DNA from: Rutstroemia sp. NJR-2017a BVV2
Taxonomy: Eukaryota > Ascomycota > Leotiomycetes > Helotiales > Rutstroemiaceae
Direction: 5' to 3'
Assembly (NCBI GenBank): GCA_002946415.1
Contig: NJPS01000043.1
Coordinates: 62,001-126,000 of the forward strand
DNA length: 64,000 bases
In this document: piece by piece, positions 1 through 64,000 of the stretch
How the letters are laid out: every line of letters begins with the position of its first letter
Numbering within the stretch: position 1 is the first letter of the stretch
Notes under the pieces: model-generated
What the model was told of the DNA's origin: nothing
What the model saw: only the letters and a program-made list of their open reading frames with translations
Database searches by the model: none
Translations under genes and position numbers: made by a program

Positions 1-882
1 GAATGGCAACCTAGAAATACGTACCTGCGGCTTAAATGCCAAGTCGGACTAAATTACAAATCTTACATACATCTCTTCAATTGAACTTCATCGTCTGCTA
101 ACTTCATCTTTTCTTTCATTATTCACATATAACCAGATCGTTGGTCTATACATTCTTTCCGATGGCTTAATTCAACTGAGGGGTAAATCCACATTGTGAG
201 ATATGAGCAGCCCTGTTAAGCCTAGAGAATGGAATATTTGCTAATGATATCGCAGCCTTTCCATACATAAACGTCAATTTACTGCTCCGAGATAACGTCG
301 CCGTCATTAGCGGGTTCCTTCGTCGACCAACGAGCGCGGATTAGCGAGAGAAAATCCGCTGATATCTGTACCGCGAATTACAAATTGTTGGTGTGTACTG
401 GCATCAACCATCGCCGGCGTTCGTGTTTTGCATATCATCGAAATTGATTCCGCCACGAGCATATTAGTGTGCACCAGGAAAGGGGCTGCCTATAGCATCA
501 GCCAGCAGTCTACCAACCGCCCACGCAAAACATATACGAATCAGTGCAGAGTGTCGACGGTGCATGGTTCAGGGAACTCAAAACTTAGATCACCGGATCT
601 GCTCCACGGTCGTTACCTGGTCATCGAGTTGAATTCTTGCCAGGTTTGGACACAAATTTAAACCATTACATTACTCTTCCAAGAAGATATCACGGTGTTA
701 GGCTTCAACAGGTCGGCCCTTCTATCATCTGACTTGGCTTTCGGGGAATTCCTTTTCTTCGGAGGTCTATATAAACCTCCTTTAACCTTGAGACTGATCG
801 TCTTCAAGAGGAACATACTCATCAGACCTAAAAGATTGTGAAGGTACACAATCTACGAGAAGAGTCAATATCACTTTCCAAT
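1..882. other. Left-edge intergenic region
   Basis: No coding region could be supported. The short ORF at 428-661 has no recognisable features. The last 200 bases include a TATA-like stretch (tctatataaacc near 766) about 115 bp before the start codon at 883, so the right part is probably the promoter of the secreted cysteine-rich protein gene. Confidence 0.4.
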
Positions 883-1445
883 ATGCATTTCAAACCTACA
901 CTCGTTCTTCTCCTCCTCCCCACGGCTTTTGCCCTACCAGAGTCTATCGCAGAGCCTATCGCAGAGCCCATTCCAGGCGTCAAGCCGGCATTCAAGGGAC
1001 CTGAAGGCGTTACGGTCTCCCCCCGTGACGAGGCGGGGAGTCTTATTGCACGTGATTGTTCGTATACCACCGGATGTGTTTCTAAATCCGGCGTCACTGC
1101 TGCAAAGTACTGCGGCTTCTGCACCCAAGTGCGCGGCACTTACAATCCTACGGATCTCTATCAGTAAGTAGCCTATATTTGCATACATGAAGATAGACGC
1201 GAGAGGGAAGGAGAGTAGACAGATGACTAACATGCAAATGCAGGGTCAACGGCGGATCTGGATCTTCCAGCTGTTGCAGTTACGGTTTCAGCACTGGCTG
1301 TTCTACACACTGGCCTTCCGTTAGTCCAGAGTGAGTTATACCTAATATCCATCATTCATATTCTGCCTTGCGTTCGGATCCCTGGCTAACACGATCCAAT
1401 TGCAGTGTCTACGTGAACTGCGCCAGCAGTGGGAAAGGATACTGA
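883..1445 (+). CDS. Small secreted cysteine-rich protein (effector-like)
   Basis: Three exons (883-1163, 1244-1330, 1406-1445) give a 135-residue protein. Both introns have good sites (gtaagt...gcag and gtgagt...gcag) and keep the frame. An N-terminal signal peptide (MHFKPTLVLLLLPTAFA) is followed by a short direct repeat of AEPI units and a propeptide-like stretch ending LIAR at about residue 54. The mature part has exactly eight cysteines, including a C-x5-C pair, a C-x2-C pair and an adjacent CC, and is rich in Gly, Ser and Tyr. Eight even-numbered cysteines suggest four disulphides in an extracellular protein. No named family was recognised. A role as host-interaction effector or antimicrobial peptide is inference only. 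An ATG at 838 is in frame upstream, but starting at 883 puts the signal peptide at the very N-terminus. Confidence 0.8.
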
Positions 1446-1950
1446 GAAATGTATGCGGGGCCTAGTGATCAATTGGTAGTCGGAACTTGTACACTCGTTC
1501 GCCAAACTGCTGTACTTCTTTTTGAATATTCGAGGGCTTGGAATTCATGCACAGATCGTCTTGCTTGCATACTCTGATTCTGGATAGCAAAGTAACAAAT
1601 AATTAATAGGGAACAAACATCTGAAATTGAATAGTTGATTTGCAATATGACCAATTCCAGCTCATTGTAATGACATGGTGGAGCTCTCAAACCGTAATCC
1701 GGCACAATATACATGCAATATAGCATTCAGACTCGATAACGCCTATATAGCGCGAGGAAACATTGCAAGAAGACAAAAATAGGGGGCGGGGTATACTGCA
1801 TCATGAGCAATGAATTGATTGGTCGGCTGCATTTAAATGTGGACCAACGCCTTGCATGTCAAAAAGTTGCCGAGACCGGCTTCAAAATATATTTTATGAC
1901 CCCGCGATCTGTTGACTTCCACTGCCATTGAACAACAATCGTCGACAAAG
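1446..1950. other. Intergenic: terminator and HIS5 promoter
   Basis: Holds the 3' end of the secreted-protein gene and the upstream region of the histidinol-phosphate aminotransferase gene. No additional gene is seen. Confidence 0.4.
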
Positions 1951-3307
1951 ATGGCACCAAACCAATCTCCCTTCAACCTGCAGACCTGTGCTCGAGCAAA
2001 TATTCTCGCATTGGAACCATATCGCTGCGCGCGAGAGTAAGTAAACAATCTTGCATCATCCAAATCCTAACCCACAATCACAATCACTGACTCACCACCT
2101 TCCTCTCTCCAGCGACTACAAAGACGACGGCACCAATATCCTCCTCGACGCCAACGAAAATGCCTACGGCCCCTCTCTCCCTTCCTCCACAACCAGCAAC
2201 CCCTCTCTGAACTTCCTCGGTCTAAACCGCTACCCCGATCCCCATCAACACCCACTCAAGTCCCTCCTCTGCCAACTGCGCAACACCCACCACCACACCC
2301 CCCGCACACTCACCCCCGCAAATCTCTTCCTCGGCGTCGGCTCCGACGAAGCAATCGATGCCCTCCTCCGCTGTTTCTGCGTCCCCTCGCAGGAATCCAT
2401 TCTCGTGTGCCCGCCCACCTACGGAATGTACAGCGTATCCGCGTGCGTGAACGACGTGGCACTGGTCAAAGTGCCGCTGCGCCCCGCGCCGACATTCGAT
2501 CTCGACGTCGAGGCTATTCTCTCCACGCTCTCATCATCGCAGCCGAAACCTATAAAGCTCATTTATATCTGCTCACCTGGCAATCCGACCGGTGCGCTCA
2601 TCCCAAAAGCGCAAATCCAGCAGACCCTCGAACATCCGACATGGAACGGAATCGTGGTGGTGGACGAAGCATATATAGATTTCTCGCCCGAAGGGTCCTC
2701 GCTGGCGGAATGGGTGACGGAGTGGCCGAACTTGGTGGTTTTGCAGACGCTGAGTAAAGCGTTTGGGTTGGCGGGTATTCGATTAGGTGCTGCGTTTGCG
2801 AGCCCGGAGGTAGCGGGGTTGTTGAATAACTTGAAAGCGCCTTACAATATCAGTAGTCCGACGGAGGCGCTGGCGTCACAGGCTCTGCAGAAGGAGGGGC
2901 TGGAGGTGATGCGGGGGTACAGGGAGAAGATCGTGAGGCAAAGGAAGAGGATGTTAGAAGAGCTGCCGAAAGTCAAAGGCATGGGGAGGTTCAGGGGCGG
3001 AGAGGATAGTAATTTCTTACTGGTGGAAGTCTGTGATAAGGAAGGGAAACCAAATAATGAGGTAGCGAGAAGGGTTTACGAGAGGTTAGCTGAGGGAAGA
3101 GGTGTGGTTGTTAGGTTTAGAGGAAAAGAGCACGGCTGTGAAGGGTGTGTGAGAATCACCGTGGGCACAGAGGATGAGGTGACGAGGTTTCTAGGTGAAA
3201 TAGGAGGTGTAATCAAGGAAATCTGGACAGAATTGGAAAAGAGCTCAGCTCAGGACGGTGAAGCGGAGGAGAAGAGAGAAGTTGAAGCTAGTGGCGTGGT
3301 AGCATAA
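1951..3307 (+). CDS. HIS5: Histidinol-phosphate aminotransferase
   Basis: Converts imidazole-acetol phosphate and glutamate to L-histidinol phosphate and 2-oxoglutarate in histidine biosynthesis, using PLP. Two exons (1951-2036 and 2113-3307, intron gtaagt...ccag) give 426 residues, normal for fungal enzymes. Visible landmarks are the N-terminal YKDDG-LDANENAYGP block, the substrate/PLP region SPGNPTG at about 185, DEAYIDF before the active site, and the Schiff-base lysine in TLSKAFGLAGIRLG at about residue 244. The C-terminal block RITVGTEDEVTRF closes the fold. The ATG at 2051 lies inside the intron. The exon-1 start at 1951 restores the conserved N-terminus (FNLQTCARANILALEPYRCAR), so it is preferred. 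The C-terminal 30 residues are charged and probably an unstructured extension. Confidence 0.95.
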
Positions 3308-3771
3308 AATGTCTTATATACTTAGAATACATAGATTCCTTCCATACGAGATGTGTTAAGACTCTGGTTCTTTGAAACTTGTAGTCGCTAACCGCATGGC
3401 CGATCGTCCTTCTACCGCTGAACCACACCTGAGCTTAGTTTACAGTACAGTGAGAAGAACTCCGCAATAAGCAAATAGATATCTTTCATACATTAACAGA
3501 AAGGATCTGATAAATCAAAGATAACAGGCTCCGCGATACTATCAGTCATGATCATACACAACCTCCTATAGAGGTATTATGCTCCACAACTAGTCGAAGT
3601 CAGCCGCAAGCTCGGAACCAATTTTTCATAGGTAGCACCAACGCCAAAGTTCTGTTCAAGACCTTGACTCCCCAAAGCTCCCCAAAGTATTCAAGGCCAT
3701 AGTCAACAAATGTGAGAGAGTCTCAGATCGTTAGAAGTTCTGAAATGATAACACTCTCTGAATCTTCCACC
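3308..3771. other. Intergenic with a tRNA-like relic
   Basis: This is a convergent intergenic stretch between HIS5 and the 2EXR gene. It contains no ORF of note. A tRNA-like sequence on the minus strand is listed separately. Confidence 0.4.
3365..3434 (-). pseudogene. Possible tRNA-like relic (degenerate)
   Basis: On the minus strand TGGTTCAGCGG at 3425-3415 matches the internal A-box/D-arm of eukaryotic tRNA genes closely. About 37 bases further, GTTTCAAAGAACC at 3378-3366 resembles a damaged B-box/T-arm. I could not fold a clean acceptor stem or a properly paired anticodon stem, so this is not called as a working tRNA. It may be a relic or chance. Confidence 0.2.
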
Positions 3772-5187
3772 TCACAATGAGCTTCTCCACCGAAAATAGT
3801 CAATGTCCAACCATTCTTCGTGTTTAACACCATATTTTCCTTCACAAGCGTTCGCTATGAAGCGGAGGTAACCATCCTCATCTCGGATCAAATCGTCCAC
3901 TTCAGAGGATTTAATGACGGTCTCCTCGCTTGTCTCCGGAGCTTGATCATCGCTGTCCTCTTCTATCTGATCCGGAATAGAAGCTGCCAGCCGCACAAGT
4001 CTCAGGACTTCCGGGTCGTAATCGTAGCAGGGTCCGAAATTGTTGATGAAACATGGCCCCTCCGACACACATGCGCAAAACGGAAAACTGCTTGTGTGAG
4101 AAATTTTTCCACCACGAGCCGACCCAACTACGATAACCTTAGGAGCATCGTATTCATCCGGAGTGCCACTCAAGTCTTTAGTCAATTCGCGCTCGATGGA
4201 TTCATCTCGTGGAAAATCTTCCATGTGCAAACCTACATGAACTACCGATCCTCGTGGGATGCTAAAGAAAGATATTTCTTGTCGATCATATGGGTCAATA
4301 TCTTCTAGCACAATGAACATCTTCTCCAATCCCTTGAACCTTGTAAGAACAGGGCGAATTGAGCGATGGAGGTACCCGAGCTCATTTCCTGGGGACTGAT
4401 CTCGCGCGTTTTCGATGAAGCATGAGTTTATCGCAACTCGGGTAATGGAATGCAACTCTTCTCTGCCAAGGCCCTTCTTTCCAAGTGGTCCAATAGTGAC
4501 ATGTTCAAACCAACCCTTACTGCGGTACTTGTAACATGAAAGCCAATCGACAAAATAGAGAATGTCCCTGTCATATCTGAAATAGATATTGGCTGCATGC
4601 GATTCTGCCGCGAAGCATAGATTGTACACCCTGGAAGCTATATGTCTTGACTCGGAGCACTAAATTAAATGGTTGTTAATTGATGCTATCATTTTATATG
4701 AGATTCGTGTTGAGGAGATGGATAACTCATGACCCATGAACAGAAGAAAAAGATGAAGTAAGAGGTGAAGGCTATCTTTTGGAATAAGGAATTATTAGCT
4801 TACAGCATGGAGAAGAGCTGGCGGCGGACAGTTAAATGAGAGGTATCTGTCTTGATTCTTGTCGTAAATGAGGTCAACTACGCGAGATCCAGGAAGAGCA
4901 TAATTCCAGATCATGGTCCGAATTTCGATGGATAAGTCGCCAAAGTGAGGAAATGTTGCTTGAACTGAGCCACAAGACGAGGCCGGAAGGTTACAATCAG
5001 CCGACTTGTGCGAATTCTCCAGACTATCCTGAAGAAACAGCTGTAATTCACGATTTGGTGATGGCTCCTGCTTAGCCAATGATTCCAGAATCGGCATACT
5101 CTTTCTAACTTCTATCAGTTGATTGATTGGCATGCCCTGGAGTTCCTCTGCTGGTGCCCCCCACCATTCTGGAATGGCCACCGACAT
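3772..5187 (-). CDS. 2EXR domain-containing protein
   Basis: Two exons (5187-4804 and 4659-3772, joined in phase 0; donor gtaagc, acceptor tttag) give 423 residues. The first exon ends in FPHFGDLSIEIRTMIWNYAL followed by PPALLHA. The second begins CSESRHIASRVYNL. Together they give the typical fungal 2EXR pattern: F..L..EIR..IW..., then P.LLH.C.ESR. The family is expanded in Pezizomycotina and resembles F-box-like degenerate proteins. No biochemical role is established. The rest is a soluble alpha/beta-looking region with an acidic stretch (EEDSDDQAPETSEE) near residue 370. There is no signal peptide or membrane segment. The downstream part is clearly coding because the frame stays open for nearly 900 bases. 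Confidence 0.85.
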
Positions 5188-5954
5188 CTTGGTGCTTAGA
5201 ATCCCGGAAGGAAAAGCGCTGTTTGAAGGACAAAGTCAATATTCGCTCAATCAATGCCAGAATTCTCTTTGTGGTCGTGCATGTGTCTATCCACGGTATG
5301 TCTGCTTCCGAGTGGTGCTATTTATATGCTGGCCTTGTTGGGCTATATACTATAATACTGAAATGTTAGTGGGCGTTTGGATGATGAGAAAAAGCAATTG
5401 CATCTGTTTTAGCACACTTATTGGGGTCACACCGGTCCAATATATGTTATTATAACATGCAGAACATGGAAATTCATATCTACTGTGTGGAAAAGCTTTG
5501 GCCGCGAAACAGGACTCTTGAAATGGCGAATGAGACTTGTGCAATAAAGAATATGTAATCTTACTTACTGAGTACCTTGTTGGCACGGCTCAACGGTCTT
5601 CGAAGAGAGATATTCTCCCCTCAACGGCGGCGCTGCTACTAGAAGCTCCTTTGAGTTGAATTCGTGGTATATAATCAAGAATTGAAAATGTGTTGAAGTT
5701 GAAGGGACAAAGAGACGTTGAACTTTCAAGAGTTCTTCAGACGTAAGTGAGGAAGGAGGTGGCCTGTGCTGAAGGTGAATGAAGATGAAAGCAGGTAACC
5801 ACCCTATGGGTGAAATGAATTATAAGTGAATTAACTCATCTAAGAGTAGTGAGTAGCTTTTCTCGTATTTCTTTTCATATACATCTCGTCCATTCCGTAT
5901 CTGCACCAAAGTCATTCCCGGATTAAACGAAAACGGATTTCAACTCATTTCAAA
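5188..5954. other. Divergent intergenic region
   Basis: Shared upstream region of the minus-strand 2EXR gene and the plus-strand zinc-knuckle gene. Short ORFs here overlap in several frames and show no recognisable protein features. Confidence 0.4.
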
Positions 5955-8383
5955 ATGTCCGCAAAAAAGCTCGAGAACAAGAAAGAAGTCATGAGCGGCA
6001 AAGATAAGTGGGAAGAAGATGCAGTTTTGGAACTCATCTATCGCGATCCAGAATCACTTACAGATGGCGATCTAGTATCAACATCTCTAAGCAACCTATC
6101 CAAGAATCTAAACCCCATACTATCAGCAGCTGCGATGTTTAATGTTTACCTTCGCTGGTTGGAGGTGCACCGAAACCATCCTTCGCAACTAACATTGTAC
6201 TGGCCCAATACTATAGTTCAATGGGTTGCTTCTCTGAAGGCACGAAGCTTCACGAAAGAGGACATTGTATCGATCGTGGAGAAGTGGCGTGAGAACAATG
6301 GACCGTTCACATCATCTAGAGAATGGGACGAGCCAAGGTATCCACCAAGCAACAGTGAGATTGCAAAGGCATTTGACGGACGCCATATTGGACGCAAAGA
6401 TCGAACCTCCGGTAGCCGTCAGGGCAGGCAAAGAGAAAATTCGCCGGAGAACACCAATACCAGATACAGAGAACGTTCGTACGACAACAGCAGAGCCAGG
6501 GAAAGTCGCAAGCTCGGCAATGAGGCAACAAATGTGCCAGCAAACTATGTTTGCAATAGATGCGGCAAAGGTGGTATGTTGTATATCTCTTTTCGTCGAG
6601 ATTGATTTCCTGGAGTGAAAAGACCAAATCTGCTCGGTGATGGTGGCGTTGTTTTGGATTGTTTTAGAACCCTTCACTGACTCAAACAACAGGCCATATA
6701 CTTCTAGATTGTCCAACAAATATGGTAGGGATGCCTACTAATAATCGACATGGTTCTCAGTTTGTTAATACCTTCCAGGATCCTTCATATGACAAAAAGC
6801 CGCCAATGACTTATATTTGTTCGCTGTGCAAGAAGTCGGGCCAACACTGGTTTTCACTATGCCCCAAGAATACAAGTAGAGACTCCATTACACAAAAGCG
6901 GCTGGCAGCAGGCATCGAGGTTGCGGGAGCGAAGCATGGCGAACAACGAAGAGAAAACAACATATCAAGAATGGAACATAAAGAACAATCTCTGCCTGAA
7001 CAGAGAGTATCCCGAAGTAAAGACTCATCTAGTAGTTACTACGATAAGGAGGTCGGTTCTAGTACAAGAGCTGGTGCCATACCGAGAGAGGGTAAGTTGA
7101 TCCACATCTTCCTGTAGATAGCCTCAAACATCAATATAATTCTAAGCTCTAACCACTATGCCAGATTTTAAGGGACAAAAACGTGCAAGGCCAGCGACAT
7201 CGCGAGAAAGTAGCCAGGATAGAGTACCTGAGCGTGCTTCGAAGAGAAAGATTGTGTCTTATGATGACGTTGACATTGTGGGCGGAACAGAAGATACAAG
7301 ATTCATGCATTCTGACGATGAGAGAAATGCTTCCGGCCTCGTCGGAATATTGAGAGAAACAGATCCCTACACCGACGACTTTGCCTTAAAGAACAGATCC
7401 AGGTCCTTGACTCCGGAGTCTCCGGCGGAGTTCACATTGAGCTTCCGTGACAAGAGAATGTCGTCTGGAACCACGTCGAGCGCGGAAGACGTCAGGACAC
7501 CAGAAGATGACAGAGAAGAAGGTTTCAGGACACCAAGCGTTCGCGAGGAAACACCGGAGCAAGTTTACTCCGAGTTTGTGAGAAACTTGATCGAAGGGAG
7601 AACAGAAGTGGTCAACCGGATGAGGAGGCGTCCTACAGCACTAGAGCTTTGGGATGAAGATGACAATCGTCGCTTGCAGGCCATGAACTTTTCATCGTAA
7701 GACGGGGGACGTCTTGAAATGTCTACGCACTAACGATTTCTAGTACCCCCCAAATGTTCCCAGTACCGTCCCCACTCTCGTCTCCGTTGTCATCCCTAGC
7801 GTCAGATTGTATATCGGATGTCATCATTCACCCGCTCGATAAAGTTGCGAATATTGGCGCAATCGATGACCTTGATGGGCAAGTGTCGCTGTCTCCCTCA
7901 GAGCCGGAGGAAATTCCCGACCCGATGCTTCTGAATGGCGAAGACAGCCCAGCCAGCTCCCACTACCACACCCCACCAGTTTCTTTTTCCGATGATGGAA
8001 ATAATAACACTAGTCGAAAGTCCGACTCCCCTTCAGCGTTTTTGGCAGAGGACGAAAATGATCAGTTGGCACAAACTTTTGTGAATCGTCAACTGGATTT
8101 CACGGTGGAAAGCTATCCTGTCCTCAGTAGTGGGGCACTGACTAGAGGGACGTCTCCGACGGCGTCCAAGAAAGTGGCATCGAAGACGACTGGATCGAAC
8201 CCTGCGGAAAAGGAACTGCTAAGTCCTGTTAGGTTGATAACCACTTCGAGTGATGATTCTACAAAGCAACAAGGACCACTGAAGAATCGAAGGAATAAAG
8301 AAAGGAAATCAACAACGTTGGGCGCGAAAGATACTACCAAGGCAAAACGGCCAAAGATGGTCGATGAGAACCGCAAGCCTTAA
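5955..8383 (+). CDS. CCHC zinc-knuckle protein, unknown function
   Basis: Four exons (5955-6573, 6693-7091, 7165-7696, 7744-8383) give 729 residues. Splicing the first intron recreates a complete zinc knuckle, C200-x2-C203-x4-H208-x4-C213, half of which lies in each exon. This is strong support for the model. A second, looser knuckle (C-x2-C-x5-H-x4-C, in YICSLCKKSGQHWFSLCP) follows at about residue 245. The N-terminal 140 residues are a helical domain that I do not recognise. After the knuckles the chain is long, charged and Ser/Pro-rich, with basic clusters (KRARPATSRES, ASKRKI) and a lysine-rich C-terminus, all suggesting a nuclear, nucleic-acid-associated protein. Tandem CCHC knuckles usually bind single-stranded RNA or DNA. 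The actual target cannot be read from the sequence. Confidence 0.85.
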
Positions 8384-8784
8384 ATCGGTATAAAGAGGTA
8401 CGGCATTGGGTTAGCAGTTCTGCCAGGAAGTAAACTGCCGATTCGGTCCATTTGAGTTGTTGCGCATTAAAGCCTTTGCGTTATATGAGCCTCCAGCAAA
8501 ATATAGAGAGCTTCATGACATACAAATCTTGCATGTAAGGAGCTCTGATCGTGGACCATGTAGCATTAGGAATACACTACTTTCATACCGATCTTGACTA
8601 TTGTGACCATAGATTTCTCCAGCTCCTTGTCGCATACCCTTGTGTGCCTCTCGTGTAAACTCCAAAACTCCTGCCTTAGTGTTGGTATAAACTTCTTCCG
8701 GTGCTTCCATACAATTATCTGTGACAGTATTGCTCATCCCTAACAGCCCTGCGCCATGTGTTCCAAATTTTCGTTCTGTATGCC

Positions 8785-9628
8785 TTACTCCAACTTGTCT
8801 AAGTGTTCCAGCCGCGTCAATACCACCTGCTTACTCGTCTCCTCGATCTCTCCCGCTAGGAAGACTTCATCTAGGATCGCGTAAACCTGTAACCGCCAAT
8901 GTTAGCCCAGAGCATCTCTATTATATCCCAACGACCCAGTGCATCATCACTTCCTCCTCTTTCGTGATTCCCATCATCTACCCAATCCTCTCATACATCA
9001 TCTTCCCTAACCTGCCACCACTCTCTCAACTTCCGCTCTTGAATCTCCTACTCTTCCCACCCACCACCTCCTTCCTTCGTTCCCCCTTTATCTCAACCTC
9101 AGCAGAATAGAAAACCAAACCCACCTTGTAAAAGTTAAACACCAAATCCAGCTCACACACATTCCCAAAAAAGCTATCCAGCACCTCGACAAAGAAATGA
9201 ATCGCCTCCAGATACGCCAACTCGTTATCATTCGCGTCAACGCATGCGCAGAAGAAGAGGCCGGCGTATCGACGGTAGACGATCTTGTTGTTGCGGAACT
9301 CGACGAAGTTGGATTGGTATTTTTGGTCGCGGGGCGCAACGAGGCGGTGCACCTATTTGGGGTGTGAGATTGGGGATTTTGGAGCGGGTGGAGAAAAGGA
9401 GATGGGAATGGAATTGGGGAATTGGCTGGATGCAAACACATACCTCGCCCTTAAGCTTTATTTTCTCCTCATCGTTGTAGGGAGCGTACCATTTCGCAAG
9501 ACGGGTTTTACCTCTGAGTGAGAGAAGTGGTTAGCGGATGCATGGGATATCGAGCACAGTTTATGCGAATGGGAGAGCAACGGGTGAACTAACTGTCTAT
9601 TCTGTATTAGGATAAATGAGAGAACCAT
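8785..9628 (-). CDS. APS2: AP-2 complex sigma subunit (clathrin adaptor small chain)
   Basis: Small subunit of the AP-2 adaptor that couples cargo to clathrin at the plasma membrane during endocytosis. Four exons on the minus strand (9628-9594, 9513-9444, 9352-9125, 8886-8785) give 144 residues, the usual size. The spliced product starts [20 protein letters not shown] and contains the signature block [20 protein letters not shown], then [21 protein letters not shown] and [13 protein letters not shown], ending LDKLE. The VDENE/DANDNE region and FNFYKV separate sigma-2 from the other sigma chains. Introns fall after residues 11, 35 and 111. The first exon is only 35 bp, which automated predictors may miss. 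Confidence 0.95.
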
Positions 9629-9894
9629 TGTGAATATAAAATGCGCCGAAGAGAATTGGGAAAGATGGGAGATCAAATCCGGGGTAAAGTAAGGAGATGT
9701 CGATGTCGAGGTTAAAATATTACGGTGGCCGATAATAGGGTGCACTTTCGGGGATCTCACTTTGCTGAACAATGGTAAGCACTCGGGAACAAACAACCTA
9801 TTTATATTTTTGATACCCAGGAAACAGCGGGACATTCTCTACACCCAAACTTCTGAATATAGCAAAGCCTCATGTGCGCGTCCTAGTACGAGAT

Positions 9895-10794
9895 TTATGT
9901 GTTTCCCGATTCAGGTTCATCCTTCGCCAAGTGGTTTTTGATGTGCTCTATCTCCTTCTTCCACCGGTCTTGTCCATTACAGACCCTGACTGCTTGACAC
10001 AAGGAATGAGCACGCTTCGCCATAGCCAACTCAGGTATGTCCCTGATTTCCATCTCCTCCTTTGGCCATCGCATTATCTTATGGTTTCCAAATTTTGCTT
10101 CTTGGCATTGCCTCCACTTGATCCAGTGATTCTCGTCGGTGCTCTCCTTTGCCTCGATATAGCATGCGTGGGCGAGAAAATCGACTCCATATTTCACAGC
10201 GTCTTCATCGATGCTATCTTCACTCGTGATTTTCTGCGTGTCAATCACCTTTAGGAATTTGTCGAAAGCTGCGTTTCCAACAATCGGTAAATAATGCTTC
10301 GCTCGAGGTCTGTAGTGATCCTCTGAGGTTCGTTTTGTGGTTATCTTGAACTCCGCTTTGGCGTCGGCACATTCGTTTATCATATGCGCAACCTGGAACA
10401 CGTTTTTTGTATATTTATCGGTAAGGATCTTTGCTGCCTCCTCAAAGGACTCCGATCCCCAAGTATAGCCAGAAAATTCCTGCATACTGGCCATCACAAT
10501 CTTCACGTATTCCGGAGTGCAGCGATGGTACTGCAGGTATTCGATCGACCAGATCCGCACAGCGAATTTTGTTACTTTAGTGTCCCGCAAGCACTCCTGA
10601 ATTCTGTTAATTAATCCTGTTGAGACCTTCTTGCCTGTCCATTTGTGATTCTGGTGGTCATAACCCTGGATTCGATATTTCTGTGTTTCAAACGTTACGA
10701 ATGCGTAGTCCGCCGTGCTATCGTCCTCTGGTCGAAGCGCCTGGGCATGTGTTGAACGAGTTTTCTTCTGGAGCGTGCCAGACGATTCGCCCAT
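9895..10794 (-). CDS. Hypothetical protein (possibly 3' exon of a longer gene)
   Basis: An uninterrupted 299-codon frame. The product is soluble, charged and rich in Lys, Glu and aromatic residues, with no signal peptide or membrane segment. I do not recognise a family. The middle segment (TKFAVRIWSIEYLQYHRCTPEYVKIVM) and the C-terminal region (HWIKWRQCQEAKFGNHKIMRWP) look like a folded domain. The frame stays open upstream of the ATG at 10794 to about 10890, where it overlaps a second open frame on the same strand (10695-11591). It may therefore be the last exon of a spliced gene that begins at 11591. One possible junction is donor gtagag near 10935 to an acceptor near 10890. Confidence 0.6.
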   Translation of the reverse strand: MGESSGTLQKKTRSTHAQALRPEDDSTADYAFVTFETQKYRIQGYDHQNHKWTGKKVSTGLINRIQECLRDTKVTKFAVRIWSIEYLQYHRCTPEYVKIVMASMQEFSGYTWGSESFEEAAKILTDKYTKNVFQVAHMINECADAKAEFKITTKRTSEDHYRPRAKHYLPIVGNAAFDKFLKVIDTQKITSEDSIDEDAVKYGVDFLAHACYIEAKESTDENHWIKWRQCQEAKFGNHKIMRWPKEEMEIRDIPELAMAKRAHSLCQAVRVCNGQDRWKKEIEHIKNHLAKDEPESGNT

Positions 10795-11591
10795 TTTCGG
10801 GGAGTGTTTATATGTGCCTGTATTGAGTTTCGCGTTTGTCCGGAACGTAGATCTGACAATGCTTGTTGTGCTTCCATTCCCTCTCTGGGCTTATATCCTT
10901 GCCCTTCTTGTTCTTGTGTGGACTCTACGTTTCTCTCTTGCTCTTGTATGGACATGGGCCTATGCTCAACGTCAGACTTGATCGCCGAATCCCTGTCGTG
11001 TTTGCGTTTTCCATTTGCATTGACTAACGACATTACATAGCTTATCATATTCTCGACACGAGCATAGAATGCTAGGAAGTTTCCGACGTTCGACCGCCCA
11101 AGTATAGCTCTTCGTTCTGAAGACACACCAAACAACGGATCTTTTACGAGCTCTAATTTAGAAATGGCATATAATTGCGTTTGCGATACTCGAACTGCTT
11201 CAACTGGTGAGATAGGGCATCCAAAATGCATCTCTCCCCGTCGTATGGATGTAACAATATCTATACAAAGAAATGGCACCTTGTTTCTTCGTTGTTCTTC
11301 TGTTGGAAGAGACATCGGAACAACAAGGGCGAACGGGTAGCATAGCAACAATGTTGCCACGCAGATGGAAGGAGCAATTATGAGTAGAACATGGGTATAG
11401 AAGCTGCAAGACAGAACTGAGGAATTACTTTCGCTCTTGGTGGCAGAAGCGACACTTGCAGCAATGCCACGCTCCACTCTTTCCGCTGTTTCAACTACTA
11501 AAATCATGGCATTTCGTATTTCTACCAGTAAAGTTACCTTGCGGAGTTTCTCAAGATCAAGTGGTCCCCGACCACGAGATATCTGAAACAT
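10695..11591 (-). CDS. Hypothetical protein with one hydrophobic segment (overlaps the next ORF)
   Basis: A 298-codon open frame with no match I can name. Residues about 58-95 form a hydrophobic stretch (FYTHVLLIIAPSICVATLLL and following) that could be one membrane helix or a hairpin. The part after it includes FYARVENMISYVMSLVNANGKRKHDRD and then a Gln/Glu/Arg-rich segment. The last 33 codons overlap the frame of the 9895-10794 ORF. Two genes on one strand overlapping by 100 bp is unusual in fungi. Most likely the 3' end of this frame is removed by splicing and its 5' part is the first exon of one gene covering both. Its length alone makes coding likely, but the exon structure is unresolved. 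Confidence 0.4.
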   Translation of the reverse strand: MFQISRGRGPLDLEKLRKVTLLVEIRNAMILVVETAERVERGIAASVASATKSESNSSVLSCSFYTHVLLIIAPSICVATLLLCYPFALVVPMSLPTEEQRRNKVPFLCIDIVTSIRRGEMHFGCPISPVEAVRVSQTQLYAISKLELVKDPLFGVSSERRAILGRSNVGNFLAFYARVENMISYVMSLVNANGKRKHDRDSAIKSDVEHRPMSIQEQERNVESTQEQEGQGYKPREGMEAQQALSDLRSGQTRNSIQAHINTPRKWANRLARSRRKLVQHMPRRFDQRTIARRTTHS

Positions 11592-12178
11592 AACGACGAA
11601 ATGTCGTCAACTATGTTTTGTCCTGTGCAGAAACTGACAGACATTCACACCTTTCCCCATATATCTCATCCATTACATACACTATTCAAAATTAAAATCA
11701 ACTCAGCACTCCTCGAGAGCATCATGCGGCTTGCTGATATATTTACCGACTAGAGCAAATAAGCCGAGCTCAAATAATGCGATTTTTATAATGAGTAATT
11801 CACCACCCGGCCTGCATGAAATTTCATGTAAGCATTATCTTATTTGGCAAATAATTAACAAGATCCGACGCCACGATGGGACTTTATATTAACCAAACTT
11901 CTGGAAGTCCGAGAATGTTACATCATGTAACGCAAAGTATTGCTTGACACGTATTGTATGGTTACACATTGAATAAGTATATCTTTTGTTACTTCTCCGT
12001 CGTGAGCTTGCAAATCTAGTCGTAGGTTGGGTTTTCAGAGATACAAGTTCACTTTTGATTGAGCTTGTGATCAAGAAAATATTAATTTGTATACTCCATC
12101 CAGCAAGTTACCTGCCTACCATCAAGGAACGAAACAAAGCAAGTCCAAAACTCCATATAAATGAAACACCTCAACACA
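11592..12178. other. Divergent AT-rich intergenic region
   Basis: Lies between the minus-strand unknown gene(s) and the plus-strand reductase. It is AT-rich and nothing beyond likely promoters is seen. Confidence 0.4.
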
Positions 12179-13340
12179 ATGTCAATCTCAGAAAGCAACG
12201 GTAAGATCGTCTTGATCACTGGTATCAACGGGTATATCGCCAGCGTGTTAGCAGACCATCTCCTGAAGAAAGGCTACTCAATCCGAGGAACGACTCGGCG
12301 CATTGCGAGCACCGAACCTCTTCTCAGAGGTCCATGGGCTCCATACCAAGAGCGGATCAAGATTTTTGAAGTAGCGGACATGACAATCAGCGGCGCATTT
12401 GATGAAGCATCCCAAGGCAAGTTCAACCCAACCCATCCGAATAGGTTACAACAGCAATATCTGACAACCCCCAGGCGTGCACGGCATATTCCACACCGCC
12501 TCACCCATAAACTTCACTCTCACATCCTACGACGTCACCGTCGTCCCCGCCATCCAGGGCAGCCTCACGCTCCTCACCTCCGCCCTGCACGCCGGTCCAC
12601 AACTAACCTCCGTAGTCATCACCTCCTCCTGCTCCGCCATCAACGACACCCCTCCCACACCCACCCACACATTCACCGAAGCCGACTTCGCGCATACCGC
12701 CCTCGCACGCGCCGAATCCGACTTCCTCACACACACGCCCACACCCCCCAGGACCCTCTACAGCGCGAGCAAAACTGCCGCCGAGCGCTCTGTGTGGAAA
12801 TTCCGCTCCGAGCAGCGTCCCCCTTTCTCAATCACAACAATAAACCCAACCACCGTAATCGGCCCACCGATCATAGTCCCCTCATCAGCCGAAAAGCTCA
12901 ACGAAACCCTCCGCCCCCTCTACGCACTTCTCTCCGGCCACCTCACCGCCATCCCCGCCACCATCGGCAGCGGCTCCTTCGTCGACGTCCGCGACGTCGC
13001 GTACATGCATGCGTGGGCGTACGAGCACGCGCCGCAGGCCGACGGCCAGCGGTATATCGCGTGCTGTGGGTTTGGACCGCCGCAAGCGCAGGCGGATATT
13101 CTGAGGGGGTATTTTCGGGAGCGGAAGCCAGAGATGCTGGAGAGGATTCCGAGGGGGGAGCCGGGGGTGGGGTATGAGGGGTGGGATGCGGAAAAGGGGG
13201 GGTTGAGTGGGAAGGTGGAGTATACGAGGGATAGGTATAGGTTTAGTGGGGGGAAGGCGGAGAGGGAGATGGGGTTGAGGTATAGAGATCTTGCGGAGAG
13301 TAGTATTGATACGGCGGAGGCGTTTAGGGAGTTGTTGTGA
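12179..13340 (+). CDS. Extended SDR: NAD(P)-dependent epimerase / aldehyde-ketone reductase
   Basis: Extended short-chain dehydrogenase of the GRE2 / dihydroflavonol-4-reductase type, expected to reduce a carbonyl or aldehyde with NADPH in the cytosol. Two exons (12179-12416 and 12475-13340) give 367 residues. The Rossmann motif is LITGINGYIAS (about 12-22) and the catalytic pair is Y175-x3-K179 in LYSASK. INPTTVIGPP and FVDVRDVA blocks follow, all typical. The intron uses a GC donor: CAAG followed by gcaagt, acceptor cccccag. Reading through it would break the fold, and splicing restores GVHGIFHTASP. An in-frame ATG at 12161 precedes the chosen start, but the context CACAATGTC at 12179 fits the fungal consensus better. 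Exon 2 is GC-rich in its first half and G-rich in its last 250 bp. The substrate is unknown. Confidence 0.88.
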
Positions 13341-14185
13341 GGGGATGGATGGTGGGGGTTGGGGGTGAGTTGAGGGGGGATGTTGTTGGTAGATGCTGGG
13401 GAGAGTTGTGGTTTGCTCCGTGTTTTAGATGGAGTATTATTATAGAGGCTCAAGACTTGAACAGAGACTTTATGAATAGTAAAATATAAAACAAGTGTTC
13501 GAAGATCGAACGCAAACCAATATGATCTCACGTGATAATCATGTGATCATTACAAGCTACACACACCTACACACCAACCCGCTTACACGGGATACGGGAT
13601 ACGGGCCATACCGCAACACTCGTCTAATCATCCCATCCATTTCCCATTTCCTCCTACCATCCCAAAATTCACGAAAAGCCGGCCACCACCGCCCAGCGCG
13701 ACCGCCAATGAATTGCCCACTCCCCTCGCCTCTGCCTCCACCCCTCTCAGCGCTTACAGCCCACTCCTTCGCAGCCCGCGCTCCATCCTCGTGCCCGCTT
13801 GTGCGTGAGAATAACGTTTTCCGGTCCAGATCCCGGTCTGCGCCGAGAATACTGACGGTCAAGTTGACCGGAATATTCTCGACTTGCGTGGCTGATGGGG
13901 TTTGGAGGAGGTTTAATTCGTGGAGAGGGGAGAGAAAGGTAGGTTGGGAGAGAGGTCTTTCCTTGTTAAGGGGCCATTACGTGCGTGTTGCGGTCGAAGC
14001 CCGAAGCCTGTAGGTACCAACACCAGGAGGGGGGAGGTTACCAGTACATAATGGTGAGCAGAGGGAGGGAGGGAGGGAAATGTTTGTTTGTTTGTTTGTT
14101 GCTCATACATTACTTTCCTCTACTATTGACATGCAGTTTTGCGAAATACTTTAGCACGCACCCACCTAACAGAGAAAATCACTCG
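13341..14185. other. Intergenic region
   Basis: Holds the 3' end of the reductase gene and the promoter/5' leader of the secreted-protein gene. An open frame at 13495-14013 has low-complexity, pyrimidine-driven composition and is not supported. A short (GTTT)n run lies near 14080. Confidence 0.4.
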
Positions 14186-14905
14186 ATGCTTTTTCGCACG
14201 CTTCTCTTCGCTACATTAACTAGCTACGCGTTTGCGGCAGTTCTGTCCGATCGTGCGAAGCCTGCTGCGCTATGCTCGTCATGTACGGTGGAAACGCTCA
14301 CCACGGGTGGGAAAACGATCACGACGACGATTACCTCTGCAGCAAGTAGTAGTTCGTCGTCATCGAGCGCGTCGACTTTAGTTATGACGGCTACGGAAAC
14401 ATCAGGAACATGGGCAGCGAATTTCCAGGCCAGCGCGACGGCTGCGTCGGTGACTTGTGGGCAATTTAGTGTTCCTACTGTGGCGGTAGCGACGGCTCTC
14501 AGTTACTTGAAGGCCACTTGCACCAATGCAGTTGTTCCGGCGGGTGGCTATTGTGCGGCGTCCTGCCCTGAGACGATTGATGACACTATTGGCATTAATG
14601 ACATTACTGCGATTACGAGGTCTAGCGATTCGGGGGCTTATGCGTTTCTTTGCAATCTGGGCACCTTACCTATGACTGCGAAAACACTGGATCAGAACGG
14701 TGATCCGGCGGCGAAAGATGCGAGTACTCATAACAATACGTTGTATTATTCTTTTATGCAGAACGCCTGCCCGGGGAAGCCGGCGGCGTTGGCGATAGCT
14801 GGACAATGGCTTTATGGATACGTGGATTGGACTTCGGCGAGGAATATTGGCGTGGATCAATTGTGTTCGTATCCTTTTGCAGATATAAGAGGATATCCTT
14901 CGTAG
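14186..14905 (+). CDS. Secreted protein of unknown function
   Basis: Intronless, 239 residues. The ATG at 14186 is chosen because it puts a clear signal peptide first (MLFRTLLFATLTSYAFA). The frame is open further upstream but codes for nothing recognisable. After the signal peptide come a short Cys-x-x-Cys segment (LCSSC), a Thr-rich strand and a poly-Ser linker (about residues 50-60), which looks like an O-glycosylated spacer. The C-terminal 170 residues form a compact domain with several cysteines and motifs such as GGYCAASCPETI and NGDPAAKDASTHNNTLYYSFMQNAC. I do not recognise the domain. The poly-Ser spacer resembles GPI-anchored or wall proteins, but there is no C-terminal hydrophobic tail, so secretion is more likely. 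Confidence 0.8.
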   Translation: MLFRTLLFATLTSYAFAAVLSDRAKPAALCSSCTVETLTTGGKTITTTITSAASSSSSSSSASTLVMTATETSGTWAANFQASATAASVTCGQFSVPTVAVATALSYLKATCTNAVVPAGGYCAASCPETIDDTIGINDITAITRSSDSGAYAFLCNLGTLPMTAKTLDQNGDPAAKDASTHNNTLYYSFMQNACPGKPAALAIAGQWLYGYVDWTSARNIGVDQLCSYPFADIRGYPS

Positions 14906-16597
14906 CGGGGGATGAGGGGCTGCTTTTGGCGTTGTGGCTCATTGATTTTGTTTGCTTCGTGGATATCCATTTTGTTTTGTAGAATAGACGCTAGCTTGAA
15001 TAATGAAGAGTTTGTACTTGTACTTGTAGTTCCTCTGGTAGTTATTTCGACTGTCTGCTTGTAAGACCCAGTTATGCATAAGTCAGCCAGACATCGAGAT
15101 GCGATGGGCTGGATTTCGTGATTCTGGGAATAGAGTGCCTCTTCGGTGTTGGACCTCGGGTGGGACAAGGATGCAGTGACGCAGTGCGCACTGTGCTTCT
15201 CTTTTTCTCTCACAACCCCCACCTCGCTACGTTTGCTTGCTGTCCGTTTGGATAAGACGAGAGGGCAAGTATGGAGAGAATGGCGAGATAGGTGGCCTTT
15301 GGAATTAGCACAATGAGTCACCCGCAGAAGCATATCTGTTGTTTTCGACGTCGTCGTCGTTGTAGTTGTTATCAATAAGTACGGCAGATGGTTTCATCAG
15401 ACGACAAAAAGACGAGATGAGAATCACATGCAAATGCGAATGGTGGGTGTAGGGCAGGGTAAGGGTGCGGTGCAATGATGGAACTGCAAAGACAAGATTA
15501 GAAACACGCGATAAGAGAGCTCCACCTGGTGCACCAAGCATTTCTGAGCCTAAGCGTAGGCCCCGATAGCAGCTGCCACAACCACAATTGGGCTCAACCA
15601 CAACTGGGCAACAGCTGAGAGCTGAGAGCTGAGAGGAGCTCTACCGTGGTCGACAAGTGATTGATGAAGATATATTAAAGTACATTGCACACGAGGGGAG
15701 AGGTAAAGAGACGACTGTCGTACTCGTAGTCGCATGAGAAAGAGAAAACAAGGAACAGCCAGAACTGTGGGCTCAACAGGGCTGTCGTCTCCCGTACTCC
15801 ATGCTCCGTCTCCGTCGCCCGTCTTCCGTCGCGAGTCTAGAGTGTAAGTGGACCAAGCGTGGCGTCGGGTTGACGTTGGTGACGGTCGAGTGATGACGTG
15901 ACGCCACAAAGGCATTCACCTTCTCCTCCTCAATAGTCCGTACCCCGTACCCTAGGAGGATGCACACAAATTCTTGTACTCTTGGACTCTTGGACTCTTG
16001 TGCAGAGCAGAAGTATGAGAGCATCGAGAGGGCAGGGCACCAAAGTAAGGGTATCCGTAGGTTATCAGAACAGGATTTCAAACATTGCTCGCGTGCCTGA
16101 TCAGTTCGCTAAACCCAATTATGAGGTAGGTAAAATCTCCAGATCTCTACATAAAACCGAATTATTTCATTTATTTCATTTATTTCATAAATTCCGTGTG
16201 CCAACTCCCATCTGCCAACTGCGAGCCACCCTTCCCAGTGCCCACTCACTGCTCTCTCGCACACCAATTCCCGAATCTCGCAAGTGCAACTGTTAAAAAG
16301 GATTTCCTCCCCATCAACTTAAATCCATCCACCCCCCCCAATTTCGTCATCTTACGTTGTGTCCCTTTAAAAGACAAATCCCCTCTCAACAACTCTCAAC
16401 TCATTCAAAGAGCAAATAAGAATTCACCTCAAAGGAAATCACCTCACCTCATCTCATCTCGAACCACTTTATCGCATTGCAAAGGAAAGAACGCTCAGAC
16501 TCTTCGTCGAGAAAGCCGGAAAAAAAAAAACACCTCCGCTAATTCCATTCTGCAACAACAACATTCATCTATTGATACCACATCTACATATCTCAAC
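14906..16597. other. Long intergenic region upstream of the reticulon gene
   Basis: About 1.7 kb without a supported gene. It contains short tandem runs (ctcttggactcttggact near 15978 and a ttatttcat repeat near 16163) and several overlapping short ORFs without protein character. The pyrimidine/A-rich final 250 bp is a plausible long 5' leader and promoter for the reticulon gene. Confidence 0.4.
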
Positions 16598-17868
16598 ATG
16601 TCCGACTTTCCTTCAAACGAAAGTGTAACCTCTTCGGAGGGCTCTACCAGCTCTACGGAGAGCGCCAAGAACACAGTCTATGACAGTAAGGTATGCAAAC
16701 TATCGTCTTTTCCCTCGTCCCTCCATCGGATTGTGGGGAGAGCATCGCTAACTTCAAACCAGTTTGAGAATTCGCAGAGAGGAATCCAAGAACGATAATT
16801 AACCAATTAATTTAGATGCAGCAGCAGCTGTCAACGCTGTTCAAAACCACCCTTTGACCCAGAGCGTCACCAACGGTATGTTACAAGCTTATCAATCGAG
16901 CTTAATTATCAAAATACTGACAATTTGTGCACAGGCCCAGTGGCAGAGAACGTACGAAATCAACAAGCAAAGACCCAAGCTGAATTTAACAACCTCGCGG
17001 CTTCTCGCACGACTCCTTCGCAACCAGCCGCTACCGGTCAACAACTCACACACTACCACTCTTTCTTCTCGAGCTTGCTCGCATGGGACAACCCCCGTGC
17101 ATCCGGTATTGCATACGCCTCCATTATTACCTTCATCTTCGCAGCACGATATCTCGATATCCTACGATACAGCTTCAAGGTTACATATATGACTTTGTTT
17201 GTCACTGTGGCAGCGGAAGGTCTTGGAAAGCTCCTCTTCTCCCGTGGTCTAACTTCCCAATTCCGCCCAAGAAAATACTACACCGTGTCGAAGGATACTC
17301 TTGATGCACTACTTGGCGATGTGCACGAGCTTATCAACTTCTTCGTTATCGAATCCCAACGTATCCTTTTCGCTGAGAATGTCTTCGCCTCTCTCGCAGT
17401 AAGTTCCACCAATTCAAATCCATGACTACAAGATTTTAACAGCTTTAGGCTTTCTTCGGATCATTCCTTTCATACTACTTGATCAAGGTCGTTCCATTCT
17501 GGGGCCTTACTCTCATTGCCACCTCAGTTCTCTTCATCTCCCCTCTTGTCTACAAGACCAACAAAGAATTCATTGACCACCATCTCACCAACGCCTCGAA
17601 CATTGTCAACCAACAAACCAAGCAAGTCAAGGAACTCGCCAGCCACCACGCCACCCGTGCTGCTGAAACCACCAAGCAATATGCTGGCGAATATGCCTCA
17701 AAAGCTCAAGAGATGATCGGACACGCTAGAAGCCGCTCTGGATCTCCAGTCGATACCCGCACATCCCCAAAGACTAACGGTGTTAAGGAGGGAGATTTCC
17801 CAGAGGCACCAAAGGATGCTTTCAAATCAGCTGCTGAGACCGAGCAGGAACCTTTTATTGTTGCATAA
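16598..17868 (+). CDS. RTN1: Reticulon-like ER-shaping protein
   Basis: Four exons (16598-16685, 16816-16875, 16935-17398, 17449-17868) give 343 residues. Reticulons insert hydrophobic hairpins into the ER membrane and curve it into tubules. The reticulon homology domain starts at about residue 92 (FFSSLLAWDNPRASGIAY), with two long hydrophobic segments: ASIITFIFAARYLDILRY with VTYMTLFVTVAAEGLG, and AFFGSFLSYYLIKVVPFWGL with TLIATSVLFISPLVY. The N-terminus is Ser/Thr/Glu-rich and the tail is a helical, charged cytosolic region (residues about 265-343). The first intron end was chosen at ACA-gtaagg because only that phase joins to the AAAAVNAVQNHPLTQSV exon. A gtatgc five bases later is the competing donor and breaks the frame. 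Confidence 0.92.
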
Positions 17869-19838
17869 GCAGTTGTCGAGGAACGGAGGATTTGAGTGGT
17901 TCTGTTGAGGAGGGATCAGTCTGATTTTGGGTCGTGGCTATATCGACAAGCTTTTGGGGGTCGTGTGTGGAGATGAAAAAGGATAAAATTGGTGGTGGAT
18001 GGAAAAGTGCAGGATCAATAAGTGGAAATGAATGGATGAACTATGTTTTGATGGTTATCAGCTTTCAAACGAGGGATGAAAAGGCGATGACGATGATGGA
18101 TTGGAATGAATGGGGAGAATGAACTCACGACAGTGTATTATGTGTGAAAGGCTTTCTTCTACTTTTTTATGCTCATTTCTTAAGTTATCTTCCATTGCGC
18201 GGAATGGGACTGAATGGAGTTTTCTCTGCTGTAAATGTTGTCTTACTGCTACTGCCTACCATTTTTGGTGTTTTTCTTTTGGACATCGGTGCTTTTTGTT
18301 GCTTTAATGAATGAGAATGAAACAAAATTTGATAAATATTGACTTCTGTTGTGTGCTTTGTGGGCCGTAGTGTGGGGTAAGTGAATGCGGTGATTCAATG
18401 TTGTGTGATATATATAGGGCGTGGAGGAGATCAGTGGGTATGGTATAACTTATAAGCAATGGAGATGGAAGGGTTGGGAAGGAAGTCGAGGATGATAATG
18501 CTTGAAGTTGAGGGGGTAGTTCCGCGACTGGGGGAAAGCATAGGTTTGGGTTCTGCTGGGTTGGGGTGGTGATACGAGGTCTGGTTTGGATTCAAATACG
18601 GGAGATGTTGGGTAATGAATGATGTGGGGTGGTGTGATGGGATGGGGGTTGGGATGGGGATGGGATGTGAAATGATGTTTATGAATCGATTGATGTGCTG
18701 GGATGATGGGGGTGAGGAGGTGGATGGCTGGTTCTGTGAGTTGCTCTGGGAATGGGGAAGAGGGGGGAAGGGAGATGTGCGAAGGGGGATGGTAGGTTGG
18801 AGGGTGGAATGCCGGGGCGGGGGTATATGTTGAGTTGGTGTAAAGGGGGTGGGTTGTGTGCGGGGTGGAGAGGTGGGAGATGAAGAATAGGTAGGTTGAT
18901 GAGGTGGAAGAGGAGAGGATGGGAGGGTAAGGTGAGAAAGGACGCGGAATGGGAGTGAGAGAGGGAAGAAGGCATATTCGTTTTGCGTACGAAAGTCGAG
19001 GCTTGGAGTTCGGAGATCTAGGGGTGATTGATAGGATGAGGTTGGAGCGGGATTATGATGAAGGCGGATATTTGAACGTATGAGGTAAGCCGATGGAAGA
19101 GGTGAGAGAGATGAAAAGGATGGGGGTCAAGGCTAGCCACCGTCGTCCATATGAACAAGACTAAATGACACTGCGCTGATATCCTGTTCCACGTAGGCTT
19201 CCGAATGTAAATCTGGCGAGAGGTGGTGGGCAATGTAAGGAACAAGGGCGAAGTAAAAGAAGCAGAAAATGTAACATCACAAGTCGGTTCAGGACATAGA
19301 TTTGAAGATTGATGTTTTCCGGCTGGAGAATTTCAAAATGGTAAATAATTGTTGGGGTCATTTTTGAAGTTGTCATCAGTGCGGAAAGGGGGCTGTGATT
19401 AAGTAGGTCACGCAATTCTGCGACTAATTTATCGCATCTTGAGGCGTGCTGTGTAACTAGTGTCCATGGGGTTGTGTGTTTCATACCACTTAAGAGCATG
19501 AGTGGCTTTCGTTCCCGTCCATCAACCTCGCTTGGGTATTCTCAACTGTTTGGATAGCTTCGTAGTATACACAAAGGTCTATGTCTTTGATAGGTTTAGA
19601 GACAAGTCCTTTTGAACTCTTTGTTAGATTTGTTTTCGCATACAAAGAACCTGAAAAAGCCGCTTTGTAGAAAACAGAGCACAAGATCCAATGTTAATAT
19701 ACTTCTTTGTTCCAAACGACGAGTAAACAACTGCTGGACATTCATGCAATTCGGACTATGATTACCCGGTTAAGATCCCTTCTGGCCATCCCTGACACTC
19801 CGAATCATCACTTCTACTACATCATACTTACATTCATA
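17869..19838. other. Gene-poor, G-rich intergenic region
   Basis: Nearly 2 kb without a supported gene. From about 18460 to 18980 the plus strand is strongly purine/G-skewed, with many GGG runs, including a quadruplex-type motif at 18639-18664. ORFs on both strands here are composition artefacts (Trp/Gly/Met-rich on one strand, Pro/His/Leu-rich on the other). Confidence 0.45.
18639..18664 (+). other. G-quadruplex-type motif
   Basis: Five G-runs (3, 5, 3, 4 and 3 G) are separated by two-base loops (AT, TT, AT, AT). This satisfies the usual G3+N1-7 quadruplex pattern. It sits in the centre of a purine-skewed intergenic tract. Whether it folds or has a role is unknown. Confidence 0.5.
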
Positions 19839-20429
19839 ATGGATAAACGCTCTGTAGTACTTCCAGTTCGCACAGTCCCATCTCAAATGCCACGCGGAAA
19901 TAGCCCTCAAGCGGAAGGAATTCGGCGTGTTTATGTAGCTGCGGCGGAGGTTGAAGAACAAGGGGAAGTGGTCTCCTTGCAACAAGAAGCGAACGCAATG
20001 CGTTGGTTGCAACAGCAAGTACAGGCGAAGAAAAAGGCATATAATCTCAGAGACGACGAATTTCTGCCTCGTGATGACTGGGGTCTTATTGCCTTGCTAA
20101 TGTCCATCGAACAGAAAGACCACATTCAGAATGGACGCCTTTTCGAGCAGGATCCTTGGCCAGAGAAGAACTACGAGGAGCTAATCCTGACTATCGAGAC
20201 GGGTGGTCACAGCCTAATTCTCGACAGAATGAGACCCAATCCCCGCGCGGTTGCATGGTTTCAAAGATGCTTTGAAGCTCGCTTCGACTCTTTTAAGCGT
20301 TCTAAGTTCTTGTCGATGGACGACGAAATCCTAGCTCTGAAGGAAATTGCCTATTCGATTCGTTGCTGGGCTATTTGCAAAGAGCAGAGTCGTGTGGTTG
20401 AGAGGTGTTTGGCCCGTGGCCTTCTTTGA
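19839..20429 (+). CDS. Hypothetical protein
   Basis: A 196-residue open frame starting at MDKRSVVLPVRTVPSQM. The frame extends upstream to 19707, but the ATG at 19839 has the better context and the upstream part looks non-coding. The product is soluble, with a Gln/Glu-rich probable coiled segment (VVSLQQEANAMRWLQQQVQAKKK region, about residues 50-75). A mixed C-terminal half carries DDWGLIALLMSIEQKDHIQ and VAWFQRCFEARFDSFKRS. I do not recognise a family. Balanced composition and good codon use make it a likely gene. Confidence 0.55.
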   Translation: MDKRSVVLPVRTVPSQMPRGNSPQAEGIRRVYVAAAEVEEQGEVVSLQQEANAMRWLQQQVQAKKKAYNLRDDEFLPRDDWGLIALLMSIEQKDHIQNGRLFEQDPWPEKNYEELILTIETGGHSLILDRMRPNPRAVAWFQRCFEARFDSFKRSKFLSMDDEILALKEIAYSIRCWAICKEQSRVVERCLARGLL

Positions 20430-22536
20430 GATACTTCCTGAAACTTTCCCTTCGCTGTGATACACGCGTGCTGAATGTCCAATATTCCAGGATTTGAGTA
20501 ATAACTGTACTGCTGCCTGCACCAATAGGTATCATTCAACCGCAATATATCTAAGGCTCACAATAGAATTTTTGCACCAATAATACTATTTCATTATCAA
20601 TAAGACTATTCCATTCACAGCAATATAATAAAATGCTGATCTGATTTACTAAGTGAAATGAACTCACCGAACCTGTACGCCCAAGAACCAGCCCAAGATC
20701 TATGATTAAACTCTCATGAACAAGCACTCCACCTCCAAGTTACCGCACAGTGATCAGTGATCCCTACACATAAACGTCTTCCCTTGGATGCCAAACTTCG
20801 GCGTCGTTGTCCCCTGGGTTTGCTTGCTTTGGTCCCACGCCTGCGGGGTAACGGACATCTACCCCGTAATGTGACAGGAGTATTGTGTCCTCATGATCTA
20901 CATCGTATACAAGTAACCGACTCGCTTTGGAATTACTACGACTCTGCGTCATGTATTGTAGTATTCACAGATCCTTTAGCCGTATAAAGCACTCTATGGA
21001 GAATTTATGTTTCTCTACACCAACAACTAGACGCAGTTCGATACACCAGATAGAATGTTACTGAATGTATTGACTCGAGAGTCGAGATGGACACGCGGTG
21101 GGAAATTGGAACCTTGAACCAGAATCCTTCTTCGAGGACGGATAATGGAAGATTTGGCACAGAAGATGTTTATCTTTCAACATCAGGACTCCGGATTGGC
21201 GTTCACTCTAGAAACGTGAACACATCGCCCGAACGCCTAGAATACTTTGCTTTTATGATAAAATTCTTTTGTGCTAGTTCCTGTATAGTTGATTCCCAGC
21301 CAATCGTTACTCGATGTCTATCTGGTGGCAGACGTTTCAAGGTATCTTGCAACACGACGTTCTATTTTCAGTCTGACACATGTCAGGTTGGCTCACCTAC
21401 CTCCCACAACAGAAGAATGCAAACTTATTATGGATGCTAGAGTATCTATGACGAGGCATGAAGATTTACAATCTCCCGACACTTGAGTATACTGATCTTG
21501 GTTTCAACCTCGGCTGCTGATTGAACACTTGTCTAGCAGGAAAGAGTAAGACATATGAGCAAGATAAGGCCCTGGAATCACGAGGGCGAAACTTCGTTTG
21601 CTAGCCAGAACCATATACTGTGGACTTTTGCGTGTATGGAGAGCTTATAGACAACGACTTCTCCCTGTGGAAATAATATACCGTTGAACTTCATAGCTTA
21701 GCTGAAAGTTCATGGAAACAGCTCCTCGACGATGGAAAGACATCTTTGGAGGCCGTCCAGCCACTGATGATGACGAAGATGAAGATATCAGCCAATCGCT
21801 CAGCAGCCATTAAAATGCTTCGATCTGCCGACCCAAGCCTATACTCCAAGGGTAGAAAGAGCTACCGGCGGGGTGATTGATGGGTTGATGAGAGAGATGC
21901 CGAATGATGATGGCGTCGGGCAGTTTCATCAAGAAAACAAGTGGAATTCTTGAGATACAGAATAATTCTAGTTCTTAAGATGATGTGGATAATTGATGCT
22001 AACGGATATGTTCAGATTGGAGTGAAAACCAGATTATCGCAAAGACTAATCGAGCAACTATGTGTATTTCCCTGCTCTAACGATGTTGGTATCAACCAAC
22101 CAAGCTCTTAATGTATAAAGTCGATCCAGATCTACATTGTGTGAACCATAAGCTCTACATATGTGAGTATGCCCGAATACTCCAGGCGATTTGATTGAAT
22201 CATGACTTCATGAAGATCACAGCTATAACACCATGTACATACTAGTAGCTCAACCTGGGATCGGATTGATGTGAAATTTGTCAGCTGATCAGTTGCAAAG
22301 AACATGGAAAAGAACCTTACCTCCAGGCCCGTCCTGGGAGAATGCTGCTGAGTTGTTGTTGCTCGTTGCTCCTTGAGCTTTTTGGCGGGGGCGGGGGCGG
22401 GGTTGTTCCGCGCCTGCTGTATTATGTAAGGCTAATTAGTTGCACGTCCTTCCACGCCAAGACAATTCTTTGCCAAAATGTTTGCCAAAATCTCGCAGTA
22501 TCAGATTGGAAGACAACAACTTGCCTTCCACAGACT
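20430..22536. other. Gene-free region, about 2.1 kb
   Basis: No convincing gene was found. The longest frame (21087-21440, 117 codons) has no family features. A 34-codon frame at 21712-21816 is compositionally protein-like (acidic DDDEDED run) but isolated. The region is AT-leaning and may be decayed sequence. The right end includes a G-rich tract (ggcgggggcgggggcgggg near 22383), likely part of the promoter of the following gene. Confidence 0.4.
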
Positions 22537-24381
22537 ATGAATGGTACGCGCAATGTGCCTTCCCAGGCTCTCCTTCGATATCTTCGAGGCCAAACATCTC
22601 TGACACGATGTTGTTGCATTCGCCAATTGCCCTCACCATACCGTCATATTGGCTGCCAGACTATCCCTCTCCCATCTCTTCCTCTCGGCCAACAACGTCG
22701 ACACTTATTTCTGGCGCAAATCATTTCACGTGAGAGGCCTTCGCAACAAGATCACAAGCTGGGTGCTTATGATAGGGTGCGCCCACGCGATCTAGGCGAC
22801 AAGTGGTGGCAACAACAGAAATTAAGACTATGGGTATGGGAGACTCCGACCAGCAAAGCGAACTGTCTGGGAGTCCATACTTTGGCGGAGGTCATGGAGA
22901 AATATATAGGTCATAAACGAACAACTGAACTGGGCCCGCCAGACAAGGACGGATATGGATGGCTCCTAGTGCCCAAGCTTCAGACGAAAAAGTCAATGGT
23001 TTTTGATAGACAAAACGAAGATGATCTCGAAGACTATGTTTTGGTCAGGGCGATGACGCACGCGAAGGTTAAAGAACCAAATGAGAACAAAGGTCGCGGG
23101 GCGAAGTTGTTCAATTTGAGAAGCGGTAATACTAGGGACTACATGGCTTTTGTACTAACTAAAGTATACACACTTGTCCAAATGTACGACACCAGAGTTG
23201 AATTCCATATAAAGTACGGCCGCACTTTACGGGAATATGATGAGATGGCTCGGTTACCAGGTGGTCTGGCCTTGCGACCAGAGCTCATTGCGAAATCTGT
23301 GGGCGCTTTCTTACACGTGGAACCTGTGACCGATGGATCTAACGTCGTTTTCGTAATAAGCAAAAGTTACAAGAAGCAGTCCATAGACCGGATGCGAATG
23401 AAATATTGGAATGAAAAGCTGGATTCCTGTTTCAAATACCTTCATGGACTAGAGGCCGTAGGCAATGCTACGTTGCTAGTAGAGAAGCAAAGGCATAGTG
23501 CTGAAACGGTGCTCCGGGAAAACGCAGAGATCGAGAGATTGAAGAAAGAAGGCCAATCTTATGATCATATTATCGAACAGCGGGAGAAGCTGAAAGAACG
23601 ACGTGCTGAAATCAAAGAGTTTTTCTCGAAAAGGGCCCTCGAGCGTAAAATAAATGAGCGTCTGAAAGTGGACACGAGAAGACGAGTGAAGCGCCAGAAT
23701 TATGAGGAGGTACTGATGGAGAGACGGATGTGGAAACAGAATAAGGAGCGACAGGCTTCGGAGCAAAAGGGTTGGAAGCAACTGGCAGAGCCGAATAGGC
23801 TTGGGAGATCATACCTTACGGCTGAGACTGAACACCAGGTAACCACGGCAGATCGCTTTTCACGGATGGATAGTAGTACATACCCTACTGCTAGAACTGA
23901 GCACCAGGGAATGAAGGTGGATCGCTTGTCACAAATGGATAGTGGCATTCGCCACGCAAGATTCTCCGAAGCTTCTCGCTCTAAGGGACGCTCTAATGGA
24001 CGCTCTGTGCAGGATGACACGGTGGTCTCTAGACCCTCTATTCGTTACCAAGTGACGGGGGAAGTGGTTCGGAAGGTATCACTTCCGGACTTGGATATGT
24101 CTCCCTCGCGTCTCCGAGCAGTAGAAACTGGTGATTGGGATAGTCCCGCTGAGCGCCCAGTTACTGTGCGGAGGGTCATGGATACCGAACACCCGCCAGT
24201 ACACGATTCTATGTCCGCGGAATCTGCAAAGAGCTCGTCACGGATAGATCCATCAACCGGCCTGGACAAGAGGTCCCTTCTTTATCATTACAGTGGAGAT
24301 TCTGCTTTGCGTCGTGTGCAGAATCCGGATAAGAGTTATTGGAATCGAGCACAGCGGCAGGGTCATAGGTCTGTCTTTTAA
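22537..24381 (+). CDS. Putative mitochondrial protein, possibly IF3/AIM23-like
   Basis: Intronless, 614 residues from the ATG at 22537. The frame continues upstream to 22342, but that part looks non-coding. The N-terminus is rich in Arg, Leu and Ser with no acidic residues for about 55 positions, fitting a mitochondrial presequence. A central region (about residues 160-290) contains GAKLFNLRSGNTRDYMAFVL, then VEFHIKYGRT, then LRPELIAKSVGAFLHVEP and VVFVISK. This order of strand-helix-strand-helix-strand resembles the C-terminal half of translation initiation factor 3 / fungal AIM23. That is a pattern-level guess, not a firm assignment. After residue 320 comes a long, highly charged helical/coiled-coil segment (ENAEIERLKKEGQSYDHIIE and following), then a disordered Ser/Arg-rich tail containing two similar TAETEHQ/TARTEHQ repeats. 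Confidence 0.75.
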   Translation: MNGTRNVPSQALLRYLRGQTSLTRCCCIRQLPSPYRHIGCQTIPLPSLPLGQQRRHLFLAQIISRERPSQQDHKLGAYDRVRPRDLGDKWWQQQKLRLWVWETPTSKANCLGVHTLAEVMEKYIGHKRTTELGPPDKDGYGWLLVPKLQTKKSMVFDRQNEDDLEDYVLVRAMTHAKVKEPNENKGRGAKLFNLRSGNTRDYMAFVLTKVYTLVQMYDTRVEFHIKYGRTLREYDEMARLPGGLALRPELIAKSVGAFLHVEPVTDGSNVVFVISKSYKKQSIDRMRMKYWNEKLDSCFKYLHGLEAVGNATLLVEKQRHSAETVLRENAEIERLKKEGQSYDHIIEQREKLKERRAEIKEFFSKRALERKINERLKVDTRRRVKRQNYEEVLMERRMWKQNKERQASEQKGWKQLAEPNRLGRSYLTAETEHQVTTADRFSRMDSSTYPTARTEHQGMKVDRLSQMDSGIRHARFSEASRSKGRSNGRSVQDDTVVSRPSIRYQVTGEVVRKVSLPDLDMSPSRLRAVETGDWDSPAERPVTVRRVMDTEHPPVHDSMSAESAKSSSRIDPSTGLDKRSLLYHYSGDSALRRVQNPDKSYWNRAQRQGHRSVF

Positions 24382-24946
24382 GTAAGGGATTAGCGATGAG
24401 ACTTGATATACTCAAAGTCTGCTAGGCTTCGGATAGATATGGCAGTGTAGGATTACTGTATGCAATTCTATGTTCGTTGATACCCAAAATGCGTTTGTAC
24501 AGAGTAGTGTATCGATATTTTCAACCTACTTCTCTCCAATTTTTCTCGCTCTTAGATCTAAAAGTTCTTATATTTTCTTCTGCGCGCCCAGTCCCCCGAA
24601 GACCCAATCATTCATGGACGGCGGGGTACGACTTGTCGACGACACTGAATCTTTGGATAAAGTTGGGGGCTTCGTTTCTAAGCCACAGCCACAATATATG
24701 TGGTGGCTACATCATTGGTCGAGCATCATGCACGTCAACCAGCTTGAAGCTGTGTGGTTACTCGACGAACTCGGCTGTGCTAACCTTACATGTGTCCGCG
24801 TCAACATCAACTTCAATCGGGCTGTCGTTTCTTCCTTTCTTGTTGAACTTTTTCGCATTCATTTGAGCCCATCTTTCAATCATTTCCATCCGTAATTCTA
24901 ATACATTTCACAAATCCCACGATCAGAATTTCGAAAGCCCAGAGTC
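24382..24946. other. Intergenic region
   Basis: Holds the 3' end of the preceding gene and the promoter of the ankyrin-type gene. Two overlapping frames (24470-24895) lack protein features. Confidence 0.4.
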
Positions 24947-27141
24947 ATGGCGGAAGTTGGCATCATCGCTAGTGGCATGGGTATAGCCTCGCTAGGGCTA
25001 CAGCTTCTAGACAATGTTAAGAAGCTCAAAGAATTCTGGGACTCTGTTAAAGAAGCACCAGATGATGTTCGACATGCCCTGATAGAGCTCGAAATTCTTA
25101 GGACCATCATCGATGCCATTCCCAAAAATGATACGGACATGCCAGCGATTTCCACAGCCTCGTCCGCCAGATGCTTAGGGCTTTGCTATCAAGTGCTGGA
25201 TCTGCTTGAGGCATTACTGAAGGATATGAACCAAAAGATCGAGAAGAGGCTCACCCGTGGTAGCATTCGAGTCGTTCTGAAAAAGGGCACCATCGATAGG
25301 TTTCGAGATCGACTGAGGAACGCACACGATATGCTTGCCCTTTGTCAGCAGACTTATTTGGACGCGTTACAGGCCGAACGCCACAGAATCCAACTTCAAC
25401 GCATGGAGGAAATCGATGAGTGTCAGCGGCGAGAATTTCTCGAGATGAAGGCTGCTTATACGAGCTCCGTGGCCGCGAAAGTGTGTGTCGATACCTCAAA
25501 CTCAAAGGACCTACAAACGACCAAACCTGCGGCGAGTTCGAATGTTACGACAGTGGGCATGGCCCGAGGTCGCAAACCGCATTTCAATAAAAAGCTGCAG
25601 ATGCCATTCTGGTTCCCATGTACTCATTGGGCTTGGGATTTCTCAGCGTACCGAGCACCTGCGGGATGGGATTTCACATTCCGTCAATATTATGTTATAG
25701 ATTGGGATTCGCCTGCTTGGCGACATGTGGATAATGGAGATGTAGCAGCATTGCAAGCACTGTTTGGAAGCAAGAAGGCTACCCCTTTCGATAGGTTTGT
25801 CGACGGCTTCAGTCTACTAGAGGTAAGCTTGCTGTAGCCACTTCTGAAAGAATATTTTTTCTGGGTGGATGTCTAACCTACGCCAGCAAGCCGCTATGAA
25901 TTTAGACCCAACAATGTGTCAATTCTTAATTGATGCAGGTGCGGATCCGAATGACTCCTTTTTTCGGTATGTAACTTTAAATCAGCTTTAATGTGGCATT
26001 CCTCATTAGAAATAGATCGAGGCTACCAGCTATCGCTTCATATTCTCTATCTCGACCGTCGTCTGATATAGAATATATAAACACAATACGATTGCTATTA
26101 CCGAAATTAGAGATCGACGATCCTTTCAAGAATTTCGTCTCTTTTTTTCTATCCTCTGATGTTTTATCGTGGTTGCTAGACAGTACCGACTCAGAATGGA
26201 GGCAGAGAGATCTTGCAGACAGAGCTATGTTTGCCTTAAGCATAGGCAGATGGGCGAATAGCCTGGGCAACAGATGGCAGAGTGTGTTACAGCTTATGCT
26301 GCAGAAAGATGAGCTTTCTGAAGAAATATGTGCAATGGAGACATATCATGCATTTTCCCGAGGAGATCCGCCGGGTACTTTGCTTATCTTCACTGTAAAA
26401 GCTTTGGCGGCGTCATTGTTGCGATATTGGCCGGTTTCACCTGATCAAAGGTTGCTGTCTCCGGAGGCACATATTTCGGATTTCGACCAGGGCGGTTGCC
26501 TGGCTAGCTCCGAGATAATGGCTCTCATAAACCTCACGAAAGAGCTTGTTCGGCTTAAGTCTGATATTCATCGCGTGACAATGTCGTATTATGCTAATAC
26601 AACGCTGACGATTTTGTTCTGGGTGCTTATGAGTTTCTATGGATTTGGAAACCCCAAAGCTGAAACAACTACTACGAACGAAGCAACAGATGCAAGACCT
26701 CATATTGCAGTCCGAATATGGCTTGAAGTTTTGCTAGAAGCTGGGGTAGACTTGATGGAATACGGCAAAAAAGAACACGATTGGTTTTGCAAGAATAAGT
26801 GTATTGAGACTCGCTATCATAGATTTGAGGAAGCTCCGAGGTTCCGTCTCATAAGCTTTTCCTACGGACCGAAACCTGAAGACTGGAGATTTCGATTTGT
26901 TTTGACTGAAGAATACTATGGATACTATAGGATATTCCGGGAGTTCTGGAGCATGGTTGATCATCCAGAACGTGCGACTCCTGGAGCATGGGATGCGGCT
27001 CCAGAGTGGGAATTGGGGACTTTAGGTGCTGACTGGGATATTCTATCGGATTCGGATTCGGATGAAGATTGTGATTTATATTATGATTATTATGATTATG
27101 ATGATGATGATGATGATGATCCGGATTGGGATTGGGAGTGA
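24947..27141 (+). CDS. Fungal helical N-terminal domain / ankyrin-like protein with acidic tail
   Basis: Three exons (24947-25822, 25887-25966, 26010-27141) give 695 residues. The N-terminus (MAEVGIIASGMGIASLGLQL, then LDNVKKLKEFWDSVKEAPDD) has the glycine-rich opening and amphipathic helices of the fungal N-terminal domains found in STAND/NLR-like and SesA-type proteins. These act in signalling or incompatibility. A coiled segment follows (about 140-175). The short second exon encodes an ankyrin-like unit (QAAMNLDPTMCQFLIDAGADPNDSF), with a second partial one (GDVAALQALFGSKKATPFD) just before it. The C-terminal 370 residues are unassigned and contain one hydrophobic stretch (TTLTILFWVLMSFYGFG). 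The protein ends in an Asp/Tyr-rich tail encoded by a GAT microsatellite. No NTPase domain is present, so this is not a complete STAND protein. Confidence 0.8.
27062..27140 (+). repeat. Coding GAT/TAT microsatellite (poly-Asp tail)
   Basis: Imperfect (GAT)n/(TAT)n repeats inside the last exon encode alternating Asp and Tyr followed by a run of seven Asp. Such tracts change length easily, so the acidic tail may vary between strains. Confidence 0.7.
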
Positions 27142-27952
27142 TGCTTGTACACCAACCAAGACTAGGAATCCGAACTGAAGTTTGATAGATTCTGTTCGTA
27201 TCTCGAAAACATAACCAACAGCCTTTGGACTCACAGGGTTGATGAGTACTACTTCTACCAAGCTTTTTTTGCATCTTTCGCTACACGCATCTGCTTCTCC
27301 TATATGCACTCGTTGATCCGAGTATCGGGGAGCATCGTAGAATCATCTTCAAGACGAAACAGAATCGACTACCTACAGTGATGATTGCGGTAGTTCATTG
27401 CCCAATATAAAGCTTTTCAACGACTACACCATCTAGACAGAAAAGGACAAGGATTGTCAACATCGATACAAACTTTGAAAGGATGATAAGAATTTATTAG
27501 ATTCACTGCCAGAGATGTGTCTCAAAGAATGACTTCGTGCTGGATCCTTAAGCATCGATGGGTGCTAATATCACATTGAGGTACCAAACCTCGTGATGAT
27601 TCGCTACAGTAGAAGAAGACGGTTGTGTCGTCACTTGGGTGACGGGTGCTGAACTCAATTGTAGCGTTGGACAAATTCTCAATGAACGATGGAGATTAAT
27701 CATGTGTCTTCGCTCAGAACACATACTAATATATTTCAATCATCTGATTGGTGCCTAATGCTTGACTTCGATCTTTCTAATTTGCTTGATATTATCTCAG
27801 TACAAGAGACTCTATGCTTGTCAACATCTAATCATCCTCGACCCAGAAGTACACTATGGACCCTCCGAGAAACCTCACTGAGCCTGAGTTCACGTCCTCC
27901 GCCTCGACTCCGGATTACCGACGAAATTGGCATCGCCAACTCTATCCTGACA
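27142..27952. other. Convergent intergenic region
   Basis: Lies between the ankyrin-type gene (+) and the repeat-peptide precursor (-). No supported gene was found. The open frame on the plus strand that enters the precursor (27689-28237) is its antisense shadow. Confidence 0.45.
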
Positions 27953-28216
27953 TTACACTTTGTCAGTGCCGCGGTCTTGTCTCTTGTCTTGGCCGCGATC
28001 TTGTCTCTTATCAGTACCGCGATCTTGTCTCTTGTCAGTGCCCCGGTCTTGACGCTTCACTTTGTCGTCCGTGACAGTGTCAGTGCCGCGGTCTTGTCTC
28101 TTGTCAGTGCCCCGGTCTTGTCTCTTCATTTTGTTATCCGTGACAGTGTCGGTGCCGCGGTCTTGACGCTTGACTTTGTCATCCGCGACGAATATAGTGT
28201 CGGTGCCACGGTCTTG
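27953..28216 (-). repeat. In-frame tandem repeat array of the precursor gene
   Basis: Eight imperfect direct repeats of a CAAGACCGCGGCACTGAC-type unit, spaced 24, 45 or 51 bp. All spacings are multiples of three. Third-position differences between copies (CGC/CGG/CGT, GAC/GAT, AAG AGA versus AAG CGT) show older duplication with amino-acid-level conservation. The last four units are the most alike, suggesting the most recent expansion there. Confidence 0.9.
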
Positions 28217-28387
28217 CTGTTATTCAAATTTTGTTAGTTTGCGGCCCGCCAAAGTAAAACATAGAAAGGAACGTTTGGTATGACGAACTCTTGCTTCAAT
28301 GATAGCACCTGGGTTAGCAAGCGGTGCAGCTAATGTGCTTGCAGTGAGAACTGCGGTGACCGCGATGAAGTAGGAAGTGAAGCGCAT
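27953..28387 (-). CDS. Kex2-processed repeat precursor (candidate fungal RiPP / dikaritin-like precursor peptide)
   Basis: Two exons (28387-28289 and 28216-27953) give 120 residues. Residues 1-20 are a signal peptide (MRFTSYFIAVTAVLTASTLA), followed by a short leader ending IIEAR. From residue 34 to the end there are eight copies of QDRG(T/Q)D. Seven are immediately preceded by Lys-Arg and the first by Ala-Arg. Unit lengths are 17, 15, 8, 15, 8, 8, 8 and 8 residues. The longer units carry extra tails such as TIFVADDKV or TVTD(N/D)K(M/V). This is the layout of Kex2-processed repeat proteins: ER entry, Golgi cleavage after KR, and release of several short peptides. The intron (28288-28217, 72 bp) has an uncommon GTTCGT donor but a perfect CTAAC branch site and ataacag acceptor, and joins in phase 0. 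Unspliced, translation would stop after 55 residues before any repeat. A UstYa oxidase, an FMO and an acyltransferase follow on the same strand. The core has no Tyr, Trp or Cys. Confidence 0.85.
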
Positions 28388-29126
28388 GATGTTGGATGAG
28401 GTTTGACTTATTGAGAGTATCGCGAAACTGAAGTTGTTGCTTGGAAATCCAATGGCCTCTGTCTTGTCATATATACATATTCCGTCTCTTGATCCTGATC
28501 ACGTTCTTTGATACCTCGTTAATACTATTCTCCCAAAGGGAAAGTGCCCCTCAATGCTTGTTCTAGAGAACTCATCGCGGGGACCCTTAGTGCTGGCGAA
28601 GATGCGATTTTCCTTTCTTGCATACCCTCCGGCGCATTCGTCAAATCTATTCGACGCAGAGCAGCCTGCCTTGTCGAAGGATTGCATAACTTATTCCAGA
28701 TTATTATGATGTAAGCACATATTTCGTACTGTGACCCACATTATTGGAACAAGAGAAAGGAGCCGCTGCCGAGATGTGTGATAAGCAGGGTTCGTGCAGC
28801 GTGGCGACGAAAAGGCCCATGTACGTAACGTCACCACGTGGCTTTACAGAAGATGCTGCAGTGAAAATAATGATCTTCATTGGCATCTAAACGTCAATTC
28901 CTTGAAAAGTGGGGGATCACGAAATGCGTCGAGAAGCGACCAACCGACGATATCGGTGCTTTGATTCCGTTATATCCTTCTCGGCCTGTTGAGAACTGGA
29001 TACTAATGCATGCGCCTGTAGCGGTGAATAGCTTAGCTGTTCCTCAGCTCACATCTTCCCTGGATTACCAACTTCCGAATTTAGAAAAGATGCCAGATCA
29101 CACCCCACTCTACGCTATATCTTTAG
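28388..29126. other. Intergenic region within the putative RiPP cluster
   Basis: Promoter of the precursor gene plus the 3' end of the acyltransferase gene. Short minus-strand frames (28499-28687 and 28704-28886) and one plus-strand frame (28880-29251) are present. None could be spliced into a convincing protein. Confidence 0.4.
28463..28480 (-). promoter_or_regulatory. TATA-like element of the precursor gene
   Basis: On the minus strand ATATGTATATATGAC lies about 80 bp upstream of the precursor ATG, a plausible core-promoter distance. It is supported by pattern and position only. Confidence 0.35.
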
Positions 29127-30593
29127 TCAAAGCTTATATGCTGTCAACTTCAGATAGAGATACTTTGCTATCCGCATACTCGGGTCATCCACAGTTCTCC
29201 AGAATATATCAGCAACCCAGAAGACGATTGGTGCGATCAAAACGAAGCTAGTCACCAGACCAAGCTGATGATGCTCTGGACCCCAATGCTCCCATATGGT
29301 GGAGATGACACCATAGCCTAAACTATGCAGAACTGGGCCGTGAACTAAGTACATGGCATACGAGATTTTACCAATGTAACCAGCAAACGGGGTATTGAAG
29401 GGTTTCTGGAGGAAACTGCAATTGCTTGCAGACCATACTACTAGGATGGCACCGTATGTGTGCCAGTTCCAATAGTGGGAAGTAATTATGGAGAGTACCA
29501 TGAAGCCTGGAGTCTCTGCACTGTGCCTGATCGGGAAGGAGAGAAGGAACATCCCACAAATGATAACAGTAGACCAAACGAAAGTGGCGAGCCATGCTTG
29601 TCGGATGAGCAATACTCCTCGTTCAAGCTGTATCTGCTGCATTTCCGCCATGCATATCCCGCTGATGAAAAGGGCAACTTCCCACTTCTGAAACCACATG
29701 CAGTACACGAAGGAAGCAGCAGCTAATGTGAAGCGCATAGTCGTGCGTGTTCTGGCTAGACCAATTATCACCAGGAATAGTATCATCGAAGCTCTGAACT
29801 CGATAGGTATCGTCCATAGGTGGGAGTCGTAACGGTAATCGAAAACTCGCCACGACCAAGGATTCATCAGCTCTAAGGTGACGAAACTGGCCCAGTCGGT
29901 GAACTGTTCAAGAATACTTTGAAGGTGCTTGGGCCGTGCTTCAATGAAGCCTGGCAGGTCCCTATAACCAGGAAAGTCTTCAATGCCTAGGCAGATGGTC
30001 AGGAGGACGATGAATGTCGAGATTGTAGTCGGAAGAAAAAGCCTCATTCCTCGTCGAAAGATCGCAGAAGACATGTTGTCCAGAAGATCAGCCCATAAGC
30101 CATGCCTCATTAGCGCCAACGGTTTATATGACAATGCGTAACCGGATACAACAAAGAAGATCGATACCATCGGGATACCAGAGTGGAAGAGTCTGATGAT
30201 GGGCAGTTGACACAGGTGGGTATTATTGTTGTAGCCATAGCCTAACTCCTTTGCAGGCCGGAATGGTTCTGAAAAATGAGACACAAACACAACTAGAGAA
30301 GCATAGCCCCTCATACCATCTAGGAAAGACGTCGTTGAGCCATGACTAGGTTTGGTAATCGTCGACCTCCCATCCAGAAATGCGGGGTACCAGCTGGGAA
30401 GAACGAATAATGCTGAGTACGAACAGTAATTGCATAATACTTCGTAGAAGTTATGTCGCCTTGATCCACCGATAATGTGATCACTGGAGGTATATGTCGG
30501 GGAACCGTAGTGCTGGCTCATTCTGTAAATTGTCGGACTGGATAGTGTTTCCGCCTTCACTCGAAGGTCATATCGACGGATACATGCTGCCAT
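29127..30593 (-). CDS. Acyltransferase 3 family membrane protein
   Basis: Intronless, 488 residues. The N-terminal region contains FLDGMRGYASLVVFVSHF, the family's start block (LDGLRG...V...H) with the catalytic-type histidine. IPMVSIFFVVSGYALSYKPL, the typical FFVlSGf block, follows. About ten hydrophobic helices span the rest, and YIGKISYAMYLVHGPVLHSLG near residue 415 is the conserved C-terminal block. Members transfer acyl groups from acyl-CoA to sugars, peptides or secondary metabolites at a membrane. An alternative start is the Met at residue 25 (30521). The gene lies between the repeat-peptide precursor and the UstYa-type gene on the same strand, so a role in acylating the peptide product is plausible inference. 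Confidence 0.9.
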   Translation of the reverse strand: MAACIRRYDLRVKAETLSSPTIYRMSQHYGSPTYTSSDHIIGGSRRHNFYEVLCNYCSYSALFVLPSWYPAFLDGRSTITKPSHGSTTSFLDGMRGYASLVVFVSHFSEPFRPAKELGYGYNNNTHLCQLPIIRLFHSGIPMVSIFFVVSGYALSYKPLALMRHGLWADLLDNMSSAIFRRGMRLFLPTTISTFIVLLTICLGIEDFPGYRDLPGFIEARPKHLQSILEQFTDWASFVTLELMNPWSWRVFDYRYDSHLWTIPIEFRASMILFLVIIGLARTRTTMRFTLAAASFVYCMWFQKWEVALFISGICMAEMQQIQLERGVLLIRQAWLATFVWSTVIICGMFLLSFPIRHSAETPGFMVLSIITSHYWNWHTYGAILVVWSASNCSFLQKPFNTPFAGYIGKISYAMYLVHGPVLHSLGYGVISTIWEHWGPEHHQLGLVTSFVLIAPIVFWVADIFWRTVDDPSMRIAKYLYLKLTAYKL

Positions 30594-30886
30594 TTATGCT
30601 TGTATCTGGGCGTATTAGTCCAGACTAGGTCACACTACTGTATGTTGCAGAAAGTGCAGCTCCAGAAGTTGTGTTGTGTTAATTATGAATTGTGTGAAGT
30701 GGAGGCGACGAGAAGCACCGCTAAAACAAGCTACTGTAAATGGAAGGATGACTAATCCCTGTCATTTAATAAATCGGGCTACTGGGAAGCGCGACGGATG
30801 CACACGTCGTCACGTCGTGGGATCAGGAACCATGCTTATGCTACTTGTCTTTCAATGGTATCGTCCGGACTTCCTCCTTTTGTCGA

Positions 30887-31808
30887 CTACACACCTGGAT
30901 CCCTATACTCTTCGGTCCAGTCTTTTAACTCGTCGAAATTCTTACACTTATGCACAACCCCCCATCCAGTTGACCCCTGTGGCCTTGGAGTCACGCCATC
31001 TGCTTCTAAAAACGCTTCTAACGTGGAATCTGCCGCGCACATCAAGCTCTGGCGTATATAATCGAAGCAGTGCGTTGTATGTCCAGCCAATGATTTGTAC
31101 GCCGGGTGCCCGGGAAGATGGACAGGGCCATCAAGGATTTGAGGCCCATTTTCAATCACTGCAAACCATGCATTTCGGATCAATGTCCTGCGAAATATGC
31201 GTTAGTAAAGATAACAAGACGTGTTCAAGGAGGACTTGCAAACAGTGAAGCTGATGAAATGCTGACACTGCGTAGACGTTGCTTCCTGGTTTCTGACCAG
31301 CAGCTGATGGTGGTAGACCGTACTCTGTGGGATTGTCGATCATCACAAATCCTGGAAATGCTTAGTGACTCTCCAAAGTACTTGGTACATTCTATTTACG
31401 TGAATGCATTGTCAACCACACGTCGTCACTTTCTTTTGTGTGATTCACTGGGTTGAATGCTTCATCTGGCATGAACAGCACCGGGCGTTCAGAACTTGTG
31501 AAATCTGTTGAATGTTCGTCAGCCAGTTGAACTTCTCGAAACTTGAAATTGTGGAGAAACTAATCACGATACTCACAAGAAGACCTGGTGGATTTCTGAT
31601 GTCGTTGCCATTCTAACGAGAATATTCGGAATGCGAGTATCGCGCACACAGTCGATAGGACAAGAATCACAGTAACCAGTCGTCGGCGTAGCCTTTGCTC
31701 TGTTCTGGAAGTATCCAAATTGTCTTGAGGATAAATTCCATCTTCAATCAGCTCGTTACCTTGGGCATCCGAACTATCTCTTGACAAACTCTCATACTTT
31801 TGAGGCAT
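30887..31808 (-). CDS. UstYa / DUF3328 family oxidase
   Basis: Four exons (31808-31577, 31504-31400, 31351-31240, 31187-30887) give 249 residues, the usual length. Residues about 44-60 form a single membrane helix (LVTVILVLSTVCAILAF) after an acidic cytosolic N-terminus. The two family signatures are present: HQLHC at 145-149 and HCFDYIRQSLMC from 189, followed by AADSTLE. Characterised UstYa enzymes (ustiloxin, asperipin, cyclochlorotine, victorin pathways) are copper-type oxidases that cyclise or hydroxylate peptide products; the histidines are thought to bind metal. The third intron uses a GC donor (gcaagt...cgcag), which makes the junction HCLTLIRNAWFAV. Reading on would give a stop. The second intron is 48 bp; an acceptor 9 bases earlier (39 bp intron, giving PFPGFV in place of RFV) is possible. 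An upstream in-frame Met at 31862 exists. Confidence 0.9.
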
Positions 31809-32620
31809 GTTCGCAATTGTCTGCGTGAGGAGGAACAAGTGAAATCCAAAGTTTCTATACATATTCTAACCGAAGCGACTACTACTGATAAGGAGTGAGA
31901 AACCCAGTCTATTCTCCTTAGAATCGCCTCGATCTCCTGATGAGCAAGGGTCATCGTCTCGCTCAACTACTTTGGGAACGCCACTTTCTCATCTCCGGCC
32001 TCTATCATCCAGTGCAGATCACCTCCATGCATGATCTTTATAAACCTTGTAACATGGAAATCTTGACCACACACGTGGCAGCACTATTCGTTCTTCAATC
32101 CAGGCCTGCTTATCTCTTCTACATGCAATATGAGTTGCCGAGGGTCATGTCGATGACTCTGAAGTTGATGCCCTCGCTCCTGAAAATCTGCCATGTCGGG
32201 CAAGAAGCTTCTTGCTCGTACACTCCGTTACCTTTCTTCTTGGATTTCAGCATCACGGTATATCCGGTGCCTCATCTAAGGAAATGTCGGCTACGTCTAG
32301 TCTTGACAGCAGTGAGAAGAAAGGCATGCTCGATGATCCGCAACTCATAGGAGTTTTAGCCTCAAAGTTACTTCCCCCCACTCTTTGGCGTCCGCAATGG
32401 CTAATGGTACCTCGTTCCCATCACAACAAGAGTATTCGTTCATGATACATCTGAATATGATAACTATATTCAGGCAACCGCAACGCTCTGGTCACAAGGT
32501 AGCTCCAGAAATTGTTGGAAAAATGCAGCAAATTTGTTTGATGGAGCTGTGATAACTGCTTTATATTGACATGAAATATTCTAGAAATCTACTCTCAAAC
32601 TACCATATAGCCCCAAGCAT
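31809..32620. other. Intergenic region within the putative RiPP cluster
   Basis: Promoter of the UstYa-type gene and the 3' end of the FMO gene. A plus-strand 77-codon frame at 32212-32445 has balanced composition (contains SATSSLDSSEKKGMLDD), but no start context, splice partner or family is visible, so it is not called. Confidence 0.4.
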
Positions 32621-34971
32621 TCAGCGTGTGAAAAAGATATTAGAGCCTCCATCAACAGATTCTCCCTCAGAGTACCTCTCAATAGCAAATTCAACAACAT
32701 GCACACCAGCAAAACAAAACGTATAAACAGGCATAGTATTTGCATCCCGAGTCTCCGAGGTTGCAGCAACCGTAGCTACTACAGACAAGCAGTCCTCCGC
32801 ATCTGATGTGGCGGAGGCAAACTCGAGTTCGTAGACCTGTGTATTTGCAACACCGTTTTCACGCACGTTCCAAATACCAATAATATTTGATGTCTCGCAC
32901 ATTCGGTACACGAAGCTGCGCACCGTGTGCCCACCCTCTCCTTTCATGATGACGAAGTACTCAAGATCCGAGATTCCATCTGTGGGAAAGCGCGGATGGA
33001 ACGACACGGTCCTCGCCAACTCAACGGAATCATCATCACGAATGGATGAGTCCAATCTTTCCAGTCTGTTAATGGTCCAGTTGCCATGCAGGCCTCGAAA
33101 CGCAGCTCGGGCTGCAAACGCTCGTTGATTGGTCGACGTATCTAGAAGTTTCTGAAGCTTCTGCATCGTTTTCTCGGCTTCGAGGCGATCGCAGCCAGAA
33201 TCGATATACCGGGCAGGACACGACATACCCTCTCTTGCTCCCCAGCTTAAGTCCACTCTCTGAAGATCCAATTCTCGAGACGTCTGTTCCATCAAGCCAG
33301 CATAGTCACCGAAGAAGTTTTGAGGAACTGATGATGGGTCTTCTCTCAGTATCGATCTAATCTCTTTCATGAAGGTGTAGAGCTTTGAGCTAAGTTTTTC
33401 ATCTGTCCCAGGAGTTGGATCACTTGACGTAGGTGACTGTCCTGCTATTTCCGATGCCCATTTTCGTGCTATGGCACGGGCTTCTGTCTCCAGGACTCCC
33501 CAATACGACCCGTAGTTGAAGCCCATCAGTGCTAGATTCTCGGGCGCTGCATCTGACGATGTTGAGAAATTACGATTCAGAAGTAGCGGTAGTCGTGGGC
33601 ACGAGACATCATAGCCTACGGCGTTTTTGAGCGCTTCAGGCATGAAGTCTAACGTTGGCTCGAATCCGGTTGCGTATATCACTGCTGCGGTTTCTTGTAT
33701 TTCAACTTCTTCAGAACCTCCACTCATGATAGCACGCAGAAGACTCATGGCTTCCTATGTTTTGTCAGTTGTGTTCCAATAGGTGTTGGGGCATAAGTAG
33801 TGAATTAAGATTTCAAACATTCTATTGTCCGTTTCACTTTTGGTAGACAGACACTTACTTGATGGTTATTCTCCGTCTGAGCTTCTATGCTGAGTACCCG
33901 GCCTAAGATAGGACGAATAGCAGCAGATCGAACGTATTCCACGTAGCTTTCACTAACAGCAGCATAAGGGGAAGCAGCCCCCGCTGCCCGAGAATTCTCG
34001 TCATCAGGATCATCTTGCTTGCTTGTCGCTCCTTCCATGATTTTAATAAGCAAATATCTTAACTGCCTCGTATTTTCAGGTGTAATATGCCCGTACATCC
34101 ACGAGATGGGATCATCTGGTCGATGGGATAGATCATACAGCGTCGAATCCAATGGCAGAAATGTGGGCCAAGATTCCTTTCCAGCTTGTACGAAATTAGG
34201 CAGAGAGACCAGAGGGTACGGCATCACGTGTATGATTTCTAGCGGCTCAGTGCCGGATCCAGTAGGAGAGTATCTGGCATCTGACATTTGTAGAGCGATT
34301 GCCGCCGCGACTTCGACACCTGAATGGGAGCCTCCGATGATGAGAATCTTTCCTGTAGATGGCTGAATACCTGTAGTGAAGAGATCACTGAGTTTCCGAT
34401 ATTGAGAACTGTGTAATATAGAAGCTTGGTTAACATTAGGGCTTGAAGTTATGTTGTGCAAGTTGAAAGTTGGCAGTTGAGGTTTAGTAAACAGACCAGA
34501 TGCAACGATCAAATAATCGAAAATTGCGACATTCTCCTTCTCCGAGTTCGAGTTTCCATCATTCAATTGCACGTAGGTAACTCTCCACTGAGACTTTTTG
34601 TCAGCCGTTGTCTGCTCAACGTTCTTCACATAGCTTTGGAGAGCAACAACACCGTCTAGCACGAACTTCCGAGCATAATGCTCCAAATATCGGTTGACCT
34701 GCCAAGCTTTGGGGAAAACATTTGCTGCCGGCTGCAGGTCTAAGCTCTCCCAAGCTAAATCGGAAAAGCAGACACTAAACTGGAAAAGGTTTGTGTTCAT
34801 ATCTGCATTGATTAGACCCGCTGGGTGTGATGCCACTGCCCAGAGGCCACCGACACTCTTGCCTTGTTCGTAGACTGATACGCTAAAAGTGTCTTTGGCA
34901 CAAGAATGGAGGAGTGTTTTGGCGGCTACAAGCCCTGCTGGACCGGCACCAATTATTGCGACTGACTTCAT
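32621..34971 (-). CDS. Flavin-containing monooxygenase with DUF6314-like C-terminal domain
   Basis: Two exons (34971-33859 and 33754-32621) joined in phase 0 give 748 residues, longer than a plain FMO (about 450-550). The FAD Rossmann motif is IIGAGPAGLVAAK (6-18), with the second glycine motif KSVGGLW near 42. The NADPH motif is ILIIGGSHSGVEVA near 225, preceded by the H-x3-Y part of the FMO fingerprint (LHSSQY). VIYATGFEP near 397 is the ATG motif. From about residue 585 a separate domain begins (FRGLHGNWTINRLERL), with SFHPRFPTD, EYFVIMKGEGG, FVYRM and a C-terminal FCFAGVHVVEFAIERY. It matches the pattern of the fungal DUF6314 domain. FMOs insert one oxygen atom into N, S or C centres; FMOs occur in the ustiloxin pathway. 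The ATG at 34971 opens directly into the FAD motif. Confidence 0.9.
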
Positions 34972-36628
34972 ATTCGTACTGTTGTAGATGCAAGTCTTGC
35001 AGGTGAGAAGGTTGAAGTTTTCCGAATGAAAAAGAAATGCAAGGCGATTAAAGCACTTAACTAATGCGAAGATGCTGTAAATCAAGATTTAGAACAAGTC
35101 CCTTCAATAGGCATGTTAATTTCCGCTCAAGAATCACCATAGTTATAATTTAGAGACTGATTGCGGGCCACACGAATGTTACACATATGGAAAGATGAAG
35201 TCGATATGCGCCTCCATTTACCAGATTTAAATTGACGATAGAAAAACGCATAAGAACAGTGTGGTATCCAACTGTGATATCCAAATGTGGGTCCAAATAT
35301 GGTACCCAACTGCGAGTGGGAGGTTCTCGTCTGCTTGAAGATGGCACAGTTGCCAAAGAGATTAAAATATCTAACCACAGGAGTTGGTAAGAAGCAACTT
35401 GCATTATTTCTGGCAATTTTGGATGAAACATGGCACCCAGGTATCCTGTATACTTCTGCGAAAGAGATGCGAAACACCTACAGGAGGCTGTGCTGTAACG
35501 ATCTTCAGTTGCACCCTCGAAGGGTGCCGGCCAAATAGAATTTATTTAGCCGGAGTAGTGAAACTTTCACAAGAAGCTTACCTTGTGACTGGCCGCAACA
35601 TCCGCGTAGAAGGAAGACCTTGCTACTGCGGTGCTATCGTCCAGAGAAGAGAGTATAAATGTAGAGGGGCGTAGCAGGCAATGCGCCTTGTCAATAAGAA
35701 CAAATTCTGGGGTTGCTGCACAGCTTTTTCGAAATTTGCGGGGTGTTGCAGCTATGCATACATCGGGCCAGTGGGGTCTATTGCAAGTCAGCATTTATTT
35801 CAACCAAACCTAGAGAATATCTTTGGACTAAAAAGACACCACTCCCTATCGTAACTCGATATTTTTGGTGTCAAACAGGACCCTGTTTCAAGGAACTCTA
35901 CGTTGGAAGATTCTTCTCGGCACCAATGCCAAAATTTCCGCGACTGCCGCAGCAAAAGGCGTGAACACCCATGCCTTCATGGGCTCTCCGCTGGGCGGCC
36001 ACAACACCCCATGAGGCGATACAGTCATTGCTTCACCGGAGGGCACCGACAGCGACTTACGCTGGCCCATGTACTGGCGTGTGAATGTAAGACTCTGCTC
36101 CTGAGTGAGGTAACGAGTGCTTTGTATTCACTGAGTGGGATAGAGGCGCTGAATGCTCTGGGCTGGATTGGCAGACAGACTATCGTGGTGACGGTGATGC
36201 ATGGCCTGGCGCCTATTAGAAATGCAGCTTGCATATTGGTGCTGGCTGAAGTAAGACTGGAAAGAGAACACTCATGTCTCATGTAAGTGGCAGATTTGGC
36301 CATGCTGGCGTAAGAGAGGCAACATGGTCGCTGTGGATGATTTCCAGTGCAACACAGGTCGTTCTCTTGCCGCTCGGCGCGCTCGATCCATTAAGGTAAG
36401 GAATATGCGATACGACCTGTAGACTTGCTCAACATTGCGGTATGATGGAAGACATGGTGATGCGATGCAGTAGTGTAACTGTGATATAGACAATTGAATT
36501 CTGGCATGTTGGAAGTGCTAGGCGTACGAAGTAGTGATAGTAAGGTTAAACTTTAAGGCAAACATTTGAGTGGTTAAATGGAAGATGAGTCATCATAGCC
36601 AGTGCTTTAATTTCTTGAACGTAACTAT
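34972..36628. other. Gene-poor region with a possible gene relic
   Basis: About 1.65 kb between the FMO and carbonic anhydrase genes. Near 35910-36090 a plus-strand reading (ILLGTNAKISATAAAKGV and following) resembles real protein sequence but is broken by a TGA stop at about 36012 and lacks neighbouring exons. It is listed separately. The rest shows nothing recognisable. Confidence 0.4.
35907..36090 (+). pseudogene. Possible protein-gene relic
   Basis: Read in the frame beginning AAG ATT CTT CTC near 35909, the sequence gives about 34 codons with natural-looking composition (GTNAKISATAAAKGVNTHAF, then MGSPLGGHNTP). A TGA follows, then another 24 sensible codons (GDTVIASPEGTDSDLRWPMY). The flanks carry no start, splice sites or further matching frame. 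I do not recognise the parent family. It may be a decayed fragment or chance. Confidence 0.25.
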
Positions 36629-37418
36629 TTATCTAACTCTCCTCAACGCTCCTGACTCTGTATCAAGCACAAATCCAGCAATCGTGACGTCCGCCTTCCC
36701 CCAACTCTCGAAGCTCTTCAAATATTCGATATCTGCTTTGACTGTTTCTTCGGGACTGGTCTATGTTAGAATTCTCTTGCAGTATAATCTCCTTGGAGCC
36801 ACATCACTATCAGGGAAGGTCAAGAGAGAATCACTCACTTCTCAATGGCTCCATATACCTCTCCTGCAGGCAAGTTAAACTCAGGATGTTTGGCTTTCGC
36901 CGTATCACGAAACTCCTTCTCGCTCAGAGTGCTCATACCGCAGTCGGTATGATGTATAACGATAATTGTGCCCAGACCACCAATGCTATCTAGAGCAAGG
37001 AGAGTAGCATGTGCAGGAGCAGTGTGTCCACCCGCATTACGGATTATAGCTGCCTCTAATGCGAGATTTCGTGTCAGCAAGTGTTCAAATACTTCACTTG
37101 GCAAAGATCAGAACATCCTACCTCCAAATTCGAGACCAAGGAATTGCTCCGGTGTGATCCGAGGATCAGCACATGAGACTGGGAGCCAGATTAGTGTTTG
37201 TGTAGTTCAAGGAGTAGAGGGCAGGACTACCAATTGCAGTGCCTCTTCTTCCAAGAGCTTTGTTCTTCTTGACAATATCTCTAATGCCCGGCGGAGAAAT
37301 GTGCACAGTCTTTGAGTAGTTTCTGGAGAGTATTAGATTAGTTAATGCTGCACGTTTGGTAGCCTTACGAATTACGCTCAAGGATGCTGGCGATTTTCTC
37401 TTCTGATTGTGTTGACAT
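36629..37418 (-). CDS. Beta-class carbonic anhydrase-like protein
   Basis: Five exons (37418-37369, 37322-37231, 37178-37122, 37055-36839, 36755-36629) give 180 residues. Beta-carbonic anhydrases interconvert CO2 and bicarbonate with a zinc held by Cys-His-Cys. After splicing, the C-x-D-x-R motif appears as CADPR (C50, D52, R54) and the H-x2-C motif as HHTDCGM (H102, C105), so all metal ligands and the Asp-Arg dyad are present. IIRNAGG, before the second motif, is also conserved. A proline sits where most family members have Ser/Thr between D and R. The last acceptor was set at accag (exon 5 starts 36755), because the earlier atag acceptor leads quickly to a stop. The protein is at the short end of the family and lacks a targeting peptide, so it is probably cytosolic. 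It borders the RiPP-like cluster, but nothing ties it to it. Confidence 0.88.
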
Positions 37419-38234
37419 TATGGAACGGGAATGGACAATTTTGCAATTGATTGGTGCGATATGTCTGGCAAGTGCTGGAATTCGATAAGTAATGCGGACA
37501 TACAAGGAGTTGTGTGTTAAGTGGTCTACGATGGTGATGTTATATAGGACCGGATGAGCTTCATGTGCCTTTTATTTATCATCAGAGTTCCATTCACACG
37601 CCCCTTGAGTCTGGTCTCTTCGGTGACTATAAACTTTAATTCAGCCATTATCGAGTTATATCCGAGAATCCATCCACTTCATTGTTCATATCTATTCAAA
37701 ATATTCTAAGCTTCCCGCACCAGCCAATTGTACCTTTCAACCAAATCCCGATTGCGTATGTACAAGATCAAGGAGAGCTTCTAATCATCGAACTTACCCT
37801 GGCACCCTCTCAAATCTAATCACCTGCAGCTTATCCCTCCTTGATTGGTGAGTTATTCGGCACATCAGTACGTATGTTGCAGAGCAATCAGCTTCTTTCT
37901 TCGCTGTTTACTATTCATCTGCGGGGGTACTGGCTCCTTAGAGGTCCGCTTAGTGCGGGGTGCGGGTGTGGCGTTTTGGCTAAAGGGCGATGAGGAATGC
38001 AGATAGAAGCAGTGAGGAACATGATGCGGGTGCGATTAATAACTGGTAATTATGGTGTTGTATTATGGGGTGAATATCGCCGAATGCTGAGGTATATGGT
38101 AAGTGATTAGTGACGGGAATGGTGGTAGGAGTATATAAGTCCGTAGAAGTGATGCTGAACCATTAACAATTCGCCAACCCCTTCAACATACTTCCAATCA
38201 AACCACCTCCAAATTCTCTCGCATAACATACACA
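37419..38234. other. Divergent intergenic region
   Basis: Shared promoter region of the carbonic anhydrase (-) and NmrA-like (+) genes. TATA-like sequence (gagtatataagtcc near 38130) lies about 100 bp before the NmrA-like ATG. No gene is seen. Confidence 0.45.
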
Positions 38235-39535
38235 ATGTCATCCATTAAACCATTAGTTCTAGTCATTGGCGGTACGGGGGTCCAAGGCATGCCCGTGGTC
38301 AAAGGTATGTACTTATTCCTCTTTTAATAAAAAGATATGAGTTAACTTAAGATCCAAGAATTGACTCAAGACGGAGCATATGATGTCCGTCTTATGACTC
38401 GCAACGCGAACTCTGCTTGGGCTAAAGAGCTCGGTGCGATCCCTGGAGTGACTGTCATTGAGGCAGACATTTATTCCGAGAAGGATCTAGCCAAAGCTTT
38501 TGAGGGTTGTACACATGCTTGTAAGTTACCTCCGTTGCAGATGCCTCACAATATTCAACTACAAGCGAGTTATCATCCAATCTTCCTGTGCCTACTTGCA
38601 TAATCCACCTTGCCTGGTTATCTACCTTTCCTTCAACTGTCTCTCATCCGTAACCCTCGCATATATCTCTCATGCACGACTTATTCCTCCCCCCCCCTTT
38701 CTCCCCTTCAACTTCAACTAACATCATTGCCTTACTAGTTATCAATACCAATGGCGGCGCCATCGGCGAAAAGTCTGAAATCTACTGGGGCATCCGGTAT
38801 TACGAGCTGGCCCGCACCTATCACCTGACCCACTTCCTCTACTCCTCTCTCGAATACTCCCTACAACTATCCTCCTACTCCCCACTCTACCGCGACGGCC
38901 ATTTGGACGCAAAAGCCAAAGTTGCCACCTTTATAGCCGCGCAGCCCACCATCCCCATGCGCTGGTCCATCCTCACCAGCTGCATGTACATGGACATGCT
39001 CTACGAAATGCTCGCGCCTCATCCTCTCGCCTCTGATCCCTCCGTGTTCGCATTTTCCGCACCGCTTGGCCCCCGTGGTTCCGCGCCCCTGATCGTCCTA
39101 GATGATTTCGGCAAGTACGCACGATGGGTCTTCGACGCACCTGAGCGCAGCACCGGGCTGAATCTGCATGTTGCGAGCGAGGAAGTCGTATGGGAAGATC
39201 TTGCTTCCACGTTCTCGGAAGTCACGGGGAAGAAAGCGGTTTATCGAGACATAACATTAGATGAGTATTTTGACTCGGGTCTTTTCCCCGACCCAGACGC
39301 GAAGTTGGGGCATGCGGCTGCGGGGGACGGCACGTTGCAGAGCTATAGGGAGAGTTTTAGTGGGTTTTGGAGGTTTTGGGCTAGTGGGGTGGTGAAGAAG
39401 GATTATGAGTTGATGGATGAGATATTGCCGGAGAGAATCAAGAGTGTCGGGGAGTGGATGAAGAAGGTGGGGTATACGGGGGAGAGGCAGAGTTTGTTGC
39501 ATGATCATCATGGGCGGAAGAGGGTGGATGGGTGA
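38235..39535 (+). CDS. NmrA-like NAD(P)-binding protein (copy 1)
   Basis: Three exons (38235-38304, 38359-38520, 38739-39535) give 342 residues. The N-terminal dinucleotide motif is LVIGGTGVQG (G12-x-x-G15-x-x-G18). DVRLMTRN, VTVIEADIYSEKDLAKAFEGC and HFLYSSLEYSLQ, typical of NmrA/HSCARG-type atypical SDRs, follow. These proteins lack the Tyr-x3-Lys pair and often sense NADP or act as reductase-like enzymes in secondary metabolism. The C-terminal domain includes WEDLASTFSEVTGKKAVYRD, the usual substrate-side block. The second intron is long (218 bp) and pyrimidine-rich with a run of nine C. The first-intron acceptor ccaag was preferred because the acceptor 7 bases earlier loses the frame. Confidence 0.85.
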
Positions 39536-40332
39536 GTTGGGGAATGTTGGAGCTGCTGAGAGGGACAGCTGCATTGCGTCTACTCAATGCTACTCGTTTG
39601 TTGTGGAAAGCTGCATTTTGGATCGTTGGAAAGTTGTATGAGAATATGAAATTGAAGATTTCTTGCTTATTTTGTACCAAGGAGCTTGCTTATAGATAAA
39701 TATGCTTTCAGGTAACTATAGTCGAGCAGTGTGACATACATGCACGGAGGGTGGTGGTGTAGTAAGTCATCAGTCAATGTGCGAGTCAACAAGAATTGAC
39801 ATTTGATTGATCAGATGTAATCAAGTATTGAAATAGCAAATACTCGAGATTCGAAATAATACCGCAAGAGTTGCTATATACTCAGTATAGAATTACCACG
39901 TGACATCCTACCTCTGATTCCATTCCCACTGTCGCACGAGATACAGAAACAACCATACATCATCTCTACGCAGAAAATTCATAACAACTTAACTTTCAGA
40001 AGCACCACCGCCAAAGATACATCAGAATCATGAGTCACCACTAACTTGAAGACTCTTTAACCTATATCCATTCATATTCGAAATCAAGATTACTGTACGT
40101 ACATTTCCGCATTTCGGCCGACGCCTCCGAGTCGCCGTCCTATGAAGATGGAAAAGAATCATGCAGAGCCCACTCGCATTTATCAGCAAACCCAACTCCA
40201 CCTTAAGATATGATATTGAATGGCCAGTATAAAATGAGCAGTCGTGCAACGCACCCTCATTCCCATTCACCCGAACCACCACCATAACCCCTTCTCCTAA
40301 GCTTACTCGGACTCCAAGCGAAAATCCCAACC
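39536..40332. other. Intergenic region between the two NmrA-like genes
   Basis: Holds the 3' end of copy 1 and the promoter of copy 2. No gene is seen. Confidence 0.4.
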
Positions 40333-41474
40333 ATGAGCCAAACCAAAACCATCGCCATCCTCGGCGCCACCGGCAACCAAGGCGGATCCGTCGCCACCAC
40401 CTTCCTCTCCGACCCATCCTGGCGCGTCCGCGCCCTAACCCGCAGTCCCTCCAGCAACAAAGCCCTCGCGCTCGCCTCCCTTGGCGCCGAGATCGTGCAC
40501 GCGGATATGGATTCGCCAGCTAGTCTCTCCGCCGCATTCGCCGACGTCCACGCCATCTTCGCCGTCAGCGATTTCTGGGGGCTGTATTTCGATCCCGGCA
40601 ATAAATCCCAAGCCGGCGCCGAGCCGCTGAATGTCTGGGCCGGGAAACACGAGACCGAGCAGCTGAAGCGCGTGATTGACGCAGCGGCGCAAGTGCCGAC
40701 CCTCGAGCGCTTTGTGCTGTCCTCGCTGTCGGATGTGACGAGGTGGTCGCGGGGGAAGTACACGCATGTGTATCATTTTGATGCGAAGGCGAGGGCGGAG
40801 GTGTATGGGAGGGAGACGTACCCGGAGTTGTGGGCCAGGACGAGTGTGGTGCAGGCGGGGGTGTTTTTGGGGAATTTTGTGGCGCTGCCGGGGATGCTGC
40901 CGGAGAGGGTGCGTAGATTTTATTTTCTCTCTTCTTTTCTCCTGAGGTAGGTCTTGCTTGTTCGCCGGTTCACTAAATCTCCCACCTCCAGACCGCAAAT
41001 AGCAACGTCCAATTCACCGGATATATAGACGCAGACGTCAAACTCCCCTTCATCGCTGCAGAAGAAGACACGGGTCCATTCGTGCAAGCTCTCGTGCAAG
41101 AAAGCGCAGGTAAGAACCTCATCGGGTATAGAGGATGGCTCAGTATGCGGGAGATCTCCGCTGCGTTTGAGGAAGCTACCGGCTTCAAGACGGAGTTCGT
41201 CAGGCTGCCTAAGGAGCAAGTGAATTCTAATTTCCCGCCTGAGTTGCGCGAGGAGATGGATGATACTTGGGCGTATCTCGATGAGTTTGGGTATGATGGC
41301 CGAGATGACCCGACGGTTGTACACCCGAAGGATGTAAGTAGAAGTGTGATGCCGTATATTCACCGTGTGGTTGCTGATTTTTGTTAGTTGGAGTCGCCGC
41401 CGCAGTTGGGGAGTGTGGTGGATTGGTTCAAGAAGCAGGATTGGAGTAAAGTCTTGTGTGAGCAGGGGAAGTAG
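40333..41474 (+). CDS. NmrA-like NAD(P)-binding protein (copy 2)
   Basis: Three exons (40333-40908, 40992-41333, 41388-41474) give 334 residues. The glycine motif is AILGATGNQGGSVA (11-19). WRVRALTRSPSS, AEIVHADMDSPASLSAAFAD, VHAIFAVSDFWG and LERFVLSSLSDVTRWS follow, the standard NmrA-family order. Donors are gtgcgt and gtaagt, both in phase 0. The last exon is only 29 codons (LESPPQLGSVVDWFKKQDWS) and completes the helix that closes the fold. It is same-strand, 0.8 kb downstream of copy 1, and of similar length. Sequence similarity between the two is moderate at best, so they are diverged paralogues rather than a recent duplication. The substrate is unknown. The start matches MSQTKTIAILGATG, with the motif directly at the N-terminus. 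Confidence 0.88.
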
Positions 41475-42014
41475 TGACCTGATAGCGATACAGGTCTAAT
41501 ATCCCCTTTCTGTTCCGTCGAAGTAGGAGGAAAGAGTATCCTAGTTATGAAATCACCTTACTCCATCAATGCAGCTTTGAATAAACCGAGTGCTAAATTC
41601 ATAAATCACAAACATCCGGGTTCCTGAGAGACCAGGAATGAAATATCATAACCCTTCAAATCATATTTTGTTTTCTAAACACAATATATATACATAGTAG
41701 TACATAAAACACACCCCTCAGACAGGTTGACTGAATACGACTAGAAATTAAAAGGAAGTAGATGCCTGATATAAAACCCCCCAGACCAAGACCCAGCGAG
41801 CATATAGTGCATCCGACACAACTCCCCCTATCTCCCAAACCCGATCTCCTGGCGACAAAAAGCAATGCCAAGTATATGTTATGGATATCATGCGCAAAAA
41901 CAATCCAAAGACGTTCGCTCCACCAACTCCATGCTATGAAAACAAACGCAAAAAAATCAACGCGCAAAAAAGCAAAAGAAAAATACAAAGACTTTTCCTG
42001 AAAACCACCACCGC
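41475..42014. other. Convergent intergenic region
   Basis: Lies between the 3' ends of the NmrA-like gene (+) and the CFEM gene (-). AT-rich. Small frames are not supported. Confidence 0.45.
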
Positions 42015-44133
42015 CTACTCCGCCGCATCCTCATACCAGCTCCCTACTCTCTGCTCCCCTAAATCCCCACTCCCTTGACCACTAACCACCTTATCTTTCC
42101 TCGCTTGCTTTCTCTGCTTCTGCCTCTCCTGGAACCTTTCCCTCTCCGCGCCCTCCTGCAGCGTCTGCTCTATCTTCGGCTTCAGCTTCGTCGAGCCGCC
42201 GCCCCTCGAGCTTTGCGATCCGTACGAGCTCAGCGTTCCTGAGCGATCTATCGTAGGCTCTATCGCGATCGCCGGTTTCTGCACACTACCCGGGGAAGCT
42301 AGCTTCCCCTTGCCATCGTCCGTCCCCGAGTTGGTTTTCATGACCGGCTGGGGGGTGCCGAAGATGGAGTCGGCGGGCATGACTTCGATGCCGGGGGTGT
42401 TGGAGATGTAGATCATTTTGGGTTTGATCTTAGAGACGGAGGTTTGTTTGGTGTGGTAGACTTGGATTTGTGGGGTTGTGGGGGAGAATATGGGAGAGAA
42501 AGTTGGGGAGAAGGGCTGCGGGTGTGTGATCGATATGTAGGTTGCGGATTGGGGGTAGTTGGCTGGCATGGGTGGGAGCGGGGGGATCTCGAAATCGGTT
42601 ATGTCCTGGGGAGACATGGGGAACGTATGGAACGTTGAGACGGAGGCGGGAGAGGGAGGAATGCCTCCGAAGGTGTGATTCGATCGGACGCCTGGTGACA
42701 GTGGGTCGTTGAATGGTTGTGGGAGGCTGTTTGGTGTGACGGGGATAGGATAGTTGAGAGAGTATCGATTGACCGGTAAGGACTGTCGAGGAAGAGAGAA
42801 TCTATCAATAGATGCGACCGAATGTCTGTTGTTGGCTGAAGATGGTTCCAGTCGTACTGAGCTTCGCATGGGTCCTGATGCCGATGGTAACGAATGCGGG
42901 CAGTCCGAGAATGGTCTGTCAAGCCGAGCGACTGTTTTCACAGGGACATCGGGTGGTGGTGGTGATTTTGGTAGAGGTGCACTCGGAGTAACAGGTCTTG
43001 ATGACGCGGATATCGTTATCGATGGGAAATCCAGCGCGGGAAGCTTAGGAGGTAGTGATGTGCGATTTTGTGAGAAAGAGCGAGCGTGTCCCATGGGGAA
43101 GAGGAAGTTTGGTTCCCTCATTTCCTCACTCTGTGGAGAGACGACCGAGACTTCCGACTGGTACGAAATTTCTGATAGACCTCGTGAATGACCGTAATTA
43201 GGTCTAGGTCTGCCATCAGGGCTAGGCGTGAATCCTCGCTCATCTATACGTTCGAGTAGTCCTCGAGGTTCTTCCCCTCCTCCGCGACGGCTTCCATGTC
43301 TATCCGAGGAATCGGATGATATCGACATGAGCGAACCAATGCGTTGCGCATTAATACGTATCGACTTCCTGACCCCAATACCCCCCAGTTTGAATAGTTG
43401 AGTATCATTCCCTTGAAGCTCGACCGCTTTCTCTGAAGTTCCATCTTCTAGGTTACTGAACTTCCCCCACTTTGGAAATCTTTTGTTGCCGGATCGTCTT
43501 TTCAAACAGAATCTGGCGCCAACAGCGACGATTAGTAGGACAGCTACTATTGCTACCGCGATCATGGCTTTCGCAACCCCGCTGAGACCCCCACCACTTG
43601 AGTTGTTACTAGCCACCAACACTGGGGTGCTAGTTGGCGACGTTGTCGCAGTCTGTGACTGCACAGAAGTAATGGGCGCCATCGAGGTCGATGAAACCGC
43701 AGTGGTCTGTATCGAAGAGGTCGATGTGCTCGAAGCACTACTTGAAGTTGTTTTGGATGAACTGATGCTCGACGAGGAAACGTTCTCATTTAACAGGGCG
43801 CAAATTTGACCAACCACTTTCATAGAAGCTAGATGGTATAAGCTTTAAGACATCCGAACCCACAACAATTGACTTACTTTTAGCATCGATGGTACTGCAT
43901 GCGTCTTGTATGCAACTTGTCGTATTCGAAACAGTCGAGCTCCGTGCCGAGATACCGTTACTATCGGAACAGTAGCAGGAAAAGTCGTCAGAACTGCAGC
44001 CAAGTGAGGTGGTAGCTGACTCAAGGCACGTGTCGGAACATGATGGGAGGGAATTTAGCTCGTCTGATAACGATTGAGACTTTACAACCGTCGAAGACAA
44101 CAGAAGCAAAAGGGAAACAGAAAAGAAGAGCAT
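42015..44133 (-). CDS. CFEM-domain single-pass membrane protein
   Basis: Two exons (44133-43878 and 43828-42015) give 689 residues. A signal peptide (MLFFSVSLLLLLSSTVVKSQ) is followed by a CFEM domain (about residues 28-100) with all eight cysteines, the last one lying in exon 2 (KVVGQICALLN). A Ser/Thr-rich stalk (about 100-160, probably O-glycosylated) leads to one membrane helix (about 171-191, MIAVAIVAVLLIVAVGA) and a long cytosolic tail of about 490 residues. The tail is rich in Ser and Pro, with many SPPP-type and PLSPG motifs, ending in a basic helix (RFQERQKQRKQARKDK). CFEM proteins take part in heme uptake, adhesion or surface sensing. This layout (extracellular CFEM, helix, disordered tail) suits a surface receptor or wall-stress sensor-like protein. 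Splicing in frame across the CFEM domain supports the model. Confidence 0.9.
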
Positions 44134-46589
44134 GATGAATTAAGAAGGTTGCGTTCCATCAATGTAAGAACTTAAACATGAGACTTTTAGAAACCAACAA
44201 CCAGGTCGCAACGGGGAAGTACAAAGGCATATAGAGAAGAGGGAGGATGTCTTGAGGATCGATGGAGCTTTGTGTGAGAGAATGAGTCTCGAGCTGTTGT
44301 CACACCCTGGTCATGTTGATGACATGGGAGTGCTGTGATCTAAAACTCGGATCATGGGCAAGATTCGCAGGAATCCATAAAACAACAAAAACGAAGGGGA
44401 CTTCTTGTACTTCCGTACAGATCAACGAAGGCGCAGCCGCTCAGTGGGGATGACCAAACAGGGTCTAGGGAATCCGTTTGCACCTACCGCTTACTTCACC
44501 TTCATTACTTCGTACAGAACTGTGCGAAGGTGCAGAAGGACTGGGAGTCTGGGAGTCTGGGACGACTGGGAAAAGTATTTGGGGATGGGATCTACCACAA
44601 GAGTGGCTCGTGGCTCGTGTGGTCCGCGTCTCCAGATCCACGGAGAATTATCCGTGAAACGCGCTCGTCGGATGTGTTTCTGAATTGGGTATTTCCGTCG
44701 CGAAGCTTCGCTGCTATAGACCTAGTACCAGTCGTAAGATTGTGAAAAGGCGTGAAAATGGGTGGAAAGGGAGCAGCAATATGATGAAAATAACTCCTTT
44801 TCCAATTTTCCGTCGTCTCGTTGGTTACATCCTACTCTGCCTTGCGCTTAAATCGACCCACAAAACGATCGGAGGAGATTGGTGATTGACCAGCAGAGCC
44901 CTACGGTGAAGCGAGGATGGTAGTGGGTGATTTGTTTGTTAGGTTAGGAAAGATACGGTATTACATATTACACGGGTCATCCAGCAGCACGCCTGGTCCA
45001 CTCTTGGAGCTCCAAGTGAGGTTGTTTGGGTGCTGTGTTGCTCGAAGGATTCTCAAAGATCGGAACCCTGGTTCTGGGAGGAGGATACGGTTTACAAGAA
45101 ACGTGCTTAGGTCAACCTGCGGGCGCTTCCAACCTCTCCCAGCCTATGAAGATGGGATGGCGTTGCTGTGTGAGAAAAACTGCCACGTCGTACGGAACGT
45201 ACAGTCAGAACGCCCGCTTCTAGAAGATGATGTTGTATGGATACCCGTGCAGCAATGGAATTTCGCAGTAAACATACTTCGTAGCTACCGACTCCACCTG
45301 AAACGAGGAACCCCACACTCTCACGTCTACTCTGTACGAAAGTGCTTTATGGCCAACCACTGCGCGTGTCTTCCATTGGTCTGTTGCTCGCTACACGGGC
45401 ATTGGACGAACTGGTAGATACTAATTGGTACTGGCTACTGGGTGATACCATGATATGCTTGGCCAAAGAATAATGTGACGAATGATGGAGCTCAGATGAA
45501 GCGGTTTGGCGCGTTTGAGATTGGAAATCTCGCAACACCAAGACATTTGGGAACGAGAGAGGTATATTTAGGTATAGGCACGGGCGCAGCTCGGAAACAA
45601 AAACACTTCCCGCGCTTAAGATTGCTCGCGTGTCTGAGCGAGCCAAAATTCAATGCCGTGTCGTCAATTCAGTACGGGCACAGGTTATTTTGTACTATAA
45701 TTCAGAATGTCTAAGATTCTCTCTAAGAAGAGTTGGCGTGTGCTTCACGACGACCACCCATGGCATGGAGCCAAGCCCATGTAATTTCGTCACAGCACAA
45801 GCCAGTGGTAGACGATGTCTGAGATTCCTTCATTGTGGGAAGGCCAGCCACCAACGACCAGCCTTAGGTAGAGTGTGGCTAAGAGCTCAGAGCTCACAGC
45901 TCAGAGCTCTCCCAGTGCGGTAATGAATGATAAGTACACCGGGTGCAGAATGCAAGGCAAAGGTGGGTATCGCGCTTTGAATGAACGTTACAAAGGAATG
46001 GAATGATGTGAAAATTTCGTAAGGGATGCCAAGGTTCTATGCCAGTAAGAGAGCTCTTCCATAGCTTCATCCTTCACAACTTTAGCTCACCGTCACCTCA
46101 CCTCGCTCATCCGCTCTGTGTGCGCCAAACCAAGTAACGAACGAAAGCTTGACATTGAGCTTAATGATCCTGATGTGTGAGGATGAATCACGGGTATCAT
46201 GTGTGTCACCGACTTTCTGCTGAAGAAAAGCAGCTGACACGGTAAAGGATATCAACGCACACTGTGAAAAGGTTCCGTACGATCGTTTTGCTGGCCAATT
46301 TTCTCATCACAAGTCTCTCTCTGCTTTTCGCGCCGACCAGCTCGTGGCTCTGTTGTCGCGATAAAGGTAAGGAGAGAAACGAAGATGGTGGAACATTTGA
46401 AACCCCCAAAAAGCTGGCGATTAACTGGAACGATTCGAGTGTCTAGGCAACGGTTTATTCCTAGGAACGTCGCTTTCGTAAAGGTGAAGTCTTTCCTTTA
46501 CGTACGGTGGTGGACGCGCTGGCTACGCCGCAGCGGTGAGGTGATGGCCAAGAAGTCGAAGGATTTTGCGACGGATGAGCTTTTCGCTT

Positions 46590-46619
46590 CAGACCTTCGC
46601 AGACCTTCGCAGACCTTCG
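46590..46619 (+). repeat. Three tandem copies of a 10-bp unit
   Basis: The unit CAGACCTTCG is present three times head to tail (the third copy ends in T). It is non-coding context. Confidence 0.7.
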
Positions 46620-47183
46620 TTATGTCTACAGTCTACCAAGCCATCGACGGACAGGAAAAATCTTTTCCCTTTGGTCCGGCCCTCGCCATAGGTACAGTAC
46701 TCTCACCTAATCATGCAGCATCGAATTCAGGCTATGTGGAAGTAAACACCCAACAGGCCTACACGTAGTCCGGACCTCTCGTTTCCGCGCTAGATTCCAA
46801 AACGGCACATCGGAGACGGAGTAGTTTTCGTATCTGCCGTCGCCCGCTCCGCCATTTCTCGTCAGACATCCTGCTTCGGCACTCACTAGCAGCAAGAATC
46901 TCCATCATCCGAATGCTTGTTAGTACCGTTGTAGTGCAATTGACACCTTCTTATTCGTTGATCGGCAGAATTGTTTCTCCAGATGTAATTTATCCGTCGT
47001 GGCCTTCATATATCGCGGGGTTGGGGCGCGGGGTAGACAAGTCGATTTTCTAGTTCCTTCCACCGCCTGTTAAGATGATGTCGCTCCGAATATACCTACG
47101 AAGGAAAGGCTCAATGATGCTCCGATGCTGCAATGAGTGCAAAGTTTGCCTGCAGGGACAGTACTTGTGTGCTAAGGGCTGGC

Positions 47184-47213
47184 TAGGTAGGTAGGTAGGT
47201 AGGTAGGTATAAA
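47184..47213 (+). promoter_or_regulatory. (GTAG)n microsatellite and TATA box before the esterase gene
   Basis: About six GGTA/GTAG units are followed at once by TATAAA at 47208-47213, roughly 100 bp upstream of the esterase ATG at 47315. This is a reasonable core promoter. Repeat length could affect spacing of upstream elements. Confidence 0.5.
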
Positions 47214-47314
47214 GTGAGGCGCGTTCGTACAAGTTTCCATGATTCGATTTCTCTCTGGTGTTCGTCTCTCTGTGCTGAACGGTTGAATCAATTGACTATT
47301 CACGAGCGGTCAAG

Positions 47315-48515
47315 ATGAGGAGCTTCGCATATACTCTCGGATTGTTAGCAGGAAGCGCGGCAGCAGTTGCTGTACCTGATCATCAATCTTCGGGTAGATG
47401 GATACCGCATTTCAATAATTTGGTTGCATTCGGTGACAGGTAAAGATCTCAATTTTCAACATGTACAAGAATATTGGCATAATCAAATGTGGCTGACCCA
47501 ACTGCGATGACAGTTACACGGACGAGAGCCGATTGAGCTACTTCTTCGCTCACAACGGGTCTGCCCCTCCACCAGGAACCCTACTTCCTTCGAGCAACTC
47601 AACAGCAAGCGGAGGCGTCACGTGGGATCGATTCGTCTCAGACTACAGTGGAGCGAAGCTTTACGATTATGCAGTGTCAGGAGCAGTATGTTCCAACAAG
47701 ATCATTTATCGATACCTCGCAGGTATAAACGGTCCATTCCCTGATGTCGTTTATGAAGTCGACGCCTTCGTTGCGGATACCAAATACGTCAACACATCAA
47801 CAAAGACCAACACTCTCTACACGAACCGCAAATCTGACAATACCGTGTACTCAATGTGGATTGGTACAAACGATTTGGGAAATGGGGCTTTCTTGACAGA
47901 TTCATCTTTGGGCGAAACCACCATTCCGGATTACATAGACTGTATCTTTGATCGGTTTGATGGTATTTACGCAACGGGTGGTAGATACTTTGTCTTGATG
48001 AACCTTGCTCCATTACAATTGTCGCCATTGTATGGTATGCCAGATGCAGGTGGGCTTAACGCCAGTCATTACTGGACGGACAAGGTAAGATTCTCCAGGT
48101 TATCCTGCCATCGCGCAACTACTCACAAAAACTCTAGCCAAGCAACACTACGGAAGTCAGCGGTAAAATGAAGGAATATACCAAACTGTCAAACAGTGTA
48201 TTCGACTATCGTGTGCCATATGAGTTGCTGATCAAGAGACGCTATCCTGGTGCATCAATCGCAATTTTTGATACCAATACCCTCATGACTGACATCTACA
48301 ACAACCCAACCAAATTTTTACCCGCGCCAGCCGTCGTCGATAAACCATATATTCTGTGCGACCTCTCCGGATCACCATGTCCACAGCAGCCAGGGAACAT
48401 CGAAGGATATATGTGGTACGACGAGCTGCACCCCTCACCAGGAACGGACAAGGTCATCGCGACCGAATTCATAAATGTTGTGAAAGGAACTTCTAAATAT
48501 GCTACATACTGGTAG
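47315..48515 (+). CDS. SGNH/GDSL esterase, carbohydrate esterase family 16-like (secreted)
   Basis: Three exons (47315-47439, 47514-48084, 48138-48515) give 357 residues. A signal peptide (MRSFAYTLGLLAGSAAAVA) precedes the catalytic block LVAFGDSYTDESRLS; the nucleophile Ser42 is completed exactly at the first splice junction. MWIGTNDLGNG is block III (the GxND element), and YDELHPSPGTDK near residue 327 gives the Asp-x-x-His of block V. Fungal CE16 enzymes remove acetyl groups from hemicellulose fragments outside the cell. Several N-glycosylation sites (NGS, NST, NAS, NTT) are present. There is no carbohydrate-binding module. This points to a plant-matter-degrading lifestyle, though one gene is weak evidence. 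Confidence 0.9.
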
Positions 48516-49963
48516 AAGCCTTGATTGGTTATACTTCTTCCTGTCCTTTACTAGTCAATAAATCAAATATAATATTCTCCGAAAAGTTCATTTATCCATG
48601 TTGCTTGCATGTATCACAGCACACGACATCATAGATAATCCTTCAATCCGGTGTGACTCTCAATCCCCACCGGGAACGGCTTGCATATTCCCCTTCCGAG
48701 GAGAGCAAGGCTGTCAAAGCTGGTCTTGCGATCTACTCTTGGTTCAGGATATTGTATAAATGAAGCCGTTGACCAAAATTTACAGATTCTACTAGAAGGT
48801 CTTCTGGCCGTGTGCTTGAGCCCAACGGCCAAGCAGGAATGCTTATGGGCACAATCTGGATTCTTTTCGTCCGAATGAGTCAACACTTCTCGAGACTGGA
48901 TGTGAGCTTGTGCATGCTTAGGTAAAGAATCCTACCCAGATATTGTTCCCTGCATCATCTTACTGTGTTGGTGGATGCAAGCACGAGAGGTACCTACATA
49001 TGTCGTATAAAGACTTGGTTCGTTCTGTGTTCTTGCCTGTGCAGTAGACATTTACTGGCGAGATATCCTGGGAGGGGAAATGTAAAACCCAGCGATTGCC
49101 CCTCGCAAAGAATAATTCCTCAGCTGGTTAGGGATCCTTTCAGAACGGCCTTCACCAATCCATTGCCTTCTGCCTTCTACGTTCTCTCTCTCTTATTGCC
49201 ACTCCGCAGAAAGCGAGTCGTCGGAACACCCCAGAACGACTATGAGATACGAGTACCTAAAGCGGGCAGAGATGGATTTTAATACTCGAGCCCATGTCAT
49301 GCACAGGTCAAATACACCCGCAGTAGCCAGATGCGTTCCTTGTTTTGACATTGATCCCGAGCGTCTCTGCCTATCATATTCTGGAGATGTGATTGTTTCG
49401 GCTAAAACCTTGTCACATTTGGGACTCGGCTCTATCGTGGTGATTATGCATCTGCTTGAAACGCCCATGAAATTCTTCACACCACAGCACAGCTCAGCAC
49501 AGCTCAGCACAACCCCAGACCAGCAACCCACATCCAGATCCTCACTACTGCCCAAAAGAGAGGATATCAGAGGGAGAAATACAAAGAGCTATTGAAGATA
49601 CTCGACGAAGAGGGAAAAAAGGAACCCGCGCACAACCAGCCATCCACATCCACATCACACATCACATCACATCCACACATCCACACACCCGTTATCCCAC
49701 CACTCATCGGCCCTCGATCCCACATCCCACCCATTTTTCTTATTCCTGACCATAATACCATACCCCAGAAATAAACAAACTACTACCCGAAACGATACCA
49801 CCAAACGGAGATCTAGTATCCTTGGCATTGCCTTACGCGCATTCCCGAACGAACGAAACGTCAATCTATAGCATTTCCCCAGCTAGCATTGCCGTGCGGC
49901 GTATGTACGACTTGAGATCATGCTAGGCAGCCTATCATAGCTTTCCATTTACTCCCAAGAGCC
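48516..49963. other. Intergenic region, about 1.4 kb
   Basis: Holds the 3' end of the esterase gene and a long upstream region for the SSXT-like gene. It contains a CAGCTCAGCA tandem near 49485-49510 and a CA/CCA-rich stretch near 49640-49690. No gene is supported. Confidence 0.4.
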
Positions 49964-51798
49964 ATGTATGCACCAAGTTACGCTTTTGGTCCGGGGAACA
50001 ACGCGCAAGCTTTCAATCCAAATGGCGCCCATCCACAGGCCCCTCAGACTCCCCTTCAACCCGGTCAACAGCCTCAGCACATGATGTACAACCCTCAGCA
50101 ATATGCCGTCGCAGGCCATCCCTCACCCTATGGCGCGTCGCCTGGTCCTGGCATGGGTGGTAATGCGGGTGGAATGGGCATGATGCCAAACACCGGTATG
50201 GCGCATATGCCTGGTGGAAATGGTAAGTTGCACACTCTACAGCTTTTGTTTTGTAATCTGCTACAATATCCAATTCCTGCTGCGTACGTGTGCATATCTC
50301 GATACTCTATTTCGAAGGTAGCTGAGCCTCTCGGATCGCACATCACCGTCCGCACGCAACAGGTGTTCTCGGCTCCTAGCCGTTCCCGTTGAGTATGCCA
50401 GTAGCAGCTTGTGACTGCTCACAATTGAATCAAGCAAAGTAACAAATGGCTGACGGTTTATTCCCAATAGTGCCGTCGTATCAGACCCCTTATACAAGTT
50501 CCCCATATGGCAGCAATCTACCTACATCCTCGTCCGTGTCACATCCTCAAAATTTCATGCCGACAACCTCAAATGCGCCGTCTCAATATGGGATGAACCC
50601 ATCATCGATGCTTCCTCAGCAACATCAAATGCAACAACGCATGCAGCCTCCCCCTTCCTCCACACCGACGCCCACATCCGCGACTTCCCGTGTGTCTCCA
50701 TACGGCAACTTCCCCCAGAATAGCCCTCCGACGGCCTCGACAGCCCAATTCGCCATGCCGCAAAACCCGAATCACCAACTTCAGCAACAGCAACAAACAC
50801 CTAATAACAACCCACATTCGCAAGGAGGCATGTCTTTAACGCCGCAGACTCCCAACTTCCCGCCTGGCGCGCAGAATCCCGAAAACGCGGGTGCGGTTCT
50901 CGCGACCCCGCTGAGTCCAGGCTCGGAACATCGAGAAAAAGAAAGGGTTAGCGTTCTATTAGAGATCAATCGAGAGATGCTGTTTGAAGTCGTTCGGATA
51001 CAAGGTCTTCAAGCCAAAGCGAAGAGCAATCCGCCTCAGGATCCGGCCGAGAGAGCAAAGCTTGAGCAAGACATGAAAGCCGCGACGAAGGAATATGTTG
51101 AGTAAGTTCTCCTTTCATTGCAGTATATAATATCTTGCTGACCCCATCCAAGATGCATGCGACGCCTCCAATACAACCTAGCCTACCTCGCCGCAATCGC
51201 CGACCGCTCCCACAAACCCGCATCTCAGGTCCCCTCCCACCCCGCCGTAATGAGCGCGCCATTCATCGCCCCCGCCCCCAAATCCATCAAAAGCACCGAG
51301 CCGGCCACAACCAACGGCGACGGCTCGCCCGCCCCAGCAAGCGAAGAAACACAAGAAGACCGCGCGAGGATAATATCCGACCTCTACAAAAGACTGCAAG
51401 ACCTCTTCCCGGGCGTCGATCCCAAGCGCGACGTCGTGCCACAGCAGCCCAACGCGGCAGCCAGAGCGCAGCAGCACGCGCAGCAGATGCAGGCGCACAA
51501 GCAGGGGGATATGGGCCAGGGTCAGGGTCAGGGGCACAATATGATGGGCGGGCAGGCTCAGGGACAGATGCCTCAGAATGGCAGCGGTGGACAGCAGCAG
51601 GGACAACAGCAGGGAGGAATGGTCATGGGCGGGGTGAGTTTAAATCAGGCGCAGTTGCAGCAGCAGCAGCAGCAACAGCAGAAAATGCAGAATGAAATGC
51701 GGATGCGGATGATGCAGGAGGCGCAGAAACATCAGCAGCAGCAGCAACAACAACAGCAACAGCAGATGATGAATATGGGGCAGATGCAGGGGAGATGA
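49964..51798 (+). CDS. Glutamine-rich SSXT/SS18-like protein (GRP-type)
   Basis: Three exons (49964-50222, 50471-51101, 51153-51798) give 511 residues. The only folded part is at about residues 245-318: LLEINREMLFEVVRIQGLQ, a 30-residue charged linker, then YVECMRRLQYNLAYLAAIAD. This matches the SSXT (SS18 N-terminal) pattern, in which one helix and a second ending NL.YLA.IAD form a helical hairpin. In animals SS18 is a subunit of the SWI/SNF (BAF) chromatin remodeller. In fungi such proteins are known as glutamine-repeat proteins. The flanks are low-complexity: Pro/Gly/Met-rich before, Gln-rich after, with a poly-Gln run at the C-terminus encoded by CAG/CAA mixtures. It is a likely nuclear transcription cofactor. 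The hairpin is split by intron 2, so only the spliced form shows it. An unusual feature is the long 248 bp first intron. Confidence 0.85.
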
Positions 51799-53774
51799 TA
51801 GGTCGGTGCTTGGGTAGGTGGAGTGGGTGAATGAGTGGCTGGTAAACTTGTATGTTGTTGAGTTGGGCTTGGATATACTTTTTTGGGTTGTGGATGTCCG
51901 TGTGTGCGTGTGAAAAGGCAGATGAATGGATTGGATTGCGTGGGGATGAAATGGTAGGATATGGAAATGGGATACTGGGTTGGATATTGGGTTGGATAGG
52001 ATAGGTTAGGTTAGGATAGGATAGGATTTAAATAAATAGGGTATAGAGTGATTATTGGATTCGAAGGGAAATGGTCTTAATAGTTGATTAATTGATTTGA
52101 CGGAGTGGTTGAATGATTGATGCAGTACGTGGATGGGATAGATGGATGGGGGGTAAAGGGACTGCTCTTTCTCTTGAAGTAGGAATCTTTCTTTTCTTTT
52201 CATTGCATTGTATTTGACCTGTCCTCGCTCTCTGCCCCCCTTTCTCCCATGTTTACTCTCTCTGTGTGTATGTATACATACTTGGAATCTACAACGACGT
52301 ATTCGTCTTCTTCTTCTCCTCCTCTCTCTTCCTCTTCCCCTTCCCATTTCCCTTCCCCTTTCTCAGCCATATACGTACGTCCTTGGATAAGCCACAAGCC
52401 CGCCAGCTATCTGGACGAACACCGCACAGAACCAATGGAATGCGTATGTATACTTTTGGCCGAAAGGAGGAGGATGGGGGACTCGGAGACATGTATGTTC
52501 TTTTTCTCGCTTGAGGACCACCTCCAACAGATGGCTGGCTCATATTACGCTGCGTGATACCGCCAGTGGTGAGAGGATGGATGAGTGAGTGAGTGTAGGA
52601 TGTAGAGTGTATGCCGTACATACATGCATACATGCATGCTCGAGTTATCTGTCAAGGGAAAGACAGGGAGGGAACAAGAAGAAGGGAGGGGGGAAGTAAA
52701 AAAAAAGAAGAAAAGGTTCGGAAACATATCATCTCTCTGTCCACCAACCCTCTGTTGCACCTATTCTCAGCCCATCACATCCATCCATTGTATCGCACGG
52801 CGGCGTATATGCATCTAGCTAACCACACAGACATATAGATAGCTCGGCGAAGATATGAATAGTAACTCATCAGTATGTATATTCCGCGAACGATACTTCT
52901 CATCTAAACTTATTTCTCTATCTATCTCTGCGTCCGTCCATCCACCCATCCATCCAACCATCCAATCCTCTTCTCCAAATAGCAGTCTCAATTCGATATC
53001 AACCCCATTTTCTCTTTACGCCTTTTAGACTATCCCAGCGTCCCACGACGACTCAATCTCATCACCCCATTCAAGTCAAAAGAAAACAAAGATAAAGAAT
53101 TACTATAAATTACACATTTTTCCCCATCTCAATTCATCTCTTCCCGTCTTGTCTTTCCATGATGATGTATCCGTCCGTCCGTTCATTCATTTATTCATTT
53201 CTTCCAATCCCATTCCGCCTATGTCGCAGAAACCGTTTCTTCCTCTTCTTCTTCTTTTCTTCTCATCAACATCCATCCATATCCACCATCACCACAACCA
53301 ATATCATACAGTGTGTGCTGTAGAAAGGCGGATTAAAGCAGAGCAGAGCAGAGTAAAAAGAAAAGTAAAACCAGAGAACCATCAATATCAATCCATCCCA
53401 AGGGGTATCTGGTAAAGAACCAATCAATAAGAAACCCAACGAAAACAACAACCAGAAGACCTAACCCAACCGTCCCGAAGCAAACCAAACCATCCTAGTA
53501 TGTATTCCACAACAACCACCTAATATGCAGGCAACCCATCCGCCCATACCATTCCACCCAAGCCATTATTATCTTTCCATTCCAAAAATATCTGTTCACC
53601 ATATTTCGCCACTCTTGCAACCAATTAACCGACCAATCGAGAAATAAAAATTCTGGTGCATACTAGCAATAAAGCAATACTCACCAAGTGCCGAAAAGGG
53701 CGCTAAAAAAATCTAGAAGGTTGACACCAGAAGTACCGATACCAGCAGAAGCCAGATCCCAACCGAGAAAAAGT
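51799..53774. other. Convergent gene-free region with simple repeats, about 2 kb
   Basis: No supported gene. It contains GATAGG/GTTAGG tandem units (51990-52028), an ATACATGC tandem (near 52618-52640), and (CCAT)n/(CCGT)n runs (near 52935-52970 and 53168-53185). Together with overlapping short frames on all strands this looks like long 3' regions and non-coding sequence. Pyrimidine- or purine-skewed stretches explain the many spurious ORFs. Confidence 0.4.
51990..52028 (+). repeat. GATAGG/GTTAGG short tandem repeats
   Basis: Interspersed GGATA and GGTTA units. They resemble telomere repeat TTAGGG only superficially: the units are 5 bp and mixed, and they lie between two genes. Confidence 0.6.
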
Positions 53775-56700
53775 TTAATGCGTCTTCTTCCTTGGTCTCT
53801 CCCTCTCGCGATTCTCGGACATCGAGAAACGTTCCTTATGAATAGCGTAGTCCTTCATCGCCTGATCATGAGCAGCCATTGCTGCAACCCAGTGACTCAA
53901 GACAGCTCCATCCTCTTTCAAGCCACGTCTGTAAATATCAAGACCTTGGCTGTTCTCCCATCGATTTGAGGCTAAGGAATCGTTTTGGTTTTTGCGGGCG
54001 ATGATGTGAAGCATCATGCGTTTCGAGAAAAGATCCCAGTCTGCCATGTATGCCGTGAATGCTGATAGATAGATACCCTGCGCCATCGGTGTGTGGTGGC
54101 CCTCGGTAGTATATTTGGGGGCCGGGGGAGGCTTTGGAAGGTCGAGAGAGGAAAGGATATCCTGGATTTTCAAGTCTTCAAAGTCAACTTTGAGAGTATC
54201 GGCATCAACGGGTGATTGAGAATGGGCAGCTGCTCTCTTGAGAGGCTCAGTATTGATCTTAAGTTTACCATTGGCTCTTGGACTTGTCTGTGGCGGAGGC
54301 TCGGCAGCTAACGGCGGAGTGTCGACATCCATTGCATCCGGACTAGACGAACTCGTAGCGGGAGTTTGGGGGACTTTTCCTGCTCTACCTGCAAACAGAG
54401 GCTTTTCATCCGAGCTTTCGTCATCACTGCTAACCACGATAGCGGCAGAACTCACAGTAGGTTTAGAGATTGGGAATTTTGGTTTCCTAGACCCGAGTCG
54501 TGGAGGAACAGAAGGTTTGCTTGATGACGGGAACGCAGGCGGAGCAAAGGTTTGGGGTTTGAAGGTTTCTTGCCATTCTTGTGCCGAGAACTTTGTGCCA
54601 CCTGGAGATTCTATTGGCGTTTCGGCATCAGGCTTCGCGGCCGAGAATAGTTTAGGATCGACAGGGCGAATTTTGACGGGTGAACGACCTCTCAACTTAC
54701 TGTTGGACTGAGCGCGTGAACGAGAGCGGAGGGGAACCTGGGTAGTCTTTTGTTCTGGTACAAAGTAGTCTCCACCAGCTTGGAACTTCCCATGCCATTC
54801 TTCAGAAGAAAACTTGGTATTGATGTTATCTGCACTAGCGCGCTGGAAGCCGGTGGGTCGTGTAGGAGAGAACATCTGATCGTCCAATGGTATAGAAAAG
54901 CTAGTTTTAGGTTTAGAATTAGCCTGGGCACTCAATTTTGCTATTAATGTAGAACGCGACTCGCGGTACAAAGATGCTGATTGACACTTATTAGCAAACC
55001 CCGGCTTAACAGCACTACCTATCTTAGCCACGGTTGGTTTGCCTAGGTCCAGCGGTATGCTGAGGCCTTGGGGACTCCTGGACAACTGGAAAGAGCCCTT
55101 CATGCCTAACTTTTCGGCCTGCTGTTTGTTTGATAACAACTGGTCGACCAAACTTCGTTGTACGGCCTCAAAAGTACTCAAGGCCCGAGGAGGTGCAGGT
55201 ATGTTGGAGGAGATCTCGTCTAGGACCTCCGCTTGGCTAAACTTCATGGCACCAACAGAAAGGGTCGATACTCCACTGGGAGGCACATTCAAGTTCATTC
55301 CTAGGGTTAGCGATCCATCCGGACGGTAATCTTTCCGTGCATCCTGCATACGTGTAGAAAAAGACAAGGGATGAGGATTCAGAGGAGCACCCGACACTGT
55401 CGCACGCTTGACGTGACCAATCCGTTCCTTACGATCTAGAAGGGGATAATTAGAAGATTTGCCATACATTGAAGATTCAGATTTAGTTTCGACTTTTAGT
55501 TCTGGCTTAGGTTCGGCCTTGGATTCGGCCTTGGGTTCGGCTTTTGATTCAGCATTGGACTCGGTCCTTGATTCGGCCTTGGGTTCTTCTGTTTCTGGAC
55601 TAGAAGTAGTGGTGGGAACATCTGAAGCGAAATCGTTAACTGGGAATCTTGCATTTGGATTTTCCCTCATCCATTGCTGGAAGGTCGATAGATTGCTGGG
55701 CTTACGTTGACTTTGTGTTTCCCCAGTGGTGGTAGCTTCCTGCTGTTCCATAATAGGCGTGTGCCGCCTGGTCTTAGCGAATACTCGGGGTCTTTGAGGC
55801 CGGATAGGGATTTCTGGGCCGTTTTCTGAATTGGACGATGAGTCGGGTGAAGTGCTGGTAGGGGGCGCTGGCTTTGGCGTGCCGCTATCGCGAGGAGATG
55901 GTAGATTAGGATCAGACCCGGTTCTAGGAACATGTTTTCCGGACTCAGTGCTTGGAGCCCCCTCCCGCGTACTTTTAGATCTACTAAGATTAGCTGTATC
56001 GAAAGGATCGAATTTTTCTCCACCAGAGCTGGCATATGGCGTGCTGAGACGTGGTTCGAAAGATGCCTCTTCTGTCTCCCTAAATTGCCTCAAAGGATCG
56101 CTTGTATTGACCGAGGGGCGTGTGCTGTGATTAACGGGTGGTGTCTCATCATAGGATGGGACGTCTCTTGGTGGCGGGTCGGGGACGGTTCTGTTAGAAC
56201 GAGTTGTGAAATAAGAACCCTTTCCTGCAGCTGGCTCATCCGCGTCTGGATTACTAGGCATGAATCCATTCTTTCTCGGAACACTTGTAGTTTGCGGTCG
56301 TGTGTAAAACGACGAACTACCGGACGACTGTGCAGACCTGAACTCGTCATAACCAGGCTTTGACCTGGGCGGTGGAGCATGTCTATAACTGTTACTCTCC
56401 TCTCGACCTGACTGTGGTGTATACTCTTTAGGGACGGCTTTGGGTGTAGACCATGTCGAGCCGGGACCAGGCCTTGTCGAAGAGGAGGAAGACTTTGGAT
56501 GACCTTTCATACTCTCCCATGCATGAAACGTACTCTTCCTAGCTTCGGCACCTTCTTGTGCTGCGGCAGTTGGTGGCTGCTTGGGGGTCTGGAAACCTGC
56601 ATATCTTGCGGCACCAGCAGACGGTGGAGGGTTTTGTTTAGTACGATACGGCGGAGCCTTGGGTGGTCGAGGGTATTCCGAACCATAGCTCGAATATGGG

Positions 56701-57040
56701 TTACCTCGGGTTTGAGTTCTAAAAGCTGAAGCTGACGTGTATCTATATCTCGACCTGGACTCGTCGTATCTTGCTCGCTCCGTTGGATCTGTGAGGACTT
56801 CGTGTGCAGATTGTATTGCTTGAAACTTGGCAGTAATATCGCTTTCTTTCCCTATATTTCGATCTGGGTGATACAAAAGAGCTGCACAGAGTTACGTTAG
56901 TTATGCGAAAAGGCGCGCGAAGTGGGCTGAGGGCTCTATCTACCAAGTTTCCTGAATTGCTTCTTAATCTCAGCGACCGAGGCCGTTTGATCAATCTCGA
57001 GATCAGCATAGTAATCCCGGTCGAAATCCGCTTTTACCAT
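53775..57040 (-). CDS. Large J-domain (DnaJ-type) protein
   Basis: Two exons (57040-56944 and 56881-53775) give 1067 residues. The N-terminal 70 residues are a complete J domain: RDYYADLEIDQTASVAEIKK, then FRKLALLYHPDRN with the essential HPD at 37-39, and AIQSAHEVLTDPTERARYDE. J domains stimulate Hsp70 ATPase. The rest (about 950 residues) has no Gly/Phe or zinc-finger region. It is largely disordered, rich in Ser/Pro/Arg, with a Glu/Ala/Lys repeat of the type AESKAEPKAESKAEPKPE near 430. A more conserved-looking C-terminal helical part (about 925-1067: LSAFTAYMADWDLFSKRMML and following) likely folds. This is a class C J-protein with a fungus-specific tail. The intron splits the J domain, and without it no HPD helix pairing is possible. 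Confidence 0.92.
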
Positions 57041-57709
57041 GGTGAAGGTAGGTCAGTCGAGACCAGGCGCGACGCTCGAAACGGAATGTAAAAGTGGCTT
57101 GTAATCCCAAAGGCTTGACGACGAAGTAAATGGCAGACAATGCTTGAAAGTGGTTGTGAAAGATGTATTATTGATACAACTAATATTCACCATTCGGAAG
57201 GAAATCCAACTCTGGAATGTGACCGGTAGAAGGGTGAGGAGAAGATCGGTATGGCAGATGTAGATGTTAGGTTGTTGTTGGTCCCGCAATTTCTGGATCT
57301 ATTTTCGAATCGACGAGAACGAATGTTGTCTAGGCAGCGCGTCGGGTCCTAATAAGCCACAATGGTGCACTTCGGCTTGTGCAGAAGGGCGACGATGCAG
57401 TGGAGATGGTTTGAATCTTGTGGACAATATCGGAATCAGAATCATCGAGGGTCTTGAGAAGGGCCAAATGTCGTTTGCGAGTAAGGGTACTTGGAGGTTA
57501 GGTACGAAGTGGTGGTGATGGTAGGAGTAAGGCCGCGGTGCGCGAAGCGGGAGAAGGACGGTTTTTTTCTGCCTGTGAAGAGGCAAGGCTAAGTGGGTTT
57601 GGTGGGTATGGTAAGGCAGGAGGAACCACCGTGGCGCGGTAAGGAAGAACCCAGGGAGCAAAGAAAGTCTGGAATAATGCCAATGCACACCAAAATCCAC
57701 TTCTCGGAT

Positions 57710-57737
57710 GAATTCTGAATTCTGAATTCTGAATTCT
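57710..57737 (+). repeat. Four tandem GAATTCT units
   Basis: A perfect 7-bp unit, four copies, non-coding. Its EcoRI-site content is a side effect of the unit sequence. Confidence 0.8.
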
Positions 57738-57931
57738 GGAGAAGGTATGGAATACGTCCAAGCTGGTACCTACGAAGTATGTTGTTTGTTTGTGCGTGCG
57801 TGTGTGTTTGAAGTCGTGTAGCGACGTTCAAGCAGAAAATGACGTAGAGGAACGAATTGTACGTTGAATGGTACAGTAAGTGCTCCGTAAGTAAGACAGA
57901 CTCCGGTGAGTTAGGTGTGTCTCTAAGGCCG

Positions 57932-57973
57932 AAGGCAAAAGGCAAAAGGCAAAAGGCAAAAAGCAAAAAGCAA
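57932..57973 (+). repeat. Tandem AAGGCAA/AAAGCAA short repeats
   Basis: Six to seven near-identical 6-7 bp units in a row. The last two have A in place of one G. Confidence 0.7.
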
Positions 57974-58964
57974 TCCAAGTAATCAACTGAGGCTGTGGTA
58001 TTTTCACGGTGCGTGCTGCAGTTGCTGTGCTGCAAATTTAGACAGCTGCAATGCAGATCTACCGAGTGAGATGAGGGGTAGGCTAGGCTACGTAGTTACT
58101 TGCTTCACCGCACAGCTGTACAGCCGTCCAGCTTCTAGAAACAAACAAACAAATGGTAGGAGCGTCTCCTCTTCTCCTCTTCTTCGCTTCTTCGCTTCTC
58201 CAATTCTTTGCTTTGCTTTGGGGATGATGGAGAACTGCTACGGCTAGATACGGCACGCTTCGTCTTTCACCCTTCTGTCTTATCTTGAGCTGTAATCTTA
58301 CGCCGAATAGGGCTTGCTTTGTGATTGCTTTGGAGTGGTGAGATCTGATTTAGACTTTGGGCTGGGCTAGAGGTCGACAGAACCAAACCAGAGAAATCAC
58401 AGAAACTAGAGATATCTACTGTACTGCTCGTGTAGGTATCAGCTGCAATGAAGATCCAATGCTCGACGTCAGTCAAGCACGGAAATGAGACATCCTTGTA
58501 CACAGATCGCGAATAAGAAATAATACTCCGAGACTTGTGAGCATTTCCATTTGTTCAGCCAATTCCACTGTCCTTCGCCTGAGGCATATCTGCGTTAACC
58601 AATCGACAGCGAGGGCAACCAGAACGATATCCCGAACAGTGCAGTCACAAACACTTAATGATTTTTGGTTGCGAATTCTCATATTCATTGTTGGTTTATA
58701 CTCATCGCCGACGAAAACTACATGTTCTCGGCTCATACCTATTGATGCCACCCATAAACGCCCCTTTTGATACAAAAAACAATACTCCCGCTCCTATATC
58801 AATTCACAATGAGGCTTGTAGGAACATGCCAAAAGAATATACTCCAATAGATCCAACCTCAAGAAAGAACCCAAGCTGCTATGTTTTTATACGTCATCTC
58901 AAACCAAACCTACCCAGCTTTGTGTCTCGCTATTCCCGATGCCCGTTTCTAGAAATTATTCTAC

Positions 58965-61900
58965 TTAAATCATAGAGTCATAGGTCCACCCACCTTGTCT
59001 CCTCACACGGTCTCTTCCTTCTAAATCCTTTCGGACCTCATCTTCTGTCAGACGATCTGTTCCACTCCAATTGGCACTGGATGTCCTCGCTCTGAACTTG
59101 TGGAAGCGATCCTTACTTTTACTGAAGACCTCTTCCATATTCAAAGGTCCAGGCCGTCCGAAAACTTCTTGCGGGTCAATAGTTTCCTGGAGCGCCAATT
59201 GCTTGCGAATCTCAGGAGAATCAGTCCAACCCAGACCCTTGAACTTCTTCTTTTCCTTGTCTTCATCTTCATCCTCATCTTCACTATCGGTGAGGATCTC
59301 AGGAAGATCGATGTTCTCTCCATTTTCGTAACGTGGAGATGATTTTGCTACTGATTTGGCGGACTTGGCTACATGTGAAGCAGTGCCAGGTCTGGCAGGT
59401 GTTTTGTAAGGCTGACCATTTGGTCCAGCATTCGAGGCGAATGGGATAGGACCTTTGGAGACCTGAGCCATATCCATAGGATGCCCAGCTTTCGACTGAT
59501 GTTGAGACACAAGAGTTGTCCTTTGAAGATTAGCAGGTGGTGGGGCGTGAGCGTATCCACTTGGGAATAGTGACTTGGTGACCATTTCCTATAGCATGTC
59601 AGCATCGATTGCAGGAGAGGCATTACGGAAGCTGTTCTTACCTTCGGGCGAATACTCGATTGACGAATTGGAGGGGCAGTCATCTTAGGATGAGACTCTA
59701 CCAGTTCGTCTTCGTCATCTAGATACTCGTTGGTTCTGGCGCGTTTGTGGTGCGTCTCATTGAGATACGACATGCCGTTACGTTGCATGGTAGATTGCGA
59801 ATTCTGCTCATCATTATTGTCCTGTTGCAAAGGTCTCTTTGGGGGAGCTTTTGCAGTGTTCATCGGTGGATTAATGCGTGATATTTTTGTTTGACCACCA
59901 AGATCATTCCTTTGCGGAGGGACCGGTGGCAATGCCTTATCCTGCCATGAGTCGACGTGTTGCTGAGGGCGGATAGCTGGTGGTGGCGCTCTGGTTTCCT
60001 TCGCTCTTTCCATGTCTAGCCTTCTCTTATCCATAGCCTGGCGAGAGACTGCCCTTTTGACTTCGGCAGTAGTAGAGCCATCTTTCTGGAGATCTCTTTG
60101 ACGCTCTAGTTCCCGCTTGCGCGCGACTTCTTGCTGCCGTCTTTCTTCCTCCTTGGCTGCGGTTCGCTGACGTTCAATCTCAAGTTTTGCTTCTCGTTTG
60201 CGTTGAGCGGCGAGCTCATCTTGTTCCTTCTTTCTCGCAGCTGCTTCCAAAGCTTTGTTGGCTGCAGCTTTGAAGCTATTGGTCGAAGATTTGCTTTGCA
60301 GGGAGCTGGTGCTAGCCTTGTTTCGCATATGTGCCGGCTGCGATGACGTGGATGCAGCTGGAGCTTGCAATGATTCTTGTAAAGTGGCTGCAAGTGTCGT
60401 GTTTGATGGATGGTACTGCTGTCCACGTGAAGATCCAGTATCAACTCTGATGACCGTCGGTGGTTTCGCTTTGGAGACGGTTTCCTTGGTGGGTCTCAAT
60501 GGTCTCTTAGCTCCCGGTCGCCCAATTTGAGACTTGGGTCTAGGAATGGCAGGAGGCGGCATGGATGATGAGACATCAGTCATGTCAACATCTTTACTTG
60601 AGGATGCTTCGGCAGTTTGTGTGACAGCTGCAATGGCTTCAGCCTCTAATTGTGCTTTTGTTTTGCGGGGGCTGCTTCGAGTTGCTCTAGGAACATCAAC
60701 TTGACTTGACTTAGCCAATTTGTCTTGCTCCTTCCGTGCTTCCATTTGTTTTTGCATTGCTGTGACTCGCTCCTGCTCTTCATGGAAAACACGTGCCTCT
60801 TCCTTAACCTTCATACGTGCCTTCTCCAACTGTGCTGTCATCTTTTGCGCCTCTTTAGCTTCCTTGGCCTCCCTCGCCTCTCTAGCGGCCTCTTCCTTTT
60901 TCTTTTCTTCTCGTTCAGTAGACGCTCTAGTTTTGCGGATACTTGCTTTCGAAGCACTTTGATATGTATCGATAGACCTCGTATCAGCCGCTTGTGATGG
61001 CTCGTCCTCATCGTTCGACTCGCTGCGAAGTACATCTTCCAGGGAAGGAGTGGGGTTACGATAGATCCTGGCTGATGGTGGTGAGAGCGTTTCTGTCTTT
61101 GCCTCTGCACTCACAGCTGCGCTGCTGGCAAACAAACCCCTAGATGATTTGAGAATAGATGAGAATTTATCCTTAGCGGCCTTCAAAGGACTACCTCGAA
61201 GGGTCCTTGTCGGTGACTTTGGGGGACTCGATAGTTCCTCATCAATTGTGCTGACTGCTGGATTTGGATTAGATACCGCTATCGGCTTGAGGGGGCTGGA
61301 AATGTCGCCTGCTTTCTTTGGTGATGCCGACTGAATAAAAGAGGTCGAAACAGATTTGGTGTGCCCTGTGGCAGCAGGCTCGCGAGCTGGTGACCGCTGC
61401 CTTCCTTCTTCACCTCTCTTTGGCATGTTGAATTCAAACCCTCCAATAGTATCCTTATCATGAATATTCTCCATAACGTCCGTGGTGTATGTCTTCTGAA
61501 TTGCAGGTCGAGGGCTGAACACCGACAAATCTTTCGTAACCGTTGTTGGAGGGGGTCCAATCCAGCTGTCCTCTTCATCCATAGGAAACGCGCCAGGAGC
61601 AACAAAGGTGGAGTTCTTTTGCTGAGGAGATGGCTCTGCAACCTTCTGTGGTGTGGGAGGCTGGGTAGCTTGAGTCGATTGGCTTGCACCGAGGCCACTC
61701 CCTGCGAGAGATTTCGAAGCAGGTCTGGTGATGGCTTGAGTTTGTCCAAGCATGCTAATTTGATCCTGCAGGCGCTGCGTAGAGGTCTTGTTGTGCATGC
61801 GTGTTAACTTTGTTTCCGTCTCCGAGTCCTCCTGGATCGTCGATTTTTCTCCGTCATCAATGTCCATCTCATCGTCACTCCCTCCTGCATCATCCAACTT

Positions 61901-63350
61901 GACATTACCAAGGCTCTTTCCACCTGTAAGACGACCATAATAGCTAGTTCGATTCTGATCAAGATGACTTGTACGAGAAGTTCGATTACCTATACTCTTC
62001 TTGGTTGTTAAAGGCTCTCGAGCAGGTAATGAAGCAAAATTCAAGCTACTCTTCCTAACGATGGGTCGAATGGGACTTGAGCCTTCGGAAGGTGATGCAG
62101 CAACTGGAGCATCATCCATATTCTCGTCTTCATCTTGAGCAAGCTCGGAAGGTTGCGGTTCTATTGGAAGTTCCTTGAGCGGAGATCGTTGCTTTTTAGG
62201 TGACGGCGTTGTTGACTTCAGTGGTGTCTTCTCACGAGGAGATTGGACAGCCGGGCTTCGATTACGGAGTGGTGAATCAAGATTTGGATACGCAACATCC
62301 TCCATAACATGGTCCGTTTCCTGCTCTGGCGATCGTGTGTCTTCTTCCTCTGGCTCTGGTTCCACTTCTGGCTCTGCTTGGGGTTCAGACTCCGCTTCTA
62401 TCTCCACTTCTACCTCCGCTTCCACCTCTACTTCTGGTTCAGCTTGTGTTTCCACTTCCGTTTCTGGCTCTATTGCTGCCTCTGGTTCAGCTAGTCCTTC
62501 TTCGGCCGTTGACTGGTCTTCATGTGCAGACTGAAATGAGCCTCCTGTGGTTCGTCGTGCTTCCGATTCTCTAGGCTCAACCACAACATTTTCAGTTGGT
62601 ACTCCCTCTACCTCATCATCGCTCTCCAAAGTTTGCTCAGTTTCCATTTCATCCGGCACTGCGTCTACCATTGGGGATGTAGGCCGCGGCGGGGTCGATA
62701 GATAGGTTGGAGCTTCAACCGGTTGAGTGAAAGGTTGGGTCGCCTCGTCAGGTTGACTTCCGAAAAATCCTGAGTCGAGGTTGTGGACGACATTTTTGCG
62801 TTGAAAAGGGTTGTCATTGTTGACGGTACTAGAGCTGGAAGGTCGATGAGCCTGGGCGAACTCCTCTACAGGCTGAGCGGGTTCATCTTCTGCGACTCTG
62901 AAAGATGGCGCAGGTCGCTCGAAGCGAGCCTGTCGAAACGGACTCGGCGCGCCTTGTTGTGTTGCGGAAAATACATCAGATAAAGGCTGCTCAATGTTAG
63001 CATATTTTCCGGCAGGGCTGTATGAGACATACTGCGCGGACTTCTAATGGATTTGACTTCTTAGCGGTTCGAGGTGTCTTTCCTCGTAATTTTCCCGGTG
63101 TTTTGAATATGTTTGCGACGTTTCTGTCACCTGAATTAGGTCATATATTTACAACAGATTTGTTTACTTACACTTGGTTTTGACTGAAGATTTCTGCCAT
63201 GTGCTCGTTCAACCACTCAATCTCATTTCTCGCGGAAAATGTGAACTCCTCTGCCTCCGACTCAACAATTTCCAGCGCCGTCTTTCTCTCCTGTGCTATC
63301 CATGCCGCCGATCCGACCTGCAATCGCTGATTTGGTCGCTTTGCTGCCAT
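58965..63350 (-). CDS. SLI15: Inner centromere protein Sli15/INCENP
   Basis: Scaffold of the chromosomal passenger complex; its C-terminal IN-box binds and activates Aurora B/Ipl1 kinase at centromeres and the spindle. Four exons (63350-63172, 63123-63033, 62986-59642, 59588-58965) give 1412 residues. The N-terminus (MAAKRPNQRLQVGSAAWIAQ) starts a helical region that binds the other passenger subunits. KTPGKLRGKTPRTAKK follows after the first splice. The middle is acidic and proline-rich, with Glu/Pro repeats around residue 230. A long Arg/Lys/Glu coiled-coil (roughly 800-1100) is the single-helix part. The IN-box lies at about 1300-1400: LPEILTDSEDEDED, GWTDSPEIRKQLALQETIDP, EVFG, then LNMEEVF. 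The second acceptor (gacag, start 63123) was chosen over one 7 bases earlier because only it keeps the reading frame. Confidence 0.9.
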
Positions 63351-63861
63351 TGTATTTTGCGGTTTCGATTCAGGGCGCGTTATGTCTGTAAAAAGTTGCG
63401 CGGTACAGCGAGGTAGTTGATTGCAAGGATCATGAGCTCATTTCGTGCGAGTTCCTGTTTCGATTCGGTGTTAGGTGACGTGTAGTTTGGTGGTCGTCAG
63501 AAGCAAAGCTCCAAAATTCGTGATGTTGGCGATTGTGTCGATTGTATCGATTGTTTTGGTTTGGTCCCTCGTCGCGTCAAGGTCTCGTCCAAGCTTCAAG
63601 TCACGTGATAGTTGGTACTAGCGGGCGCTAGCTCCGGGTATGCTGCGGGAACAACGACACACCTCCAATAACACTCCAACATCGACTCGACTCTGTGGAT
63701 GTTGCTCGAATGGTTGTAATTAAGTTCGGCGGGTTAGCTCATAAAACTTCCCCTCTTCTATTTGGCGTATCATGTTCACTGCTTTAATGCTACAACTTCT
63801 ACTTCGTACGAAAATCTGCCTTCAAGTGCAGGCAGCCTGCGAGTGAGACTCATTGAGAAAC
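63351..63861. other. Divergent intergenic region
   Basis: Lies between the Sli15 start (-) and the next gene (+) and serves both promoters. No other gene is seen. Confidence 0.5.
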
Positions 63862-64000
63862 ATGTTTCGGACGAGAAGTTCTAGGTATTTGCGATCGGCA
63901 GGCTCACGGCCATGCTATCTGCAAGCACCCAAGCGAACCTTCACAGTTTCCATTCGGAATAGAGCCAATACTTTGATGGAAACAAGCGGCTTCTCGGAAA
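63862..64000 (+). CDS. Partial gene, probable mitochondrial precursor (runs off the edge)
   Basis: The frame is open from ATG at 63862 to the window end (46 codons). The product starts MFRTRSSRYLRSAGSRPCYL and continues with more Arg and Ser and no acidic residue for about 40 positions, the profile of a mitochondrial targeting peptide. The context AACATGTTT is acceptable. The family cannot be told from this fragment. Confidence 0.45.
   Translation, partial: MFRTRSSRYLRSAGSRPCYLQAPKRTFTVSIRNRANTLMETSGFSE

Follow-up and report, generated by a model that had tools for sequence, protein, structure and literature searches.

Gene content of the locus

Four genes lie close together on the minus strand of the window, i.e., the whole stretch of 64,000 nt of Rutstroemia sp. 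NJR-2017a BVV2 DNA that was analysed (Table 1). They comprise a short spliced gene encoding a precursor with eight copies of a QDRG(T/Q)D core, and genes for an AT3 acyltransferase, a UstYa (DUF3328) protein and a flavin-containing monooxygenase (FMO), all on the strand of the repeat array and all within 7 kb of it.

Table 1. Features of the precursor gene and the neighbouring enzyme genes (positions in the window)
Feature	Position	Strand	Description
Precursor gene	27953..28387	minus	spliced; product of 120 aa, sequence read directly; ATG at 28387
Precursor exon 1	28289..28387	minus	99 bp; signal-peptide-like start MRFTSYFIAVTAVLTASTLA and leader APLANPGAIIEAR; hydropathy peak at residues 6-24
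Precursor intron (predicted)	28217..28288	minus	72 bp; GTTCGT donor, CTAAC, CAG acceptor
Precursor exon 2	27953..28216	minus	264 bp, stop codon included; eight QDRG(T/Q)D copies with KR flanks
Core copy 1, QDRGTD	28199..28216	minus	after AR; predicted Kex2 fragment QDRGTDTIFVADDKV, 15 residues
Core copy 2, QDRGTD	28148..28165	minus	after KR; predicted fragment QDRGTDTVTDNKM, 13 residues
Core copy 3, QDRGTD	28103..28120	minus	after KR; predicted fragment QDRGTD, 6 residues
Core copy 4, QDRGTD	28079..28096	minus	after KR; predicted fragment QDRGTDTVTDDKV, 13 residues
Core copy 5, QDRGTD	28034..28051	minus	after KR; predicted fragment QDRGTD, 6 residues
Core copy 6, QDRGTD	28010..28027	minus	after KR; predicted fragment QDRGTD, 6 residues
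Core copy 7, QDRGQD	27986..28003	minus	after KR; sole copy with an altered residue; predicted fragment QDRGQD, 6 residues
Core copy 8, QDRGTD	27962..27979	minus	after KR; then KV and stop; predicted fragment QDRGTDKV, 8 residues
AT3 acyltransferase	29127..30593	minus	PF01757, 69.9 bits (cut-off 31); single exon, 488 aa
UstYa (DUF3328) oxidase	30887..31808	minus	PF11807, 109.1 bits (cut-off 25), spliced model; four exons 31808-31577, 31504-31400, 31351-31240, 31187-30887
Flavin-containing monooxygenase (FMO)	32621..34971	minus	PF00743, 64.5 bits (cut-off 22); exons 34971-33859, 33754-32621; 748 aa

The spliced precursor model reads MRFTSYFIAVTAVLTASTLAAPLANPGAIIEAR, followed by the eight QDRG(T/Q)D units. 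The first-pass annotation had proposed a spliced minus-strand product with a signal-peptide-like start, a 13-residue leader and eight copies, and direct reading combined with an enumeration of possible introns confirmed it; the signal was recognised by eye and from hydropathy, and the leader was counted past a likely cleavage between LA and AP, read by eye. That the repeats are reached only by splicing proved correct as well, as the unspliced frame stops directly ahead of exon 2. The enumeration covered GT-AG introns of 40-250 bp that preserve the repeat frame, with donors within 200 bases past the ATG. Among these pairs, the 72-bp intron is the one that keeps the entire signal-like start and has an acceptor abutting the first core; with the remaining in-frame pairs, either the signal region or the first copies would be partly lost, or copy 1 would be preceded by extra residues. 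The last base of the branch-like CTAAC lies 16 bases upstream of exon 2. The donor is weak, agreeing with GTAAGT at positions 1, 2, 5 and 6 only. A GC donor (GCAAGA at 28294) may be an alternative, all the more because a GC-AG intron occurs in the neighbouring UstYa gene model; it would give a 78-bp intron in the same frame and remove the Ala-Arg ahead of copy 1. The flank of copy 1 is therefore the least certain part of the model. A TATA-like box is located at 28475, ~90 bases upstream of the ATG. The gene is almost certainly real, with the intron as a predicted element.

Codon-level reading of the flanks bore out the earlier description of seven cores directly after Lys-Arg and the first after Ala-Arg, the dipeptide being encoded as AAG-CGT twice and as AAG-AGA five times. 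Five core positions (Q1, D2, R3, G4, D6) are unchanged in all eight copies, and the only replacement is Thr5 to Gln in copy 7. The six-residue core stood as a motif common to all eight fragments, but not as the unit released, since only four of the eight predicted fragments are six residues long. Neither version of the core contains Tyr, Phe, Trp or His; one of the eight full fragments has a single Phe. The sequence supports the repeat architecture with predicted Kex2 cleavage that had been described earlier, and the genome encodes one kexin-type P domain (a single match, 62.5 bits). As judged from its sequence, the protein is a Kex2-processed repeat precursor.

Selection on the core and uniqueness of the array

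Among the core copies, the frequency of differences at silent sites was about eleven times that at replacement sites: in the sense frame, pS was 0.504 and pN 0.045 among the eight cores (56.5 of 112 synonymous and 17.5 of 392 nonsynonymous site comparisons). When the Lys-Arg codons were included (seven copies), the values were 0.467 and 0.063. The pattern was reversed in sense frame +1 (pS 0.057, pN 0.202), and sense frame +2 contains stops. One antisense frame gave pS 0.363 against pN 0.051 on the bare cores, but it stops in two of the seven copies once the Lys-Arg codons are included, whereas the antisense frame that remains open showed the opposite of selection (pS 0.071, pN 0.181). With the antisense frames either broken or reversed, the selected product is therefore the sense peptide, and purifying selection acts on the core in the sense reading frame. 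Two occurrences of KRQDRG were never obtained in 20,000 residue shuffles of exon 2.

A DNA search found the array once in the 43.4-Mb genome. Scanning the genome with a degenerate QDRG pattern yielded 39 matches, 8 in the array and 31 elsewhere, compared to 14 for the backward control pattern; further QDRG arrays were rejected, as the DNA search returned the array itself only. A pattern scan of a viral collection gave two matches, which were dropped (single units, with nearby stops in the matching frame and no repeat precursor in the ORF lists). No homologous repeat precursor was found in a relative at E up to 10 among 958 scored candidates, i.e., predicted proteins sharing short words with the query, a scope within which the result does not refute the first-pass annotation. 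The precursor itself was absent among the predicted-protein matches, whereas the UstYa protein of the same contig appeared; the likely reason is that the repeats can be reached only by splicing. The precursor matched no Pfam family at E up to 1 and, judged by the family and homolog searches, neither of which returned a match, it is not placed among the alpha-pheromone precursors.

Neighbouring enzymes

The AT3 protein carries R95-X10-H106 and R181-X2-R184. In an alignment of 13 sequences chosen from the 120 homologs listed, R181 was invariant and R95, H106 and R184 were conserved at 90% or more. R-X10-H and RXXR are the two motifs found essential in AT3 proteins, according to the accessible part of the literature, and together with the PF01757 domain they place the protein in the AT3 acyltransferase class. 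Among the matches listed, its closest relatives came from a JGI metagenome (85% over 98%), from Rutstroemia NJR-2017a BBW (91% over 71%) and from Clarireedia jacksonii (79% over 65%).

The first-pass annotation had placed the array beside UstYa genes. A UstYa gene does lie nearby, with a clear PF11807 match and two HxxHC motifs (HQLHC at 145, HTTHC at 186); the plural did not hold, as the genome-wide search showed that the two exon matches in the window belong to one gene. Its protein has one strong hydrophobic segment, at residues 44-62. The third intron (31239-31188) is of the GC-AG type, a junction supported by the homologs P0122, P0123 and P0124, which read across it as in the model. The public protein P0121 of the same organism equals the model except for eight extra residues at the third intron and the first 88 residues, which are missing. 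In P0125 (JGI), the first UstYa intron appears to have been retained as coding sequence. The relatives among the matches listed included the metagenome proteins P0122 (70% over 64%) and P0125 (63% over 45%), a protein of Diplodia intermedia (59% over 59%), an entry named Neofusicoccum parvum (46% over 86%) and, at a lower level, one of Sclerotinia trifoliorum (35% over 84%). Rutstroemia sp. NJR-2017a is placed in the Rutstroemiaceae, Helotiales, and Diplodia and Neofusicoccum belong to the Botryosphaeriaceae, a distant family; on these sequences, the distribution of UstYa relatives appears patchy. Two PDB matches of UstYa (E 0.45 and 0.94), both penicillin-binding protein 2x, were ignored. Leptodontidium (scaffold 2,668,938) and Venturia effusa (2,471,327) occurred in both the UstYa and the AT3 lists, at identities of only 29-41%, and were not used as evidence for conservation of the cluster.

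For the FMO, roughly the last 190 residues gave no Pfam match over the cut-off, and the hydropathy profile showed no hydrophobic N-terminal segment. A single-sequence structure of its exon 2 was discarded (mean pLDDT 34.4). In NCBIfam, no cut-off was reached for FMO exon 1 among the best 25 of 54 matches, and two other enzyme exons had zero matches. None of the four cluster genes was recognisable as encoding a protease, a transporter or a regulator. On the opposite side of the cluster, the gene at 24902-25834 (plus strand) encodes an N-terminal domain that weakly resembles PigL_N, scoring 15.9 bits against a cut-off of 27.2.

Linkage and other UstYa loci of the genome

The distance from the precursor ATG to the UstYa stop is 2.5 kb. 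Genome-wide, 79 UstYa exon matches were merged by a rough rule into ~56 genes; the figure is probably too high, as loci that are split or duplicated count repeatedly. Assuming 56 UstYa genes, the probability that a random point falls no more than 2.5 kb from one is 0.0064. This low value supports, without proving, a shared pathway for the array and UstYa. Identical match scores and lengths in three contig pairs (C50/C74, C25/C74, C17/C75) suggest duplicated or overlapping stretches in the assembly.

We scanned stop-to-stop frames for repeat precursors in the window and at 11 other UstYa-bearing places of the genome (22 stretches). Two of the five matches were dropped as low-complexity Arg/Lys/Gly stretches (L032, 4985-5167, and 52009-52362 in the window), and the window contained no other repeat precursor. 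At the 11 other places the scan found two precursors, each with units that contain both Tyr and Phe. One is a Kex2-repeat frame (L026, 1712-2062, plus strand; genome C54, ~262.6 kb) with units like NNFEVDSEIGANRYATA, 1.4 kb from a UstYa match; the other (L038, 9228-9899, plus strand; genome C41, ~1075.2 kb) begins with a signal-like sequence, has units QTTEFGPYPEDDYAN and lies ~2.6 kb from a UstYa match. The contrast between the aromatic-free core and these two Tyr/Phe precursors is small in number.

Comparison with known repeat precursors and peptide clusters

Published systems were compared on the basis of the accessible text of the sources (PMC7329392, PMC6339444, PMC10512285, PMC9233826, PMC10880069, PMC9833829, PMC12048977, PMC12435403, PMC12423673). 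Like the KEPs of Le Marquer (2019) and Umemura (2020), the precursor has a signal-like start and at least three near-identical units at Lys-Arg sites; it differs in a core type that had no relative in the predicted-protein search. Le Marquer defined KEPs by at least four fragments after cutting at KR or RR, at least three of them similar, and repeats making up at least 15% of the length. Here, seven KR sites give eight pieces, all with QDRG(T/Q)D, and the cores account for 48 of 120 residues (counted by hand). Umemura defined them by at least three tandem repeats, each of at least eight residues between Kex2 sites, in an annotated protein; by comparison, four of the eight fragments have six residues, the longer ones are non-contiguous, and the predicted-protein search returned no such protein. 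Because it required annotated proteins and tandem units of at least eight residues, the Umemura screen may well have missed this gene. In that survey, 1758 of 7878 repeat precursors (22%) had DUF3328 genes in their vicinity; in this group, 65.6% of the repeats contained Tyr, and other common DUF3328-linked repeat types use His-His or Trp. A repeat precursor beside UstYa is therefore a known arrangement, and cases without Tyr exist.

The earlier interpretation as a RiPP-type precursor of the ustiloxin, phomopsin and asperipin kind beside UstYa was partly supported. A like-for-like match failed, as those peptides cyclise through Tyr and the QDRG(T/Q)D core has no aromatic residue. Lacking Tyr, Phe, Trp and His, the core cannot form the aromatic cross-link of ustiloxin or phomopsin within itself. 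Dikaritins are defined, in the accessible text, by a core cyclised by a UstYa enzyme. The locus has a Kex2-repeat precursor, as far as architecture goes, and an adjoining UstYa with two HxxHC motifs; the aromatic core residue, a trait of the described members that lies outside the definition, is absent. The precursor is dikaritin-like, and we do not class it as a dikaritin, because the aromatic residue common to the described members is lacking and cyclisation is a property of the product.

Individual clusters, as described in the accessible text, share different parts of this arrangement. The phomopsin cluster also combines a repeat precursor with UstYa enzymes, and, on the basis of gene inactivation, the formation of dehydro-Ile, dehydro-Asp and dehydro-Pro was attributed to three of its DUF3328 proteins; the QDRG(T/Q)D core has two Asp. 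It differs in its N-terminal Tyr cross-link and its five DUF3328 genes, compared to one UstYa and no core aromatic here. The asperipin-2a cluster has a single DUF3328 gene too, but its bicyclic core is formed via Tyr side chains, and it has a reductase and a transporter where the Rutstroemia locus has AT3 and FMO. The ustiloxin cluster shares the repeat precursor, UstYa proteins and flavin monooxygenases and differs in the Tyr cross-link, a P450 and a PLP enzyme; an AT3 acyltransferase is not named in the accessible parts of its descriptions. Both asperipin-2a and ustiloxin have been produced in the laboratory host Aspergillus oryzae. The lichen Clan R2 clusters (Pasinato and Singh 2025) likewise pair a UstY homolog with acetylating enzymes, but these are GNAT acetyltransferases and no repeat precursor was found there, whereas the Rutstroemia locus has a membrane AT3 and a clear precursor. 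No fungal RiPP with an AT3 acyltransferase was found in the literature searched, within its accessible parts.

CctR and the other cyclochlorotine DUF3328 enzymes belong to the same family, have the same copper motif and act on aliphatic C-H; their substrate, however, is a nonribosomal cyclic peptide. According to the accessible descriptions, DUF3328 proteins have a membrane anchor, their catalytic part is proposed to face the lumen of the organelle, and they bind two coppers at HxxHC(x)nHxxHC; CctR hydroxylates an aliphatic carbon in cyclochlorotine and needs the copper site.

Proposed pathway

We consider it fairly likely that the four genes form a small cluster whose product is a ribosomal peptide, modified by UstYa, AT3 and FMO and secreted. 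The precursor is probably a UstYa-linked RiPP, and a UstYa-linked Kex2 peptide is the best reading of the locus. We infer all enzyme steps, and the target residue named for each enzyme is a guess. The precursor would enter the ER, and the membrane-anchored, lumen-facing, binuclear-copper UstYa would oxidise aliphatic C-H of the core without an aromatic cross-link, the simplest targets being the two invariant Asp (desaturation or beta-hydroxylation). Kex2 would cut after Lys-Arg, and a Kex1-like carboxypeptidase would trim the dipeptide. AT3 may acylate the peptide across the membrane, drawing on cytosolic acyl-CoA, at Thr, at a new hydroxyl or at the N-terminus; alternatively, the N-terminal Gln may close to pyroglutamate. 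Kex1-type trimming and pyroglutamate formation are drawn from general knowledge. FMO may oxygenate a nitrogen, perhaps one of those in the side chain of Arg. What the fungus secretes would be a modified peptide, short and polar. The calculated [M+H]+ is 691.3006 for unmodified QDRGTD and 674.2740 for its pyroglutamyl form; for QDRGQD the values are 718.3115 and 701.2849.

The pathway is supported by the HxxHC(x)nHxxHC motif of UstYa, the copper site that CctR requires, and by the retention of Lys-Arg at all seven internal flanks, where two Arg codons are in use. Chemically, it is reasonable for a UstYa to act on a non-aromatic substrate, because CctR hydroxylates an aliphatic carbon and the phomopsin DUF3328 proteins have been assigned the formation of dehydro residues. 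According to the accessible text of PMC12423673, AT3 proteins carry acyl groups across the membrane to acceptors on the extracytosolic side, and by analogy such a transfer would fit a substrate located in the secretory lumen. To propose a peptide as the acceptor is to extrapolate, as the acceptors described there are mostly carbohydrates. Copy 7 has Gln instead of Thr, which argues against Thr as an essential acyl acceptor, and FMO may miss a peptide in the lumen since it has no hydrophobic N-terminal segment. We hold only tentatively, as a possibility rather than an expectation, the more specific idea of an aromatic-free UstYa RiPP, in which UstYa would modify an aliphatic residue without a Tyr/Phe cross-link and AT3 would acylate the peptide in the secretory lumen.

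The same precursor could also be processed by Kex2 into linear, unmodified peptides with a signalling, effector-like or cell-surface role, the enzymes belonging to another pathway. This is unlikely, yet worth serious consideration: 6120 of the 7878 surveyed repeat precursors (78%) lacked a neighbouring DUF3328 gene and several of those known are linear, according to the accessible text, and the known cross-link would find no aromatic residue in the core, while Tyr occurs in most DUF3328-linked precursor repeats. Against it stand the common strand and close spacing of UstYa, AT3 and FMO, with a UstYa this near expected by chance in only ~0.6% of cases, and the fact that UstYa proteins modify non-aromatic residues too. 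Far less probable is a conventional aromatic dikaritin, with the long first fragment QDRGTDTIFVADDKV as the true core, its Phe cross-linked and the short copies as spacers; victorin is described in the accessible part of a review as cyclised through Phe, but an aromatic residue occurs in only one of the eight fragments, and repetition and selection fall on QDRGTD. As explanations of the repeats, a non-coding minisatellite, a decayed gene and the long antisense frame at 27686-28237 as the real gene are hardly credible: tandem periods of 24, 45 and 69 nt, an open antisense frame of 183 aa and the pS excess of one antisense frame on bare cores could suggest them, but we rejected these readings on the pS/pN of the sense and antisense frames given above, and the sense frame has a signal-like start and a splice junction directly 5' of copy 1.

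Significance

If UstYa acts on the aromatic-free core, searches that rely on Tyr or on repeats of at least eight residues miss part of this peptide class. Should the aromatic-free reading be true, a small cluster of four genes, with a single UstYa among them, would allow the substrate range of the copper DUF3328 family to be tested. With AT3 as a neighbour, acylation across the membrane would become accessible to experiment as part of fungal RiPP maturation and, if the aromatic-free reading with AT3 is true, the product would be an acylated fungal RiPP, of a kind not met in the accessible parts of the literature searched.
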